A program made the position numbers and the translations under genes. From Streptomyces subrutilus (GTDB lineage Bacteria; Actinomycetota; Actinomycetes; Streptomycetales; Streptomycetaceae): 64,000 nt of DNA. The notes beneath the pieces were generated by a model. The model saw nothing but the letters and a program-made list of their open reading frames with translations. It was not told where the DNA came from and did no database searches. The stretch is taken from positions 1,364,001 through 1,428,000 of the forward strand of contig NZ_CP023701.1 in assembly GCF_008704535.1 (NCBI RefSeq). The letters run 5' to 3'. Positions 1 through 64,000 of the stretch are shown in pieces (the first letter of the stretch is position 1; every line of letters starts with the position of its first letter).

Positions 1-398
<398 letters not shown>

Positions 399-733
399 CC
401 GTGCGCGCACCGCTCTCCCCCCGATCCCGGACGCCACGGGCCCCCGCCCACGACCCCTGTGGCACAGTTCACGACCGCCGCCGGGGCCCCCGAGCCCCGG
501 CGGCGCCGGTACTCGGTCTCCTCCGTCGGCCCGCCGTCCTCGAAGCGGCAAGCGGAACACGCGGGGGCGGCCGGGCCGGTCGTCGCCGCTCGTCGCGCAC
601 CAGGAGCGGGTGGCGGCCCAGGACGTCGTCGGCCGTCGCGACGATCGTCGTTCGAGGTCGGCCCCCCGTCTGCGTGTATACAGGGAGGGAGCGACCGTTA
701 TGTGACCCTTCGTCTGGACCGAGAGGAAGCAGC
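399..733. other. Intergenic region between fadH and the universal stress gene
   Basis: This stretch separates two divergent genes. Open frames exist on both strands but have no ribosome binding site and an arginine/proline-rich composition typical of noncoding GC-rich DNA. A TGTATACA palindrome near 677-684 lies about 50 bases before the stress-protein start and may be part of its promoter. I see no RNA gene. Confidence 0.5.
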
Positions 734-1186
734 ATGAGCGAGACCGTCGAGCCCTTGATCGTCGTCGGCGTGGACGGTTCGAGGCATTCCAGGGAGGCCC
801 TGCGCTGGGCGGTCCGCCAGGCCAAGGCCACCGGCGGCCGGGTGCACGCGGTGATGAGCTGGCAGTGGAACACCAATCCCTTCGGGATGGCCCCGGACAC
901 CGCGGAGGCCGATTTCGTCAGCGCCGAGGAGGCGGCGCGCCTGCGGCTGGCCGACACCGTCGCCGAGGCCGTGGGCGCCTCCCCCGGCGTGCCCGTCTTC
1001 CGCCGGGTCGAACAGGGCTCCCCCGCGCAGGTGCTGGTGGACGCGTCGAAGGAGGCCGAGCTGACCGTGGTCGGCACGCGCGGGTACGGCGGGATCAAGG
1101 GCGCCCTGCTGGGCTCGGTGAGCCAGCAGGTGGTCCAGTACGCCACCAGCAGCGTGGTGGTGGTCCGCGCGGAGCCCGAGGCCTGA
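734..1186 (+). CDS. Universal stress protein (UspA family)
   Basis: This 150-residue protein is one complete Usp domain. It opens with a hydrophobic strand and acidic turn (LIVVGVDGSRHSREALRWA, residues 8-26), as the family does, and ends with the ATP-binding pattern GTRGYGGIKGALLGSVSQQV followed by the closing strand SSVVVVRAE. The G-x2-G-x9-G-S/T arrangement indicates the ATP-binding class. The start ATG follows GAGAGGAAG. It stands alone, divergent from fadH and convergent with the dehydratase gene. Family members support survival under energy or redox stress; the specific partner is unknown. Confidence 0.93.
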   Translation: MSETVEPLIVVGVDGSRHSREALRWAVRQAKATGGRVHAVMSWQWNTNPFGMAPDTAEADFVSAEEAARLRLADTVAEAVGASPGVPVFRRVEQGSPAQVLVDASKEAELTVVGTRGYGGIKGALLGSVSQQVVQYATSSVVVVRAEPEA

Positions 1187-1226
1187 CCGCGCCCGGCGCG
1201 CCCCGCCCGCGCCGCCCGGCCCGCCC

Positions 1227-2162
1227 TCAGGCCCTCGGGGCCACCAGGTCGCCGGGGTCGGTGTTGGCCCCGCACAGGATGACGGCGACCCGCTTCCCCA
1301 GCGGTTCCGGCGCCTCGCGCAGCGCCGCCAGGGCGGTGGCCGCGGCCGCCTCGACCACGAGGCGGTGCTCCTCCCACAGCTCCCGCCGGGCGGCCGTGAT
1401 CGCCGCGTCCGGGACGAGGACCGAGCGCACGTCGCCCTCCCGGGCGACCCGGAGCGCGTCGGCCGAGACCCGGGTGGCCCCGAGGGAGTCGGCGGCGACC
1501 GAGTCCACGCCGACGTCCACGGGGCGCCCGGCGGCGAGGGCGGCGTTCAGGGCGCGGCAGTTCTCCGGCTCGACGGCGACCACCCGTACGCCGTGCTCGC
1601 GCGCGGCGGTGGCCACGCCCGCGAACAGGCCGCCGCCGCCGACCGCGACGACCACGGTGTCCAGGCCCGGGAGCGCCGCGCGGATCTCGTCGAGGAGGGT
1701 GCCGGCTCCGGCCGCGATGAGCGGGTGGTCGTAGGCGTGGCTGCTGAGGGCTCCGCTCTCGGCGGCGAACTCCCGGCAGGCGGCGAGGGCTTCGGCGTAG
1801 CGGTCGCCGACGAGCCGTACCTCGGCGCCGTAACCGCGCAGCCGGTCCACCTTCACCCGCGGGGCGTTGGCCGGCAGGAACACGGTCGCCGGGACGCCCT
1901 GGGCGCGGGCCGCCCAGGCGCAGGCGAGTCCGGCGTTGCCGCCGGAGGCGATGGCGACCCCGGCGGCCGGGAGGGCGCCGGCCCGGTGGTGGGCGGCGAG
2001 GAAGTTGCGGGCGCCGCGGGCCTTGAAGGAGCCGGTGTGCTGGAGGTGTTCCAGCGCGTACCAGACGCCTTCGGACGCCGGCGCCACGGCGACGGGCCGT
2101 ATGCCGTCCGCGATGCGGCCGGCGGCGGCGCGCACGGCGGCGTAGTCGAGCTGCTGTTCCAT
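1227..2162 (-). CDS. Threonine/serine dehydratase-like PLP enzyme (fold type II)
   Basis: The 311-residue protein has the fold-type II PLP lysine motif TGSFKARGA (Lys47), an SGGNAGLACAWAA substrate loop and a glycine-rich phosphate loop, VGGGGLFAGVA. These are features of threonine dehydratases and serine racemase-like lyases, which deaminate hydroxy amino acids to 2-oxo acids and ammonia. It lacks the C-terminal ACT domain of biosynthetic IlvA, so a catabolic role is more likely. The ATG at 2162 follows GGGGAGA; an upstream in-frame ATG at 2177 overlaps the stop of the TetR gene. It forms a two-gene operon with that regulator. Confidence 0.85.
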   Translation of the reverse strand: MEQQLDYAAVRAAAGRIADGIRPVAVAPASEGVWYALEHLQHTGSFKARGARNFLAAHHRAGALPAAGVAIASGGNAGLACAWAARAQGVPATVFLPANAPRVKVDRLRGYGAEVRLVGDRYAEALAACREFAAESGALSSHAYDHPLIAAGAGTLLDEIRAALPGLDTVVVAVGGGGLFAGVATAAREHGVRVVAVEPENCRALNAALAAGRPVDVGVDSVAADSLGATRVSADALRVAREGDVRSVLVPDAAITAARRELWEEHRLVVEAAAATALAALREAPEPLGKRVAVILCGANTDPGDLVAPRA

Positions 2163-2176
2163 GGTCGTTCTCCCCA

Positions 2177-2818
2177 TCAGGCGGTGGGCCGGGCGGCCTC
2201 GATCAGCTGGCGCAGGGCGCCGTGGTACACCTCGTGGTCGGTCAGCGGCGGCAGTACGTCGGCCAGCGAGCCGGAGAGGACCGGGAACTCCTGCGGGTCC
2301 AGGGCGGCGAGCGCGGCCCGGGAGGCGGCGGTGGCCCCGGCCGGGTCGCGGTGGTCCACGAAGGCGGCGCTGCCCAGGGTGAGCAGGTACATGCGGCGGT
2401 AGGCGGTCATCGCCTCGGCGGCGGTCATCCCGGCGGCCACGCTGTCGGCGAGGGCGGGCTCGACGAGCCGGGCGAGGAGCTGGCGCCCCAGCCAGGGCCG
2501 GCCGCCGCGCAGGGCGAGCAGCCCGGGGTGGGCGACGAGCAGCCGGTAGAGCGCCCGGAAGCGCTGCTCGGTGGCGTCGGCCCAGTCCGTGCCCGCCGGG
2601 ATCTCGGGCAGTTGCGCGGCCAGGTGTTCGGTGCACAGGTCGAGCAGGCCCGCGAGGTCGACGCAGCGGCGCTGGACGGTGGCGTGCGAGACGTCGAGCC
2701 GCTCGGCGAGGGCGCGGAAGCTCAGCGCACCGGCGCCCTGCTCGTCGAGGAGGCGCAGGGCGGCGGCGGCGATCGCTCCGGGGGTGGCGCGGTCCAGGGC
2801 GACGGATCTTCTCGGCAT
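2177..2818 (-). CDS. TetR/AcrR family transcriptional regulator
   Basis: The 213-residue protein starts with a helix-turn-helix (residues about 10-55) containing ALSFRALAERLDVSHATVQRR, in the order usual for TetR repressors. The remainder is all-helical with a HPGLLALRGG segment as in the TetR_C tetracyclin-repressor-like class. It is translationally coupled to the downstream dehydratase (stop TGA overlaps an ATG) and divergent from the GH27-GH89 operon about 200 bases away. It probably represses its own operon through sites in that gap; control of the glycosidases is possible but less certain. Confidence 0.88.
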   Translation of the reverse strand: MPRRSVALDRATPGAIAAAALRLLDEQGAGALSFRALAERLDVSHATVQRRCVDLAGLLDLCTEHLAAQLPEIPAGTDWADATEQRFRALYRLLVAHPGLLALRGGRPWLGRQLLARLVEPALADSVAAGMTAAEAMTAYRRMYLLTLGSAAFVDHRDPAGATAASRAALAALDPQEFPVLSGSLADVLPPLTDHEVYHGALRQLIEAARPTA

Positions 2819-2826
2819 GCGATACA

Positions 2827-2850
2827 CCGTAACAGACGGCGTAACAAACG
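2827..2850 (-). promoter_or_regulatory. CGTAACA direct repeats, candidate TetR site
   Basis: Two copies of CGTAACA separated by five bases (CGTAACAGACGGCGTAACA) lie 10-30 bases upstream of the TetR start codon. GTAAC half sites are common in TetR-family operators, although usually inverted. The position overlaps where the leftward promoter must lie, so autoregulation is the likely role. This is inference from position and repeat only. Confidence 0.4.
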
Positions 2851-2957
2851 ATGGGGTCGACGGCGCCGTGCCGCAGCCCGGACATCGGGCCGCCTCTTTC
2901 GCGTGACACCGACTGCGGCCATATTGCTGGTCATTGTGCGATAACCGGCGACATCCG

Positions 2958-2988
2958 TTGACAGTGCGTAGCCGCGCGGATGCACTGT
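2958..2988 (+). promoter_or_regulatory. Promoter with inverted repeat before the GH27-GH89 operon
   Basis: A consensus -35 hexamer TTGACA (2958-2963) lies about 60 bases upstream of the GH27 start. A perfect 7-base inverted repeat, ACAGTGC (2961-2967) and GCACTGT (2982-2988), overlaps the -35 and fills the spacer, the position expected for a repressor site. The -10 element is not clear. Sugar-responsive control of the glycosidase operon is the simplest reading. Confidence 0.42.
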
Positions 2989-3020
2989 GGGCACCACAGC
3001 CCCCACGCCAAGGAGTCTCA

Positions 3021-4709
3021 GTGCCGCCCCGCCTGCGTACGACGCTCCCCTGTCTGACAGCGGCCGCCCTGTTCGCCCTCGCGCTCGCCCCCGCCCCGGC
3101 GGCGGCCGAGCCCACCGCGACCTCGGACACCCCGCTCGCGCTCACCCCGCCCATGGGCTGGAACAACTGGGCGCACTACATGTGCGACATCGACGAGGCC
3201 AAGGTCGTCGCCAACGCCGACGCGCTCGTGTCCTCCGGGCTCGCGGCCAAGGGCTACGACACGGTCACCGTGGACGACTGCTGGATGACCAGGAGCCGCG
3301 ACGCGGACGGCGCCCTGGTCGTCGACCGGGAGAAGTTCCCGCACGGCATGGAGTGGCTCGGCGACCGGCTGCACGCCAAGGGCCTGAAGTTCGGCATCTA
3401 CCAGGACGCGGGCCACCTCACCTGCGAGAAGTACCCGGGGAGCGGGGCGCCCCTGGGCGGCGGCCCGGACCACTACGCCCAGGACGCACGGCAGTTCGCG
3501 TCCTGGCGCGTCGACTTCGTGAAGATGGACGGCTGCAACCTGTACGTGCCGGAGGGCGTCACGAAGGAGCGGGCCTACCGCGACGCCTACCGGGCGGTGG
3601 CCGACGCGCTGCGCGCGAGCGGCCGGGACATGGTGCTGTCCGCCTCCGCCCCCGCCTACTTCCAGCAGGGCGAATGGGGCGGCCCGGACTGGCACCGGGT
3701 GCTGGGCTGGGTCGGCGAGACCGGCCAGTTGTGGCGCGAGGGCCGCGACATCCAGGTCTACAAGCCGGCCGCGCCCGCCACGTCCCGCTGGGGGTCGGTG
3801 ATGGGCAACTACGGATACAACCGCTGGCTCGGCCGCTACGCCGGCCCCGGCAACTGGAACGACCCCGACTTCCTGATCGCGGGCGCCCCCGGGCTCACCG
3901 CGGCCGAGAGCCGCAGCCAGGTCGCCCTCTGGGCCATGATGGCGGCGCCGTTCATCCTGTCCTCGCAGGTCTCCGAGCTCACCCCGGAGGGGCTCGCCGC
4001 GCTCGGCAACACCGAACTGATCGCCCTGGACCAGGACCGGCTGGGCCGGCAGGGCGCGGTGGCCTCCTCGAACGCCACCTTCGAGATCCTCACCCGGCAG
4101 TTGGCGGGCGGCGACCGCGCGGTGGCCGTGCTCAACCGCTCCGGCAGCGCCCGTGACATCCACGTGCCGCTGGCCGAGGTCGGCCTGCCGGGCTGCACCG
4201 TCGACGCGAAGGAGCTGTGGACCGGGGAACGCCGGCGGGTCTCCGACGCGTTGACCGGGAGGCTCGCCGCGCACGACACCGCGGTGTGGCGGCTCGACCC
4301 GCGCGGGTGCGCCGGGGCCGTGCCCACCGGACAGATCGTGGGCCGCGGCTCCCAGTGCACCGACGGGGCCGATCCGGCGGGGCCCGGCGCCGTCGTCATG
4401 GCCGCCTGCACCGGCGCCCCCGACCAGCGGTGGACCCGGGGCGCGGACGGCAGCCTGCGCCTGTCCGGCGCGTGCCTGACGGCGGGCGGTGACGGCCTGG
4501 TGGGGCTGGCCGACTGCGACGCCCGCGCGGCGCGGGCCACGGGGCAGACCTGGACGCACCGCCGCGACGGCGCCCTGGTCTCGGTGCTGAGCGGGCTGTG
4601 CCTGACGGCGGCCGCGCCGGCCGCCGGCCCGGACACCCCGGCCGACCGGCTGCGCCTGGAGTCCTGCGGCGACCACCGGGTCGACCAGGCCTGGGCCCTC
4701 CCGGTCTGA
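3021..4709 (+). CDS. Secreted GH27 alpha-galactosidase with C-terminal ricin-type lectin domain
   Basis: Starts at the GTG at 3021 behind AAGGAG, giving 562 residues. Residues 1-30 are a Sec signal peptide ending AAAE. The GH27 barrel opens TPPMGWNNW. FVKMDGC places the nucleophile at Asp170, WREGRDI places a likely acid/base at Asp243, and GNWNDPDFL (about 276-284) is the conserved signature after it. From about residue 430 a beta-trefoil follows, with repeated Q-x-W motifs (DQRWT, GQTWT, DQAW), a CBM13 domain. The enzyme should release terminal alpha-galactose from galactomannans or galacto-oligosaccharides outside the cell. The next gene follows after 11 bases and is probably co-transcribed. 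Confidence 0.93.
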   Translation: MPPRLRTTLPCLTAAALFALALAPAPAAAEPTATSDTPLALTPPMGWNNWAHYMCDIDEAKVVANADALVSSGLAAKGYDTVTVDDCWMTRSRDADGALVVDREKFPHGMEWLGDRLHAKGLKFGIYQDAGHLTCEKYPGSGAPLGGGPDHYAQDARQFASWRVDFVKMDGCNLYVPEGVTKERAYRDAYRAVADALRASGRDMVLSASAPAYFQQGEWGGPDWHRVLGWVGETGQLWREGRDIQVYKPAAPATSRWGSVMGNYGYNRWLGRYAGPGNWNDPDFLIAGAPGLTAAESRSQVALWAMMAAPFILSSQVSELTPEGLAALGNTELIALDQDRLGRQGAVASSNATFEILTRQLAGGDRAVAVLNRSGSARDIHVPLAEVGLPGCTVDAKELWTGERRRVSDALTGRLAAHDTAVWRLDPRGCAGAVPTGQIVGRGSQCTDGADPAGPGAVVMAACTGAPDQRWTRGADGSLRLSGACLTAGGDGLVGLADCDARAARATGQTWTHRRDGALVSVLSGLCLTAAAPAAGPDTPADRLRLESCGDHRVDQAWALPV

Positions 4710-4720
4710 CGGGCGCGCCG

Positions 4721-7078
4721 ATGACGAACCCGACGCGACGCGCGGGCCGGCGGCTGCCGCCCCTCCCCCGCCCCACCGCCCTCGCCGCCCTGCCCGCGGC
4801 GCTCCTGACCCTGCTGTGCGCGGGAGCCGCCCCCGGGGCGACCGCGGCCGCCCGGCCCGGCCCCGGCCCCGCCCCGGCCGCCGTACGGGCGGCCGCGCAG
4901 CCGCCCGTACGCTCCGGCGTCCAGGCGCCCGTACCGTCGGGCGTGCGTCCCGGTGGTGCACCGGGGCGGCCGCGGACCTTCGACACGGCGCCCGCGCGGG
5001 CCGCGCTGGAGCGGCTGCTGCCGCGCCACGCACGGCAGTTCACCCTCGTCCCGGACACCACCGCCGCCGCCGACGCCTTCACGGTCTCCGGGAAGGCCGG
5101 GGCGATCACCGTGCGCGGCTCGACCGGCGCCACCCTGCTCACCGGCGTCGGCTGGTACCTCCAGCACGTCGCCGGCGTGGACATCGGCTGGCCCGGCGAC
5201 AGCATCGGCATGCTGCCGGCCGCGCTGCCGGCCGTCCCCGCGCCGGTCACCCGCCGCGCGCTGGTGCCGCACCGGTACGCGCTGAACGACACCGACGACG
5301 GCTACGCGGGCCCGTACCGCTCCTTCGAGGAGCACCAGCGGCAGATCGACCTGCTGGCCCTGCACGGTGTCAACGAGGTGTTCGTGCAGGTCGGAGCCGA
5401 GTACCCGTACTACCGGGCGCTCCAGGGCTTCGGCTACACGGCCGCCGAGCTGCGCGAGTGGATCCCCGGCCCGGCCCACCAGAGCTGGTGGCTGCTGCAG
5501 AACCTCAGCGGCTTCGGCGGCCCCGTCTCGGAGCGGCTGGTGCGCGAGCGCGCCGCGCTGGGCGCGCGGATCGCGGACCAGGTGCGCGGCCTGGGCATGA
5601 CGCCGGTGCTGCCCGGCTACTTCGGCACCGTCCCGGCCGGGTTCGCCGCGCGCAACCCCGGGGCGTCCACCGTGCCGCAGGGCGACTGGGCCGGCTTCGA
5701 CCGGCCGGACTGGCTGGACCCCACCTCGCCGGTGTTCCGCAAGCTGGCCGCCGCCTACTACGCCGAACAGCGCGCGGTGTTCGGGGACAGCGCCATGTAC
5801 CGGATGAGCCCGCTGCACGAGGGCGGACAGACGGGGTCCGTGGACGTGCGCTCCGCCGCCCGGGCCGTCCAGGGCGCCCTGCACGCCGCCCACCCGGGCG
5901 CGCTGTGGGCGGTACTGGGCTGGCAGGACGACCCGACGGCGGAGCTGCTCGCCGGGGTGGACACCTCGAAGCTGCTGATCCTCGACGGGCTGTCCGACCG
6001 GTACAACCGGCTGGACCGCGAGACGCGCTGGGGCGGCGCCCCGTACGCGATGGGGACCATCTACAACTTCGGCGGGCACACCACGATCGGCGCGAACACC
6101 TCCGTGTGGATCGACCGGTTCGGTTCCTGGCGCGGCAAGAGCGGCAGCGCGCTGCGGGGGACCGCCTACCTGCCGGAGGCCACCGGCACCAACCCGGCCG
6201 CCTTCGACCTCTTCACCGACCTGGCCTGGGAGTCCTCGCCGGTGGACCAGCGGAAGTGGTTCGCGGACTTCGCGGCCCGCCGCTACGGCCGCCCCGACGC
6301 CGAGGCCGCCGCGGCCTGGGAGGAGTTGCGCAAGGGGCCGTACAGCACCTCCTCGGGACTGTGGTCGGAGTCCCAGGACAGCCTGTTCACCGCACGGCCG
6401 AGCCTGACCGCGGTGGGGGCGGCGTACTGGAGCCCCAAGTCCATGCGCTACCCGGCGGGTTCGGTGCGCAGGGCGCTGGACCACCTGCTGCGGGTCGATC
6501 CGCGGCTGCGCGGCTCCAGCGCCTACCGCTTCGACCTGGTGGACACCGCGCGCCAGGCGCTGGCGAACCATTCGCGGGTGCTGCTGCCGAGGATCAAGGC
6601 GGCGTACGGGGCCGCGGACCTCGACCTCTTCCGCGAGCTGACCGCCCAATGGCGCGAGGGCGAGAGGCAGTTGGAGGCGGTCACCGGCGCCGATCCGAAC
6701 TTCCTGCTCGGCGGCTGGCTGGACGGGGCGCGGGCGGCGGGTGCGGACGCGGCCGAGCGGGAGCGGTACGAGTACGACGCGCGGTCGATCCTGAGCGTGT
6801 GGGGCCGCCGCGGCACCAGCGAGGGCGGCTTCCTGCACGACTACGCGAACCGCGAGTGGCACGGCCTGGTGTCGGAGCTGTACGGGCCGCGGTGGGAGAC
6901 GTACTTCGGGACGCTGGAGGAGGCCCTGGTCCGGCGGACCGCCCCGCGGGAGGTCGACTGGCACGCGGTGGAGGAGCGGTGGGCCCGGCGCACCACGCCG
7001 CACCAGGACCGGCCGCGGGGAGACCCGCACGCCCTGGCGGCGGCCGTGGCCGCCTACCTCCCGGCAGCGACGGACTGA
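4721..7078 (+). CDS. Secreted GH89 alpha-N-acetylglucosaminidase
   Basis: The 785-residue protein has an N-terminal signal (hydrophobic run about 19-45) and a proline/alanine-rich linker, then the NAGLU-like body: LTGVGWYLQHVAGVDIGW, WWLLQNLSGFGGP, TPVLPGYFG and WLDPTSPVF. Glu367 in SPLHEGG and Glu486 in YLPEATGTNP are at the positions of the two catalytic glutamates of GH89. The family hydrolyses terminal alpha-linked N-acetylglucosamine, as on mucin O-glycans or heparan-type chains. It starts 11 bases after the GH27 stop with no clear ribosome binding site, so translation is probably coupled. Confidence 0.9.
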   Translation: MTNPTRRAGRRLPPLPRPTALAALPAALLTLLCAGAAPGATAAARPGPGPAPAAVRAAAQPPVRSGVQAPVPSGVRPGGAPGRPRTFDTAPARAALERLLPRHARQFTLVPDTTAAADAFTVSGKAGAITVRGSTGATLLTGVGWYLQHVAGVDIGWPGDSIGMLPAALPAVPAPVTRRALVPHRYALNDTDDGYAGPYRSFEEHQRQIDLLALHGVNEVFVQVGAEYPYYRALQGFGYTAAELREWIPGPAHQSWWLLQNLSGFGGPVSERLVRERAALGARIADQVRGLGMTPVLPGYFGTVPAGFAARNPGASTVPQGDWAGFDRPDWLDPTSPVFRKLAAAYYAEQRAVFGDSAMYRMSPLHEGGQTGSVDVRSAARAVQGALHAAHPGALWAVLGWQDDPTAELLAGVDTSKLLILDGLSDRYNRLDRETRWGGAPYAMGTIYNFGGHTTIGANTSVWIDRFGSWRGKSGSALRGTAYLPEATGTNPAAFDLFTDLAWESSPVDQRKWFADFAARRYGRPDAEAAAAWEELRKGPYSTSSGLWSESQDSLFTARPSLTAVGAAYWSPKSMRYPAGSVRRALDHLLRVDPRLRGSSAYRFDLVDTARQALANHSRVLLPRIKAAYGAADLDLFRELTAQWREGERQLEAVTGADPNFLLGGWLDGARAAGADAAERERYEYDARSILSVWGRRGTSEGGFLHDYANREWHGLVSELYGPRWETYFGTLEEALVRRTAPREVDWHAVEERWARRTTPHQDRPRGDPHALAAAVAAYLPAATD

Positions 7079-7321
7079 GCTAGCAGACCGCGGGCTCGAT
7101 CTCCAGGCGATCACTGGGCCCGTCACTCTCCCGGGCGAAAGTCGCCACCCGTCCGAGGGAGAGCTTCCGCAAGGGGCCACCCGTCGCGGTGGCGGCGGGT
7201 TCACTGGCCCGCAACGATCGGGGGCGGCCACCGGAGCGGTGCGACGGGGGCCGCCCCTTCCGGCGCCGTGGGCCCTCGCCGTGAGCCCGTGCCGCGGCCG
7301 ACCCGCCAGGAGGGACCCGCC

Positions 7322-7591
7322 ATGTCCGAGTCCGAGCAGGAGCGGTCCGAGCAGGAGCGGCCGGGGCGGGCGGGACCCGCCCCGGCGGGCGCGATGCCCG
7401 CCTCGACCCTGGGCCCGCTGGCCCGTCTCGCCGACGGGGTGGTGGAACTGCGCAAGCGCGGGGAGATCACCACGGTCCGGGAGGGCGCGGCGGCGGGGTC
7501 GGCCGTAGCCTGGGACGCGGTGTCCGACGGGGCCCGCGAGGTCGCGGCCGCCCGGCGGGCCGTGGACGAGGCCGAGCGGCCCCCCGCGTGA
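7322..7591 (+). CDS. Small acidic protein of unknown function upstream of sigK
   Basis: An 89-residue protein preceded by a strong AGGAGGG site. It begins with a repeated SEQERSEQERPG segment, and the second half is a charged helix (VELRKRGEITTVREGAAAG, then DGAREVAAARRAVDEAE). There is no signal peptide or membrane segment. Its stop overlaps a GTG that is in frame with the sigma factor, although the sigma factor probably starts 90 bases later. I do not recognise a family. Confidence 0.6.
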   Translation: MSESEQERSEQERPGRAGPAPAGAMPASTLGPLARLADGVVELRKRGEITTVREGAAAGSAVAWDAVSDGAREVAAARRAVDEAERPPA

Positions 7592-7677
7592 CGCACCCGG
7601 TGGAACGCCGGGAGCAATCCGGCGGGGCGTCGGCTGCGAATAACGGACGGAACGGAAAGTTCCTGGAGGATCGGTCC

Positions 7678-8238
7678 GTGGACGACGTGACCCAGCTCGC
7701 GAAGGTGCTCGGCCGGGTCGCCGAGGGCGACGAGGCGGCCTTCTCCGATCTCTACGAGGCGTTGAGCGGATCGGTGCTCGGCGTGGCCCTCTCGGTGCTG
7801 CGCGACCGGTCCCAGGCCGAGGAGGTGGCGCAGGAGGTGCTCGTCGAGGTGTGGCGCTCCGCCGGCCGCTACCGGGCCGACCTGGGCAGCGTCCGTACGT
7901 GGGTGCTGATGATCGCCCACCGGCGGGCGGTCGACCGGGTCCGGTCGGCCCAGGCGGCGACCGAGCGGGAGCGCCGGGCCGCCCGGCTGGAGGCGGCTCT
8001 CCCGGAGTTCGACGAGGTGAGCGAGGCGGTGGAGGACCGGGAGGAGCGGGACCGGGTGCGGCGCTGCCTGGGCTCGTTGACCGATATCCAGCGCCGGTCG
8101 GTGGCCCTGGCCTACTACCAGGGGCTGACCTGTCGCGAGGTGTCCGAGACGTTGTCGGTACCGCTGGGTACCGTGAAGACGCGGCTGCGGGACGGCTTGC
8201 TGCGGTTGCGCGACTGTCTCGGGGTGAGTGGCGGATGA
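7678..8238 (+). CDS. sigK: ECF sigma factor, SigK type
   Basis: The 186-residue protein contains sigma region 2 (YEALSGSVLGVALSVLRD, AEEVAQEVLVEVWRSA, RYRADLGSVRTWV) and region 4 (LTDIQRRSVALAYYQGLT, VPLGTVKTRLRDGLLRLRDC). The opening DDVTQLAKVLGRVAEGDEAAF matches SigK sigma factors. GTG 7678 is preferred because GGAGGA lies seven bases before it and the protein then begins where SigK proteins begin; an upstream GTG at 7588 would add 30 residues. The downstream gene overlaps by ATGA and encodes its zinc anti-sigma factor. SigK-type factors respond to redox or envelope signals. Confidence 0.9.
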   Translation: MDDVTQLAKVLGRVAEGDEAAFSDLYEALSGSVLGVALSVLRDRSQAEEVAQEVLVEVWRSAGRYRADLGSVRTWVLMIAHRRAVDRVRSAQAATERERRAARLEAALPEFDEVSEAVEDREERDRVRRCLGSLTDIQRRSVALAYYQGLTCREVSETLSVPLGTVKTRLRDGLLRLRDCLGVSGG

Positions 8239-9122
8239 CGACGGAGAGCATGCACGAGGCGACCGGTGCGTACGTCGCCGACGCCTTGGCCGCAGGGGAA
8301 CGGGCGGCCTTCGAGGCCCACCTCGGGACCTGTCCCGACTGCGCCCGTGAAGTACGGGAGCTCGCCGCGACGGCGGCCCTGCTGGGCCGCGCCGTGGCGG
8401 TGCCGCCACCGCCCGGGATGCGCGAGGCCGTGCTGAGCCGCATCCGGGCCCTGCCCCGCGACCCCGCCCCGGCCGATGCCGGGCCCGCGGAGCTCGGGGA
8501 GCGGGCCGGCGGCGCGGCGGACGACGCCCCGGCCGACACCACCCGGCCCGGTGCCGGGACCGCGGCGGGAGCCGCACCCCGTGCCGCCGCGGACTCCGGC
8601 CCCGGCCCGAGCGGTACCCGCCGTGCGCCGGCCCGGGCCGGGCGCGGCTGGCAGCGGTGGGCCCTGGCGGCGGCCGTCGCCGCGGTGGCCGGGCTCGGCG
8701 GGGTCGCCGTGTGGCAGGCGGAGCAGGCCGGGACCGCGCGGCAGGACGCGCAGCGCGCCGAGGCCCGGGTGTCGGCCCTCACGGAAGTGCTGAGCGCCCC
8801 GGACGCCCGGCCCGCCACCGCGAAGCTCCCGGACGGCGGCACCGCCACGGTGGTGTCCTCCCGCGAACGCGACCAGGCGGTGTTCGTGGCCCGCGGGATG
8901 CCCGCTCCGCCGCCGGGCCGGGTCTACCAGCTGTGGTTCGCCGACCCGGCCGGCGCCATGCACCCGGCGGGGCTGATGGACCCGGCCCGGCCCGGCGCGC
9001 CCGAGCTGATGACCGGCTCGGTCCGCGGTTCCACGGCGGTCGGGGTCACCCTCGAACCGGCGGGCGGCTCCCCCGCCCCCACCAGTGACCCCCTGGTCGT
9101 ACTGGCGCTGCCGGCGGCGTGA
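8235..9122 (+). CDS. rskA: Membrane-anchored anti-sigma factor, RskA family
   Basis: The 295-residue protein begins inside the sigma stop codon (ATGA). Residues 25-45 hold the zinc anti-sigma motif H29-x3-C33-x2-C36. A low-complexity Pro/Ala/Gly segment (75-137) leads to one membrane helix (about 142-164, RWALAAAVAAVAGLGGVAVW), and the C-terminal part (PPPGRVYQLWFADPAGAMH, TLEPAGGSPAPTSDPLV) is the extracytoplasmic RskA domain. It should hold SigK inactive at the membrane until redox change or proteolysis releases it. The linker is long and may vary between strains. Confidence 0.93.
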   Translation: MTTESMHEATGAYVADALAAGERAAFEAHLGTCPDCAREVRELAATAALLGRAVAVPPPPGMREAVLSRIRALPRDPAPADAGPAELGERAGGAADDAPADTTRPGAGTAAGAAPRAAADSGPGPSGTRRAPARAGRGWQRWALAAAVAAVAGLGGVAVWQAEQAGTARQDAQRAEARVSALTEVLSAPDARPATAKLPDGGTATVVSSRERDQAVFVARGMPAPPPGRVYQLWFADPAGAMHPAGLMDPARPGAPELMTGSVRGSTAVGVTLEPAGGSPAPTSDPLVVLALPAA

Positions 9123-9255
9123 CCGGCGCCGTCGTGCGGGCCGCGGCGCGGCGGACCCGGCCCGGCGGCGCGAGGGGGTCCGTGCGCGCCGGTACATTGG
9201 CCGCACCACCGGACATCCCCCGCATCACCCCCTCCGTCCGTCAGGAGCCGGCGCC

Positions 9256-10335
9256 GTGGAGCTGACCAGTACGTCGTTCCTCGCCACACTGATCGCCGTC
9301 ACGGTGCTCGCCATGCTCGCGGCCCTCCTCCTGTGGAACAGGCTCCCGGGGCCGCGCTGGCTGCGCTGGCCGGCACGGGTGCTGATGCTGGGCCTGTGCC
9401 AGCTGACCGCCATCTGCGTGGTGGCCACCTGGATCAACGGCAGCTACGGGCTCTACTCCTCCTGGGACGACCTGCTCGGCACCGACGCCGGGCAGGACGC
9501 GGGCGCGATGACCGGGCCGCCGGTGGGCCGCGCGCGGTTCACCGCGGACGGCGACGGCACCCGGAGCACCTACTTCCGCGGCTCCCACTCGAAGCTGGCG
9601 GGCCGGGTGACGGTGTGGACGCCCCCCGGGTACGACGCGCCCGGAGCGGACCGGACCCGCTTTCCGGTCCTGGTGCTGCTGCACGGCTACCCGGGCACGC
9701 CCCGCACCTGGATCGACCTCGGCGAGATGCCGGGCGCGCTGACGCGGCTGGTGCAGCGGGGCACGGCGCACCCCTTCATCGTGGTGATCCCGGAGATCTA
9801 CCCGGGCGGGGTGAACACCGATTGCAGCAACGTCCCCGGGCGCCGGATCGCCGACTGGCTCGCGCAGGACGTCCCGGAGCTGGTCGCGCGCACCTTCCGC
9901 ACGCTGCCCTCGCCCGCCGGATGGGGGCTGATGGGGGTGTCGACCGGCGGGTTCTGCGCGGCGAAGCTGCCCCTCCAGTATCCGAAGGTGTTCCGCGCGG
10001 GCGCGGCCCTGGACCCCGATCCGCTGACGGGCGATCCCGAGGTGCTGCCCGATCCGGTGCTGCGGGAGCGCAACAGCCCGCTCTGGCTGGTCGCGCACGC
10101 CCGGACGGCGGACGTCGGGCTGTTCCTGGCCACCTCCGCCCAGGACAGGGACAGCCCGCCCGCCCAGCTCGCGACCTTCGCCGCGGCCGCGGCGGGCACC
10201 GGGGTCCGGGTGCGGACCCTGGTCCGCCCGGCCGGCGGCCACAACTTCCAGACCTGGATCGGGATGTACCCCGAGGCCCTGGGCTGGCTGAGCACCGAGG
10301 TCGCGCCGCCGGCCCCGCGCCCGCGCACCGCGTAG
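9256..10335 (+). CDS. Membrane-anchored alpha/beta-hydrolase, esterase D/mycolyltransferase-like
   Basis: Starts at GTG 9256 behind CAGGAG; 359 residues. Two hydrophobic helices at the N-terminus (about 5-26 and 38-58) anchor it, and the rest should face outside. The hydrolase part shows VLVLLHGYPGTPRTW, the nucleophile elbow MGVSTGGFCA with Ser229 and a late His329 in GGHNFQTW, as in the putative-esterase family that includes antigen-85-like proteins. A streptomycete has no mycolic acids, so an esterase of envelope lipids or of secreted compounds is likelier. It follows the sigK-rskA pair after 133 bases and could be a SigK target. Confidence 0.8.
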   Translation: MELTSTSFLATLIAVTVLAMLAALLLWNRLPGPRWLRWPARVLMLGLCQLTAICVVATWINGSYGLYSSWDDLLGTDAGQDAGAMTGPPVGRARFTADGDGTRSTYFRGSHSKLAGRVTVWTPPGYDAPGADRTRFPVLVLLHGYPGTPRTWIDLGEMPGALTRLVQRGTAHPFIVVIPEIYPGGVNTDCSNVPGRRIADWLAQDVPELVARTFRTLPSPAGWGLMGVSTGGFCAAKLPLQYPKVFRAGAALDPDPLTGDPEVLPDPVLRERNSPLWLVAHARTADVGLFLATSAQDRDSPPAQLATFAAAAAGTGVRVRTLVRPAGGHNFQTWIGMYPEALGWLSTEVAPPAPRPRTA

Positions 10336-10534
10336 GGGCGCCGCCGTCGCCCGTCGCACGCACCCGGTCCGCTCCTTGACGGATCGTCACGGGACGGCCG
10401 GTGCGCCGCTGGGCCGATCCCGCCCCGCAGGGGCGCGCGTACTCGGGCGGGCCCGCGCGGGCCCCCGATCGACAGCCGGGGCCGGGCGGGAGACGATGGG
10501 AGGACGCACACCTCGCTCCCTCGCGGGAGGAACC

Positions 10535-10981
10535 ATGTCGAACCGACGCGTACGTCTCCTGATCCTCGCCCCCGCACTGGCGGGCTCGTTCCTGGTGGCC
10601 CCGGCCGCCCTCGCGTGGACCCAGGCCGCCGCGGTCCCCGCGGCCACCTGCTCCATCTCCGGCGTCCTCCCCAACGGGATGGTGCGCCTGTCCGGCGGCG
10701 GCTTCACCCCGGGCTCCGCCTTCCTGTCCTCGCCGACCGCCGCGGGCGGCTCGTTCGCCATCGGGCAGGACGGCGGCTTCCAGATGGCGAACGTGGAGAA
10801 CGCCAAGTACACGGTGTCCCAGGGCAACGACCGCACCGAGTGCAGCGGCTTCAAGGAGACGAACCCGAGCCAGACGCCCAACCAGAACCCGAACCAGAAC
10901 GACCAGAACCAGAACAACATGAACAACCAGAACAACCACCAGCGCCACCAGCACCGCGACCACATGGGGCGCAACGGCTGA
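10535..10981 (+). CDS. Small secreted protein with Asn/Gln-rich tail
   Basis: The 148-residue protein starts at an ATG behind GGGAGG. Residues 1-29 are a signal peptide (LLILAPALAGSFLVAPAALA). The middle holds two cysteines, in PAATCSISG and DRTECSGF, probably one disulphide in a small beta domain (VRLSGGGFTPGSAFLSSP). From about residue 107 the chain is low-complexity, built from N, Q, P, D and then H (NPNQNDQNQNNMNNQNN, HQRHQHRDH). Similar short secreted proteins with variable tails exist in streptomycetes, but no function is known to me. The histidines could bind metal; this is speculation. Confidence 0.75.
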   Translation: MSNRRVRLLILAPALAGSFLVAPAALAWTQAAAVPAATCSISGVLPNGMVRLSGGGFTPGSAFLSSPTAAGGSFAIGQDGGFQMANVENAKYTVSQGNDRTECSGFKETNPSQTPNQNPNQNDQNQNNMNNQNNHQRHQHRDHMGRNG

Positions 10982-11005
10982 CCGGCCCACGCGCCGGGCG
11001 CACCC

Positions 11006-12280
11006 TCACCCGGCGCTGCGCCCCGGCCGGACCGGCAGCGCCCGGACGCCGTTGCCGATGAAGCTGCGCTGGTGGGGCAGGTCCGCCTCCGGGGCGGCGA
11101 GGCCGAGGTCGGGGAAGCGGGCGAAGAGCCGCTCCAGGGCGATGGTGGCCTCCAGCCGGGCCAGCGGGGCGCCCGCGCAGTAGTGCGCGCCGTGGCCGAA
11201 CGAGAGATGCCGGGCGGCCGTGGGGCGGGTGATGTCGAAGCGGTCGGCGTCCGGCCCGTGGAAGGCCGCGTCCCGGCCCGCCGCCGTGTATCCGGCGAGC
11301 ACCGGAGTGCCCCGGGGGATCACGGTCCCGCCGACGGTCAGGTCGCGGGTGGGGTAGCGGAACGGGAACCAGCTCACGGGGCCGTCCCAGCGCAGGGTCT
11401 CGTCCACCACGTCGGACCAGGTGGCCCTGGACTCCCGTACGAGGGCGAGCTGGTCGGGGTGGGTGCACAGGGCGCGGACGGCGTTGACGATGAGGTTCAG
11501 CGTGGTTTCGTGGCCCGCGACGAGCATCAGCCGCATGGTGCCGATCAGTTCGGCCTCGCTCAGGCGGTCGCCGTCGTCGCCCTCGCGGGCTGCGATCAGA
11601 GCGCTGGTCAGGTCCTCGCCCGCCTCACCGCGGGCCGCCGCCGCGCGGTGGGCGGCCGCGATGGTGCCCATGAGCGCGACGAGCTCGCGCGCGGCGGCCA
11701 TCGCCTCGGCGGGGGTGGTGTCGGTCGCCACGATCACCGTGTGGGAGAGCTCGTGCAGCCGCCCCCGGTGCTCGGGGTCCACCCCCAGCAGTTCGCAGAT
11801 GACGTTCATCGGCAGCGGCAGGGCGAAGTGCGCGTGCAGGTCGGCGGCGCCGTCGGGGTCCTCGGCGGCGGCCCGGGCGAGGTCGTCGAGGAGGGTGTCC
11901 GCCAGCTCCTCCACACGCGGCCGGAGCCGTTCCACCTGGCGGGCGGTGAAGGCCTTGCCGACGAGGGCGCGCAGGCGCCGGTGGTCCGCGCCGTCGGCCG
12001 TGTGCATGCCCTGGGCGTCGGCGAAGACCCGCAGCGGCCAGTCCCGGGCGATCGACCCGTCGTGCAGGGCCGGGCAGTGCCGGGCGTCCTTGGCCACGTC
12101 GGGGTGGGCGAGGAACTCCTTCAGCTCCTCGTGCCCCAGGACCACGGCTCCGGGCACGGCGCCGGGCAGGACGACCTCCGCCACGGCGCCCCGGGCGCGC
12201 AGGCGCGCGTTGAGGGCGTGCGGGCAGCCGCCGGCCGGGTCGACGCGGTGGGCGGGGACGGACGCGCTGTTCGGCGACAA
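11006..12280 (-). CDS. Cytochrome P450
   Basis: A 424-residue soluble P450. The I-helix oxygen-binding motif AGHETT, the ExxR motif ETLR and the haem loop SFGHGAHYCAG with ligand Cys368 are all present. The start is a TTG at 12280 with AGGAG six bases upstream; the N-terminus (CPHALNARLRARG) is typical for actinobacterial P450s. Such enzymes hydroxylate small molecules using ferredoxin and reductase partners, none of which are adjacent. It is convergent with the secreted N/Q-rich protein and lies in the same direction as the TetR gene upstream. The substrate cannot be told. Confidence 0.93.
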   Translation of the reverse strand: MSPNSASVPAHRVDPAGGCPHALNARLRARGAVAEVVLPGAVPGAVVLGHEELKEFLAHPDVAKDARHCPALHDGSIARDWPLRVFADAQGMHTADGADHRRLRALVGKAFTARQVERLRPRVEELADTLLDDLARAAAEDPDGAADLHAHFALPLPMNVICELLGVDPEHRGRLHELSHTVIVATDTTPAEAMAAARELVALMGTIAAAHRAAAARGEAGEDLTSALIAAREGDDGDRLSEAELIGTMRLMLVAGHETTLNLIVNAVRALCTHPDQLALVRESRATWSDVVDETLRWDGPVSWFPFRYPTRDLTVGGTVIPRGTPVLAGYTAAGRDAAFHGPDADRFDITRPTAARHLSFGHGAHYCAGAPLARLEATIALERLFARFPDLGLAAPEADLPHQRSFIGNGVRALPVRPGRSAG

Positions 12281-12415
12281 GCGGCTCTCCTGACCTTCGG
12301 GGCCTTCGGGCCGTCGGCCCTTCGGACGGTGGTGTCGACCGGCTCAACTGTGCTGCCCCTCGGCCCCGTTGTACAAGGCGGCGTCGCGGCCGGCGCGCGT
12401 CCTTCGGACCGGGCG

Positions 12416-13174
12416 TCAGGGCTCCCGGGTCTCGATCAGTCGGGCGAGGCCGTCCAGGACGCAGCGCAGGCCGAACGCCCAGACGGCCTGCGGGTCGTAC
12501 GCGCCCACCGTGGCCCCGACCCGGCCGGCCAGGGGGTAGCGGCCGGGGGCCAGGACCTGCTCCAGCAGGGGGGCGCTGACGGCCCACCAGTCCTCGTCGC
12601 TCTGCCGGCTGTTGTGGTGGGCCGCGTCGGCGGCGGCCAGCGCGTTGGCGTGGACGAAGCCGAGGAGGTGCGTCAGGGCGGCGTCCATCTCGGCGTCGGT
12701 CAGGCCGATGCCGTCGAAGGCCGCCAGCTCCTGCTCGTACTTGCCGATCACCCCGGGCCCCAGCGGGGGCCGGGTGACGGCGAGGTCGGCGATCCAGGGG
12801 TGGCGGGCGAGCAGGGCCCGGTTGTCCTCGGCGACGCGGGTGATCCGCGCGCGCCACGGTTCGCCGGGCACCGGCCGCCCGCGGCGCATCCGCCCGTACG
12901 CGCCGTCGAGCATGAGGTCGAGCAGTTCGGCCTTGCCCGGGACGTAGGTGTACGGCGTCATCGGCGTGACGCCGAGCCGCTGGGCCAGCGCGCGCATGGT
13001 GACGGCGGCGAGCCCCTCCTCGTCGGCGAGGGCGGTGGCGGCCAGCACCACGGCGTCCACGCTCAGGCCCTGCCGCGGGCCGCGCCGCCCGGGGCGGGCT
13101 TCGGCGCCGCTCTCGCGCCACAGCAGTCGCAGGGTGCGGACGGGGTCGCCCGCACCGCTCCGGTCCCGCGCCAT
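12416..13174 (-). CDS. TetR family regulator of the UvrA-like resistance gene
   Basis: The 252-residue protein (ATG 13174 behind GAGGAG; a GTG at 13180 is also in frame) has a helix-turn-helix about residues 42-90 with VTMRALAQRLGVTPMTPYTYV and a TetR_C ligand-binding domain with a HPWIADL segment. It is divergent from the UvrA-like gene, and the shared promoter region carries a direct repeat. It most likely represses that gene and itself and releases DNA on binding a drug-like ligand. Confidence 0.9.
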   Translation of the reverse strand: MARDRSGAGDPVRTLRLLWRESGAEARPGRRGPRQGLSVDAVVLAATALADEEGLAAVTMRALAQRLGVTPMTPYTYVPGKAELLDLMLDGAYGRMRRGRPVPGEPWRARITRVAEDNRALLARHPWIADLAVTRPPLGPGVIGKYEQELAAFDGIGLTDAEMDAALTHLLGFVHANALAAADAAHHNSRQSDEDWWAVSAPLLEQVLAPGRYPLAGRVGATVGAYDPQAVWAFGLRCVLDGLARLIETREP

Positions 13175-13208
13175 CCGCACTCCTCATCTCTCTGGTCCAA
13201 AAACTCAC

Positions 13209-13233
13209 TACAGCGTATAGCGTACAGTGTATA
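13209..13233. promoter_or_regulatory. Direct-repeat operator between tetR and the UvrA-like gene
   Basis: Two 11-base copies, TACAGCGTATA (13209-13219) and TACAGTGTATA (13223-13233), differ at one base and are three bases apart. They lie in an AT-rich island in an otherwise GC-rich region, exactly between the divergent start codons, and can cover both promoters. The spacing suits two dimers of the adjacent TetR regulator on successive helical faces. Confidence 0.62.
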
Positions 13234-13268
13234 AAGTAAGCCGAACCACCGCCACCGCGAGGAGTTCC

Positions 13269-15530
<2,262 letters not shown>

Positions 15531-15547
15531 CCGCCGGTCCCGTGCGG

Positions 15548-16687
15548 TCATCCGGCGGCCGGGGCCTCCCCGGCCGCCGGCAGGCGCAGTTCGCGCTCCG
15601 CACCGAGCGGGGCGAAGTAGCGCTCCACCTCGGCGTCCGTCACGTCCGCGAGGGCGGCCGGGGACCAGCGGGGCGCGCGGTCCTTGTCGACGACCTGGGC
15701 GCGGACGCCCTCGACCAGGTCCGGGGCGGCCAGGGCGCGGCACGAGACCCGGAACTCCCGGACCAGGTCCCGCTCCAGCGGGCCGGGGGCCGCGGCGCGG
15801 CGCAGGGCGGCGAGGGTGACCTTGAGGGACGTGGGGGACTTGGCCAGGACGGTTTCGGCGGCCTCCTTCGCGGCGGGGTCGCCGTGGCCGAGGAGCCGCT
15901 CCACGATCTCCTCCACGGTGTCCGCGGCGTAGCAGTGGTCGATCCAGCCCCGCCGGCCGGCCAGTTCGCCGGGCCCGGGCGCGGTCGCGTACCGCTCCAG
16001 CACGGTGGCGGCCGGGGACGTGGCGAGTTCTGCGGTCAGTTCGGGGAGCCGGGCGGCGGGGACGCAGTGGTCGGCGAGGCCGCAGTAGACGGCGTCGGCC
16101 GCGCCGACCGCGGCGCCGGTGAGGGCGAGGTGGGTGCCGACCAGTCCGGGGGCGCGGGCGAGCAGGTGGGTGCCGCCGACGTCGGGGACGAAGCCGATGC
16201 CGGTCTCGGGCATGGCGACGCGGGAGCGTTCGGTGACGACGCGGACGCTGCCGTGGGCGGAGACGCCGACGCCGCCGCCCATGACGATGCCGTCCATGAG
16301 GGCCACGTACGGCTTGGGGTAGCGGGCGACGCGCGCGTTGAGCCGGTACTCGTCGCGCCAGAACGCCGCGGAGGCGCCGCCCCCGGCCTTGGCGTCGTCG
16401 TGGATGGCCCGGATGTCACCGCCGGCGCACAGCCCGCGCTCGCCCGCGCCGCGGATCAGGACCTGGTGGACGGCCGGGTCCTGCGCCCAGCGGGCGAGGG
16501 CCTCGTCGATGCGCAGCACCATGGGGTGGGTGAGGGCGTTGAGTGCCCTGGGGCGGTTGAGGGTGATGACCCCGGTGTGCCCCCGGACGTCGAACAGGAC
16601 GGGCGGCGCGTCGCCCGCTCCGCCCGCTCCGTTCTCGTGGCCGATCGCGCGTGCGCTCTCGCTGTCGTTCTCGTTTCCGGTCTTCAC
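15548..16687 (-). CDS. 3-hydroxyisobutyryl-CoA hydrolase / enoyl-CoA hydratase family
   Basis: The 379-residue protein shows the crotonase pattern VITLNRPRALNALTHPM, the oxyanion loop GGDIRAIHDD, GIVMGGGVGVS and MPETGIGFVPDVGGT. The last motif, with its PE and PDVG pair, marks 3-hydroxyisobutyryl-CoA hydrolases of valine catabolism rather than plain enoyl-CoA hydratases, and the length is right for HIBCH. GTG 16687 is chosen because longer starts would run into the divergent gene at 16764; its ribosome site is weak. The first 30 residues are polar and not conserved-looking. Confidence 0.85.
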   Translation of the reverse strand: MKTGNENDSESARAIGHENGAGGAGDAPPVLFDVRGHTGVITLNRPRALNALTHPMVLRIDEALARWAQDPAVHQVLIRGAGERGLCAGGDIRAIHDDAKAGGGASAAFWRDEYRLNARVARYPKPYVALMDGIVMGGGVGVSAHGSVRVVTERSRVAMPETGIGFVPDVGGTHLLARAPGLVGTHLALTGAAVGAADAVYCGLADHCVPAARLPELTAELATSPAATVLERYATAPGPGELAGRRGWIDHCYAADTVEEIVERLLGHGDPAAKEAAETVLAKSPTSLKVTLAALRRAAAPGPLERDLVREFRVSCRALAAPDLVEGVRAQVVDKDRAPRWSPAALADVTDAEVERYFAPLGAERELRLPAAGEAPAAG

Positions 16688-16763
16688 ACCGCCCAGTATG
16701 TCGACACGCCTGACGGCCGCGGCCGGGGCCCGGGCGGCGGCGATCGGGCGTAGGGTGCGGGCC

Positions 16764-17354
16764 ATGCGACGCGTCACCCTGATGATGTCGGTCTCCTTGG
16801 ACGGTTTCGTCGAGGGACCCGGGCGGGACATCGGCTGGCACCTCGTCGACGACGAGCTGCACCGGCACTTCAACGACGAACTCCGTGCGATGGGCGCCTT
16901 CCTGACCGGCCGCGTCACGCACGAGATGATGGCGGCGTTCTGGCCGACGGCCGACGACGACCCGGCGAACGCGGGGCCGGTGGCCGAGTTCGCCGGGATC
17001 TGGCGGTCCATGCCGAAGTACGTGTACTCGCGCACGCTGCCGCGGGCCGACGCGTGGAACTCCACGCTGGTGCGCGAGGTCGTCCCCGCGGAGGTGGCCG
17101 CCCTGAAGGCGGCTCCGGGCGGGGACCTGGCCCTGGGCGGAGCGGACCTCGCCGCCTCCTTCCTGCGCCACGACCTGGTGGACGCGTACCGGATCTACGT
17201 CCACCCGGTGCGCATCGGCCGCGGCACACCGCTCTTCCCGCCCGACGCGGCCGCGGCGCCGCTCCGCCTGGAGGGCACCCGCAGCTTCGGCAACGGCGTG
17301 GTCCAGCTCCGCTACGGCCGCCCCGGGCCGGACGCCCGGACGGGGCCGGCGTGA
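16764..17354 (+). CDS. Dihydrofolate reductase-fold protein (RibD C-terminal family)
   Basis: 196 residues. It opens MRRVTLMMSVSLDGFVEGP, then GAFLTGRVTHEMMAAFWP and GGDLALGGADLAASFL, ending with a VHPVRIGRGTPLFP segment, the usual landmarks of the YyaP/RibD_C reductase family. Members bind NADPH and reduce pterin- or pyrimidine-like compounds, but most, including this one, have no known substrate. The next gene starts inside its stop codon (GTGA), so the two are co-translated. Confidence 0.88.
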   Translation: MRRVTLMMSVSLDGFVEGPGRDIGWHLVDDELHRHFNDELRAMGAFLTGRVTHEMMAAFWPTADDDPANAGPVAEFAGIWRSMPKYVYSRTLPRADAWNSTLVREVVPAEVAALKAAPGGDLALGGADLAASFLRHDLVDAYRIYVHPVRIGRGTPLFPPDAAAAPLRLEGTRSFGNGVVQLRYGRPGPDARTGPA

Positions 17355-17740
17355 CGGACGGGGCCGCCCTGTTCGTGCGCTTCCAGGGCACGGAGCGCGA
17401 CCCCCGGGGCCGCTTCCCCGGCGTCTTCGCCCTGGCCAACCGCCTGGCCCGGTCCGGACGGCTCGACGCGGCGCAGTACCGCTTCTGGCGTGCCGGCAAC
17501 GACTGGTACGACGCCCACGTCACCGACCCGTCGCAGGTCGACCCCCGGGTCTACGACCCGGACGTGCACCCCGGCGCCACGGCCTGGTTCAAGACCACGT
17601 CGGCCGAACCGGTCGCCCGGGTCACCGGCTACCTGGAACTCCTGGCCTCCCACGGAGTTCCGTGCCGGCGCGTCGAATCCCCGTCCCCGGGCCGCGTCGT
17701 CTACGAGGACGCGGACCAGATCGTGGTCGTCCCCTGGTAA
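17351..17740 (+). CDS. Conserved-looking hypothetical protein coupled to the reductase-fold gene
   Basis: A 129-residue soluble protein starting at GTG within the preceding stop. It has no signal or membrane segment. Aromatic-rich stretches (QYRFWRAGNDWYDAHV, TAWFKTTSAEPVARV) and a C-terminal strand VVYEDADQIVVVPW suggest a compact alpha/beta fold. I do not recognise the family. The tight coupling suggests it works with the reductase-fold protein. Confidence 0.7.
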   Translation: MTDGAALFVRFQGTERDPRGRFPGVFALANRLARSGRLDAAQYRFWRAGNDWYDAHVTDPSQVDPRVYDPDVHPGATAWFKTTSAEPVARVTGYLELLASHGVPCRRVESPSPGRVVYEDADQIVVVPW

Positions 17741-17859
17741 CCCCGCACCACGCGTCCCGGAGGGGCGTCCCGCACGGCCGCCGCGTACGCCCGTACGGCC
17801 GCCCGGTCGGGCGAACGTGGGGGTGGGGGTGTGGGCGGTGGGGGCGGGGTGGTAACTCG

Positions 17860-18927
17860 ATGGGCATGGAGCCACAGGTGTCCCCGTTCCTCCGTACGGC
17901 CGCGGCCCACGCGTGGCGGCTGCTGGTCGTCGGGGCGGCCGTGTACGCGGTCTTCGTCGTGCTGGGGCGGTTCCACGAGATCGGGGTCGCCCTCTTCCTC
18001 GGGCTCGTCGTCACGGCGATGCTGCGGCCCGTCGCGGACCTCGTGGCCCGCCGGCTGCCCCGGGGGCTCGCCGTCGCGTTCACGCTGATCGGCGGGATCG
18101 CGCTCGTGCTGGGGGTGCTTGCGCTGGTGGGCGAGGCGGTGGCGGGCGAGAGCACGGAGCTGACGCGGGAGTTCCGGGACGGCCTGGACCGGATCACGGC
18201 GTGGCTGCAGCGGCCGCCGTTCCGGCTGGACCCGACGGCCCTGTCCGACCTGCACACGAAGGTCGGCGACTTCCTGTCCAGCCACCGCTCGACGCTGCTC
18301 AGCACGGCGATCAGCGGCGCGAGCCACCTGGTGCAGGTGCTGACCGTCCTGGCGCTGGCGCTGTTCACGTCGCTCTTCTTCATCCACTCGGGCGACCGGC
18401 AGTGGAAGTGGTTCTGCGCGCAGCTGCCGGACCGGCTGCGGGTGCGGTGGGACCTGGCGGGGCGGGCGGCCTGGCGCACGTTCACGGGGTACACGCACGG
18501 GATCGTGCTCGTCGCCGGGACCAACGCGGTCCTGGTCGGGGTGGCGCTGTACTTCCTCGGGGTCCCGCTGGCCGTGCCGCTGGCGGTGCTGGAGTTCTTC
18601 GCCGCCTTCGTGCCGCTGGTCGGCTCTCCGGTCGCGCTGGCGGTGGCGGCGGTGGTCGCCCTCGCCGCGAAGGGGCCGCTGACGGCGGCGATCGTGATCG
18701 CGCTCATCGTGGTGATCGGCCAGATCGAGGGGCACCTGCTGCACCCGCTGGTGATGAGCTGGGCGGTCCGCCTGCATCCCCTGGTGGTGGCGATCTCGGT
18801 GGTCGCGGGCGCCATCGCGGCGGGCGTCGTGGGCGCGGTGGTCGCGGTACCGCTGGTGTCGGTGGTCTGGTCGGTGCACGCGACCCTGCGCGAGGGCGGG
18901 CGGGCCCCGGCGCTGGACGTCGGCTGA
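17860..18927 (+). CDS. AI-2E family (PerM-like) membrane protein
   Basis: The 355-residue protein has two hydrophobic helices at the N-terminus, a charged central region (about 95-140), then five to six more helices including VPLVGSPVALAVAAVVAL and the family hallmark IVVIGQIEGHLLHPLVMSWAVRLHP. This is the AI-2E/PerM permease layout. Some members export autoinducer-2 or act as sodium/proton antiporters, so the substrate cannot be assigned. A second ATG six bases inside (17866) is equally possible as the start. G-rich DNA upstream hides any clear ribosome site. Confidence 0.87.
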   Translation: MGMEPQVSPFLRTAAAHAWRLLVVGAAVYAVFVVLGRFHEIGVALFLGLVVTAMLRPVADLVARRLPRGLAVAFTLIGGIALVLGVLALVGEAVAGESTELTREFRDGLDRITAWLQRPPFRLDPTALSDLHTKVGDFLSSHRSTLLSTAISGASHLVQVLTVLALALFTSLFFIHSGDRQWKWFCAQLPDRLRVRWDLAGRAAWRTFTGYTHGIVLVAGTNAVLVGVALYFLGVPLAVPLAVLEFFAAFVPLVGSPVALAVAAVVALAAKGPLTAAIVIALIVVIGQIEGHLLHPLVMSWAVRLHPLVVAISVVAGAIAAGVVGAVVAVPLVSVVWSVHATLREGGRAPALDVG

Positions 18928-18963
18928 CGACGGGGCCCGGCCGCGGGCCGGCGCCGTCGGCCG

Positions 18964-19716
18964 TCAGCCCCCGGCGACGCGGTGGACCCGCTGGTCGGTG
19001 AGTTCGTAGCGGGCTCCGATCACCGACAGGGTGCGTGCCGCGACCTTCGGCGCCAGGACGGGGTCGGCGGCCAGGCGGGCCCGGACCAGGTCGATGTGGG
19101 CGGTGATCGCCGAGTCGACGCGCGCCGGTCCCATCAGGGTGGAGTCGATCGAGGGGCGGATCTGGTCGGCGAGGTACTGCATGTGGCCGGGGAGTTCACC
19201 GCCCACCTCGGCCGCGTGGACGGCGGTGGCGACGGCCCCGCACGACTGGTGGCCCAGGACGACGACGAGGGGGATGCCCAGTTCCAGGACCCCGTACGCG
19301 ATGCTCGCCAGGACCGCCTCGTCCAGTACCGCGCCGGCCGAGCGCACCGTCAGCAGGTCGCCCAGGCCCTGGTCGAAGACGAGTTCCGGCGGGACGCGGG
19401 AGTCGACGCAGCCCAGGACCACGGCGAAGGGGTGCTGGCCGGAGACCAGCGTCTGCCGCACGGACGGCGACTCGTCCGGGTGCTGCCCGTCGTTGCTGCG
19501 CCAACGCCGGTTGCCCGCCAGGAGTTCGCGCAGCGCGTCCTCGGGGGTGTTCGGGCGCCGGCGGCGGCCCGGCGAGCCGTGGGCGCCGCCGGGCGGGCTG
19601 CCGCCGCCGCCGGACAGCAGCCCGGCGAGGCCCGCGGCTCCGGCGGCCGCCCCCAGCAGGGCGGCCCGGACGAACCGGCGCCGCTCCCGGCGCACGTGAC
19701 CTGCTTCGACCGTCAT
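18964..19716 (-). CDS. Beta-carbonic anhydrase with Tat-like signal
   Basis: 250 residues. The zinc-site motifs of the beta class are intact: CVDSR (Cys, Asp-Arg dyad) and GHQSCGAV (His and Cys ligands). The enzyme interconverts CO2 and bicarbonate. Unusually, residues 10-35 read RRERRRFVRAALLGAAAGAAG, a twin-arginine-type signal with a hydrophobic run, followed by a Gly/Pro/Arg linker, so the enzyme is probably exported folded with its zinc. It is convergent with the AI-2E gene and stands alone. Confidence 0.9.
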   Translation of the reverse strand: MTVEAGHVRRERRRFVRAALLGAAAGAAGLAGLLSGGGGSPPGGAHGSPGRRRRPNTPEDALRELLAGNRRWRSNDGQHPDESPSVRQTLVSGQHPFAVVLGCVDSRVPPELVFDQGLGDLLTVRSAGAVLDEAVLASIAYGVLELGIPLVVVLGHQSCGAVATAVHAAEVGGELPGHMQYLADQIRPSIDSTLMGPARVDSAITAHIDLVRARLAADPVLAPKVAARTLSVIGARYELTDQRVHRVAGG

Positions 19717-19933
19717 GCGGAGACAGGCTAGGCACGGTGGCGGGCGGTCGCGGACCGCGGCGCGGCCGTCGGGGCCGGAGCGGGAAGACGACCGGGCGCC
19801 CGGAACCCGGCGCCCCGGGGCCTGCGCGCAGGCCGGCCCGGCCCCGGACGTCACCCGACCGGCGCAGTCCCGGTCGTCACCCGACCGGATGACCCTCGCC
19901 GGCCCTCGTACGCCCCCCCCCGCCGGGCCGCCC

Positions 19934-20437
19934 TCACGCGCCGGTGCCGGGGACGGGGCGCCCGCCGCCCGGCCAGGCGTCGCGTACCGGCCCGGGGACC
20001 GCGACCTCCACCCACACGCACTTGCCGCCGGGGTGCCGCAGGAACCCCCAGCGGCGGGCCAGCCGTTCGACGATCATCAGCCCGTGTCCGTGTCCGCCCG
20101 ACGGCCGTCCCGACCCGGCGGCCCCGGGACCCGGCCCCGGACGCACCGGCACCGGCGGGTCCGGGCTGGCGTCCGTGACCTCGATCCGCAGCCGGTCGCC
20201 GGTGCAGTGCAGCAGCAGCGCCGCGGGCCCGCCGCCGTGCAGACGGGCGTTGGCGACGACCTCCGACACCAGCAGCAGCACGTCGTCGGCGGCCTCCCGG
20301 TCCTCGTCCACCGCGGCCGGCAGCCAGTGCCAGGCGATCAGGGCCCGGCGCGCGAAGGTGCGGCTGCGCGTCACGACGTCGGTGGCGCCGGACAGCCCGA
20401 GGTACCAGGTCCTGCGGGGTGACCGCCGCTGCTCCAT
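19934..20437 (-). CDS. Anti-sigma-type ATP-binding protein (HATPase, RsbW-like)
   Basis: The 167-residue protein has the N-box LLVSEVVANARLHGG and G-box GHGHGLMIVERLARRWG of GHKL ATPases, without a histidine-kinase dimer domain. Actinobacterial proteins of this shape are anti-sigma kinases or regulatory partners of STAS antagonists. A glycine/proline-rich insertion (about 110-132) sits between strand and G-box, where the ATP lid would be. The start at 20437 follows GGAGGAG by ten bases. The STAS gene lies 58 bases upstream in the same direction, so the pair is probably one partner-switch unit. Confidence 0.86.
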   Translation of the reverse strand: MEQRRSPRRTWYLGLSGATDVVTRSRTFARRALIAWHWLPAAVDEDREAADDVLLLVSEVVANARLHGGGPAALLLHCTGDRLRIEVTDASPDPPVPVRPGPGPGAAGSGRPSGGHGHGLMIVERLARRWGFLRHPGGKCVWVEVAVPGPVRDAWPGGGRPVPGTGA

Positions 20438-20495
20438 GACGCTCAGACTCCTCCGTGTCCCGGGCCGGGCCCGGGTGCCGGGGCGGCGGCGGGTG

Positions 20496-20894
20496 TCAGC
20501 CGGACAGGCCGTCCGGGCCGTTGGGGCCGTCCGGACCTCCCTGTCCGTCCAGGGCCTCCGCCACGCTGCCGTGTACGGGGAAGACCTCGTCCGCGCCGGT
20601 GATGCGGAACATCCGGGCGACCGGTCCGCGCAGTCCGGCGAGCTCCAGGCTCGCACCGGCCTCGCGGGCCGTGAGCCGGGTGTGGAGGAGGACGTTCAGT
20701 CCGGTGGAATCGCAGAACCCGAGACCGCCCAGGTCCACGAGCAGCCGTCCGCCCGGGGTGACCGCGGCGTCGAGGGCCTCGCGCAACGGCTGCGCCGTGT
20801 CGTGGTCCAGCTCCCCGTCGAGGCTCAGGACGACGGTTCCGTCCACGGCCCGCACCGCGACGGTGAAGCGCTCGCTGCCGATTCCGCGAACCAT
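20496..20894 (-). CDS. STAS-domain anti-sigma factor antagonist
   Basis: 132 residues forming a single STAS domain. The phosphorylation site is Ser63 in FCDSTGLNVLL, and the GELDHDTAQPLREAL segment is typical. When unphosphorylated such proteins bind the anti-sigma kinase and free the sigma factor. The last 17 residues are a Gly/Pro/Asp/Asn repeat (GGPDGPNGPDG), flexible and collagen-like. The next gene encodes the matching ATPase. No sigma gene is adjacent, so the target sigma is elsewhere. Confidence 0.9.
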   Translation of the reverse strand: MVRGIGSERFTVAVRAVDGTVVLSLDGELDHDTAQPLREALDAAVTPGGRLLVDLGGLGFCDSTGLNVLLHTRLTAREAGASLELAGLRGPVARMFRITGADEVFPVHGSVAEALDGQGGPDGPNGPDGLSG

Positions 20895-21148
20895 GCGGCA
20901 TCACCCTTCCGTATGTCCTTGCCCCTTCCCGAATGCACGGTCGATACGCGCGGCGGGCGACGGCTACCGACGGCCACGCGGCACACACGTCTCGTGAGGC
21001 ACTCCCGGACGCGTGCGTCCCGGCACGGACGGCGGCGTCCGCGGTACGGGGCCGGGGCGCGGGGGGGGCGGAACGGGATGCGGACGGGAGGGGAAGGGGC
21101 GGGCGGCGGGGTGCGCGCTGTCAGGTGCGCTGCCCCGCCGCCCGCGTC

Positions 21149-23074
21149 TCAGGAGGCCGTGACGCGCAGCGCGTCGGCCTTCTCGCCGGCCCAGGTGAGG
21201 GCGGCGGCGGCCGAGCGCTCCGGGGCCGGGGTCGCCAGCCAGCCCAGGAGGGCTCGGCCGCGGGAGACGGCGACGACGGCCGAGCCGGCCGGCAGGTCCA
21301 GCTCCCAGGCTCCGTCCGGGCCGGTGATGCGGTCGGCGGCGTCGGTCGGGTTGAAGCCGCCGATGACCCGTACGTCCTCGGGGCCGGTCCGGGCGAGCAG
21401 GACCGCGCGCCGTCCCTCCGAGGTGCCGCGCGGCGCGCCCGCGGACGGGAGGGCGGCCACGAACGCGGCGACCGCCCCGGCGGCCGGGGCGCTCGCGGCG
21501 ACGGTCAGCTCGCCGGGGACGGCGGGGGCGTCGGGGTGTCCGGCGCGCAGGACGCCGACGGGGACGGCCCGGTCCGGGACGCGGTGCGCGTCGAGCCATC
21601 CCAGGCCGATGAGCCGCCCGGAGTCGCGCAGTTGCGCGTGGACGGAGTCGGCGAGTTCACCGAGGGGGGTGCGGCCGCCGCCGCGCTGCCAGGCCCCGGC
21701 CTCGGGCAGGGCCCGGTCGAGGAGGACCAGTGCGTCCAGCTCCGGTTCGGTGTCCAGCAGGATGCCGCCGAAGCGGTCGAGGAAGGCGGCCAGCAGCCGC
21801 ACTCCCCCGGCGTTGGCCTGGTGCGCACCGGACTCGGCGAGGGGCGCGCCCGGACAGTAGGGCGGTGCGTGCAGGGCCGGGTCGACGCCCTCTGCGCGCA
21901 GGCCCTCGGGGTCCATGTCCACGAGGGCGTCCCAGGTCCCGGCGGCGCACGCGGTGTACACGCTGACCGTGGTGGAGCCCAGCAGCAGCGCGAGCAGTGC
22001 GTTGAACACGGGGGTGCCCGGCGCGGCGAAGGTCTCGTCGGTCCAGGTGAAGCCCCAGTTGGCCTCGGCGACGTCGGTGCCGCCGAGGAGGATCCCGGTC
22101 AGGTGGGAGGAGAGGGCGGCGGGATCGCGGGCCGGGTTGCCGACCCACTCGGTGTGGCCGAGCAGGTACCCGGAGCCCGCCAGGGCACGCTGCCGGGCGG
22201 CCCACGCGTCGAGGGCCGCGCGCGGAGCGGCCGCGTTCGCCAGCGGCACGTTGGCCATCCGGGCGGGACCGTCCGGGAAGAGACCGGAGATGTGGTCCCA
22301 CAGGCCGGTGATGGCGTGGCCGCTCCAGCGGGACCACAGCACCCGCAGGGCGGTGGGCCACCGGTCGAGTTCCTCGGCGGACCGTGCGGCCTCGTCGGTG
22401 AGGCCGCGTCCGGCCAGCCACCGCGCGAAGGCCTCGCGGCCGGCCGGGGAGGCGTCCTGGGCATCGATCGGGAGGTGCGCCTCGCCCGCCATGCCCTCGT
22501 TGCCGAGCTGGAGCGCGACGACCGGCCCGTACGGCGCCGCCGCCTTGGCCACGACCTCGTCGGCGACGGCGCGCAGCCAGCGGTCGGCCTCGGTCCGTAC
22601 GGCCTGGTCCAGCAGGCTCGGCAGCGGCTTGGCCTGTGAGGTGAGCACGGCGCCGTCCAGCCCCTGGTACGGGGCGTGCGCGGGCCCGCAGAGGCGGTCG
22701 GGCAGGCCGCCGAGCTGGACTTCGGCGTGGATGAAGGGGCCGGGCTTGAGCAGGACGGCCAGGCCGGCGCGGGCGGCGAGTTCCAGCAGCCCGACGACGT
22801 CGCGCTGGGGGTCGGTGCGGCCGGTGAAGTCGAAGCTCCGCCCCTCCCCCTCGCCGACCTCGTGGAAGCGCCACGGCAGGTACCAGGAGACGACGTCGAT
22901 GCCGAGCGCGCGCAACTCCCGTAGATTCGAGGCCCAGTTGGCGGGGTCGGCACGGTAGTAGGGGTATTCGCCGACGATGACGGGCCGGGCCGCGCCCGGG
23001 ACCAGGGCGCGGGCCATGCGGTGGCCCGGCCCGCGCCCGGCGGCGGGCGCCGGGGCGCTCGTGCGCGCGCTCAC
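21149..23074 (-). CDS. GH35-like glycosidase at the end of the azasugar-type operon
   Basis: 641 residues, starting at a GTG that overlaps the dehydrogenase stop (GTGA). It carries weak but ordered GH35 landmarks: VGEYPYYRADPANW, IDVVSWYLPWRFHEV, LKPGPFIHAEV, LQLGNEGMAG with acid/base candidate Glu193, and LLGHTEWVGN with nucleophile candidate Glu309. There is no signal peptide, so it acts in the cytoplasm. Family members remove beta-galactose, but this one is divergent and its substrate is open. Being translationally coupled to the aminotransferase-phosphatase-dehydrogenase trio suggests a task in the same pathway, for example trimming a glycosylated iminosugar. Confidence 0.75.
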   Translation of the reverse strand: MSARTSAPAPAAGRGPGHRMARALVPGAARPVIVGEYPYYRADPANWASNLRELRALGIDVVSWYLPWRFHEVGEGEGRSFDFTGRTDPQRDVVGLLELAARAGLAVLLKPGPFIHAEVQLGGLPDRLCGPAHAPYQGLDGAVLTSQAKPLPSLLDQAVRTEADRWLRAVADEVVAKAAAPYGPVVALQLGNEGMAGEAHLPIDAQDASPAGREAFARWLAGRGLTDEAARSAEELDRWPTALRVLWSRWSGHAITGLWDHISGLFPDGPARMANVPLANAAAPRAALDAWAARQRALAGSGYLLGHTEWVGNPARDPAALSSHLTGILLGGTDVAEANWGFTWTDETFAAPGTPVFNALLALLLGSTTVSVYTACAAGTWDALVDMDPEGLRAEGVDPALHAPPYCPGAPLAESGAHQANAGGVRLLAAFLDRFGGILLDTEPELDALVLLDRALPEAGAWQRGGGRTPLGELADSVHAQLRDSGRLIGLGWLDAHRVPDRAVPVGVLRAGHPDAPAVPGELTVAASAPAAGAVAAFVAALPSAGAPRGTSEGRRAVLLARTGPEDVRVIGGFNPTDAADRITGPDGAWELDLPAGSAVVAVSRGRALLGWLATPAPERSAAAALTWAGEKADALRVTAS

Positions 23075-24108
23075 GCGTCCCCCTCGGCGTGCGGCGGTAC
23101 GAGGACGACCTTGAGGGCGCTGTACTCGGCTCCGGGGACGGCGGCGAGGGCCTTGAACGCCTCCTCGTGGTCCGCGAGGGCGAAGTGGTGGGTCACCACG
23201 CGCTCCAGCGGCAGGGTCCGGGCGAGTTCGACGGCCTTGGGGAAGATCTGGCTGTTGTAGTCGCCCGCGCCGATGATCTGCAGGCCGCGCTGGAGCAGGG
23301 CCAGCGGCCGCACCGTGGCGGTGGCGTTGCTGTTGAAGCCCATGATGACGACCCGGCCGCGGACCGCGGCGTACCCGATGCTCTGCTCCAGGAGGTTGCC
23401 GACGGAGTCGACGACCAGGTCGCCGCGTCCGGCCAGTTCGGTGTCGTCGGGGGTGTGCACGGTGACGCGGCCGCCGAAGTCGGGGGCGTCGAAGACCTCG
23501 CGGTCCAGCCGGCGGCGGATCGGGTCGGGCTCGACGAGCAGCACCCGGGCCCCGTACAGCTGGGCGGCCATGGCGGTGACCACGCCCATCGGGCCGCCGC
23601 CGACGACGACCGCGCTCTCGCCGGCGGTGAGCCGGCCGGCCTCGATGTTGTTGAGGGCGCAGGCCAGCGGTTCGACGACGACGGCGCGGTCGAAGCTCAT
23701 GCCGTCGGGTATCGCGTGGCAGAAGAGTTCGGGCAGGCGGATGAACTCGGCGAAGGACCCGTCGTAGTCCAGGCCGACCTCGGTGCCGGCCTTGCGCTCG
23801 CAGAAGTTCCAGTGGCCTTCGAGGCAGGCGGGGCAGGTGCCGCAGTACAGGGTGGGGTTGACGATGACGCGGTCGCCCACGGCGAAGCGGCTGGCGCCCG
23901 GACCGGTCGCGTCGACGACTCCGACGGCCTCGTGTCCCATGACCACGCCGGTCTCGGCGGGGAACTTGCCGACCAGCACGCTGCGGTCGGTGCCGCAGAT
24001 GCCGCTCTGCGCGACGCGGATGACGACGTCGTCGGCGCGTTCGGGTACCGGCTTGGGGTGGTCGACGAGGGTGAGCGTGCGGTCGGCGGTGAGCGTCAGC
24101 GCCTTCAT
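23071..24108 (-). CDS. Zinc-dependent medium-chain polyol dehydrogenase (GutB1-like)
   Basis: 345 residues. Catalytic zinc ligands Cys38 (SGICGTD) and the GHE motif at His59-Glu60 are present, as is the structural zinc cluster CGTCPACLEGHWNFC and the NAD loop VVVGGGPMGVV. This is the sorbitol/threonine dehydrogenase branch. In azasugar pathways the equivalent GutB1 oxidises C6 of an aminopolyol so that it closes to a nojirimycin-type ring. Its start ATG overlaps the phosphatase stop (ATGA) and its stop overlaps the GH35-like start, so it is in the middle of a coupled operon. Confidence 0.88.
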   Translation of the reverse strand: MKALTLTADRTLTLVDHPKPVPERADDVVIRVAQSGICGTDRSVLVGKFPAETGVVMGHEAVGVVDATGPGASRFAVGDRVIVNPTLYCGTCPACLEGHWNFCERKAGTEVGLDYDGSFAEFIRLPELFCHAIPDGMSFDRAVVVEPLACALNNIEAGRLTAGESAVVVGGGPMGVVTAMAAQLYGARVLLVEPDPIRRRLDREVFDAPDFGGRVTVHTPDDTELAGRGDLVVDSVGNLLEQSIGYAAVRGRVVIMGFNSNATATVRPLALLQRGLQIIGAGDYNSQIFPKAVELARTLPLERVVTHHFALADHEEAFKALAAVPGAEYSALKVVLVPPHAEGDA

Positions 24109-25133
24109 GAGGCCTCCGTCGTGTCGGGGGTGGTGGTGGCCGCCGCGAGGTCCCAGTCCACGGACTCCAGGAGCTGTGCGTGGAGTTCGGGCGTGGACGC
24201 GGCGATGCACGACTTCTGGTTCATGGGGCCGAGGTCCACCAGGGAGGTGCTGCCCAGGTCCGCGCCGTAGGCGTCGGTGATCGTCACGCCGGCGAGGCGG
24301 GCGAGGTAGACGGCGGCGGCGATGTCGTAGGGGAAGAGGTGCAGGATCGAACCGCGGCCCACGCGCAGGAACTCGGCCTCGGTGTGCGGGTGGTCGCGCA
24401 GGACCCGGTTGCCGATGTCGACGAAGGCGTCGAGCTGGCCGGTGATGATGCGCGAGATGGAGAAGGTGCTGCTGTTGAAGACGAAGATGCCGCCGGTGTT
24501 GGCCGAGCGGTCGACGAGGTGCGCGTACGCGTCGGACATCAGGCGCATCGGGTGGCCGTTGAACTCGATCGACCAGAACATGCGGGTGAGGTCGGTGGTG
24601 CGGCTCAGGCGCGGCACGGGGGTGGTGAAGCCGCCGCTGGTCAGGCCGTGCGCCTCGTCGCCGTAGATCCACGCGCCGCTCTTGATCTCGACCAGGCAGG
24701 CGGCGGTGACGTCGGCGAGGGTGGGAGCGCCGTCGCCGTAGGGCGCCGCGGCGATGGAGACCATGCCCATCTCCAGGCCGGCCGAGGTGGGCCGGGTGCC
24801 GTCGATCGGGTCGACGACGAGGAGGACCTGCGGGTCGGGGGCGAGCTCCACGTAGGAGCCGTCCTCGGTGTAGAGGGCGAGCGGGATCTCGGCGTGGGCG
24901 CGCAGGTGGTCGAGCACGGCCCGCTCGGCCACGTCGTCCACGTCGAACTGCGCGTCTCCGCCCGGCGAGTCGCCGTGGACGCGGCGGGCGAGGCCGCGGT
25001 CGGCGTAGGCGAGGAGTTCGGAGCGCACGTGGGCGCCGAGGCCGGTGAGCAGCAGCCGCATCCGCTCCGCCTGTGCGGCCCGGTCGGTCCCGTCGGTCCC
25101 GTCGGTTCGCGTCGTCCCCGTCGTCCGGTTCAT
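24105..25133 (-). CDS. Inositol-monophosphatase family sugar phosphatase (YktC1-like)
   Basis: 342 residues. The lithium-sensitive phosphatase motifs are present: Glu90 (LYTEDGS), DPIDGTRP (Asp108-Thr113) and a late LFPYDIAAAVYLARLAG in place of WDxAAG. The body is longer than inositol monophosphatase and contains insertions such as MFWSIEFNGHPMRLMSD, so the substrate is probably not inositol phosphate. In the Bacillus azasugar pathway YktC1 dephosphorylates the 2-amino-2-deoxy-hexitol phosphate. The N-terminus is a Thr/Asp/Gly repeat (TTGTTRTDGTDGTD). Its ATG overlaps the aminotransferase stop. Confidence 0.86.
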   Translation of the reverse strand: MNRTTGTTRTDGTDGTDRAAQAERMRLLLTGLGAHVRSELLAYADRGLARRVHGDSPGGDAQFDVDDVAERAVLDHLRAHAEIPLALYTEDGSYVELAPDPQVLLVVDPIDGTRPTSAGLEMGMVSIAAAPYGDGAPTLADVTAACLVEIKSGAWIYGDEAHGLTSGGFTTPVPRLSRTTDLTRMFWSIEFNGHPMRLMSDAYAHLVDRSANTGGIFVFNSSTFSISRIITGQLDAFVDIGNRVLRDHPHTEAEFLRVGRGSILHLFPYDIAAAVYLARLAGVTITDAYGADLGSTSLVDLGPMNQKSCIAASTPELHAQLLESVDWDLAAATTTPDTTEAS

Positions 25134-26398
25134 CGGGCCAGCTCCGCGAGGAAGAGGTTCTCCAGCTTGTCGCAGATCTCCTCGGCCTGGTCCATGGTGA
25201 GGATCAGCGGCGGCCGGATCTTGAGGACGTTGCCGTAGCCGTAGCGCGAGGTGCGCAGGATCAGCCCGTGGTCCATGGCCTTGGCGGCGAGGTGGTTGGT
25301 GAGCTTGACGGCCGGTTTGCCGTCGGGCTCCGCGATCTCGAAGCCGATCATCAGGCCGACGCCGCGGACGTCCACGATGGGCTGGTAGCGGGTCTGCATG
25401 TCGCGCAGGCGCTCCATGATGGCGGCGCCGGTGCGGGTGACGTGGGCGAGGAACTCGGGTTGCCGGACGATGTCGAGGGTGGCGTTCGCGGCCGCGGCCG
25501 CGAGCAGGTTCGACCCGTAGGTGAACGAGTGGTGGTTGGCGGGGAGGCCGGCGAGCCGCTCGTTGGTGAGGATCGCGGCGACCTGGGCGCCCGAGCCGCC
25601 GAGGCCCTTGGCGGTGGTGATCGCGTCCGGCTCGACGCCGAAGTACTGGGCGGCGAACATGTGGCCGGTCCGGCCTATTCCGGTCTGGATCTCGTCGAAG
25701 ATGAGGGCTATTCCCTGCTCGTCGCAGAAGGCCCTTAATTTCTGCATGTATCCGTCGGGAGGGACGATGTTCCCGCCGTTGCCGGATATCGGCTCGATGA
25801 GGACGGCGGCGACGCGGCCGCTGCTGGCGTAATCGACGAAGTCTTCCAGCCGGTCCACGCACATCATTCCGCAGGTTTCCTTCTTCTGCCCGTAGAAGCA
25901 GCGGAAGCAATACGGGTCGGGGACCTGGAGGCTGCCCGGGAAGAGGTTCGGGAAGGGCTCGCGGCGAAAGGCGTTCCCGGACATCGAGGTCATCATCATC
26001 GTCTGGCCGACGTGGCTGCGGAACAGCGTGATGACATCGGACTTGCCGGTGGCGAGCTGGGCCATCTTGATGGCCCCCTCGTTGGCGGCCGAGCCGCCGG
26101 AGACCTTCGGGTGCACCTTCGTCAGGCCGCTCGGCGAGGTCTCGACCAGGCGCTGGACCAGCCCGTTGATCGGGTCGCTCTGGTAGGAGGAGGTCATGTG
26201 GACCACCTTGTCGAGCTGGTCCTTCATTGCGGCGATGACGACCGGGTGCGAGTATCCGAGGCTCAGGTTGAACGTCGCCGAGGCGCAGTCGAGGAAGCGC
26301 CTGCCGTCCTCGTCGTACAGGTAGACACCTTCGCCCCGTTCCATCTTTCGTTCACTGACGGGGTAATAGAGGTGATCCGTGACTTCCTTGGTGTCCAT
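25130..26398 (-). CDS. Class III PLP aminotransferase (GabT1-like) with a TTA codon
   Basis: 422 residues. Landmarks are SGGSAANEGAIKMA, ALIFDEIQTGIGRTGH and ITTAKGLGGSGAQ with PLP lysine 264. A cysteine-rich loop (YCFRCFYGQKKETCGMMC) lies between them. In azasugar biosynthesis GabT1 transaminates C2 of fructose 6-phosphate; this gene is the first of the operon and is followed by the matching phosphatase and dehydrogenase. Codon use is unlike the neighbours: Leu221 is TTA (25736-25738) and three isoleucines nearby are ATA. TTA needs the bldA tRNA, so translation should be limited to late growth. The exact substrate is inferred from gene order. Confidence 0.88.
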   Translation of the reverse strand: MDTKEVTDHLYYPVSERKMERGEGVYLYDEDGRRFLDCASATFNLSLGYSHPVVIAAMKDQLDKVVHMTSSYQSDPINGLVQRLVETSPSGLTKVHPKVSGGSAANEGAIKMAQLATGKSDVITLFRSHVGQTMMMTSMSGNAFRREPFPNLFPGSLQVPDPYCFRCFYGQKKETCGMMCVDRLEDFVDYASSGRVAAVLIEPISGNGGNIVPPDGYMQKLRAFCDEQGIALIFDEIQTGIGRTGHMFAAQYFGVEPDAITTAKGLGGSGAQVAAILTNERLAGLPANHHSFTYGSNLLAAAAANATLDIVRQPEFLAHVTRTGAAIMERLRDMQTRYQPIVDVRGVGLMIGFEIAEPDGKPAVKLTNHLAAKAMDHGLILRTSRYGYGNVLKIRPPLILTMDQAEEICDKLENLFLAELAR

Positions 26399-26715
26399 TT
26401 TTCCTTCTCACGCGGGTGACAGGTGAACGTCAGGGTTCGGACGGAGAGGAATCGCTCACGTCCGGGGAGACGGGGGACCGGCGGTCGTGTGACCCGGGCG
26501 GTCTTCGCGTCGGTGTGGTTTTGGTCCGGCGGGGCGTCGCGCCCCGCGGGCGGCCCGGTTTCCTCACCCGTTGCAGATCGGGGTTCCGGCGCCTTCTCAT
26601 TCATACGATCACATTCCAACGGGCCCTGACAACCACTGTTGTGCCAATTCCGGGTGTCCGGTCGGTGTGCCGTTCCGCACCGGTTCACGGCACACCGGAG
26701 AGGTCCGCGCCGAGG
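26399..26715 (-). promoter_or_regulatory. Leader and promoter region of the azasugar-type operon
   Basis: This 317-base gap holds the start signals of the operon. Leftward, TTGTCA (26632-26627) and TCGTAT (26608-26603) are 18 bases apart and form a plausible promoter about 200 bases before the aminotransferase start, giving a long untranslated leader. A perfect inverted repeat ACAAC-CACT-GTTGT (26629-26642) overlaps the -35 box and may be a regulator site. A short open frame starting near 26602 overlaps the aminotransferase start out of frame and has no convincing coding character. The rest shows nothing I can name. Confidence 0.4.
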
Positions 26716-27318
26716 TCACACCGGCGGGCCCGCCAGGGCCGCCTCCAGCGCGTCGGGAGTGGTGAAGACGTGTCCGTCCAGGCCGAGTTCGCGGGCGGCG
26801 GCGACGTTGTCCGCCCGGTCGTCGACGAAGAGGATCTCTCCGGGTGCCAGCCCCAGCTCCCGTACGCACCACGCGTAGGCGGCGGGCTCCGGCTTGGCGC
26901 TTCCGATCCGACAGGAGAAGCCGATGACGGAGAAGCGGTCCAGCCAGGGGTGGGTGGTCTCGTACCGGGCGGCCAGCTCCTCGGGGATGTTGGACAGCAG
27001 GCCGAGGGTGTGGCCTCGGCCGGCGAGGGTGTCGAGCAGGTCCACGGCGTGCTGGTCGATCCCGCTCCAGCTGTCCAGGTCGGCCGCGATCAGGTCGGCG
27101 GTCAGGCGTGCGTCGGGTGCGATGCCCAGGCTCTCGCAGACGCCCCGCCAGTAGGCGGGGCCCGTCACGTCGCCGCGGTCGTACGGAGCGCGGTGGCCCC
27201 AGTACGCCGCCCAGAAGCGCTCCCGGTCGGCCCCGATGGTCTCCTCCAACACGGCCTGGGACGCGGGCGACTGGAGGCGTGCGATCACGCCGAACAGGTC
27301 GAACAGTACGGCTTTCAT
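26716..27318 (-). CDS. HAD-superfamily hydrolase
   Basis: 200 residues of HAD subfamily IA. Motif I is LFDLFGVIARL with nucleophile Asp7; the second aspartate of the usual DxD is a phenylalanine, as seen in YihX-type sugar phosphatases and haloacid dehalogenases. Motif II is LLSNIPEEL, the lysine is in GSAKPEPAAY and motif IV is FVDDRADNVAAA. It is expected to remove phosphate from a small sugar. Its start overlaps the transporter stop (ATGA), so it is co-translated with the transporter. It may supply a second dephosphorylation step for the neighbouring azasugar-type pathway. Confidence 0.87.
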   Translation of the reverse strand: MKAVLFDLFGVIARLQSPASQAVLEETIGADRERFWAAYWGHRAPYDRGDVTGPAYWRGVCESLGIAPDARLTADLIAADLDSWSGIDQHAVDLLDTLAGRGHTLGLLSNIPEELAARYETTHPWLDRFSVIGFSCRIGSAKPEPAAYAWCVRELGLAPGEILFVDDRADNVAAARELGLDGHVFTTPDALEAALAGPPV

Positions 27319-28553
27319 CCGTGGATTCCTTGGGTCGGGACGGTGTCGGGCACCGCTTCGGAGCCGGGGGTCCGCACTCCGTCGGGGTCGGGCGCGTGCC
27401 TGCGCAGCCACACGCTGAGGCCGACGCAGACGACGGCGAGCGCGAACAGGACGAGCGGAGCGGCCCGCACGTCCATGGTGTCGATCACCGCACCGAGCAG
27501 CGGCGGGAAGGCGACGCCGCCGATCATCGACGCGGCGATCACGTAGGCCCCGGCGGCGGCGACGCTGGGCACGGCGCGGTTGAGCCAGGGCAGGCAGGTG
27601 GGGAAGATGGGCGCGATCATCAGGCCGACGCCGAAGTAGGCGTACGGGGCGAAGGCGGGGACGGTCGCGAGCAGCAGGAAGCCGGCCATGCCGGCGCAGC
27701 AGACGGTGAGGATCGAGGGCGCGGACCAGCGCAGGCTGAGCGGGACGATGACGAACCGGCCGATGGTCATGGCGGCCCAGTACGCCGAGGTCGCGGTGGC
27801 GGCGGTCGCGGCGCCGTACCCGACGGCCTCCAGGTGGGTGGGCTCCCAGCCGCCGACGCCGGTCTCGATGGCCACGTGCAGGACGTAGACGCCGACGAAC
27901 GCGGCGATGACGGGCAGTACGCGCGCTCCGCGGGCCCCGCCGGCCTCGGTGGCCGCGGGCTCGGGTTCGCGGGCGGCGACGCCGCCGAGGGTCGGCAGGA
28001 TGAGCAGGCAGACGACGCCGATCCCGAGGAAGATCTGCGGGTAGCTGTCCGCGCCGAGCCAGCCGATCAGGGCGGGGCCGGCGATGGCACCCACGCCGAA
28101 GTGGCCGTTCAGCAGGTTCAGCATGGCGGTGCTGCGGCGGCCGAAGCCGATGGCGAAGAGCTGGTTCAGGCCGTAGTCGATGCCGCCGAAGCCCAGCCCG
28201 ATGACGAAGGTGCCGGCCAGCGCCAGGATCCAGGTCGGGGAGAAGGCGAAGACGGCCGCGCCGGCCGCCATGAGCACGTAGGAGGCTCCGAGGAGCGTGC
28301 GGTTGTTCAGCCGGCCGCGCAGGACGTGGTAGACGAGCACGCCGAGCAGGGCTCCGATGAAGTGGGCGCTCAGGCTGAGCCCCGCCACCGCGGGACTGAT
28401 GCCGAACTCCTCGCGCAGGGCGGGGATGGCCGGGCCGTACAGCGCCTGCAGGGCACCGATCACCACGAACGCCACGCACGAGGCGACGATGGCGACGGTG
28501 GTGAGCAGGGGCCGCGCCGTCTTGGACGGGTCGGTCCCACGGGTGGCGGACAT
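27315..28553 (-). CDS. MFS transporter of the azasugar-type cluster
   Basis: 412 residues with about twelve membrane helices, starting at an ATG behind GAGGAG. The halves are joined by a charged, alanine-rich loop near residue 185-205 (AAREPEPAATEAGGARG). The sequence ALREEFGISPAVAGLSLSAH and the FGGIDYGLNQLF helix resemble sugar-type MFS carriers of the FucP-like group. It is transcribed away from the DeoR gene across a shared operator region. It may export the product or take up a sugar; the direction cannot be told from sequence. Confidence 0.88.
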   Translation of the reverse strand: MSATRGTDPSKTARPLLTTVAIVASCVAFVVIGALQALYGPAIPALREEFGISPAVAGLSLSAHFIGALLGVLVYHVLRGRLNNRTLLGASYVLMAAGAAVFAFSPTWILALAGTFVIGLGFGGIDYGLNQLFAIGFGRRSTAMLNLLNGHFGVGAIAGPALIGWLGADSYPQIFLGIGVVCLLILPTLGGVAAREPEPAATEAGGARGARVLPVIAAFVGVYVLHVAIETGVGGWEPTHLEAVGYGAATAATATSAYWAAMTIGRFVIVPLSLRWSAPSILTVCCAGMAGFLLLATVPAFAPYAYFGVGLMIAPIFPTCLPWLNRAVPSVAAAGAYVIAASMIGGVAFPPLLGAVIDTMDVRAAPLVLFALAVVCVGLSVWLRRHAPDPDGVRTPGSEAVPDTVPTQGIHG

Positions 28554-28575
28554 CGCTCTCCTCGTCGATCGTTGG

Positions 28576-28655
28576 GAAATGAACATCATCCGCGTTCGAT
28601 ACAGCGTGAAACTCACAACCTGCACCGCAGACTACTCACCGTGAATGTTCATTTC
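28576..28655. promoter_or_regulatory. Paired inverted DeoR operators between mfs and deoR
   Basis: GAAATGAACAT (28576-28586) and its exact reverse complement ATGTTCATTTC (28645-28655) lie 58 bases apart; the match extends with a small gap to GTTG on the outer side. The segment is AT-rich compared with its surroundings and covers the promoters of both divergent genes. Separated operators of this kind are typical for DeoR repressors, which can loop DNA between two sites. The adjacent DeoR protein is the obvious binder. Confidence 0.65.
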
Positions 28656-28715
28656 AACAGGCGACATGCGCACTCGGGTGCCGGAGACCCCTTCCCCTGT
28701 GCTAAAAGCAGACAC

Positions 28716-29483
28716 ATGAACGTGATGGACAGACACAAGTTCGTGGTCGCGCTGCTCATGAAGGAGAACCGCGCGACCGTCGCGGAGCTGGCCGGCGCCA
28801 CCGGCGCGTCCGAGATGACGATCCGCCGCGACCTGGAGGTACTGGAGTCGCGCGGCGCCCTGCGCCGGGTCCGCGGCGGCGCCGTGAGCAACCTCCCGGG
28901 CGGCGTCGAGCCCCCCTACGCGGTCCGCGCCATGTCGGGCGCACAGGCCAAGGAGCGCCTCGCGGCCTCGGTGATGGACCTGCTCACCGACGGCGAGACC
29001 GTCGCCCTGGACACCGGGACCACCGCCGTGGCCATCGCCCGGGCCATGGCCGGCCGGCAGTTCACCGTCACCCCGCTCTCACTGCACGCCGCCTTCGAGC
29101 TCTCCGGGCAGCCGGGCATCCAACTGCTGCTGCCCGGCGGCCAAGTGCGCCCCGAGGAGCTCTCCTTCCACGGCCACACCCCGGTCCAGACGTTCCGGGA
29201 CCTGTGCTTCGACACGTTCGTCCTCGGCTGCTGCGGGGTCGACCCGATCCAGGGCGCCACCGCGTACAACCTGGACGACGTCCAGGTGAAGCGGGCGGCC
29301 GTGGCGTCCGCCCGACGGGTCGTCCTGGTGGCGACCGCGGACAAGCTCGGCCGGACGGCCCTGGGCCGGATCTGCCCGATGGACCGGATCGACCTGATCG
29401 TCACGGACGCGCCGGAGAGCTCTCCGGTGGTCGAGGAACTGCGGGCGCAGGGCGTGGAGGTGGTCCATCCGTCGGACGGCTGA
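28716..29483 (+). CDS. DeoR family transcriptional regulator
   Basis: 255 residues. The N-terminal winged helix contains RATVAELAGATGASEMTIRRDLEVLESRGALRRVRGGA (residues about 18-55; the TIRRDL core is the family signature). The C-terminal part is the sugar-phosphate sensor domain: DTGTTAVAIARAMAG and a KRAAVASARRVVLVATADKLGRTA stretch. Such repressors respond to phosphorylated sugars. It faces the MFS-HAD operon across paired operators and probably controls it. A phosphorylated sugar inducer would suit the sugar-phosphate precursor of an azasugar pathway. Confidence 0.92.
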   Translation: MNVMDRHKFVVALLMKENRATVAELAGATGASEMTIRRDLEVLESRGALRRVRGGAVSNLPGGVEPPYAVRAMSGAQAKERLAASVMDLLTDGETVALDTGTTAVAIARAMAGRQFTVTPLSLHAAFELSGQPGIQLLLPGGQVRPEELSFHGHTPVQTFRDLCFDTFVLGCCGVDPIQGATAYNLDDVQVKRAAVASARRVVLVATADKLGRTALGRICPMDRIDLIVTDAPESSPVVEELRAQGVEVVHPSDG

Positions 29484-29546
29484 GCCGCGCGGCCCCACCG
29501 CCGGCGGGGACGTTCCTGCCATGCCTCGCACCCTTTCCGCTCCGCT

Positions 29547-29600
29547 CACCGCCGTACCGGACGCCACCGCCGTACCCGACGTCACCGCCGTACCGGACGC
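29547..29600. repeat. Three tandem 18-base repeats
   Basis: Three head-to-tail copies of CACCGCCGTACCGGACGC at 29547-29564, 29565-29582 and 29583-29600. The middle copy differs at two positions (ACCCG for ACCGG, and a final T). The unit length is a multiple of three. It lies about 65 bases after the DeoR stop in apparently noncoding DNA. Confidence 0.75.
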
Positions 29601-29666
29601 ACCGGACCGGCGCGTCGTCCACCAGGCTCCACCGGAGCGGACGGTTCACCAACGGGTCCGGACCGT

Positions 29667-29691
29667 CGTCTTCCCGACTGTCGGGAAGACG
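29667..29691 (+). terminator. Perfect 11-base-pair hairpin, likely terminator of deoR
   Basis: CGTCTTCCCGA and TCGGGAAGACG pair perfectly around a three-base CTG loop. No T-run follows, as is usual for actinobacterial terminators. It lies about 185 bases after the DeoR stop. The same symmetry could also serve as a protein-binding site. Confidence 0.5.
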
Positions 29692-29906
29692 CCAGCAAAG
29701 GGTTTCAGCAACTTTCAGCCGCACCGGAAGCCGCACACCTGCGACGCAACCCGTTCGAATAGCGGACGAATCACCCTCCGCGACCGTGCGCACCGCACCC
29801 CACCAGGGCGTTCCCCCGCCGCACCGGGGTCGATCCGGATACGTCCGGAAGATGTCCGATACATGCGCCTGAGCGGGGCGCCCGAAAGGTGGGCGCTCTA
29901 GCATCG

Positions 29907-29927
29907 CGTTCGCGACTGGCGCGAACG
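29907..29927 (+). promoter_or_regulatory. Inverted repeat directly before the LuxR-type gene
   Basis: CGTTCGCG (29907-29914) and CGCGAACG (29920-29927) form a perfect 8-base inverted repeat with a five-base spacer, ending two bases before the AAGG ribosome site. It may be an autoregulatory operator, or a hairpin in the messenger that hides the ribosome site. Confidence 0.5.
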
Positions 29928-29941
29928 AGAAGGTGTCCACA

Positions 29942-30970
29942 GTGGAATTACCCGCACAGCGGTGCCCGGAGGACCGGGACCCACCCAGGGAACTCAAACC
30001 CGCGGAGATAGACCTCTACCGCGAATTCGCTGAACAGGGGCCTTTGGAACTGGAGCAGCTGCTGACCCGGCGGGACCGCGGCGTGACCATCCGGCTCCTC
30101 GACACGCTCATGGCGGCCGGCCTGGTCCGCCAGGCCGGCACCAACCGGTTTGCGGCAGCCAACCCGACGGACGTCTCCGGCCGACTACTCAAGGGCTGGG
30201 AGGACCGGCTGCAGGGGGCCCAGCTCGACCTGCTGCGCATGCGCGGACAGCTCGCCGAGCTCGCCCTCATCCACGCCACCCAGCAGCGGACCCTCCACGG
30301 GCCGCCCCTGGAGCGGGTCGAGTCCCCGGCGGAGGTGAACCGCATCCTCGACCTGGCCGCCGGCGAGTGCGAGCGCGAAGTGCTCAGCGCCCAGCCCGGC
30401 GGCGCGCGACCGGCCCGGGAACTGGGCGGAGCCCGCGACCGCGACCGCGACCTGCTCGAACGGGGGGTCCGGCTGCGGACCCTCTACCAGCACGCCGCCC
30501 GCTTCCACCCCCCGACGGTGGGCTACGCCGCCGAGATGGCCCGCCTGGGCGGCGAGTTCCGGACGGTCACGAGCGACCTGCCCCGCTGCCTGGTCCTCGA
30601 CCGGACGCTGCTGGTCGTCCCGCTGCACGGCGCCCCCGGCGGCGCCCTGATCGTGCGCAGCCCGGACCTCGTCGGCTTCGCCGCCGACGTGTTCGACGTG
30701 CTCTGGACGGCGGGCGAGGCCCTCGGCAAGGCCCGCGAGAAGGCGTTCCTCCAGGACATCGCGGAGCAGACGAAGCGTTCGGTGCTCCAGCACCTGGTCC
30801 AGGGCGAGGACGACCGGGCCACCGCCCGGGCCCTGGGCATCTCGGTGCGCACCTGCCAGCGCCACGTCTCCGACCTCATGCGCCGCCTCGGCGCCACCAG
30901 CCGCCTCCAACTCGGCTACCTGGCCCACCGCCACGGCCTCCTCGACCCCGAACCCCCCACCGCCCCCTGA
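29942..30970 (+). CDS. LuxR-type transcriptional regulator with TrmB-like N-terminal part
   Basis: 342 residues from GTG 29942 (AAGG nine bases before); GTG 29933 is the alternative. The N-terminal region IDLYREFAEQGPLELEQLL and IRLLDTLMAAGLVRQ resembles a TrmB-like winged helix, a long helix follows (about 85-115), and the middle holds a sensor-like domain (VVPLHGAPGGALIVR). The C-terminal LuxR helix-turn-helix is ARALGISVRTCQRHVSDLM (about 295-315). Regulators of this two-part design often control nearby biosynthetic genes in streptomycetes. It stands alone between the azasugar-type locus and the NodS-like operon, so either could be its target. Confidence 0.85.
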   Translation: MELPAQRCPEDRDPPRELKPAEIDLYREFAEQGPLELEQLLTRRDRGVTIRLLDTLMAAGLVRQAGTNRFAAANPTDVSGRLLKGWEDRLQGAQLDLLRMRGQLAELALIHATQQRTLHGPPLERVESPAEVNRILDLAAGECEREVLSAQPGGARPARELGGARDRDRDLLERGVRLRTLYQHAARFHPPTVGYAAEMARLGGEFRTVTSDLPRCLVLDRTLLVVPLHGAPGGALIVRSPDLVGFAADVFDVLWTAGEALGKAREKAFLQDIAEQTKRSVLQHLVQGEDDRATARALGISVRTCQRHVSDLMRRLGATSRLQLGYLAHRHGLLDPEPPTAP

Positions 30971-31102
30971 CCCCCCGCGCCCCGGCCCCGAGGGACGGCG
31001 CCGGGGCGGACGGGACCGCGCCGGGGGTGGGGCCCGCCCCACCCCCGGGCGGGTGGCGGGCCGTAGTGACCCGGTGGGTGCCGGTGCGCCAGGGTCGTCC
31101 GC

Positions 31103-31993
31103 ATGCCCACCACCCCACGGTCCGCCCGCCCACACGGACCCTCCCGTCCCGCCCTCCCTCGCCCCGGCGCCCCGGGCCGCGCGTACGCCGCGCTCGCCGC
31201 TCTCGCCGTCGTCCTCGCCGCCGCGTTCGTCGGCGCCCCCGGCCCGCTCGCGGCGCGCCTGTCGGGCGGGGGCTTCGGCGACCGGCGCGGTCTCGTCGAG
31301 AGCCTCTCCGCGGCGTTCGTCGGCTACTGGAACTCCGGCGACCGGGCCTTCACACCGGGCCTGGAGCGGGTCGTCGCCTACTGGACGCACTATCACGTGG
31401 TCAAGGCCGTGGCCGCGGCGCTCCTGCTGATCGTGCTCGGCACGCTCGGCGTCCTGCTCTGGAAGGCGTTCCTGCGGGCCGGGTCCGGGGCGGGGCGGCG
31501 GGCCGCCCTCGCGTCGGCCGGGAGCGTGGTGACGGCGCTGGCGCTGTTCTCGCTGGTGACGGTCCTGGCCAACGTCCAGGGCGCGGCGGCGCCCTTCTCG
31601 TCCCTGCTGCCGGTGCTGCCGCTGCGCACCGCCGACGGTGAACTGGCCGCGGTGCTCGCCCAGACGGGGCAGCACCTGGCCGCCCTCCCGCGGGCGGGCG
31701 ATCCGGGCCCGGCCGCCGTGGAGGTGATGGTGGGCGACTTCGCCCGGTACCACGCGGTGCTGGCCGTGGCCGCCGCGACGGTGGCCGTCGTCCTCCTCGG
31801 CCTGGCCGTGGTGGCGTGGCGCAGGGGTCCGGGAGCGGCGGCGGGCGACCGGCGCACGCGGCGCGTGTTGCGGTCGTTCGCCGTCCTCGCGGCCCTGGTG
31901 GCCGCGGCCTTCGCCGTCGTCGCGGTGGCGAACGCGACCACCACGGCCGATCCGGCGCCCGCCCTCCTGGCCTTCTTCGACGGCGGCTGGTGA
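31103..31993 (+). CDS. Membrane protein of unknown function with four helices
   Basis: 296 residues. After an arginine/proline-rich cytoplasmic start, hydrophobic helices lie at about 29-50 (AALAALAVVLAAAFVGAP), 100-122, 137-158 and 215-238, with a last one near 258-278. Outside loops contain SAAFVGYWNSGDRAFTP and MVGDFARYHAVLAV. The layout suggests a conserved streptomycete membrane protein whose function I do not know. It precedes a bidirectional terminator and is convergent with the GT2 operon. Confidence 0.75.
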   Translation: MPTTPRSARPHGPSRPALPRPGAPGRAYAALAALAVVLAAAFVGAPGPLAARLSGGGFGDRRGLVESLSAAFVGYWNSGDRAFTPGLERVVAYWTHYHVVKAVAAALLLIVLGTLGVLLWKAFLRAGSGAGRRAALASAGSVVTALALFSLVTVLANVQGAAAPFSSLLPVLPLRTADGELAAVLAQTGQHLAALPRAGDPGPAAVEVMVGDFARYHAVLAVAAATVAVVLLGLAVVAWRRGPGAAAGDRRTRRVLRSFAVLAALVAAAFAVVAVANATTTADPAPALLAFFDGGW

Positions 31994-32014
31994 CCGGCGG
32001 GCCGTGACGGATGA

Positions 32015-32040
32015 CCGCCGGCCGGGTCCCCGGCCGGCGG
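32015..32040. terminator. Bidirectional hairpin terminator between convergent genes
   Basis: CCGCCGGCCGGG and CCCGGCCGGCGG form a perfect GC stem with a two-base nominal loop, lying between the stop codons of the membrane protein gene and the glycosyltransferase gene. Its place between convergent units supports termination in both directions. Confidence 0.6.
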
Positions 32041-32120
32041 CCCGGCCCGGCGGCGGCCGTGCGGCCGCCGTGGCCCCCTCGCCGCTCCCGCCCCGCCGGT
32101 TCAGGCGTCCTCGCGCCGGT

Positions 32121-32864
32121 TCAGGCCTCCTCGGGATGCCCGGGGCACGGGCCCAGGGCCGCCAGGTCGTCGGCGAAGCCGCCACGGGCGCGGCCGCGGA
32201 CGCGCGGGGAGGTGAGGACCGGGCAGAGCGCCGTGGGCAGGACCCGGTGACCGGCCCGTTTCAGCGCGTCCACCAGGGCGTGGTCCTCGCCGGACGCGAG
32301 GGGTGGGAAGCCGCCGACGGACCGGTAGGCCGCCGCGCCGACTCCGAGGTTGGCCCCGTGGACGTGGGGGTGGCGCCACTCCCCGCCCGGCGGCCGGGTC
32401 TCCTCGTAGCGGGCCCGGAGCCGGTCGGCGAGCGGCGAGGTGCGGGGCAGGACCACGGTGCCGACGACCGCCTCCCAGCCCTCCCGGGCCCGGGCGAGGT
32501 GGTGCGCGAGCCAGCCCGGGGGGACTTCGCTGTCGGCGTCGGTGGTGGCGATCCAGGTGCGGGCGGCCGGTCCGCCGAGCTCCCGCAGGGCCCGGCGGAC
32601 GCCGAGGGCGCGGGCCCGGCCCGGGTTGCGGAAGCGGCCGGTGACGACGGTGGCTCCGGCCTCGCGGGCCAGGGACGCGGTGTCGTCGCGGCACGCGTCC
32701 GCGACGACCACGGTCAGCACCCGTACGCGGGCCAGGGCCGGGTGCCGGGCGGCGGTGCGCAGGGCGGCGAGCGCGGCCGGCAGCAGGTCCTCCTCGTCGT
32801 GGGCGGGGACCACGACGGCCACGGCTTCGAGGGACGCACGGGGCCGTGCCGCGCGGACGGTCAC
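32121..32864 (-). CDS. GT2 family glycosyltransferase
   Basis: 247 residues starting at a GTG that overlaps the methyltransferase stop (GTGA). It shows the GT-A fold landmarks VAVVVPAHDEEDLLPAAL, VVVADACRDDTAS and TTDADSEVPPGWL with its DxD metal site, and later GANLGVGAAAYRSVGGF and SGEDHALVDALKRAG. It has no membrane helices, so it acts in the cytoplasm or at the membrane surface. Last gene of a four-gene overlapping operon with a deacetylase and a NodS-like methyltransferase, suggesting that it builds the sugar chain or adds a sugar that the others modify. Confidence 0.9.
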   Translation of the reverse strand: MTVRAARPRASLEAVAVVVPAHDEEDLLPAALAALRTAARHPALARVRVLTVVVADACRDDTASLAREAGATVVTGRFRNPGRARALGVRRALRELGGPAARTWIATTDADSEVPPGWLAHHLARAREGWEAVVGTVVLPRTSPLADRLRARYEETRPPGGEWRHPHVHGANLGVGAAAYRSVGGFPPLASGEDHALVDALKRAGHRVLPTALCPVLTSPRVRGRARGGFADDLAALGPCPGHPEEA

Positions 32865-33487
32865 ACCAGCCCTTCCCGCTCGGCGGGGGTCGCCGGCCGG
32901 CTGCCGTCCGGGAGGAGGCGCTGGTGGACCTGGAGGACGAAGTCGTCCTCGCGGTGGTCCGCCAGCAGGTGCAGGCCGGGGGTCGCGGCCAGGCTCCGCG
33001 CGATGCCGGTCCCGGTGGCGAGGTGCTCGGGGACGGGGTGGTTCCAGTGGACGGTCACCAGGGTCCCGCCCGGTTCGAGCGCCTCGACGGTGCGCTCCAG
33101 CAGGGTCCGTACGGTCGCCGCGTCGAGGTAGTAGAGCAGCTCGGAGAGTACGACCAGGTCGAAGGTTCCGTCGGGCCACTGCGCGGGCACGGTCAGTTGC
33201 CGGACCTCCACGTGCGGCTGCCCGGCCGTGCGGCGCCGGGCGGTCGCGACCGCCGGGGCGACCCGGTCGCAGGCGAGGAGCGCGTCGCAGCGGGCCGCCA
33301 GGCGGTGGGTCAGTTCCCCGACCGAGCAGGCCGGTTCGAAGGCGCGGCGGTAGCGCTCCTGCGGCAGGGCGGCGAGGGTCAGGTCGTACTTGCGGCGCTC
33401 GTAGGGGCGTTCGGCGAGGTGCCAGGGGTCCTCGGCGCGGTCGTACAGGGCGTCGAAGTACGAGGCCGGGGTGGACTGGTCGGTCAC
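32861..33487 (-). CDS. NodS-like SAM-dependent N-methyltransferase
   Basis: 208 residues from a GTG overlapping the PIG-L stop. The start YFDALYDRAEDPWHLAERPY and KYDLTLAALPQERYRRAFE, SAM motif I as EPACSVGELTHRLA, and FDLVVLSELLYYLD fit the NodS group of methyltransferases. Rhizobial NodS methylates the free amine of a de-N-acetylated chitooligosaccharide. Here the gene directly follows a PIG-L deacetylase that could create such an amine. The acceptor in this organism is unknown. Confidence 0.85.
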   Translation of the reverse strand: MTDQSTPASYFDALYDRAEDPWHLAERPYERRKYDLTLAALPQERYRRAFEPACSVGELTHRLAARCDALLACDRVAPAVATARRRTAGQPHVEVRQLTVPAQWPDGTFDLVVLSELLYYLDAATVRTLLERTVEALEPGGTLVTVHWNHPVPEHLATGTGIARSLAATPGLHLLADHREDDFVLQVHQRLLPDGSRPATPAEREGLV

Positions 33488-34290
33488 GTGAAGAACACCT
33501 CGATGTCGCGCAGGTGGTGGGCGAGCTCCTCGGGCGGCAGGACGGCCGCGTCGGCCGGGTCCGGTCCCAGGGGTGCGGTCTGGCTGACGAAGTGCCGTAC
33601 GGCCCGGCGTTTGCGGGCCGCGGTCCCGGGGGGCAGACGGACCGCGACGGCCGCGTCCCAGGGAACGGCGGGGTCGCCGGGCCGGGCCCAGTGCCACATC
33701 CAGACCGGGTACGTCCAGCAGGTGACGGCGGCGGCCCGGGCCGCCGCCGTCGCGGCCCGCCCGGCGGCCTCGTGGTCGCCGTGCACGTCGCCGGTCCACG
33801 GCGCCAGGCACAGCCGGGCGCCGTCGAGGAGCGGCGCCAGCGCCGCGGCGACCTGCTCCTCGTGGTGCGCCAGCCGGGTGTCGGGCACGGCCAGGCGCAC
33901 CACCTCGGCGTCCGTCGCGCCCAGCGCGTCGAGCGCGCGGCGCAGTTCGGCGGCCCGGACGGCCGCCAGCGCGTCCGGGGTGACGCGGGTGCTGCCGGGG
34001 TGGGAGCGCTCGCCGTCGGTGACGGAGACCACCGTGAGGGCGAGACCGGCGCGGGCGAGGAGGGCCAGGGTGCCGCCGGCTCCCAGCACCTCGTCGTCGG
34101 GGTGGGCCGCCACGACCACCACCCGGCCGCGCACGGGCAGGTCGGCCGCCGGCAGCCCGGCGAAGCCGTGCCAGGCCCGCCAGCGGTGCTCCGGGGTGCC
34201 GGGCGCCTGGATCGGGTCGGCGGCCGGCGCACCCTGCGGCGTCCCGGCGGCCCCGGCGGCCCTTGCCGTCCCGGGCGTGCCCGCCGTCAC
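33484..34290 (-). CDS. PIG-L family deacetylase
   Basis: 268 residues from a GTG overlapping the preceding stop. VVVVAAHPDDEVLGAGGTLAL holds the zinc-binding His-x-Asp-Asp of the family and WTGDVHGDHEAAGRA the second metal histidine. PIG-L enzymes such as MshB and GPI de-N-acetylase remove acetyl groups from GlcNAc-type sugars. The first 30 residues are a Gly/Ala/Pro linker. Its place between an acyl-CoA dehydrogenase-like gene and an N-methyltransferase suggests an ordered modification of an amino sugar. Confidence 0.9.
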   Translation of the reverse strand: MTAGTPGTARAAGAAGTPQGAPAADPIQAPGTPEHRWRAWHGFAGLPAADLPVRGRVVVVAAHPDDEVLGAGGTLALLARAGLALTVVSVTDGERSHPGSTRVTPDALAAVRAAELRRALDALGATDAEVVRLAVPDTRLAHHEEQVAAALAPLLDGARLCLAPWTGDVHGDHEAAGRAATAAARAAAVTCWTYPVWMWHWARPGDPAVPWDAAVAVRLPPGTAARKRRAVRHFVSQTAPLGPDPADAAVLPPEELAHHLRDIEVFFT

Positions 34291-35351
34291 CGCTGGTCCG
34301 TACCGGCGACCAGCCGGCCCAGTTCGGCCAGGTTGCGCTCGCCGTGGTGCTGGCGGACGTAGACGGCGAGGTCGGTGGCGTGCCGCGTGTGGGACGGGTC
34401 GTGGCACAGCGGTTCGGCGCCGGTGGCCCGTCCGACGTGGGTCAGGACGTCGGCGCAGACCGATTCGACGAAGGCCCGCACCCGCAGGCTGCGCCGCCGG
34501 GCCGTGCCCCCGGCGTCACCGGGGTCGGCGTCGATCTCCGCCGCGGCCCGGGCCAGGACGGCCGCCGCGGCGTGCAACCGCATGTCGACGGCGCCCAGAT
34601 GGGCGTCGGTGAGGGGATCGGGCCCGCGCCGTGCCGCCGTACGGCCGAGGAGGTCCGCGACGGCGCGGGCGCCGCCGTACCAGCAGGCCGCCACCCCGAT
34701 GCCGCCGTGCTGGAACCCGGGCCGGTCCACGTACGCCTCCACGCCCCCCACCGGCACCGCGGGCACGTCCTCGAACACCACGTCGGCGCTGTCGCTGGCA
34801 GCCATGCCCAGCGCCTGCCAGCTGCCCTCCACGGGCCGGCACCGCCCGGCGCCCGGGCCCGCCCCCGGCGCCGCACCGGTGGTGACGGCGAAGAGGCGAC
34901 GGCCGTCCTCTGCCGTGGCCGTCACCAGGGCCCGGGTGCAGCTGTGCGCCCCCGAGCAGTAGCGCTTCAGCCCGTCGAGCACCCAGCCGCGGTCGCCGCG
35001 GGACGCGGTGAGCCCCTGCCCCGGGGGCTCGGCGGCCCACACGCCCCAGCGCTCCCGGGGGCCCGCCTCCGGCCCGCCGAGCTCCGCGAGGATCGCCAGC
35101 GCGTCCGCGTGGCCCTCCACCAGGCGGACCAGCGAGAGGTCCCGCCGCGCCACCGAGGCAAGCGCCCGGAACCGGTCGGCGGTCCGGCCGCCGCCCGGCA
35201 GCGGGAGGTCCAGTGCGCCCGAGGCGAGGTCGGCGACGCACTGCGCGAAGTCCGCAGCGGCCTCCTCGCGGACCTCGTCCATCCAGGCCGCGCGGCCCGG
35301 GCCGTGGGAGGGCCTCGCGCTCGATCGGGCTCCGTACGCGGTGCCGTGCAT
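34287..35351 (-). CDS. Acyl-CoA dehydrogenase-like flavoprotein
   Basis: 354 residues, first gene of the operon, with AAGGAG before ATG 35351. It shows the acyl-CoA dehydrogenase body: a helical N-domain (LSLVRLVEGHADALAILAELG), a beta domain (GLTASRGDRGWVLDGLKRYCSGAHSC, FEDVPAVPVGG) and a C-terminal helical bundle. The usual catalytic glutamate is not obvious and the protein is shorter than typical ones, so it may be a desaturase or oxygenase acting on a non-CoA substrate. The other three genes are all joined to it by GTGA overlaps. Confidence 0.85.
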   Translation of the reverse strand: MHGTAYGARSSARPSHGPGRAAWMDEVREEAAADFAQCVADLASGALDLPLPGGGRTADRFRALASVARRDLSLVRLVEGHADALAILAELGGPEAGPRERWGVWAAEPPGQGLTASRGDRGWVLDGLKRYCSGAHSCTRALVTATAEDGRRLFAVTTGAAPGAGPGAGRCRPVEGSWQALGMAASDSADVVFEDVPAVPVGGVEAYVDRPGFQHGGIGVAACWYGGARAVADLLGRTAARRGPDPLTDAHLGAVDMRLHAAAAVLARAAAEIDADPGDAGGTARRRSLRVRAFVESVCADVLTHVGRATGAEPLCHDPSHTRHATDLAVYVRQHHGERNLAELGRLVAGTDQR

Positions 35352-35380
35352 CTGCGGTGCTCCTTGGGGAGGGGGACGAA

Positions 35381-35456
35381 GCCGGTGGCGGAACGGGCGG
35401 CAGGGTCCCATCGTGGGCGCCGGTGGCGGAACGGGCGGCAGGGTCCCATCGTGGGC
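35381..35456. repeat. Perfect 38-base tandem duplication in a divergent promoter gap
   Basis: Two identical 38-base copies lie head to tail at 35381-35418 and 35419-35456, starting GCCGGTGGCGGAACGGGCGG. Each includes CCCATCGTGGG, a CCCA/TGGG hairpin with a TCG loop. They lie in the 314-base gap between the acyl-CoA dehydrogenase-like operon and the catalase gene, just upstream of the former's start. Nothing else in this gap is recognisable apart from the AGAGGAG ribosome site of the catalase. Confidence 0.9.
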
Positions 35457-35665
35457 GCCGGGCGGGCGACCCGCATCACGGCGCGGCCACCTGGCCCGCA
35501 CGGCGCCCTCCGCACCGGCGCCGCGGAGCGGGCGCAGGAGGGAAGCCGTCACCGGTACGGCCGTCCCCGGGGTGCCGGGGCCCGGCGCGGGCGCAAGGGT
35601 GGCCCGGGGACCCGGGGACCGCCGGCACCCGCGCCCACCGCGTGAGGCAAGAGGAGACACCCGCC

Positions 35666-38068
35666 ATGGCCCAGCAGAAGACGACGAAGCCCGCCCCGAA
35701 ATCGAAGGCGAAAGCGAAGGCGAAGGCCTTGGAGCCGGCGGCGCCGAAGCGGCCCGCGAAGGCGACAGAGCCCGCAGCGGCCAAGCGCCCCCCGAAGGCG
35801 GCAGAGCCCGCAGCGGCCAAGGGCGCCGCCTCCGGGCGGGTCGTCCGGCGCGGTGGCGCCACCGCGGGACCCGCGGGCATCCCCGGCAAGCCCGCGCCCC
35901 GGCCGCCCGCGGTCGCGGAGCCGACCCGGCCGCGCGAACCGCTGCCCCCGAAGCCCGACCAGACCGGCCCGGACACCCTCGGCCCCACGGGACAGCCGAC
36001 CGGCGCGCCGCGGGCCGCCATGGCGCAGGGCGGGGCGTACCTGACGACGGCGCAGGGGGCCCGGCTCCCGGACGGCGACCATTCGCTCAAGGCGGGGGCG
36101 CGCGGACCGGTCCTGCTCCAGGACCACCACCTGCGCGAGAAGATCACGCACTTCGACCACGAGCGGATCCCGGAGCGCGTGGTCCACGCGCGCGGCGCGG
36201 CCGCGCACGGCGTCTTCCAGGGGTACGGCACGGCGGCGAAGGTCAGCAGGGCGGCGTTCCTGGCGAAGGGCGTCGAGACGCCCGTCTTCGTGCGGTTCTC
36301 CACCGTCCTCGGCTCGCGCGGTTCGGCCGACACCGTTCGCGACACCCGGGGCTTCGCGACGAAGTTCTACACCGGCGAGGGCACCTTCGACCTGGTGGGC
36401 AACAACATCCCGGTCTTCTTCATCCAGGACGCGATCAAGTTCCCCGACGTCATCCACGCCGGCAAGCCGCACCCCGACCGCGAGATCCCGCAGGCGCAGA
36501 GCGCGCACGACACGTTCTGGGACTTCGTGTCCCTGCACACCGAGGCCACGCACCACACCCTGTGGAACATGTCCGACCGCGCTCTCCCGCGGTCGCTGCG
36601 GATGATGGAGGGCTTCGGCGTCCACACCTTCCGCCTGGTGAACGCCGAGGGCGCCACGACCCTGGTGAAGTTCCACTGGAAGCCCAAGCTCGGGGTCCAC
36701 TCGCTGGTCTGGGAGGAGGCGCAGCTCACCAACGGGACGGATCCGGACTTCCACCGCCGGGACCTGGCCGACGCCATCGAGTCCGGCGCCTTCCCGCAGT
36801 GGGAGCTCGGCATCCAGACCTTCCCCGACACTCCGGAGCAGACCTTCGAGGGGATCGACCTGCTCGACCCCACGAAGATCGTCCCGGAGGAGGTCGCGCC
36901 GGTCGTGCCGATCGGCCTGATGACGCTGAACGCCAACCCGACGAACTACTTCGCCGAGACCGAGCAGGTCGCCTTCCACCCCGGCCACCTCGTCCCCGGC
37001 ATCGACGTCACCGACGACCCGCTGCTCGCCGGGCGGCTCTTCTCGTACCTCGACACGCAGATCAGCCGACTCGGCGGCCCCAACTTCGGGCAGATCCCGA
37101 TCAACCGGCCGCACGCCCCCGTCAACGACATGCTCCGCGACGGCGCGCACCAGACCGCCGTCCACACCGGTGTCGCCCCCTACCGGCCCAACAGCCTCGA
37201 CGGCGGCTGCCCGTTCCTCGCCGGAGCCGACGACGGCGCCTTCATCGAGGTCCCCGTCGAACTGCCCGCCGCGCGCAAGGTCCGCGAGGCGCCGGCCTCG
37301 TTCGCCGACCACTTCGGCCAGCCGCGGCTCTTCTGGCTGAGCATGACGCCGGTGGAGCGCGAGCACATCATCGCCGCCTACACCTTCGAGCTGGCCAAGT
37401 GCTACGAGCAGGCCGTCAAGGAGCGCACCCTGGCCGTCCTGGCCAACATCGACCCGCGGCTCTGCGCGGAGGTCGCCGCCGGCCTCGGCCTGCCCGCACC
37501 GGCCGCCACGGTCCCGCTCGCCGATCCCGGCCCGAGCCCGGCCCTCTCGCAGGTGGGGCGGGAGTGGCCGCTGGACGGCCGGGTGATCGGCATCGTCGCG
37601 GACCCGGGCGGGGACCTCGCCGGGGTGCGGACCGTGCGCGACGCGGTCCTGGCCGACGGGATGGTGCCCTTGGTGATCGCGCCCACCGGTGGCACCCTGG
37701 GCCCGCGGAAGAACCCCGTCACGGTGCAGCGCACCTTCGCCACCGCCCGTTCCGTCGAGTTCGACGCCCTGTTGTTCGCGGGCGTCCCCGGGCCGGCCGC
37801 CGATGCCCGCGGCGCCCGGGACGCCAAGGCCGGCGCGGCCCGCTCCGACGGCCCGGACCCGCGGGTCCTGCTGCTGCTGACCGAGGCCTACCGGCACGGC
37901 AAGGCCATCGGCGGCTGGAAGAGCGCCTCCCGGGTCCTCGACGCCGCCGGGATCGGGGCGGACGAACCGGGCATCGTCTTCCGGGCGACTCCCGCGGCCG
38001 CGCTGAAGCAGCTGAAGCGGGCCATGGCCGGGCACCGGGCCTGGGACAGGTTCCCCGCCGCCGACTGA
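35666..38068 (+). CDS. katE: Large-subunit (KatE/HPII-type) catalase with lysine-rich N-terminal tail
   Basis: 800 residues, starting behind GAGGAG. The catalase core has the distal His174 ([12 protein letters not shown]), Asn246/Asn247 ([12 protein letters not shown]) and haem-ligand Tyr461 ([11 protein letters not shown]). The last 150 residues ([43 protein letters not shown]) are the class I amidotransferase-like domain typical of HPII-type clade 2 catalases. The first 80 residues are unusual: repeated lysine/alanine/proline blocks such as [11 protein letters not shown] and [19 protein letters not shown]. This resembles histone H1 tails and could bind DNA. It breaks hydrogen peroxide down to water and oxygen. 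Confidence 0.95.
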
Positions 38069-38082
38069 CCGCGCCCGCCCGC

Positions 38083-38114
38083 GGGCCGGTTCCCCCAGGG
38101 GCGGGGACCGGCCC
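38083..38114. terminator. Hairpin terminator between katE and the MFS gene
   Basis: GGGCCGGTTCCCC pairs with GGGGACCGGCCC around a short loop with a one-base bulge. It lies between two convergent stop codons and can serve both genes. Confidence 0.6.
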
Positions 38115-38128
38115 CGGGTCCCGGACCG

Positions 38129-39397
38129 TCAGGATGCCCTGGGGCGGGCCGGGAAGCCGTGCGTACGGGCGCCGAGCACGACGGCCAGTACGGGGACCAG
38201 GAGGATCGGCACGCTCCACGGCAGGGCCCCGGTGCCGAACGCGTCCAGCAGCAGGCCGCCGGCCACTCCGCCGCCCGCCATGGCCACGTTCCACAGGGTG
38301 ACCAGCATGGCCTGCGCCGCGTCGGCCTGTTCCCCGCCGGCGTCCCCCGCCGCGGTCTGCAGCAGGGTCGGTGCGCCGCCCCAGCCCAGGCCCCAGAGCG
38401 CCACGGCCGCGTACACCGCCGCCGGCGTCCCCGAGAGCAGTGCCAGGGCCGTACCGGCCACCGCGATCAGCCAGGTACCGGCGATCATCAGCGCGCGCAG
38501 CCGCCGGTTGATCAGGGTCCCGACGGCCCAGATGCCCAGCAGCGAGGCGGCGCCGAAGAGCAGCAGGACGAGGTCCGTCCGGCCGCCCATGGCGAGGTGG
38601 TCGAGGAACGGGGAGACGTAGGTGTAGAGGATGGTGTGCGCCAGGACGAACACGAAGGTCACGAAGAGGACCGGGGTGACGCCGGGCACGTCGAGCGCCC
38701 TCGCCATCGACGCTGAGGGCCCCTTCCGCGCCGGGTGGCCCGGCTGGTCGGGGACGGCGGCCAGGATCCAGCCCAGCAGGACCAGCGTCAGCCCGGTCAT
38801 CAGCAGGAAGGCCGCCTGCCAGCCGATGGCCTTGCCGACGAACGAGCCCGCGGGCACGCCGAAGGAGAGCGCGACGGGGATGCCGGCCATGGCCACCGCG
38901 ATGGCCCGGCCCTGGAGGTGGAGCGGGGCCAGCCTGCGGGCGTAGCCGGCCAGGAGCGTCCACACCAGTCCGGCCGCGACGCCCGCGGCGAACCGGGCGG
39001 CCATGGTGAGGGGGTAGTACGGGGAGAGCGCCGTCACGGTGTTGGCGACGGCGAATCCGGCCATCGCGGACAGCAGCAGCGGACGGCGGCGCACTCCGGC
39101 GGTGGCGGCGGCGAGCGGGATCGCCGTGAGCACGGTGCCGAGGGCGTACACCGTCACCGTCTGGCCGGTGGCGGCCTCGCTCACGTGCAGGTCGGCGCTC
39201 ATCGCGGGCAGCAGTCCGGCGGGCAGCGTCTCGGTGAGGCTCGTGATGAACACGGCGGTCGCCAGCGCGAGCAGCGCGGCCAGGGGCAGCTTCTGCGGAC
39301 GGGGCGGGACGCTCGGCGGCCGGGGCGGCGCACCGGTGGGCTGCCGTGCGTCGTCGGGGGCGGGCGAGGGCTCCCTGTTCAGGTCTGTACTCGACAT
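38129..39397 (-). CDS. MFS drug-efflux-type transporter
   Basis: 422 residues with about twelve helices after a 50-residue Pro/Arg-rich start. The motif-A-type loop after helix 2 (AATAGVRRRPLLLSAMAG) and LPAGLLPAMSADLHVSEAATG fit the arabinose-efflux/chloramphenicol-resistance (AraJ/Cmx) branch of 12-helix exporters. It is divergent from a MerR gene, and its promoter has the long-spacer dyad typical of MerR activation, so it is probably an inducible efflux pump. The compound exported is unknown. Confidence 0.88.
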   Translation of the reverse strand: MSSTDLNREPSPAPDDARQPTGAPPRPPSVPPRPQKLPLAALLALATAVFITSLTETLPAGLLPAMSADLHVSEAATGQTVTVYALGTVLTAIPLAAATAGVRRRPLLLSAMAGFAVANTVTALSPYYPLTMAARFAAGVAAGLVWTLLAGYARRLAPLHLQGRAIAVAMAGIPVALSFGVPAGSFVGKAIGWQAAFLLMTGLTLVLLGWILAAVPDQPGHPARKGPSASMARALDVPGVTPVLFVTFVFVLAHTILYTYVSPFLDHLAMGGRTDLVLLLFGAASLLGIWAVGTLINRRLRALMIAGTWLIAVAGTALALLSGTPAAVYAAVALWGLGWGGAPTLLQTAAGDAGGEQADAAQAMLVTLWNVAMAGGGVAGGLLLDAFGTGALPWSVPILLVPVLAVVLGARTHGFPARPRAS

Positions 39398-39410
39398 GGC
39401 AGCATGCTCG

Positions 39411-39436
39411 AACCCTTCCACTGGTGTGAAGGTCAA
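39411..39436 (-). promoter_or_regulatory. MerR-type promoter dyad in front of the MFS gene
   Basis: Leftward, a consensus TTGACC -35 (39436-39431) is followed by the dyad CCTTCACACCAGTGGAAGG (39432-39414), whose arms match apart from one extra base. A dyad placed between -35 and -10 with an over-long spacer is the hallmark of MerR-activated promoters. The dyad lies about 20 bases before the MFS start, and the MerR gene begins on the other side. Confidence 0.6.
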
Positions 39437-39485
39437 GCCGGATCCGGAAACGGGCGCCAGGGGGCGCCGCAGGGGGGAAGCGACC

Positions 39486-39881
39486 GTGCGCATCGGGGAC
39501 TTGTCGGACCGCACCGGTGTCTCGCGCCGGATGCTGCGCTACTACGAGGAGCAGGGGCTGATCGCCTCCCAGCGGTGCGCCAACGGCTACCGCGACTACG
39601 GGGAGCCCTGCGTGGACCGCGTCCAGCAGGTCCGCGGCCTGCTGGACGCCGGGCTGCCCACGCAGACGATCCGCAAGATCCTGCCCTGCCTCGGGCCGCC
39701 CGGCCGGATCGACATCCCGGACCCGACGCCGGAGACGATCGCGCTGCTGGAGGACGAGTGCGCGCGCATGTCGCAGCGGATCGGCCAGCTCACCCGCAAC
39801 CGGGACGCGATGGCCGCCTACCTCACCGAGGTCCGCAGGGCGGTGCGCCCCGGCCCGGCGGCGGCGGGCACGGCGGGCTGA
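39486..39881 (+). CDS. MerR family transcriptional regulator
   Basis: 131 residues from GTG 39486. The N-terminus VRIGDLSDRTGVSRRMLRYY and EEQGLIASQRCANGYRDYG is the MerR winged helix; the TQTIRKILPCL and long C-terminal helix (ALLEDECARMSQRIGQLTRN) complete the dimer coiled coil. There are only isolated cysteines and no metal-binding loop at the end, so a metal sensor is less likely than a drug or stress sensor. It is divergent from the MFS gene it probably activates. Confidence 0.93.
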   Translation: MRIGDLSDRTGVSRRMLRYYEEQGLIASQRCANGYRDYGEPCVDRVQQVRGLLDAGLPTQTIRKILPCLGPPGRIDIPDPTPETIALLEDECARMSQRIGQLTRNRDAMAAYLTEVRRAVRPGPAAAGTAG

Positions 39882-39950
39882 CGGCGGTCCGGAGGGGGGC
39901 GCCGCCGGCCGGTGGGTCGTCGCGCGAACGGTGGTGGGCGCGGTCGGCCG

Positions 39951-40709
39951 TCAGCCGGCCGTCAGGATCTCCACGCCGGTCGCCCTGAGCTGTTCGACGA
40001 CCGCGTCGCGGGGGTCGGCGTCGGTGATCAGTCCGCTGACCCCCTCCCAGGGCAGGACGCGGAACCGCGAAGCGGTGCCGATCTTCTCGGAGGAGGCGAG
40101 GACGTAGGTGTCCGCGGCCCGTGCGGCCAGGGCACGTTTCATCGCCGCCTCCTCCGCGTCGCCGGTGGTCAGCCCGGCCTCGGGGTGCACCCCGGTGACG
40201 CCGAGCAGGAAGAGGTCGGCGGAGACGTTCTGCGCGGCCTCGACCGCGGCGGCCCCGCAGGTGACCGCCGAGTGCTTGAAGACGCGGCCCCCGAGCAGGA
40301 AGAGCTCCGCCCTCGGATGCTCCAGCAGGGCCGCGGCGATCGTCGGGCTGTGGGTGATCACGGTGCAGTCCAGGTCCTGCGGGAGGGCGCGGGCCACGGC
40401 CAGCGCGGTGGTGCCGCCGTCGAGGATCAGCGCGCCGCCCGGCCTGACGAGGCCCGCGGCCACCGCGGCGACCCTGCGCTTGCCGTCCGGGGCCACGGCC
40501 TGCCGGGCCGCGTAGTCCGCCACGGCCGGCGACACGGGCAGCGCGCCGCCGTAGACCCGCTGGCACAACCCCTCGGCCGCGAGGTCCCGCAGGTCGCGCC
40601 GGACGCTGTCCTCGGAGATCCGCAGCTCGGCGGCGACGTCCTTGGCGACGACCTTGCCCTCGCGGGCGAGCAGCCCGAGCAGATGGTCACGCCGTTCAGC
40701 AGCCAGCAT
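39951..40709 (-). CDS. DeoR family transcriptional regulator
   Basis: 252 residues from ATG 40709, with GGAAGGA six bases upstream; an in-frame ATG at 40715 directly abuts that site and is less likely. The winged helix shows KVVAKDVAAELRISEDSVRRDLRDL followed by CQRVYGGAL, and the sensor domain has LILDGGTTALAVARAL and VLASSEKIGTASRFRVLPW. It is divergent from a DUF4406-NUDIX pair with repeated sequence between, and so is likely to repress it in response to a phosphorylated sugar or nucleoside compound. Confidence 0.92.
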   Translation of the reverse strand: MLAAERRDHLLGLLAREGKVVAKDVAAELRISEDSVRRDLRDLAAEGLCQRVYGGALPVSPAVADYAARQAVAPDGKRRVAAVAAGLVRPGGALILDGGTTALAVARALPQDLDCTVITHSPTIAAALLEHPRAELFLLGGRVFKHSAVTCGAAAVEAAQNVSADLFLLGVTGVHPEAGLTTGDAEEAAMKRALAARAADTYVLASSEKIGTASRFRVLPWEGVSGLITDADPRDAVVEQLRATGVEILTAG

Positions 40710-40724
40710 GTACATTCCTTCCTG

Positions 40725-40744
40725 TTCTTGCATGATTCTGCATG
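40725..40744. promoter_or_regulatory. TGCATG direct repeats between deoR and the DUF4406 gene
   Basis: TTCTTGCATG (40725-40734) is followed directly by ATTCTGCATG (40735-40744), a ten-base tandem repeat in a local AT-rich patch. TATGGT (40745-40750) just after it may be the -10 of the rightward gene, only nine bases before its ATG, which suggests a very short or absent leader. The repeats probably bind the divergent DeoR repressor. Confidence 0.5.
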
Positions 40745-40758
40745 TATGGTAGCGCCCC

Positions 40759-41142
40759 ATGACCGACAAGCCGCTGCTCATCCTGATCGCCGGCCCGTAT
40801 CGCTCGGGCGCCGGCGGCGACCCGCGGGCCATGGCCGCCAACCTCGCGCGCCTCGAAGCGGCCGCGTGGCCCGTCTTCGCCGCCGGCCACCTCCCCGTGA
40901 TCGGCGAGTGGGTGGCCCTGCCCGTCCTGCGCTCGGCGGGCGCGGGCCCCACCGACCCCCTCGCCGACCGGGTCCTGTACCCCACGGCCGACCGCCTGCT
41001 CGCCCACTGCGACGCGGTACTGCGACTGCCCGGCGACTCCGCCGGGGCCGACCAGGACGTCGCCACCGCCCGGCGCCGCGGCCTGCCCGTCTACCGCGAC
41101 CCGGCCGAGATCCCCCGCCGCACCCCGCAGGAGACCGCATGA
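40759..41142 (+). CDS. DUF4406-type protein (nucleoside deoxyribosyltransferase-like fold)
   Basis: 127 residues. It opens PLLILIAGPYRSG, has a central GEWVALPVLRSAG and ends AHCDAVLRLPGDSAGADQDVATARRRGLPVY, the pattern of DUF4406 and nucleoside 2-deoxyribosyltransferase-like proteins, which cleave or sense nucleosides. The next gene, a NUDIX hydrolase, starts in its stop codon (ATGA). A nucleotide-salvage or nucleotide-sugar task is plausible. Confidence 0.8.
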   Translation: MTDKPLLILIAGPYRSGAGGDPRAMAANLARLEAAAWPVFAAGHLPVIGEWVALPVLRSAGAGPTDPLADRVLYPTADRLLAHCDAVLRLPGDSAGADQDVATARRRGLPVYRDPAEIPRRTPQETA

Positions 41143-41819
41143 CGGACCGTCCCGGCACCGACACCCCCGACCACCGCGGCCGCACCGGCCTCGACCGCGC
41201 CGGACGCGGGCTGGCCCGCAACCCGGACGTCGTCGTCCGCGACGTCGAGCTCACCTCCCGGGGCTGGCACGTCCTGCGCCGCACCACCTTCGACCGCCGC
41301 CGCAGCGACGGACGCTGGGAAACCCAGCAGCGCGAGACGTACGACCGCGGCAACGGCGCCGTCGTCCTGCCCTACGACACCGGACGCCGCCGCGTCCTGC
41401 TCACCCGCCAGTTCCGCTACCCGGCGTACGTCAACGACCACCCCGACGGCATGCTCGTCGAAGCGGCCGCGGGGCTGCTCGACGCGGACGACCCGCCCAC
41501 CGCCGTCCGGCGCGAGAGCGCCGAGGAACTGGGCGTCGCCCTCGGCCCGCTCACCCACGTCCTCGACGCCTACATGAGCCCCGGCTCCGTCACCGAACGC
41601 CTCCACTTCTTCGCCGCCGCCTACACCCCGGCCGACCGGACCGGCACCGGCGGCGGTCTGGAGGAGGAAGGCGAGGACATCGAGGTCCTCGAACTGCCCT
41701 TCGCCGAGGCCCTCGCCATGACACGGGACGGCCGCATCGTCGACGGCAAGACCATCCTGCTCCTCCAATGGGCCGCCCTGGACGGCCCCTTCGCCCCCGC
41801 ACCGCCCTCCACACCGTGA
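41139..41819 (+). CDS. NUDIX hydrolase, NudK/ADP-ribose pyrophosphatase-like
   Basis: 226 residues, overlapping the preceding gene by ATGA. The modified NUDIX box GLLDADDPPTAVRRESAEELGV (about residues 111-132) has the same spacing as in GDP-mannose hydrolase NudK. Before it come TYDRGNGAVVLPYD and RQFRYP, usual for the TIGR00052 nucleoside-diphosphatase group, and TERLHFFAA after it. It should hydrolyse a nucleoside diphosphate linked to a sugar. Regulation by the upstream DeoR is likely. Confidence 0.88.
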   Translation: MTDRPGTDTPDHRGRTGLDRAGRGLARNPDVVVRDVELTSRGWHVLRRTTFDRRRSDGRWETQQRETYDRGNGAVVLPYDTGRRRVLLTRQFRYPAYVNDHPDGMLVEAAAGLLDADDPPTAVRRESAEELGVALGPLTHVLDAYMSPGSVTERLHFFAAAYTPADRTGTGGGLEEEGEDIEVLELPFAEALAMTRDGRIVDGKTILLLQWAALDGPFAPAPPSTP

Positions 41820-41985
41820 CCGCGCTCTCGAAGACGAGCCGACCGCACGACCCCGCTACGGCGCTTACGAGGCCCCCGGAGCCCCTGAGACCATGACACC
41901 GAACGGCCGCCGGGCCGCGATCCGCCCCCGTGCGCCCGCAGCGGCCCGGCCGGACGCCGCGCAACGCCCCACGGGAGAAGAAGAC

Positions 41986-43104
41986 ATGACCACACCACCA
42001 CCCACCCCGGTCCCCGTCCCGGCGCCGGCCGGGACATCGGGGGTGCGGATCGGCGCCCTCGTTCCGCTGACCCGCCCCGGCTGGGTCGATGCGGGCCGCC
42101 ACCTGCTCGCCGGCATGGAGCTGGCCGTCGGCGAGGTCAACGACACCGGCGGAATCGGCGGTGCGCCCCTCGAACTGCTGGTCCGGGACACCGCGGCCGA
42201 CCCGCGGCGGGCCGCGGCGGCCGTGGACGAACTGGCCGGCCTGGGCGTGGCGGCCCTGGCCGGGGAGTACCACAGCGTGGTCGCCCGCGCCGTCGCCGCC
42301 CGGGCCGACGCCCTCGGCGTGCCCTACCTCTGCTCGTCGGCGGTGCTCGACGCGCTCACCGACCGGCCGACGGACCGGGTCGCGCGCCTCGCCCCGCCGC
42401 AGTCCCGCGGCTGGCACGCGTACGCGGACTTCCTGCTGCGCGCGGGACACCGCCGCATCGCCGTGGCGGCGCAGCCGAGCGTCTACTGGTCTTCGGGGAT
42501 CCGCCTGTTGCGCGAGCGCCTCGCACCGCACGGCGGCACCGTCGTCGAACTCGGCGCGAGCACGCTCTCCCCCGCGCAGGTGTGCGACGGGCTCGTCGCC
42601 CATCGCGCCACGGCCCTCCTGCTGCTGGTCGGCCACCCGGAGCCGGCCGTGCCGCTCGTCGTCTCCGTCCGCCGCGACCCCCGGCTCGCCGAGATCCTGA
42701 TCGGTGCTCCGGCCGGCCAGCCGGAGTTCCCCTCGTGGGCGGCGCTGCTGGGCGCCGACGGCGCCGGGGTCCCGTTCCTGCGCTACCTGCCCGAACGCCC
42801 GGGCCCGCTCGGCGCACGGGTCGAGCGGGCCCTGCGCGAACGACTGGCCGAGGCACCCTCGTTCGTCGCCTTCGAGGGCTACGACACGATCGCCGTCCTG
42901 GCCGCCGCGCTGCGCTCCCACGGCACGGACCGGGCACGCATCGCCGCGTCCTGGCCGGATGCGGCCGTCGAGGGCACCCGCGGCCCGATCCGGTTCACCC
43001 GCCCGCCGGGCACCCGGCTGTGGCAATGGCCGGACCCCCCGGTCCAGGTCGCCGACCGCGACCCGGCCGCCCCCGACCGGTTCCGCACCCTCCACCGGGA
43101 CTGA
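41986..43104 (+). CDS. Type I periplasmic-binding-fold protein without a signal peptide
   Basis: 372 residues from ATG 41986 behind GGGAGAAG; an ATG at 41893 would add 31 arginine/proline-rich residues but no signal either. VRIGALVPLTRPGWVDAGRHLLAGMELAV, GLGVAALAGEYHSVVARAVAA and VAFEGYDTIAVLAAALR match branched-chain amino-acid-type ABC binding proteins (LivK group). Neither start gives a Sec, Tat or lipobox segment, and no permease genes are adjacent. It may be an intracellular sensor, or an exported protein whose signal is lost. Confidence 0.78.
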   Translation: MTTPPPTPVPVPAPAGTSGVRIGALVPLTRPGWVDAGRHLLAGMELAVGEVNDTGGIGGAPLELLVRDTAADPRRAAAAVDELAGLGVAALAGEYHSVVARAVAARADALGVPYLCSSAVLDALTDRPTDRVARLAPPQSRGWHAYADFLLRAGHRRIAVAAQPSVYWSSGIRLLRERLAPHGGTVVELGASTLSPAQVCDGLVAHRATALLLLVGHPEPAVPLVVSVRRDPRLAEILIGAPAGQPEFPSWAALLGADGAGVPFLRYLPERPGPLGARVERALRERLAEAPSFVAFEGYDTIAVLAAALRSHGTDRARIAASWPDAAVEGTRGPIRFTRPPGTRLWQWPDPPVQVADRDPAAPDRFRTLHRD

Positions 43105-43170
43105 GCACCCGGCTCGCCGGCGCGCGGACGGAGCCGGCAGCGCTCCGCCCGCCCGCCGGTCACCGGCGGC

Positions 43171-43830
43171 TCAGCGGATGCCGAGGGCGACGATCTGGGT
43201 GACCGCGTCCTCGGCGAAGTTGTCGTCGCTGACCAGGACCAGGGTGCGTTCGCCGTCCGGCAGGGTCGGACCCCAGGTCATGCCCTCGGTGTTGTCGACC
43301 CTGGACAGGCCCAGGGTGGCCAGGTCCGCGACGAGCTTCTTGCGCATCGGGACGATCTTGTGCCCCTTGAGGGAGTCGATGCGCCGGACGTCGGTGGCGC
43401 CCCGGGTGGTGGTGTCGAAGAGACGGATCTTGTAGCCCGCGCCCGCCACCCAGGTGCGTTCGAGGACGAGGTAGCGACCGGGGTCACCCGGGTGGGCCAG
43501 GATCGCGGGCACGCCGGTGTCGGGCGGATACGTGCTGGACCCGTCGGGCGCGGTGAAGATCCTTTCGAGCGGGTAGGCGAACTGCCCGAGCACCTCGCCG
43601 TCCCGGCTCTGCTGGGTGACGCGGACGGGCGCGCCGTGCTGCAGGGTCGGCTCCGGGCCGTCCTGGAGCAGCGGCCCCTCGACGGCGCTGGTGAGCATGG
43701 TGCCCCCGGCTCCGAACGTGATCGCCTCCACCGCCTTGTTGCGACGGATGCCCAGATCACCGCTGGTGATCTCGTAGTTGGGCGGCAGCGTCAGGTGCCC
43801 GCGGTAGGCGCCGGAGCGGGCGGCGAGGAG
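43171..43830 (-). pseudogene. Phytase-like esterase gene, 5' truncated
   Basis: The readable part is a C-terminal half: HLTLPPNYEITSGDLGIRR, AVEAITFGAGGTMLTSAVEG, YLVLERTWVAGAGYKIRLFD, VDNTEGMTWGP and LVLVSDDNFAEDAVTQIVA. This is the esterase-like-activity-of-phytase domain, which normally follows a signal peptide and about 200 further residues. Upstream of about 43805-43830 the frame runs into the antisense of the neighbouring oxidoreductase with no usable start codon. The gene is therefore broken, by a deletion or an assembly join. The right end given is approximate. Confidence 0.7.
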
Positions 43831-44949
43831 TTCCGTGCCGGCGCCTGCGCACGGGACGCCGAACGCCGCCTGCCGCGTGCGGAGCTGGACCGGCTCTCCG
43901 CGTCCGGTCTGCTCGCCGTGACCGTGCCCGCCGAACACGGCGGGGCCGACGTCTCCGCCGAGACCCTCGCCGAGGTCTTCCGGCTGCTGGCCGCCGCCGA
44001 CGCCAGCCTCGCCCAGATCCCGCAGAGCCACTTCGCCTACGTCAACGTGATCCGGCGCCAGGGAACCGGCGAACAGCAGAAGTTCTTCTTCGCCGAGCTG
44101 CTGTCGGGGGCGCGTCTGGGCAACGCCCAGTCGGAGGCGGGCACCAAGCACGTCCAGGACATCCGCACCCGCCTGGAACGGCGGCCCGACGGCGCGTACG
44201 ACCTGACCGGAGTCAAGCACTACTCCACCGGCGCCCTCTTCGCCCACTGGATCCCCGTGCTGGCCCGCACGGCCGACGAGACGCTGCACGTGGCCTACGT
44301 GCCCCGTGACGCCCCGGGCCTCGCCGTCGTCGACGACTGGGACGGCCTGGGCCAGCGCACGACCGCCAGCGGCACCGTCCGCCTGGAGGGCGTACGGGTG
44401 CCGGCCGACCGCGTCCTGCCGCACCACCTCACCTTCGAAGGGCCGCAGCTGCACGGCGCGGTGGCGCAGTTGTTGCACGCGGCGATCGACGCCGGCATCG
44501 CCGGAGCCGCCCTCACGGAGGCGGCGCGGTTCGTCCGGACCGAGAGCCGTCCCTGGTTCGAGAGCGGTGTCGACTCGGCCGCCGAAGACCCCCTGCTGAT
44601 CCAGCGGTTCGGGGAACTCTCCCTCCAGGTCAGGGCTGCGAAGGCGCTCCTGGGTGACGCGGCGCGGGCCGTGGACACCGCCCGCGCGGACCTCAGCGAC
44701 GACACGGCGGCCGAGGCGTCCGTCGCCGTGGCAGCCGCCAAGGTACTGGCCGCGCAGGCCGCCGTGGAGGTGTCGGCAGCCCTCTTCGAGGTGGCCGGGA
44801 CCCGCTCGGCCGCCGACTCCCTCAACCTGCACCGGTTCTGGCGCGACGCCCGCACCCACACGCTGCACGACCCGGTCCGCTGGAAGATCCAGCACATCGG
44901 ACGGTACGTGCTCAACCGCACCCGGCCGCCCCGCCACGGCCTGCTCTGA
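43831..44949 (+). pseudogene. SfnB/DszC-type acyl-CoA dehydrogenase-family oxidoreductase, 5' truncated
   Basis: From about 43831 the frame reads FRAGACARDAERRLPRAEL, then LLAVTVPAEHGGADVSAETL, GNAQSEAGTKHVQDI, YDLTGVKHYSTGALFAHW and ends VRWKIQHIGRYVLNRTRPP. This is the flavin monooxygenase/sulfur-acquisition branch of the acyl-CoA dehydrogenase superfamily, used to split organosulfur compounds. About 35-40 N-terminal residues and the start codon are missing; before 43825 the frame is antisense to the phytase-like gene. A GTG at 43795 could start a hybrid protein of 384 residues. SsuD follows 54 bases downstream. Confidence 0.72.
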
Positions 44950-45003
44950 CCATCCCCCGGGGGCCCGTCGGACCCCCGGGCCCTCCTGAACGGAAGACGC
45001 CCC

Positions 45004-46146
45004 GTGTCCCTCACCTTCCACTGGTTCCTGCCCACGAACGGCGACAGCCGCCATGTCGTCGGCGGCGGCCACGGCACGCCCGCCACCGCCAGCGGACGCG
45101 ACCGGCCCCCGACGGTGGCCTACCTGAGCCAGATCGCCCGCGCCGCCGAAGACCTGGGCTTCGTGGGCGCGCTCACCCCGACCGGCGCCTGGTGCGAGGA
45201 CGCGTGGCTGACCACGGCGATGGTCGCCCAGCACACCGAACGGCTGAAGTTCCTGGTCGCCTTCCGTCCCGGCTTCGTCTCCCCCATGCTCGCCGCCCAG
45301 ATGGCCGCCACCTTCCAGCGGCAGACCGGAGGCCGGCTCCTGCTCAACGTGGTCACCGGCGGCGAGAGCCACGAGCAGCGCGCCTACGGCGACTTCCTCG
45401 ACAAGGACGCCCGCTACCGCCGCACCGGAGAGTTCCTGGAGATCGTCCGGGCCCTGTGGGAAGGCAAGACGGTCGACCTGCGGGGCGAACACCTCCGCGT
45501 CGAGGGCGCGAGGCTCGCGGCCGGGCCGAATCCGGTCCCCGAGGTCTACTTCGGCGGTTCCTCGCCGATCGCGGGCGAGGTGGCGGCCCGGCACGTCGAC
45601 GTCTACCTCACCTGGGGCGAACCTCCGGCCCAGGTGGCCGAGAAGATCACCCGGATCCGGGAGCTCGCCGCGCGGCGGGGGCGCCGGGTGCGCTTCGGCA
45701 TCCGGCTGCACGTCATCACCAGGGACACCTCCGCGCAGGCGTGGGCCGAGGCGGACCGGCTCCTGGCGGGCTTCGACCAGAAGACGGTGGCATCCGTACA
45801 GGCGGGACTCGCCCGGAGCGAGTCCGAAGGACAGCAGCGGATGCTCGCCCTGCACGGCGGCGGCGACCGGCGCGGCCTGGAGATCCATCCCAACCTCTGG
45901 GCAGGGATCGGCCTGGTGCGGGGCGGCGCGGGCACCGCCCTGGTCGGCAGCCACGCGGAGGTCGCCGATCGGATCAAGGAGTACGCGGCGCTGGGCATCG
46001 ACGAGTTCGTCTTCTCGGGCTACCCGCACCTGGAGGAGGCGTACTGGTTCGGCGAGGGGGTGCTGCCCCGGCTGGCCGCGGAGGGAGTGTGGCACCACCC
46101 GTCCGAGAAGGGCGACGCTCCGGCCGTCCGGGTGCCCTTCGCCTGA
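45004..46146 (+). CDS. ssuD: LLM-class flavin-dependent alkanesulfonate monooxygenase (SsuD-like)
   Basis: 380 residues from GTG 45004. Typical SsuD features are FHWFLPTNGDSRHV at the start, FRPGFVSPMLAAQMAATFQ, LLNVVTGGESHEQRAYGDFL and EVYFGGSSPIAGEVAARHVDVYLTW, ending with DEFVFSGYPHLEEAYWFGEG. The enzyme uses reduced FMN and oxygen to release sulfite from alkanesulfonates when sulfate is scarce. It follows the truncated SfnB-type gene, so the two belonged to one organosulfur operon. The flavin reductase and transporter genes are not in this window. Confidence 0.9.
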   Translation: MSLTFHWFLPTNGDSRHVVGGGHGTPATASGRDRPPTVAYLSQIARAAEDLGFVGALTPTGAWCEDAWLTTAMVAQHTERLKFLVAFRPGFVSPMLAAQMAATFQRQTGGRLLLNVVTGGESHEQRAYGDFLDKDARYRRTGEFLEIVRALWEGKTVDLRGEHLRVEGARLAAGPNPVPEVYFGGSSPIAGEVAARHVDVYLTWGEPPAQVAEKITRIRELAARRGRRVRFGIRLHVITRDTSAQAWAEADRLLAGFDQKTVASVQAGLARSESEGQQRMLALHGGGDRRGLEIHPNLWAGIGLVRGGAGTALVGSHAEVADRIKEYAALGIDEFVFSGYPHLEEAYWFGEGVLPRLAAEGVWHHPSEKGDAPAVRVPFA

Positions 46147-46197
46147 GCGCGGCCCGGTCCCGGACCGTGCGTGCGGCCACCAGGCCGCGGACATGCG

Positions 46198-46232
46198 AAA
46201 GGCCGCCCTCCCATGGATGAGAGAACGGCCTC
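46198..46232 (-). terminator. Terminator of the tRNA-Pro gene
   Basis: Leftward, AGGCCG and CGGCCT form the base of a stem with an inner CTC/GAG pairing and a loop around ATCCATGG, followed by TTTCG. It lies 17 bases after the 3' end of the tRNA. Confidence 0.6.
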
Positions 46233-46248
46233 CGACCTGCGTAAACGC

Positions 46249-46325
<77 letters not shown>

Positions 46326-46433
46326 ATGTGCTTGCGACCTGGGGTTTCCCCCGTCGCGGCGGCACATGCAGAACATTACCCCACGCTGAGGGGTGTGCAT
46401 GCACGGGTAACGGCCGGAAGGGAGGATGAGGGG

Positions 46434-46970
46434 GTGAACACACGGGATCGGGACGGCGAAGGCCGGGCGCGCAGTGCGCGGCCCCGGGACGGGCTGGGGC
46501 GGCCGCTGCCCTACGGGGCCGGCGGGGTGGAGCGGCAGCCCGAGGGGGTGGTGCGGACCCCCGCCGAGACGGTCGCGGAGGCGCAGCGGCTGCTGGACGC
46601 CGGCATGCCGTTCCACGCGCACGAGGTGTTCGAGGACGCCTGGAAGTCGGGGCCCGAGGAGGCGGCGCCGCTGTGGCGCGGGCTCGCCCAGCTCGCGGTC
46701 GGGCTGACGCACGCCGCCCGCGGGAACGACGTCGGCGGGGCCCGGCTGCTGCGGCGCGGGGCCGCCGGGATCGACGGGTTGGACGGGGGCCCGTACGGGG
46801 TGGACGTGCCGGGGCTGGTCCGCTGGGCCGTGGCCCTGGCCGGGCGCGTGGAGCCCGCCGGGAACGGCACCGCGCCGTCCGGTCCCGGGCGGCGCGGCGA
46901 CGGGCGGGGGACGGCACCCGTGGACGCCGCCCGCGAGGCGCCGCGGCTGGCGCCGGACCGGGCGCGGTGA
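46434..46970 (+). CDS. DUF309 family protein
   Basis: 178 residues from GTG 46434 with GGAGG eight bases before. The core (about residues 40-105) contains TPAETVAEAQRLLDAGMPFHAHEVFEDAW followed by LWRGLAQLAVGLTHAARGN, which is the helical HExxE-like DUF309 pattern. Biochemical function is unknown. Both ends are low-complexity Arg/Gly/Pro/Ala. It is divergent from the tRNA gene. Confidence 0.87.
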   Translation: MNTRDRDGEGRARSARPRDGLGRPLPYGAGGVERQPEGVVRTPAETVAEAQRLLDAGMPFHAHEVFEDAWKSGPEEAAPLWRGLAQLAVGLTHAARGNDVGGARLLRRGAAGIDGLDGGPYGVDVPGLVRWAVALAGRVEPAGNGTAPSGPGRRGDGRGTAPVDAAREAPRLAPDRAR

Positions 46971-46980
46971 GGGCGCCGGC

Positions 46981-47373
46981 TCAGGCCGCGGGCTGGAGCA
47001 GGTCCCAGCGGTTGCCGTACAGGTCCTCGAAGACGACGACCGAGCCGTACGCCTCGTGCCGCGGCTCCTCCAGGAAGCGGACGCCCTCGGCCGCCATCCG
47101 GGCGTGGTCGCGGGCGAAGTCGTCGGTGTAGAGGAAGAAGCCGACGCGGCCGCCGGTCTGGTCGCCGACGCGGGAGCGCTGCGCGTCGTTCTTGGCGCGG
47201 GCGAGCAGCAGCGCGGTCTCCTTCGCGCCGGGCGGCCGGACCACCACCCAGCGGGTGCCGTCCGGGCGGGCGGTGTCCTCGGCCAGGTCGAAGCCGAGGG
47301 CGCGGGTGTAGAAGTCGATGGCCTCGTCGTAGTCGTGGACGACGAGGGCGGTCAGGGCGATGTGTGCGGACAT
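46981..47373 (-). CDS. VOC superfamily (glyoxalase-like) protein
   Basis: 130 residues in two beta-alpha-beta-beta-beta modules: IALTALVVHDYDEAIDFYTRALGF and GRVGFFLYTDDFARDHARM, ending SVVVFEDLYGNRWDLLQP with the metal-binding glutamate of the fold. Members include glyoxalase I, ring-cleavage dioxygenases and drug-binding resistance proteins; this one cannot be placed further. It starts six bases after the lutC stop, so it is probably read from the lactate operon. Confidence 0.9.
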   Translation of the reverse strand: MSAHIALTALVVHDYDEAIDFYTRALGFDLAEDTARPDGTRWVVVRPPGAKETALLLARAKNDAQRSRVGDQTGGRVGFFLYTDDFARDHARMAAEGVRFLEEPRHEAYGSVVVFEDLYGNRWDLLQPAA

Positions 47374-47378
47374 GGGGG

Positions 47379-48065
47379 TCAGTCTTCCGCAGCCGTCAGC
47401 AGGACGACCTCCAGGGTCCGCGGGCCGTGCACTCCTTCCACCCGGTCGAGCTCGATGTCGCTGGTGGCGGAGGGTCCGGAGATCCACGTGAGCGGCCGGG
47501 CCGGGTCCAGCAGCGCCAGGGCCAGCGGTACGGAGTCCACCACCTGCTCCGGTGCGCGGACCACGCAGACGTGGTGGTCCGGGATCAGCGTGATCCGGCG
47601 CCTGCCCTGGCCGGGGCCGGCGTCCAGGACGATGCTGCCCGTCTCGGCGACGGCCAGGGCGCAGCCGGTCACCACGCTGTCCACGGCGTCCAGCTCCCGT
47701 GCGGTGGAAGCGGCGCGGTCCGCGACGCGGGCCTGCCCGGCCCGGGAGAGCCAGGACGGGGGCAGGCCGGGCGGGACGAGCACCGTCCGTGCGCCGCGCG
47801 CGTCCAGCAGGCCGGCCAGCAGGGCGGGCAGGCCGTGCCGGTCGGTGCGGTGGACCGCGGCGCGGTACTCCGCGAGGTGGGCGGCGAGCAGGTCCGCGCT
47901 CTCCTGCGGGGTGCGCACCCCGTGGACGCGGAGGTAGTCCCGCGGGATCCGCGCGTAGCCCGGCGCCCCGGCGCGCCCGGAGGCTCCGGGCTCCCCCTCC
48001 GCGTCCGGGCCGCGCTCCCCCACCGCCCGGCGGATGCGGGCCAGGATCCGGTCCCTCGAACTCAT
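47379..48065 (-). CDS. lutC: Lactate utilisation protein LutC (LUD domain)
   Basis: 228 residues, overlapping the lutB stop by ATGA. SSRDRILARIRRAVGER opens the protein, and VTGCALAVAETGSIVLDAGPGQGRR and LIPDHHVCVVRAPEQVVD are the LUD-domain core. With LutA and LutB it forms the iron-sulfur complex that oxidises L-lactate to pyruvate. The residues 20-35 are a variable Gly/Ala linker. Confidence 0.92.
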   Translation of the reverse strand: MSSRDRILARIRRAVGERGPDAEGEPGASGRAGAPGYARIPRDYLRVHGVRTPQESADLLAAHLAEYRAAVHRTDRHGLPALLAGLLDARGARTVLVPPGLPPSWLSRAGQARVADRAASTARELDAVDSVVTGCALAVAETGSIVLDAGPGQGRRRITLIPDHHVCVVRAPEQVVDSVPLALALLDPARPLTWISGPSATSDIELDRVEGVHGPRTLEVVLLTAAED

Positions 48066-49603
48066 CGCGGGGTCCCCCGTTCGCGGGTCCACCAGGCGCG
48101 GAAGGATTCCGCGGGGAGTTCGGGCAGCTCCCGGGTGTCGGTCCAGGCCCGGCCCGGCCCAGGGAGGCGGCGCGGGCGCAGCCGGCGGGCCCGCGCGAGG
48201 AGTCGTGTCGCCGTGCTCAGGGCGCCGGGGTGGTCCAGCAGGAGCCGGGCGGCGCGCATCGCGGCGCGTTCGGCGGTGTGCCCGCGGGCGGGGCGGATGC
48301 GGACGCGGACGCCGTTCCGGGTGACGGGGCCGCCCTGCGCGATCCGTTCGCGGAGGTGGACGAGGACCTCGGGGATGTCGATGGCGACGGGGCAGACCTC
48401 GTAGCAGGCCCCGCACAGGGTGGAGGCGTACGGCAGGGAGGCGTCGATCGCGCTGGCGGTGCCGCGCAGTTGGGGGCTGAGGATGGCGCCGATGGGCCCG
48501 GGGTGGACGGAGCCGTAGGCGTGGCCGCCGGCGCGCTCGTAGACGGGGCAGACGTTGAGGCAGGCGGAGCAGCGGATGCAGCGCAGGGCCTGGCGGCCGG
48601 TCGCGTCGGCGAGGGTGTCGGTGCGGCCGTTGTCGAGGAGGACGAGGTGGAAGGCGGCGGGGCCGTCGCCCTCGGTGGTGCCGGTCCACAGGGTGGTGTA
48701 GGGGTTCATCCGCTCGGCCGTGGAGGAGCGCGGCAGGGTCTGGAGGAAGACCTCCAGGTCGCGGAAGGTGGGGACGACCTTCTCGATGCCGACGACGGAG
48801 ATGAGGGTCTCGGGCAGGGTGAGGCACATGCGGCCGTTGCCCTCGGACTCGAAGACGACCAGGGTGCCGGTCTCGGCCACCATGAAGTTGGCCCCGGAGA
48901 CGGCGACCTTGGCGCGCAGGAACTTCTCCCGCAGGTGCAGGCGGGCCGCTTCGGCCAGCTCGCGCGGGTCGTCGCCGAGGCCCTCGGGTGCGGGCCGTCC
49001 CCAACGGCCCATCTCGGTGCGGAAGATGTCGCGGATCTCGGCGCGGTTGCGGTGGATGGCCGGGACCAGGATGTGCGAGGGCCGGTCGTGGCCGAGCTGG
49101 ACGATGAGCTCGGCGAGGTCGGTCTCGTACGCGGCGATCCCGGCGGCCGCGAGGGCTTCGTTGAGGCCGATCTCCTGGGTGGCCATCGACTTGACCTTGA
49201 CCACCTCGCGTTCGCCGGTGGCGAGGACCAGTGCGGTCACGATGCGGTTGGCCTCGTCGGCGTCGACGGCCCAGTGGACGGTGCCGCCGGCTGCGGTCAC
49301 GGCCTCCTCCAGCTGGACCAGGTAGTGGTCGAGGTGGCGCAGCGTGTGGTCCTTGACCGCCTTTCCGGCGGCGCGCAGGCGGTCCCAGTCGGCGAGTTCG
49401 GCGACGGCGCGGGCCCGTTTGTCGCGGATCGTGTGGGTGGCGTGCCGGAGGTTGGCGCGCAGCACCCCGTCGCCCACGGCCTGCCGGGCGGCTTCGGGGA
49501 ACGGCGGGAAGGCGGGCATGCCGAGGTCCGTGGGCGGGTGGGCCGGGCCGGCCGGCGTCGGCCCCGGTCGGCCCGGCCGCGTGTCCGGTGTCCGTCCGCT
49601 CAT
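48062..49603 (-). CDS. lutB: Lactate utilisation iron-sulfur protein LutB
   Basis: 513 residues. The N-terminal LUD domain shows VKSMATQEIGLNEALAA and SGANFMVAETGTLVVFESEGNG. Two 4Fe-4S clusters follow: CIRCSACLNVCPVYERAGG and LCGACYEVCPVAIDIPE. The last 80 residues are arginine-rich. Its ATG overlaps the lutA stop (ATGA). Together with LutA and LutC it carries electrons from L-lactate to the respiratory chain. Confidence 0.95.
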   Translation of the reverse strand: MSGRTPDTRPGRPGPTPAGPAHPPTDLGMPAFPPFPEAARQAVGDGVLRANLRHATHTIRDKRARAVAELADWDRLRAAGKAVKDHTLRHLDHYLVQLEEAVTAAGGTVHWAVDADEANRIVTALVLATGEREVVKVKSMATQEIGLNEALAAAGIAAYETDLAELIVQLGHDRPSHILVPAIHRNRAEIRDIFRTEMGRWGRPAPEGLGDDPRELAEAARLHLREKFLRAKVAVSGANFMVAETGTLVVFESEGNGRMCLTLPETLISVVGIEKVVPTFRDLEVFLQTLPRSSTAERMNPYTTLWTGTTEGDGPAAFHLVLLDNGRTDTLADATGRQALRCIRCSACLNVCPVYERAGGHAYGSVHPGPIGAILSPQLRGTASAIDASLPYASTLCGACYEVCPVAIDIPEVLVHLRERIAQGGPVTRNGVRVRIRPARGHTAERAAMRAARLLLDHPGALSTATRLLARARRLRPRRLPGPGRAWTDTRELPELPAESFRAWWTRERGTPR

Positions 49604-50358
49604 CGCGGGGGCCCCTCGTCCTCGGTGGCGGCCAGGATCTCGGCGAGGTGCAGGGTGCGCAGGGGCGAGCCGGTGCGCCGCAGCAGGCCGTCGAGGTGGG
49701 CGAGGCAGGAGTTGTCGGCGCCGCACAGGACCTCCGCGCCGGTGGCGGCGGCGCGGTCGGCCTTGTCGGTGCCCATGGCGGCGGAGACGTCGGGGTTCTT
49801 GAGCGCGAAGGTGCCGCCGAAGCCGCAGCACTCCTCGGCTCCGGGCAGTTCGACGAGGTCCAGCCCCCTGACGGCGGCCAGCAGCCTTCGGGGCCTCTCC
49901 CCGAGCCCGAGGGCGCGCAGTCCGTGGCAGGAGGGGTGGTAGGTGACGGTGTGCGGGAAGTAGGCGCCGACGTCGGTCACCCCGAGCACGTCGACCAGGA
50001 ACTCGGTGAGTTCGTACACGCGCGGCGCGAGCTCCGCGGCCAGGTCGGCCAGCTCGCCGCCGCGTCCCTCCTCCGCCGCCTTCCGGCCGATGCGCGGGTA
50101 GTGCTCGCGGAGCATGGCGGCGCAGGAACCGGAGGGGGTGACCACGTGAGCGTGCCCGGCGAAGGCCCGCGCGGTGCGGCGCAGCAGCGGTTCGGTCTCG
50201 TACCGGTGGCCGGTGTTGTACTGGGGCTGGCCGCAGCAGCTCTGGGCCGCCGGGAAGTCCACGGTGACGCCGAGGCGCTCCAGGAGGCGCACGACGGCGA
50301 CGCCGGTGCGCGGGTACAGCGCGTCGTTGACGCAGGTGACGAACAGGGCGGCACGCAT
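49600..50358 (-). CDS. lutA: Lactate utilisation protein LutA (cysteine-rich CCG domains)
   Basis: 252 residues with two CCG domains: AQSCCGQPQYNTGHR and GAEECCGFGGTFALKNPDVS, each preceded by a cysteine in TCVND and YHPSCHG. These bind an iron-sulfur cluster as in glycolate oxidase and heterodisulfide reductase subunits. First gene of lutABC. The start is only 18 bases from the divergent cobF start, so both leaders are very short. Confidence 0.95.
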   Translation of the reverse strand: MRAALFVTCVNDALYPRTGVAVVRLLERLGVTVDFPAAQSCCGQPQYNTGHRYETEPLLRRTARAFAGHAHVVTPSGSCAAMLREHYPRIGRKAAEEGRGGELADLAAELAPRVYELTEFLVDVLGVTDVGAYFPHTVTYHPSCHGLRALGLGERPRRLLAAVRGLDLVELPGAEECCGFGGTFALKNPDVSAAMGTDKADRAAATGAEVLCGADNSCLAHLDGLLRRTGSPLRTLHLAEILAATEDEGPPR

Positions 50359-50376
50359 GACGGGCAGAATAGCCGG

Positions 50377-51129
50377 GTGAAGAAGTTCTCTGTGATCGGC
50401 ATCGGCGCGGGCGACCCGGACCACCTGACCCTCCAGGCGGTACGGGCGATCGGCGCGGCGGACGCGTTCCTCATCCTGGAGAAGGGCGAGGAGAAGTCGG
50501 ATCTGACCGGGCTGCGGCGGGCGATGCTCGACGCGCACGCCCGTCCCGGGCACCGGCTGGTGGAGGGCCGGGACCCGGACCGGGACCGGACCCCGGCCCA
50601 CTACGCCCCGACGGTGGACGGCTGGCGCAGCGCGCGGGCCGAGATCTTCGAGCGGTTCGTCGCCGAGGACCTGGCGGACGGGGAGACGGGTGCGTTCCTG
50701 GTCTGGGGCGATCCCTCGCTCTACGACTCCACGCTCGCCATCCTGGACGAGGTGCTGGAGCGCGGGCGGGTCGCGTTCGAGCACGAGGTGGTACCGGGCA
50801 TCAGCAGCGTGTCGGCGCTGCTGGCCCGGCACCGGACGAATCTGAACCGGGTGGGGCGGCCGGTGCAGATCACCACGGGGCGGCGGCTGGCGGAGGGCTG
50901 GCCGCAGGACGTGGACGACGTGGTGGTGATGCTGGACGCGCGGCACGCCTTCACGGCCCACCTGGACCAGGACCTGTTCATCTACTGGGGGGCCTATGTG
51001 GGCACCCCGGACGAGATCCTGGTCTCGGGCAGGCTGGCGGAGGTCGCGGGCCGGATCGAGGAGCTGCGCACCGAGGCCCGGGCCCGCAAGGGCTGGATCA
51101 TGGACACGTATCTGCTCAGGCGCGGCTGA
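50377..51129 (+). CDS. cobF: Precorrin-6A synthase (deacetylating), CobF
   Basis: 250 residues from GTG 50377. FSVIGIGAGDPDHLTLQAVRAI is the first tetrapyrrole-methylase loop, and GAFLVWGDPSLYDSTLAIL and VVPGISSVSALLARH the later conserved ones; GWPQDVDDVVVMLDARHAF is usual for CobF. It methylates precorrin-5 at C1 and removes the acetyl group in aerobic cobalamin synthesis. CAGAAT, nine bases upstream of the GTG, looks like a -10 box, suggesting a leaderless message. No other cob genes lie nearby. Its 3' end overlaps the convergent aminotransferase gene by 14 bases. Confidence 0.93.
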   Translation: MKKFSVIGIGAGDPDHLTLQAVRAIGAADAFLILEKGEEKSDLTGLRRAMLDAHARPGHRLVEGRDPDRDRTPAHYAPTVDGWRSARAEIFERFVAEDLADGETGAFLVWGDPSLYDSTLAILDEVLERGRVAFEHEVVPGISSVSALLARHRTNLNRVGRPVQITTGRRLAEGWPQDVDDVVVMLDARHAFTAHLDQDLFIYWGAYVGTPDEILVSGRLAEVAGRIEELRTEARARKGWIMDTYLLRRG

Positions 51130-52321
51130 GGTAGCCGGGCAGGCCGGCGGCGAGGCGCTCGTACTCCTCGGGCCGGTTGTAGAGCTGTCCGCAGATCCGG
51201 ATGCCGCCGCCGCCCGGCCAGGGCCAGATCAGCACCCGGGTGCGCAGCCGGGCCGCGAGTTCCTCGCGCAGGGCGCTCGCGGCCTCCTGGGTTTCGGCGA
51301 CGCCGGGCGGCAGCCGCAGGGTGCGCATGGCGAGGCCCTCGGTGTGCGGGAGCGGGGTGAGGCCGGGGAGTTCGGCGAGCAGGGCCGCGCCGTGGGCGGC
51401 GAGGGCGGCGTTGTGGGCCCGTACGCGGTCCGCGCCGAGGCGGTCGAGGAGGTCCAGGCCCTCGGGCGCGGCGAGCCAGCCGGTGTAGTCGAGGGTGGCG
51501 CGGTACTCGACTGCGCGGGGGAAGCCGTGCTCGTCCTCCCAGGACGGGACGAGGGCCCGGACCCGGTGGCGGTGGTGCGGGGCGACGGCCAGGACGGCGG
51601 TGCCGGTCGGCGCGTAGCCCCATTTGTGGAGGTTGCCGAACCAGAAGTCGGCGCCGCCCACGAGGGGTTCGGCGAGCATTCCGGGGGCGTGGGCGCCGTC
51701 GACGACGGTGGTGATCCCGCGCTCGCGGAGGTCGGCCAGGAGCCGGGGCGAGGCGATGAGGCGGGCCGTGGGCGAGCTGATGTGGTCGAGCACCGCGACC
51801 TTGGTGCGCGGGGTCAGCCCGGCCAGGACGGCCTCGCGCACGGCGTCCTCGTCGGGCAGGGCCGGGTCCAGGGCGACGGTGGTGACGGTGGCGCGGCGGG
51901 CGGCGGCCGTGACGACGGTGCCGTAGCCGTGGTCGGTGACCAGGATCTCGTCGCCGTCGTCGAAGGGGACGGCGTCGAGCGCGAGGTTGGCGCCCTCGGT
52001 GGCGTTGGCGATGAAGGCGAGCCCGTCGGGGTCGGCGCCCAGGTGGACGGCGATCCGGGCCCGGGCTTCGGCGAGCCGGTCGGAGACGGTGACGTGGAAG
52101 GCGTCGGGGTCGGCCGCCGCGGCGTCCCGGATCGCCGCGTGGGCCTCCTCGACGGGCAGGGGCACCGCGCCGAAGGAGCCGTGGTTCAGGTGGGCGACCC
52201 CGGGATCGAGCCGGAACAGCTCCCGACCGCCGGGGAACCGGGCGGCTCGGGCGGCGGGGCGGGTCGGGTCGGGCACGGGGCCTCCGTGGGGTGGGTGGGG
52301 CGCGGCGGTCCCGTGGATCAT
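51116..52321 (-). CDS. Class V PLP aminotransferase, isopenicillin-N-epimerase-like
   Basis: 401 residues if started at ATG 52321, which overlaps the LysR stop (ATGA); GTG 52276 with GGAGG before it would give 386. FRLDPGVAHLNHGSFGAVPLPV is the classic start of the family. VAVLDHISSPTARL and VVDGAHAPGML follow, and the PLP lysine is in FGNLHKWGYAPTG. Relatives include cysteine desulfurase-like lyases and isopenicillin N epimerase; no beta-lactam genes are present, so epimerase activity is not implied. It is co-translated with a LysR regulator. Confidence 0.88.
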   Translation of the reverse strand: MIHGTAAPHPPHGGPVPDPTRPAARAARFPGGRELFRLDPGVAHLNHGSFGAVPLPVEEAHAAIRDAAAADPDAFHVTVSDRLAEARARIAVHLGADPDGLAFIANATEGANLALDAVPFDDGDEILVTDHGYGTVVTAAARRATVTTVALDPALPDEDAVREAVLAGLTPRTKVAVLDHISSPTARLIASPRLLADLRERGITTVVDGAHAPGMLAEPLVGGADFWFGNLHKWGYAPTGTAVLAVAPHHRHRVRALVPSWEDEHGFPRAVEYRATLDYTGWLAAPEGLDLLDRLGADRVRAHNAALAAHGAALLAELPGLTPLPHTEGLAMRTLRLPPGVAETQEAASALREELAARLRTRVLIWPWPGGGGIRICGQLYNRPEEYERLAAGLPGYLSRA

Positions 52322-53247
52322 CCCCCGCCGGGGGCCGCGCCGTCACCCCCGCCGGGTCCCGCACCGTCACCCGCGGCGAAGGCGCGGCGGCAGTAGGGGA
52401 GCAGGCCGCGCAGGGCGGGCCCGCGCGGGCCCGTCCACACGAGGGAGAGCAGGGCCGGGACGTCCGCGTCCTCGATGGGTCGGGCGGTGAGCCGGTCGGC
52501 GAAGTGCTCGGCCATGGAGGCGCTGAGGACGGCGACGCCGAGCCCGCGCGCGGCCAGGTCGGCGACGGCCTCGGCCGCGCCCGCCTGCAGGGCGACGGCC
52601 GGGCGCAGTCCCCGGGCGGCGCACGCCCGGTCGAAGGCGGTGCGCAGCCCCGTGCCCTCGGGCATCGCCACGATCGGGTGGTCCGCCAGGTCCCGCAGCC
52701 GGATCCGGCGCCGCCGCGCGAGGGGGTGTCCGGCGGGGACGGCGGCGACGAGGCGTTCGCTGACGACGGTCAGGGCCTCCAGGCCGGCGGGCACGCTGCC
52801 GGCGGTGCCGACGAGGGCCAGGTCGAGGGCGCCCTCGCGGACGGCCCGCACGAGGCGGTCGGAGTTGTCCTCCAGCAGCACGATCTCGACTCCGGGATGC
52901 GCCCGGCGGAAGGCGGCGAGGGCCTCGAAGAGCGGGGTGACGGTGCAGCCGATCACCATGCCCACGGTCACCCGGCCCCGGACGAGGTCGCCGACCTCGC
53001 CCACCGCCTGCTCGACGGCCTCGGCGGCGGCGAGCGCGGCGCGGGCGTGTTCCAGGGCCGCCTTCCCGGCGACGGTGAGCGTCACGGCGCGCCCGGAGCG
53101 GTCGAACAGCTCGGCGCCCAGTTCGCGTTCGAGGCTGCGGATCTGCGCGCTGACCCCGGACTGGCTGATGTGCACGCGCGCGGCGGCGCGGGTGAAGTTC
53201 CGCTCCTCGGCGACGGCGACGAAGTACGCGAGCTGTCTCAGGTCCAT
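52318..53247 (-). CDS. LysR family transcriptional regulator
   Basis: 309 residues. The winged helix is MDLRQLAYFVAVAEERNFTR and SQSGVSAQIRSLERELGAELFDR. The effector-binding domain contains GRVTVGMVIGCTV and FEALAAFRRAHPGVEIVLLED. The C-terminus is a glycine-rich repeat (GDGAGPGGGDGAAPGGG). Its stop overlaps the aminotransferase start. It is divergent from a SnoaL-like gene with 126 bases between, the arrangement in which LysR proteins usually control the divergent gene as well as themselves. Confidence 0.93.
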   Translation of the reverse strand: MDLRQLAYFVAVAEERNFTRAAARVHISQSGVSAQIRSLERELGAELFDRSGRAVTLTVAGKAALEHARAALAAAEAVEQAVGEVGDLVRGRVTVGMVIGCTVTPLFEALAAFRRAHPGVEIVLLEDNSDRLVRAVREGALDLALVGTAGSVPAGLEALTVVSERLVAAVPAGHPLARRRRIRLRDLADHPIVAMPEGTGLRTAFDRACAARGLRPAVALQAGAAEAVADLAARGLGVAVLSASMAEHFADRLTARPIEDADVPALLSLVWTGPRGPALRGLLPYCRRAFAAGDGAGPGGGDGAAPGGG

Positions 53248-53373
53248 GACTACTGATTCTAGCTCCGACCACTACCAGCTGTTGGACTTCTGGTGGGCGG
53301 CTACCGAGACTGGAGGTGCGCCAGATCACGGCCCGCCGGACGGCACCGGCGGCACGGACCCGAGGAGGACGAG

Positions 53374-53757
53374 ATGACGGACTACGCGTCGTACGAGAAG
53401 GCCCTGCGCCCGCAGGACATCACCCGCCTGTTCGTCGAGCGTTCCAACGCCGGCGACGCGGCCGGGGTCGCCGCCCTCTACGAGGAGGACGCGGTGATGG
53501 CGTACCCGCCCGGCGAGTTCACGGTGGGCCGCGAGGCCATCCGGGCCCTGTGGGAGCAGGTGCTGTCCCACCGTCCGCGGTTCCAGCCGGAGGAGCCGCT
53601 GCCCACCCTGGCCAGCGACGGCATCGCCCTCACCTCCACCCCGCCCGGCGACGGCGCGGGCGCCCGCGCCCAGGTGGTGCGCCGGCAGCCCGACGGCAGC
53701 TGGCTGCGGCTGCTCGACCAGCCGGAGTTCGTGAGCACGCAGACCGCGACCGGCTGA
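53374..53757 (+). CDS. SnoaL/NTF2-like small protein
   Basis: 127 residues from an ATG behind GAGGAG. DITRLFVERSNAGDAAGVAALYEEDAVMAYPPGE and TVGREAIRALWEQVL are the typical opening of nuclear-transport-factor-2-like (ketosteroid isomerase) folds, with QVVRRQPDGSWLRLLDQPEF as the final strands. Members are small cyclases, isomerases or dehydratases. It is likely controlled by the divergent LysR regulator. Confidence 0.87.
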   Translation: MTDYASYEKALRPQDITRLFVERSNAGDAAGVAALYEEDAVMAYPPGEFTVGREAIRALWEQVLSHRPRFQPEEPLPTLASDGIALTSTPPGDGAGARAQVVRRQPDGSWLRLLDQPEFVSTQTATG

Positions 53758-53833
53758 CGCGACGGCCCGCGCCGCCCCGGCCGGGTCGGAAACGCAGTGG
53801 CGTCCGCGCTCCGGCGGCGGCGAGGATCGCGCC

Positions 53834-54391
53834 ATGCCCGTCTTCCTGGAAACCGTCCGGCTCGCGCTCGTCCCGTTCACGCCGGACGACGTCGACCACC
53901 TGCTCGCGCTCGACAACGATCCCGACGTGATGCGCTTCATCAACGGCGGCCGGCCCACCAGCCGCGAGGCGATCCTCGGCCGGACCCTGCCGCGGCTCCT
54001 GCACGAGCACCCGCGCTTCGGCACCCGCGGCTACTGGGCGGCCCGGGAGAAGGACACCGGCGCCTTCCTGGGGTGGTTCGAGTTCCGGCCGCCGGACGAG
54101 GACCGCCCGACCACCGTCGAACTCGGCTACCGGCTCGGCAGGGCCGCCTGGGGCCGCGGCTACGCCACGGAGGGCGCACGCGCACTCGTCCACGAGGGCT
54201 TCACCCGGCTCGGGGTCGAGCGGGTCACGGCCAACACCATGGCGGTCAACCGGGCATCGCGCCGGGTGATGGAGAAGACCGGCCTGCGCTTCCTGCGCAA
54301 CTACACCGAGGACTGGCCGGAGGCGATCCCCGGCTCCGAGCACGGCGAGGTCGAGTACGTGCTCACCCGCGCCCAGTGGGAGCAGCGCTGA
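53834..54391 (+). CDS. GNAT family N-acetyltransferase, RimJ/RimL-like
   Basis: 185 residues. ETVRLALVPFTPDDVDHLLAL opens the domain; the acetyl-CoA pyrophosphate loop is LGYRLGRAAWGRGYATEGARALV, followed by VTANTMAVNRASRRVMEKTGLRF. This is the RimJ/RimL group, which acetylates protein N-termini, ribosomal proteins or small amines. It follows the SnoaL-like gene by 76 bases. No terminator is obvious between them. Confidence 0.92.
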   Translation: MPVFLETVRLALVPFTPDDVDHLLALDNDPDVMRFINGGRPTSREAILGRTLPRLLHEHPRFGTRGYWAAREKDTGAFLGWFEFRPPDEDRPTTVELGYRLGRAAWGRGYATEGARALVHEGFTRLGVERVTANTMAVNRASRRVMEKTGLRFLRNYTEDWPEAIPGSEHGEVEYVLTRAQWEQR

Positions 54392-54466
54392 GCGGGCCGC
54401 CGCCGCGTGCGGGGACCGCCCGCGCGGCCCCCGCACGAGGGTGACCGAGGCCCCGCGGGGGAGGGC

Positions 54467-56224
54467 CTACGACCCCCGGCCGCTGGTGGCCGCGTAGTAC
54501 TGGAGGTCCTGCACCTCCACCGAGCGGTCCGCCGGGTAGGGCAGCTCCACCTCGGCCCGGGTGCGGCCCTCGCGCACCACCTCGGCCGAGCTGGTGCCGG
54601 GCTTCAGCGGCAGCAGCTCGGAGTGCAGCCCGGCCGGCGCCTCGTGGGTGTCCTTCGCGGAGCCGACGGCCGTACGGACGACCGCGGGCGCGGCGAGGAA
54701 GCTGAGCACCTCCACGGAGTCCCGGGGTGCGGCGCTGCCGCGGCGCAGGGACATCACCAGCGACTGGTCGCCGGTGGGGTCGGCCGCGGCGAACTGGGTC
54801 CGGGCGGTGAGGTAGAGCGTGTCCCGGACGATCGCGGGCCAGCTGCCGGTCTTGAACCGGGTCAGGTAGTAGGAGGTGAGGTCGAGGTAGGCGTAGCCGT
54901 TGTGCAGGGACGGGGCGAACTGGCTGCCCTCGGAGTAGTCGTTCCAGGTGGTGAGCTGCACCCAGTCGGCGCCGTCCTCGATGGCGTGGGTCCAGGTCGC
55001 GCGCAGGGTGGCGGTGTTCCCGGCCTCGTCGTAGATCCCCTGGTTGGGCCGGGCGTCCTGCACGGAGACGGGCTGCATCCAGATCTTGCCCAGGTCGTGC
55101 GCGCGGCGGACGTCGCGGGTGTTGCCCTCCTGGCCGACGTAGCTGCGGCTGCCCCACTCCGAGAAGCCGTAGCTGATGGGGGCGAACTCGGCGCTGTGCG
55201 CGCCGAAGTCGAGGAAGAGGGGGACGAAGGCGGTGCGGACCCCGTGCCGGGACTGGAGGATGTCGAGCGTCCGGGTCCACCAGGCGGCGCTCTTCTCCTC
55301 CGCCTTGAACGGCGAGACGACGAGGCGGCCGTCGGCGAGCCGGTGGGCGGCGGGGGCGGAGCCGAGGGTGGCGATGGCCTCGGCGAGCACGGCCGGGTCG
55401 TCCGTCTTCAGCGAGGTCATGTCCGGCATCAGCATGATCTTGAAGGCGGGGTCGACCGAACGGGCCGCCGCCATGAGCAGGTTGGAGCGGTCCCAGTTCT
55501 TGCCGGAAAGGGAGAGCAGGTCGAGGGTGAAGCCGTCGATGCCCGCCGCGCGGGCCGTGCGCACCTCCTGTTGGAGGTTGGCGTACTCCCAGTCGCCGCC
55601 CTTCGGCTGGACGGGCAGCGGCCGGTCGCGCAGCAGGCCGCCGTAGCGCTCGTGCTTGCCGCTCTCGCCGTCGGGGTCGAGGTAGTTGCGGGTGTAGTAG
55701 TCCGCGTCGGCGCTCGCGTTGTCGAGGGAGAGCGGGTACGGGGTGAAGTAGTGGGCGAACACCAGCTTCCTGCCGGCCGCGCCCGAGCGCAGGGCGGCGG
55801 GCTGGGGCAGGTCGAAGGGCAGCGCGCCGGTCGGGCGGGCGGCCGCGGAGCCGGTGGGCGCGGCCTGCGGCCGGTCGGCGCCGCCTGGCGTCGGGCTCGG
55901 AGCGGGTGCGTCGCCCGGCTCCGCGGTGGCGGCGGGCGGGGCGGCGGGGGTGGCGCCGGGATCGGAGGGTCGGGGGGCGCCGGCCCCGGGCGCGGCGGCG
56001 GCGCGCGGACCGGCCGCGGCGAAGGGGTCCCAGGCGATGCCGGTGGCGGCGCACACCCCGACGAGGAGGAACGCGGAGAGGAGCAGCAGGAGGGGTTTGC
56101 GGCCTCGGAAGCCCGGTCTGCGCCGGTGGGACACGGGCCGCGCCGCACGCCGGGCCGCCCCGCGGCTCGCACGACGGCCCGCTCCCCGGTCCGCCCGCCC
56201 ATCCGTCCGCCGGTCCGCTCCCAT
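54467..56224 (-). CDS. Membrane-anchored GH71 alpha-1,3-glucanase-like protein
   Basis: 585 residues. A 45-residue arginine-rich cytoplasmic head precedes one membrane segment (about 46-65, LLLLLSAFLLVGVCAATGIA), then a Pro/Ala/Gly linker to residue 140. The catalytic part has LVFAHYFTPYPLSLDN, ARAAGIDGFTLDLLSLSG, FKIMLMPDMTSL and WVQLTTWNDYSEGSQFAPS, matching GH71 endo-alpha-1,3-glucanases, which attack fungal cell-wall glucan. The last 110 residues are a beta domain of unknown type. The long basic head is unusual for a secreted enzyme. Confidence 0.82.
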   Translation of the reverse strand: MGADRRTDGRADRGAGRRASRGAARRAARPVSHRRRPGFRGRKPLLLLLSAFLLVGVCAATGIAWDPFAAAGPRAAAAPGAGAPRPSDPGATPAAPPAATAEPGDAPAPSPTPGGADRPQAAPTGSAAARPTGALPFDLPQPAALRSGAAGRKLVFAHYFTPYPLSLDNASADADYYTRNYLDPDGESGKHERYGGLLRDRPLPVQPKGGDWEYANLQQEVRTARAAGIDGFTLDLLSLSGKNWDRSNLLMAAARSVDPAFKIMLMPDMTSLKTDDPAVLAEAIATLGSAPAAHRLADGRLVVSPFKAEEKSAAWWTRTLDILQSRHGVRTAFVPLFLDFGAHSAEFAPISYGFSEWGSRSYVGQEGNTRDVRRAHDLGKIWMQPVSVQDARPNQGIYDEAGNTATLRATWTHAIEDGADWVQLTTWNDYSEGSQFAPSLHNGYAYLDLTSYYLTRFKTGSWPAIVRDTLYLTARTQFAAADPTGDQSLVMSLRRGSAAPRDSVEVLSFLAAPAVVRTAVGSAKDTHEAPAGLHSELLPLKPGTSSAEVVREGRTRAEVELPYPADRSVEVQDLQYYAATSGRGS

Positions 56225-56884
56225 GCCGACCCCTCCCCGGAATATGCCCCGAGTGGGGGCTGCTCAGCAGTAGAACCCAATACCGGCGCCCGGACAACCG
56301 CTCCCGGGACGGACCGCCGGGTGCGTACGTCAGGGGGGCGACGGGAAATACGCCGGGCGCGGCCCCGCGTCTCCACGTCGCCGACACGGGCACGCGGCCG
56401 CCCGGACCGACCCGTTCGTACCCACGGGTAATGCGCGGGTGCGAATCCGGGCACTCACGCACGGTGCCGAGCTGCACCGATCGACCCCGCCCCGGAACAC
56501 CGGCTTCCCGAGCGCACACGCACCCGCCACGCCCGGGGCGGACGCCCGCCGACGGCGCGCCGCCGCCGGCCCGCTCCGCCTCCGCACCCCGCGGTCCCGG
56601 CCCGCGGGCCGTCCCGCCCGGCGGGCCGAAGGCGGCTCCAATGGCCTTCCACCGGAACGGATTTGGCCGGACCCGACGGCCGATCGGCCGGCAGGGGAGC
56701 ACGTGTCCGGCGGCGGCCCGCGACCGCGGCGCCGCCCTCGCCCGCTCCTCCTGAAAGACTGGTCAAGGCTTTCCATGGAATGCGAAATTCCCCTGGTCTT
56801 CCGACGCACGTGGCGCATAATCATCGTCACGCGGCGTGAAACAACTCTCCTGCCGCAGTGGTCACGCATGCAATGGGGGGCATC
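56225..56884. other. 660-base intergenic region with promoter elements
   Basis: This gap separates the divergent GH71 and NTPase-like genes. Open frames are present on both strands but lack ribosome sites and coding bias. TTCCATGGAA (56771-56780) is a perfect ten-base palindrome in an AT-richer patch, and CATAAT (56816-56821) is a good -10 box for the rightward gene about 65 bases before its start. I see no RNA gene or repeat. Confidence 0.5.
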
Positions 56885-57334
56885 GTGCCGATCGGGGAAT
56901 CCGGTTCCACCGGAGTTCTGCCGGCTACTTCCACCGAGCTGTCCCGGCTGCTCACCGCCGTCCGGCGGGGACGGGTGGTGACGGTGACCGGGGGGTTCCG
57001 CGAGCCGCGGAGCCTGCTGGTCCGCGAGATGGCGCGGCGGCTCGCGTCGAACTTCTGCGACGGGGTGGCCGTCGTGTCCATGGACCCGCTGCTCGGGTTC
57101 CTCGGGATCCGCGAGCTGGCCGCCGAGCTGGGCTTCCCCTCGTGCGGGCCGGCGAACGCCGCCTCGTGGCTGGCCGAGCGGGACATGCTGCTCGTCCTGG
57201 ACGGCGCCGAGCAGCTCGCTCCGCAGGCCCGGACCTGGCTGCGGGAACTACTGGGCGTCGCACCGGGGTTGCGGATCCTCGCCGCCGGTCGTCAGCCCCT
57301 GGGCTTCGGCCAGGAGCGGGTCCACCACCTCTGA
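56885..57334 (+). CDS. Short NTPase-like protein with degenerate P-loop (AfsR/LuxR-ATPase-like)
   Basis: 149 residues from GTG 56885 (in-frame starts exist up to 56858). The order of elements copies the first half of an AfsR/LAL-type regulator ATPase: VVTVTGGFREPRSLLVREMARRL where a P-loop should be, MLLVLDGAEQLAPQA as Walker B, and GVAPGLRILAAGRQPLGF as the sensor region. However, the GK(S/T) of Walker A is gone, and the protein ends before the second half of the module. It may be a decayed remnant or an adaptor that no longer binds ATP. No neighbouring gene completes it. Confidence 0.6.
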   Translation: MPIGESGSTGVLPATSTELSRLLTAVRRGRVVTVTGGFREPRSLLVREMARRLASNFCDGVAVVSMDPLLGFLGIRELAAELGFPSCGPANAASWLAERDMLLVLDGAEQLAPQARTWLRELLGVAPGLRILAAGRQPLGFGQERVHHL

Positions 57335-57398
57335 CCCCGGCACCGCGCCGCGCACGGGCCCGCTCCCGGGGCCCGTGCGCACGGTTCGCGGGCACCCG

Positions 57399-57448
57399 CC
57401 CGATCCGCGCACCCGCGCCCGATCCGCGCGCCCGCACCCGGTTCGCGG
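57399..57448. repeat. 19-base imperfect tandem repeat upstream of the sulfatase
   Basis: CCCGATCCGCGCACCCGCG (57399-57417) is followed by CCCGATCCGCGCGCCCGCA (57418-57436) and a partial third copy, CCCGGTTCGCGG. It lies in the 282-base gap between the NTPase-like gene and the sulfatase gene. Confidence 0.65.
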
Positions 57449-57549
57449 CGGCGCGTTACGTGCCCGGCACACCGCCGCCACGGCACTGCCATACCGGCGC
57501 CACAGCGCCGCCACAGCCCAGCTCTAGGGTCTGACCTGCGGGTTTCGGC

Positions 57550-57580
57550 GGCGTACGGTGCGGCCGGAATCCGGTACGCC
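57550..57580 (+). promoter_or_regulatory. Inverted repeat before the sulfatase-FGE operon
   Basis: GGCGTAC (57550-57556) and GTACGCC (57574-57580) are perfect inverted copies centred about 50 bases upstream of the sulfatase start. Together with a following GTACG half copy they may form an operator. Promoter hexamers are not clear. Confidence 0.4.
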
Positions 57581-57616
57581 GTACGTCACCCGCCCCCGCA
57601 CGTACAGGAGAGTCCC

Positions 57617-59053
57617 GTGAGCGAGCACCCCCGCACGCCCCGCACCGGCACCGTCGGCCGGCGCGGCTTCATCGCCGGCGCGGCCGCCGTCGCCGCCTCG
57701 GCCACCGCCACCGCCACCGGCCTCGCCCACCCGGCCGCCGCCGCGGCGGCGGCCGGGAACGGCTCCGCGGCAGCCGCCCGCCCCAACATCCTGCTCATCG
57801 TCACCGACGACCAGCCCAAGCACACCGACTGGGCCATCCCCCAGACCATCGACTGGCTCGGCGGCCACGGCGTCACCTTCACCCACGGCCACTCCGCCAC
57901 CCCGCTGTGCGCACCGTCCCGCTCCTCGATCTTCTCCGGACGGCACGCCCACCACCACGGGGTGCGCAACAACGCCGCCTCGCACAGCCTCGACCAGTCG
58001 ACGACCGTGCAGCGCCACCTGGCGCAGGCGGGCTACCGCACCGGTCTCTTCGGCAAGTACCTCAACTCCTGGACGCTGGCCGACAATCCACCGCACTTCG
58101 AGGAGTTCGCCCTCCTCCAGCCCGGTTACCACAACGCCCGCTGGAACGTCGACGGCACCGTCCAGCAGCTCTCCGGCTACACCACCAACATCGTCAAGAA
58201 CCGGACGCTCGCCTTCCTGGACAAGTCGACCACCGACACCCGGCCCTGGTTCGCCTACGTCACCCCGTACGCGTCCCACGCGCCCAACACCCCCGCGCCC
58301 AAGTACGCCGAGACCCCCGTCCCGGCCTGGAACGGCCGCCCCTCGGTCCCCGAGGACGACCGGTCCGACAAGCCCCCGTACATCCGCAACGCCACGTCGA
58401 CCCTCGACGACGGCCGCGAGACCCGCACCCGCCAGCTGCGCAGCCTGCTCTCCGTGGACGACGCGGTCCAGGCCATCCGCGAGAAGCTGGCCGCACTGGG
58501 GCAGTTGGAGAACACCCTCGTGATCTTCACCGGGGACAACGGCTACACCTGGGCCGACCACGGCTGGACCAAGAAGTCCGTGCCCTACTCCCCCGCCCAC
58601 GAGGTGCCGTTCTACCTGTCCTGGCCGGCCCGCGGGCTCGGCGGCGGCACCACGGACCAGCGCATCGTCGCGAACATCGACATCGCGCCGACGATCCTGG
58701 ACGCGGCCGGGATCGCCCGGCCCGCCGGCCAGGACGGGCGCTCGCTGCTCGGCCCGGCCGCCCGCGACCACCTGCTCGTCCAGTGGTGGAAGCAGGGCAC
58801 GGGCGCCGAGGGACCCACGTCCTGGGCCTCGTACGTGGCCAAGGAAAAGCAGTACACCGAGTACTACGACCTGCACACCGACGCCGCGGGCAACGTCTCC
58901 GGCACCGGGCAGGTCACCTTCCGGGAGTACTACGACCTGGCGGCCGACCCGTACCAGCTGAAGAACCTGCTGTACCAGGCCACCCCCGCACAGGAGCAGG
59001 CGCTCGGCGTGCCGGCACTGGCCGCGCAGTTGGCCGCCGACCGCTCCGCCTGA
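57617..59053 (+). CDS. Tat-exported type I sulfatase
   Basis: 478 residues from GTG 57617 behind CAGGAG. A Tat signal (VGRRGFIAGAAAVAASA, about residues 13-30) precedes the sulfatase fold: PNILLIVTDDQPKHTDW with the metal aspartates, then LCAPSRSSIFSGRHAHHHGV. Cys98 in C-A-P-S-R (98-102) is the residue converted to formylglycine. GDNGYTWADHGWTKK supplies the later Asp-Asn metal ligands. It hydrolyses a sulfate ester outside the cell, probably on a polysaccharide. Conversion happens in the cytoplasm by the enzyme encoded next, which fits export in a folded state. Confidence 0.93.
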   Translation: MSEHPRTPRTGTVGRRGFIAGAAAVAASATATATGLAHPAAAAAAAGNGSAAAARPNILLIVTDDQPKHTDWAIPQTIDWLGGHGVTFTHGHSATPLCAPSRSSIFSGRHAHHHGVRNNAASHSLDQSTTVQRHLAQAGYRTGLFGKYLNSWTLADNPPHFEEFALLQPGYHNARWNVDGTVQQLSGYTTNIVKNRTLAFLDKSTTDTRPWFAYVTPYASHAPNTPAPKYAETPVPAWNGRPSVPEDDRSDKPPYIRNATSTLDDGRETRTRQLRSLLSVDDAVQAIREKLAALGQLENTLVIFTGDNGYTWADHGWTKKSVPYSPAHEVPFYLSWPARGLGGGTTDQRIVANIDIAPTILDAAGIARPAGQDGRSLLGPAARDHLLVQWWKQGTGAEGPTSWASYVAKEKQYTEYYDLHTDAAGNVSGTGQVTFREYYDLAADPYQLKNLLYQATPAQEQALGVPALAAQLAADRSA

Positions 59054-59112
59054 CCCGGCAACCGCCCGCTCGACCCGTACCGCCGCAACCACCGGCCCCA
59101 GGAGTGAGATCC

Positions 59113-60057
59113 ATGCCGCCCGAGCCCTGCTGCACCCCCGGCCGCGCGCCGGCCGCCCTCGCCCTGACCCCGGCACCGCGGTCCGCGCCGGCGGCGGACC
59201 CGGCGGTGGCGGACCCGGCGGTACGGCGGGCCGCCCGCGACCTGGTGGACATCGCGGGCGGCCGGTTCCTGATGGGCACCGAGGACCCGGACGGGTTCGC
59301 CGCGGACGGCGAGGGCCCGGTACGGGAAGTGGTGGTCGGGGCGTTCCGCATCGCCCCGACCACCGTCACCAACGCGCAGTTCGCCTCGTTCGTGAAGGCC
59401 ACCGGGCACGTCACGGAGGCGGAGTCCTTCGGCTTCAGCTTCGTCTTCGCCGGGTTCCTCGCGCCCGCTCTCGCCGCGGCGTCCCCCGCGGTGGCCGGCA
59501 CCCCGTGGTGGCGGGCGGTCGACGGCGCCGACTGGCGCCGCCCCGAGGGCCCCGGCTCCTCCTTCGCGGCCCGGCAGAACCACCCCGTCGTGCACGTCTC
59601 CTGGCACGACGCCCTGGCCTACTGCGCCTGGTCGGGCACCCGGCTGCCCGGCGAGGCCGAGTGGGAGTACGCGGCGCGCGGCGGCCTGGAGGGCAGGCGC
59701 TACCCGTGGGGCGACGAGCTGCGGCCAGGCGGCCGCCCCATGTGCAACATCTGGAACGGAGACTTCCCGGCCCACAACACCCGGGAGGACGGATACGCGG
59801 GCACCGCCCCCGCCCGGTCCTTCCGCCCCAACGGGTACGGGCTCTACAACACCGTCGGCAACGTGTGGGAGTGGTCGGCGGACCGGTTCGCGGAGCACGG
59901 CCCGGAGCGGACCATGCGCGGCGGCTCCCACATGTGCCACGACTCGTACTGCAACCGCTACCGGGTGGCGGCCCGCACCCGCAACACTCCGGACAGCTCG
60001 GCGGGGAACATCGGCTTCCGCGTGGCCGCCGACGTCCCGGCCCGGTCTGCGCCCTAG
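59113..60057 (+). CDS. Formylglycine-generating enzyme (SUMF1 family)
   Basis: 314 residues, ATG behind AGGAG, 59 bases after the sulfatase stop. The FGE-sulfatase domain contains IAGGRFLMGTEDPDGFAADGE, TTVTNAQFASFVKATGHV, GTRLPGEAEWEYAARGG and NTVGNVWEWSADRF. The active-site cysteines Cys275 and Cys280 are in GGSHMCHDSYCNRYRVAAR, at the positions of the copper-binding pair of Streptomyces coelicolor FGE. It converts cysteine in CxPxR to formylglycine using copper and oxygen. Its own N-terminus reads CCTPGR at residues 6-11, itself a CxPxR motif. Confidence 0.95.
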   Translation: MPPEPCCTPGRAPAALALTPAPRSAPAADPAVADPAVRRAARDLVDIAGGRFLMGTEDPDGFAADGEGPVREVVVGAFRIAPTTVTNAQFASFVKATGHVTEAESFGFSFVFAGFLAPALAAASPAVAGTPWWRAVDGADWRRPEGPGSSFAARQNHPVVHVSWHDALAYCAWSGTRLPGEAEWEYAARGGLEGRRYPWGDELRPGGRPMCNIWNGDFPAHNTREDGYAGTAPARSFRPNGYGLYNTVGNVWEWSADRFAEHGPERTMRGGSHMCHDSYCNRYRVAARTRNTPDSSAGNIGFRVAADVPARSAP

Positions 60058-60230
60058 TACAGCTTGGTCACCGCGGTGCGCAGCGTCTTCTTCCAGGCGG
60101 CCACGGGCGGCTCGCCCCAGTAGCTCGACCACAGGACCAGCGTGACGGTGTCCCCGTCCCGGCCCACGCCCCACAGGTAGGTGAAGTCGGGTCGCTCGTG
60201 GGCGTTGGCGTTGGCGGCCCGGACCCCGGC
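60054..60230 (-). pseudogene. C-terminal remnant of an unidentified gene
   Basis: Leftward from about 60230 to a TAG stop at 60054-60056 a frame reads ERPDFTYLWGVGRDGDTV, LVLWSSYWGEPPVAAWKK and TLRTAVTKLY. The balanced composition, rich in W, Y, T and K, differs from the Arg/Pro/Gly noise of noncoding frames here, so it looks like the last 50-58 residues of a real protein. There is no start codon, and the isocitrate dehydrogenase terminator lies just upstream. The stop overlaps the last codon of the convergent FGE gene. I cannot name the parent protein. Confidence 0.55.
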
Positions 60231-60274
60231 CCCTCCCGTGCGGTCACGGCGCCGCGCGGGAGGGCGCGGGTACG

Positions 60275-60312
60275 CCGCTGCCCCGGCCGGGAGGACCCGG
60301 CCGGGGCAGCGG
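60275..60312 (-). terminator. Perfect 17-base-pair terminator after icd
   Basis: CCGCTGCCCCGGCCGGG (60275-60291) and CCCGGCCGGGGCAGCGG (60296-60312) pair without mismatch around an AGGA loop. It begins 17 bases after the icd stop codon and is the strongest terminator in the window. Confidence 0.9.
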
Positions 60313-60328
60313 CATTGCGCAGCGGGGG

Positions 60329-62608
<2,280 letters not shown>

Positions 62609-62684
62609 CTCGTGATCGGGCCGCTCAGGACAGCCCCCTGCCCCGAACCGCGGGAGACGCGCGTCACGCCCTGTCCGCAACGGC

Positions 62685-62726
62685 GAGAGCGCCGCCGCGG
62701 CTGTTTCCAGTCGCGGCGGCGCTCTC
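62685..62726 (-). terminator. 15-base-pair hairpin terminator after the DUF805 gene
   Basis: GAGAGCGCCGCCGCG (62685-62699) and CGCGGCGGCGCTCTC (62712-62726) pair perfectly around a 12-base loop. It lies 76 bases past the stop of the leftward DUF805 gene and also shields the divergent-facing icd promoter. Confidence 0.8.
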
Positions 62727-62802
62727 GGGCCCGGCGTCCCGCGGGCCCGTCGGGCCGCTCAGGTCGCTCGGGCCGACCGGGTCGGGGCCCGGGTGGTGCG
62801 GA

Positions 62803-63156
62803 TCAGGCGTGGACGGCCTTCGGGCTCGGGCCGTACTCGTTGGCCTGGGGCTGGCCCTCGGTGGCCGTCAGGACGAGCAGCCAGATGCCGCCGACCAGCG
62901 GGACGAGGGCGATGAAGTACCACCAGCCGGACTTGCCGAGGTCGTGCAGCCGGCGGACGACGACGGCCAGGGTCGGCAGGAAGGTGCCGAGCACGTACAG
63001 GCCGACGAGCAGGGGGCTGGTGCTCAGTACGGCGTCGAGGATCGAGAGGACGATGACGATGCCCAGGTTGAAGAGGACGAACATCCAGTACTCCTGGCGG
63101 CGGGCGCGGCCGGAGAAGTCCACGTACTTCTTCAGAACGTCGGTGTAGTGGTGCAT
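62803..63156 (-). CDS. DUF805 family membrane protein
   Basis: 117 residues. YTDVLKKYVDFSGRARRQEYWMFVLFN is the family's opening motif, followed by three to four helices, with the conserved VVVRRLHDLGKSGWWYFIALVP between the second and third. The Arg-Arg-Leu-His-Asp pattern is diagnostic. Function is unknown; some members lie near phage or transport genes, but this one stands alone. The 260 bases upstream hold its promoter but nothing else I can identify. Confidence 0.92.
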   Translation of the reverse strand: MHHYTDVLKKYVDFSGRARRQEYWMFVLFNLGIVIVLSILDAVLSTSPLLVGLYVLGTFLPTLAVVVRRLHDLGKSGWWYFIALVPLVGGIWLLVLTATEGQPQANEYGPSPKAVHA

Positions 63157-63419
63157 GGGTCCCCCCAGAGGACGGTTGATCGGGCCCGTCCTGCTGGAGC
63201 AAGCCGGGGCAGAACTTATGCCCGCCTTACAACAGGGTCAAGCCAGTTCCGAGGAGCCCGAAATCGGCCACGGGGAGAGATTTCCGGCACTGCGCACCCG
63301 TGACGGGACCACCGAAGTGCCCCTATGTCCACGGAAGTTCGGAAAGTCCCTCTCGTTCGCCTCCCGGCCGCCCGGAGAAGCGCACTGATCGTTACCCACA
63401 TCGTTACCACCTCGCGACA

Positions 63420-63460
63420 CCGCGGCCCGGTTCCGGGGAAGACCGGGAACCGGGCCGCGG
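63420..63460 (-). terminator. Hairpin terminator after the chitosanase gene
   Basis: CCGCGGCCCGGTTCC (63420-63434) and GGAACCGGGCCGCGG (63446-63460) pair perfectly over 15 bases around an 11-base loop, 14 bases after the chitosanase stop codon. Confidence 0.85.
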
Positions 63461-63474
63461 AGCGCCGGCGCGCG

Positions 63475-64000
63475 TCAGCCGATGTGGAAGGAGTCCCCGT
63501 AGACCTTCCAGTCGAGCGGGGTGTTGAGGTTCAGGTTGCCCTTCTTGACGAAGACCCGCTGGGCGGTGTCGACGCGACTGGTGTCGCTGTGCGCCTCCTC
63601 CTGCTTCATGGCCCAGACCCGGGCGTCGAGGAAGGCGTTGAGGTAGGCGGTCTCACTGCCGCCCTGGGCCGGGGTCTTGGCCTTGGCGAGGGCCTTCTTG
63701 CGGATGTTGCGGAAGCTGGTGGAGTCGGACCCGTCGCCGTGCATGACGATGGCGTCGTAGTAGATGAACTGGCCGAGCACGCCGATGCCGTCGGACTTGC
63801 CCTGCTGTACGGCCGGGTTGAAGTAGACCCGGTCGCGCTCGCGGTCCTGGGCCTTCTTGAAGTCGGCGTCCTGGGCCGCCTTGGCCCAGTCCTTGGTGAA
63901 GTTCGGGTCGAGCCCCGCGTGCGAGTCGGTGCCGTCCACCTTGCGGAGGGCCGGCAGGTACTTGGCGAGCACGTTGCCCGGCTTGACCTGCGTGTAGTAC
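63475..64000 (-). CDS. csnA: GH46 chitosanase, C-terminal part (runs off window)
   Basis: The last 174 residues are present; the gene begins beyond base 64000, so the signal peptide and the catalytic glutamate near the mature N-terminus are not seen. YYTQVKPGNVLAKYLPAL, DSHAGLDPNFTKDWAKAA, RDRVYFNPAVQQGKSDG, LGQFIYYDAIVMHGDGSD and KARTP-like AKTPAQGGSETAYLNAFLDAR follow the Streptomyces chitosanase closely, ending TPLDWKVYGDSFHIG. It cleaves the backbone of chitosan outside the cell into oligosaccharides. Confidence 0.95.
   Translation of the reverse strand, partial: YYTQVKPGNVLAKYLPALRKVDGTDSHAGLDPNFTKDWAKAAQDADFKKAQDRERDRVYFNPAVQQGKSDGIGVLGQFIYYDAIVMHGDGSDSTSFRNIRKKALAKAKTPAQGGSETAYLNAFLDARVWAMKQEEAHSDTSRVDTAQRVFVKKGNLNLNTPLDWKVYGDSFHIG

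Follow-up and report, generated by a model that had tools for sequence, protein, structure and literature searches.

A probable azasugar operon of Streptomyces subrutilus with an overlapping GH35-like fourth gene

The window analyzed here, a stretch of 64,000 nucleotides from Streptomyces subrutilus, carries on its minus strand an operon whose first gene encodes a class III PLP-dependent aminotransferase of the GabT1 type (422 aa, positions 25130–26398; Pfam Aminotran_3, E 7.4e-92). It is followed by an inositol-monophosphatase-type phosphatase of the YktC1 type (342 aa from its ATG, 24105–25133; Inositol_P, E 1.3e-13) and a zinc-dependent aminopolyol dehydrogenase of the GutB1 type (345 aa, 23071–24108; ADH_N, 3.2e-27, and ADH_zinc_N, 5.5e-8). 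Read from the sequence, the junctions between aminotransferase and phosphatase and between phosphatase and dehydrogenase are both ATGA, which bears out the trio as the preliminary description had drawn it, and the stop of the dehydrogenase is overlapped, as GTGA, by a gene for a GH35-like glycosidase or transglycosidase (641 aa, 21149–23074, minus strand). The trio combines a PF00202 aminotransferase, a PF00459 phosphatase (a HAD phosphatase being the accepted alternative) and a PF08240/PF00107 dehydrogenase in one cluster. The aminotransferase contains TAKGLGG at residue 262, which we take to be its PLP lysine motif, the phosphatase DPIDGT at residue 108 as well as YDIAAA, and the dehydrogenase GHE at residue 58 and a four-cysteine motif at residue 89, presumably its zinc motifs. 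The arrangement is not due to chance, as the trio is found again in further Streptomyces (aminotransferase identity 81–96% in the canonical loci) and outside the phylum.

Upstream of the trio lie a HAD-family hydrolase gene (26716–27318, minus strand) and, overlapping it as ATGA, a gene for an MFS transporter, a probable exporter (27315–28553, minus strand; start read as the ATG at 28553 behind GAGGAG, in an open frame that reaches 28625). A DeoR-family regulator is encoded divergently from the latter (28716–29483, plus strand; DeoRC, 1.8e-39, and HTH_DeoR, 1.1e-12). These neighbors, like the GH35-like gene, had been named before and were all recovered by Pfam, and the wider cluster they were thought to complete is backed by Cutibacterium porci, in which the identical order DeoR–MFS–HAD–aminotransferase–phosphatase–dehydrogenase–GH is found, with the aminotransferase and phosphatase fused; the canonical Streptomyces loci, too, have a relative of the HAD gene upstream of their aminotransferase. 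A motif scan detected an inverted pair of GAAATGAACAT sites at 28576–28655 (sites 28576–28586 and 28645–28655), which are candidate DeoR operators. Because 7 out of 100 shuffled sequences also reached three matches to GAAATGAACAT with up to two mismatches, the number of sites is weak by itself, and the argument lies in the conserved pairing: inverted AAATGAACA sites exactly 69 bp apart occur in 5 of the 20 loci scanned, namely the window, L040, and L022, L023, and L024, the last three having a mismatch in one site. Upstream footprinting revealed a shared block mainly in these same five loci. In L044 and L030 the aminotransferase has exact copies of AAATGAACA upstream; in the window, the only hit of AAATGAACA in front of this gene, when one mismatch is allowed, overlaps the start codon, and an operator at this position was rejected.

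The product of the fourth gene scores 82.4 bits against Glyco_hydro_35 (PF01301; E 5.8e-23, curated cut-off 27), the aligned part being only residues 27–126, and no signal peptide is evident by eye. The best fold match of its predicted structure (pLDDT 87.3) is IaSGT, the GH35 β-1,2-glucosyltransferase of Ignavibacterium album (PDB 7vkw–7vl3, 7x87; PMC8861115), with a VIA Z of 28.7–29.5 and an rmsd of 3.2–3.5 over 532–541 residues at 16–18% identity. The second-best group is formed by the GlmA exo-β-D-glucosaminidases (PDB 5gsm, 5gsl, 6jow, 8oug; Z 27.0–27.8), which have the same catalytic pair as IaSGT. As expected of a clan GH-A barrel, whose catalytic Glu residues end strands 4 and 7, E193 of the model follows the strand 185–191 and E337 ends the strand 335–337 (strands counted by hand), and both residues are present in all 19 aligned GH sequences. 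The GH of L053 is cut by a contig end; in the 19-sequence alignment those of L022–L024, L042, and L046 have wrong N-terminal extensions, and those of L042 and L046 begin at arbitrary in-frame points in alignment A3. Searching the PDB with just the nucleophile region returned nothing useful (best E 0.34), and the gap was bridged by the homologue L073, through which E337 aligns with E343 of IaSGT. E309 was rejected as the nucleophile because seven of the 19 sequences (L045, L046, L047, L065, L067, L073, and L079) have Ser, Ala or Gly there, while E337 is invariant.

According to these alignments, six of the seven −1-site or catalytic residues reported for IaSGT are clearly kept (Y65, E118, N192, E193, E337, and Y373), and the seventh, N275, is probably kept as well, its match being only probable since via L073 N275 of IaSGT meets the first Asn of ANIN, whereas the window alignment pairs N275 of the window with the second. 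Asn192 is shared with IaSGT, in contrast to GlmA, where an Asp thought to serve the amino group takes its place. The +1 site differs from that of IaSGT, in that Arg349, the key residue of its glucose-specific +1 site, which is also absent in many IaSGT homologues (PMC8861115), corresponds to Thr343, and Leu100 (Leu or Met) to His116. All 19 sequences have His at position 116, and at position 343 they have Thr, Ser or Val. Unlike that of IaSGT, the gene context is one of azasugar rather than β-glucan metabolism.

Relatives of this protein adjoin the trio in 13 of the 80 named loci, ranging from Streptomyces to Bradyrhizobium, Cutibacterium, and Lachnospiraceae, and in the sampled genomes, in each of which the best 3 to 8 candidates were scored, no relative turned up at a distance from the trio. 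In 199 Streptomyces genomes (six best candidates per genome), all other GH35 matches stayed at or below 130 bits, compared with more than 700 for the family. Among the 29 loci that have an adjacent phosphatase, 18 lack the gene, the four Bacillus ones and L044 of S. rimosus included, and hence the core pathway does not need it. The literature searched yielded no GH35 gene in azasugar clusters, with the proviso that the supplementary neighborhood figures of PMC8382821 may show one. The core trio is already published; a description of its GH35-like companion, which accompanies it in distant bacteria, was not met with in the papers searched. The preliminary description had listed this gene and had not seen it as the unusual part of the locus.

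The trio agrees with the azasugar three gene cluster (3GC) of Beal and Horenstein (PMC8382821) in its gene families, its Bacillus gabT1-yktC1-gutB1 order, and the fixed letters of the aminotransferase signature, though with a shorter spacer, to which the window adds the overlapping GH35-like gene and the upstream HAD gene. It likewise has the contiguous order and similar length of the canonical Streptomyces gabT1-yktC1-gutB1 cluster described in PMC8466323, whose main text, in its account of that cluster, mentions no GH35-like gene or transporter. S. subrutilus is a reported deoxynojirimycin producer (PMC6713920, PMC8382821), for which a C2–N–C6 cyclization from glucose has been reported (PMC6713920), and S. 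subrutilus ATCC 27467 (published genome of 7,604,974 bp; PMC7018776) is listed among the six known producers in PMC8382821. The window trio is 60.8, 57 (over 81% coverage), and 32.9% (over 98% coverage) identical to the Bacillus siamensis aminotransferase, phosphatase, and dehydrogenase, respectively, in agreement with the 60.77, N/A, and 32.94% given in PMC8382821 for “S. subrutilis” ATCC 27467 against B. velezensis; the dehydrogenase, at only 33%, is a further point of departure from the Bacillus cluster. On these grounds the locus is very likely an azasugar (nojirimycin-type) operon, as had been proposed from the sequence, a reading strengthened by the class of the aminotransferase and by the producer strain. 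Its standing as a new candidate has to be given up, because the trio of this strain is already counted as a three gene cluster in PMC8382821 and PMC8466323. A gene-deletion proof linking genes to azasugars in Streptomyces was not found in the literature searched.

The same genome contains a second azasugar-type cluster (L021) near 7.03 Mb, composed of genes for a dehydrogenase, a ROK kinase, an APH-type kinase, a dioxygenase-like protein, an aminotransferase, a phosphatase, and an AurF-like protein. Its phosphatase and dehydrogenase are closer to those of B. siamensis (60 and 38%, vs 57 and 33% for the window), so that the product of the window cluster may be another azasugar, e.g. a mannojirimycin, a galacto-type or a glycosylated compound, with L021 being the source of deoxynojirimycin. 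Consistent with that, only an L021-type cluster is present in S. lavendulae CCM 3239, and deoxynojirimycin has been reported for S. lavendulae, possibly in a different strain (PMC6713920). This assignment of products is a serious possibility that falls somewhat short of an even chance, since the window aminotransferase is the one nearer to B. siamensis (60.8 vs 57.6%), the window keeps the Bacillus gene order without insertions, and some disordered clusters may, according to PMC8466323, have diverged in function.

Turning to the GH35-like enzyme, it would be a dedicated, translationally coupled partner of the trio that works by a retaining mechanism, its −1 site being of the glucose type and its +1 site altered, and it would add or remove a sugar on the azasugar, or on a conjugate of it, inside the cell. 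That it is such a sugar-adding or sugar-removing tailoring enzyme we regard as about an even bet. It could instead confer self-protection, either as an azasugar-tolerant copy of an inhibitable glycosidase or as a product-buffering binder, as might be suggested by its overlap with the last biosynthetic gene, its association with the trio, and its structural kinship to IaSGT, the E343G mutant of which was crystallized with deoxynojirimycin at both −1 and +1 (PMC8861115). We consider a protective function rather unlikely, given that no second member of the subfamily was found among the six best candidates in each of the 199 Streptomyces genomes, which leaves no obvious sensitive counterpart that it could stand in for, and that the catalytic residues kept in 19 of 19 sequences argue against a mere binder, which would not need them.

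The azasugar assignment of the first enzyme draws on the fixed letters of a signature, on its place in a tree, and on its context. The published azasugar signature, SGNXFRXXXFPNXXXXXXXLXVPXPYCXRC (PMC8382821), has every fixed letter represented in the window stretch SGNAFRREPFPNLFPGSLQVPDPYCFRC, with a spacer of 5 residues between FPN and L instead of the printed 7; taken literally, the signature matches none of 100 aminotransferase sequences (some partial, several duplicates), the four Bacillus ones included, so that the printed spacing seems to count alignment gaps. The enzyme is 60.8% identical over 98% to its B. siamensis counterpart and 62.0% to that of B. spizizenii, well beyond 40% identity with GabT1 as judged pairwise rather than in a network, with these two species standing in for B. 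velezensis. In a quick tree search, from which nine identical sequences and one short one (L095) had been removed, it is separate from a set of 24 sequences (support 100) containing aminocyclitol-type enzymes; the window, Bacillus, and second-cluster groups join with a support of only 83, and their branching order is therefore not claimed. Although ValM of validamycin biosynthesis falls into the same 40%-identity aminotransferase cluster (PMC8382821), a locus for aminocyclitols, or for some other amino sugar outside the azasugars, is very unlikely and was rejected in view of this tree position, of the motif (SGNAFR vs NGTTKMR in L085), and of the DHQ-synthase and GT20 genes that adjoin both members of the set that were checked, L085 and L074, whereas a Pfam scan of 14 window proteins returned neither family. 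A galactosyrin-type route, which begins at a purine intermediate and proceeds without an aminotransferase (PMC11844564), was also considered and does not fit. The earlier placement of the aminotransferase with the azasugar enzymes is thus upheld.

In the pathway proposed for the azasugar operon, the aminotransferase would aminate a ketose phosphate at C2, with fructose 6-phosphate as the probable substrate, following which the phosphatase would free C6 and the dehydrogenase would oxidize it, allowing the amino-aldehyde to cyclize to a ring of the nojirimycin or mannojirimycin type. Export would fall to the MFS protein, and the export unit, at least, would be under DeoR control. For the order of reactions and the C2/C6 route we draw on the literature on relatives and on S. 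subrutilus; the exact product is our inference, and no gene for a C2 epimerization or a 1-deoxy step was recognized at the window cluster.

The gene set probably makes sugar-mimicking inhibitors. Azasugars underlie diabetes and lysosomal-storage drugs, and little is known of how they are finished, protected, and delivered by bacteria. The strain is a classical producer that carries two rival clusters, and the GH35-like partner in the window is a concrete candidate for a tailoring or self-protective enzyme. A three gene cluster has been reported for the skin species C. acnes (PMC8382821); the GH35-like partner also occurs in Cutibacterium porci. A more speculative extension, to which we assign a low probability, is that the window operon represents a rare, taxonomically scattered subtype of azasugar operon with a GH35-family transglycosidase whose +1 site, with its invariant His116, has been rebuilt for an azasugar, such that a glycosylated, masked azasugar would be made and exported and would be unmasked by the same enzyme or a counterpart. 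If this were true, azasugar producers have perhaps been screened for the wrong molecule.

The minus strand of the window carries three consecutive genes, for a class III aminotransferase at 26398-25130, a phosphatase of the inositol-monophosphatase type at 25133-24105 and a zinc dehydrogenase at 24108-23071, each with its enzyme motifs, and both junctions (aminotransferase/phosphatase and phosphatase/dehydrogenase) read ATGA, so that coordinates, junction sequence and motifs bear out the trio and the order proposed in the preliminary description. The neighbours it named are all present around the trio, namely a HAD gene and an MFS gene upstream, which share an ATGA overlap at 27315-27318, a DeoR gene (28716-29483) divergent from the MFS/HAD side, and a GH35-like gene (hereafter GH; 23074-21149, minus strand, 641 residues), whose GTG start overlaps the dehydrogenase stop in a junction reading GTGA. 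Downstream of the DeoR gene lies a LuxR-type regulator (29933-30970, plus strand), with a counterpart at the matching place, among the loci compared, only in L040, L022, L023 and L024.

The trio is confirmed as an azasugar cluster. A quick tree of 90 aminotransferases groups the window enzyme with 13 other rows from Streptomyces, Bradyrhizobium and Propionibacteriaceae (14-row set, support 98) and places it outside a 24-row set (support 100), two checked members of which, at loci L085 and L074, adjoin DHQ-synthase and GT20 genes; support is only 83 at the node that unites the groups of the window, of Bacillus and of the second cluster. The signature is SGNAFRREPFP...LQVPDPYCFRC in the window, SGNSFRREPFP...LQVPDPYCNRC in B. 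spizizenii and NGTTKMRAPFP...LHVPGPYCFRC in L085, and it is this difference (SGNAFR versus NGTTKMR), together with the position outside the set holding L085 and L074, that places the window aminotransferase with the azasugar rather than the aminocyclitol enzymes, as had been supposed. Within the aminocyclitol-type set, the aminotransferases of two Burkholderiaceae loci (L090 and L092, hosted by Candidatus Paraburkholderia kirkii and a Caballeronia symbiont) form a long separate branch. The expected likeness to the Bacillus proteins held in part: against B. siamensis, the aminotransferase reached 60.8% identity and the dehydrogenase only 32.9%, the corresponding values for the second cluster of the same genome being 57.6% and 38.1%. 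The trio is not a new candidate, as had been proposed, since the cluster is in print (PMC8382821, PMC8466323): PMC8382821 already presents it as an azasugar cluster, counts ATCC 27467 (spelt “S. subrutilis”) among the known producers and prints identities to B. velezensis of 60.77% (aminotransferase) and 32.94% (dehydrogenase). Read literally, the aminotransferase consensus printed there matches 0 of 100 rows, Bacillus rows included; gaps of the alignment appear to have been counted in its spacers.

According to PMC8466323, S. subrutilus ATCC 27467 and JCM 4834 and S. nojiriensis JCM 3382 each have a canonical and a disordered azasugar cluster, far apart. We take the window to come from ATCC 27467; its genome likewise carries a second aminotransferase at 7.03 Mb (65% identity to the window's) within the second azasugar-type cluster L021 (G000:C1:7025000-7042000), ordered dehydrogenase, ROK kinase, APH-type kinase, dioxygenase-like protein, aminotransferase, phosphatase, AurF-like N-oxygenase and class II tRNA-synthetase-like protein; the two kinase genes and the dioxygenase-like one thus separate its dehydrogenase from its aminotransferase. 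The N-oxygenase and the synthetase-like protein, the latter a weak match under the family cut-off, suggest further chemistry on the amine. Either the window cluster or L021 may be the source of deoxynojirimycin in S. subrutilus.

Two inverted AAATGAACA sites lie between the MFS and DeoR genes, and the inverted pair with 69 bp spacing occurs in 5 of 20 loci scanned, namely the window and the four loci closest to it; in three of those four, one site of the pair has a mismatch. Allowing up to two mismatches, GAAATGAACAT is matched three times in the window versus 0.93 expected, a count that 7 of 100 shuffles also attain, two of these matches being the exact pair between MFS and DeoR; upstream of the window aminotransferase, there is no such site. 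In S. rimosus L044 and the similar L030, a AAATGAACA site lies roughly 290 bp ahead of the aminotransferase gene.

When the GH was sought on the same strand within 4 kb downstream in 80 named loci found through the aminotransferase, a relative was present in 13 (L040-L043, L045-L047, L053, L065, L067, L073, L079 and L080), hosted by Streptomyces, Actinomadura, other Actinomycetota, Bradyrhizobium, Cutibacterium and Bacillota (Oscillospiraceae, Lachnospiraceae). A phosphatase is adjacent in 29 loci; the GH is present in 11 of them and absent from 18, the latter including all four Bacillus rows and L044. Genome searches scored the top 3 to 8 candidates of each genome; among these, a full-length match above 700 bits came from each of 4 Streptomyces genomes out of 199 (G000, which is the window's own, G012, G014 and G146), always beside the trio, the remaining listed matches being at most 130 bits and confined to the N-terminal part. 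At stricter E-values, the best candidates included the GH in one of 396 genomes from the window's phylum (its own), one of 391 from the class of Anaeromicropila L073 (L073's own) and two of 147 from the family of Cutibacterium porci L065, both beside the trio; the last two, the genome of L065 itself and one equated with that of L053, provide no independent case. The family is rare within the sampled genomes, in which none of these best 3 to 8 candidates stood apart from the aminotransferase and dehydrogenase. We found no description of a GH35-like partner of an azasugar cluster in the literature searched (articles without supplements), and this partner makes the window trio an apparently undescribed variant.

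The AlphaFold model of the GH, built from 14 rows (mean pLDDT 87.3, pTM 0.91), has as its top fold match in Foldseek and VIA the GH35 β-1,2-glucosyltransferase of Ignavibacterium album, IaSGT (VIA Z 28.7-29.5, rmsd 3.2-3.5, 532-541 residues), followed by GlmA glucosaminidases (Z 27.0-27.8) and then GH42 and GH164. The IaSGT −1-site and catalytic residues are Y52, E102, N175, E176, N275, E343 and Y378 (PMC8861115). By alignment, the first four correspond to Y65, E118, N192 and E193 of the GH and, via the homologue L073, E343 and Y378 to E337 and Y373, all six invariant in 19/19 rows. Asn 275 is the probable counterpart of IaSGT N275, lying in the same strand at a point where two alignments disagree by two positions; L067 has Cys in this column. 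At the +1 site, Leu100 is replaced by His116 (19/19 rows) and Arg349 by Thr343 in the window GH, Arg349 being variable among IaSGT homologues as well (PMC8861115). Given the six kept residues and the altered +1 site, the GH is expected to remain catalytically competent and to accommodate a glucose-type unit at −1, which it may transfer to, or remove from, a compound that is not a glucoside; gene context leads us to infer an azasugar as this compound. Deoxynojirimycin is bound at −1 and +1 in the IaSGT E343G mutant structure (PMC8861115); this ligand was the crystallographers' choice and only hints at what the GH does, without being evidence for it.

Cylindrospermum (L051, L052), Fictibacillus (L048), Clavibacter (L049) and Streptomyces (L056, L057) also have aminotransferases of the azasugar type, at 66-72% identity, and there the stretches compared contain no relative of the window phosphatase and either no dehydrogenase relative or a distant one 5-9 kb off. 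L044 and L030 have the canonical trio with a HAD gene and, in the stretch compared, no detectable GH, MFS or DeoR relatives. The gene order of the window is shared by L065 (DeoR on the opposite strand, MFS, HAD, aminotransferase-phosphatase fusion, dehydrogenase, GH), except for the fusion, a 722-residue protein (L065:9986-12151) joining aminotransferase and inositol-type phosphatase, which ties together the first two steps. In Bradyrhizobium L043 and in Anaerobacterium L067, the trio is followed by GH and MFS; L073 has trio, MATE exporter, GH, PHP, GT2 glycosyltransferase and nucleotidyltransferase; and Pseudobutyrivibrio L079, where no relative of the window phosphatase was found at the locus, has aminotransferase, dehydrogenase, MATE, GH, GT2 and PHP. 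Because an exporter recurs near the GH in all five of these loci, and a glycosyltransferase in two, a sugar-conjugated product is favoured.
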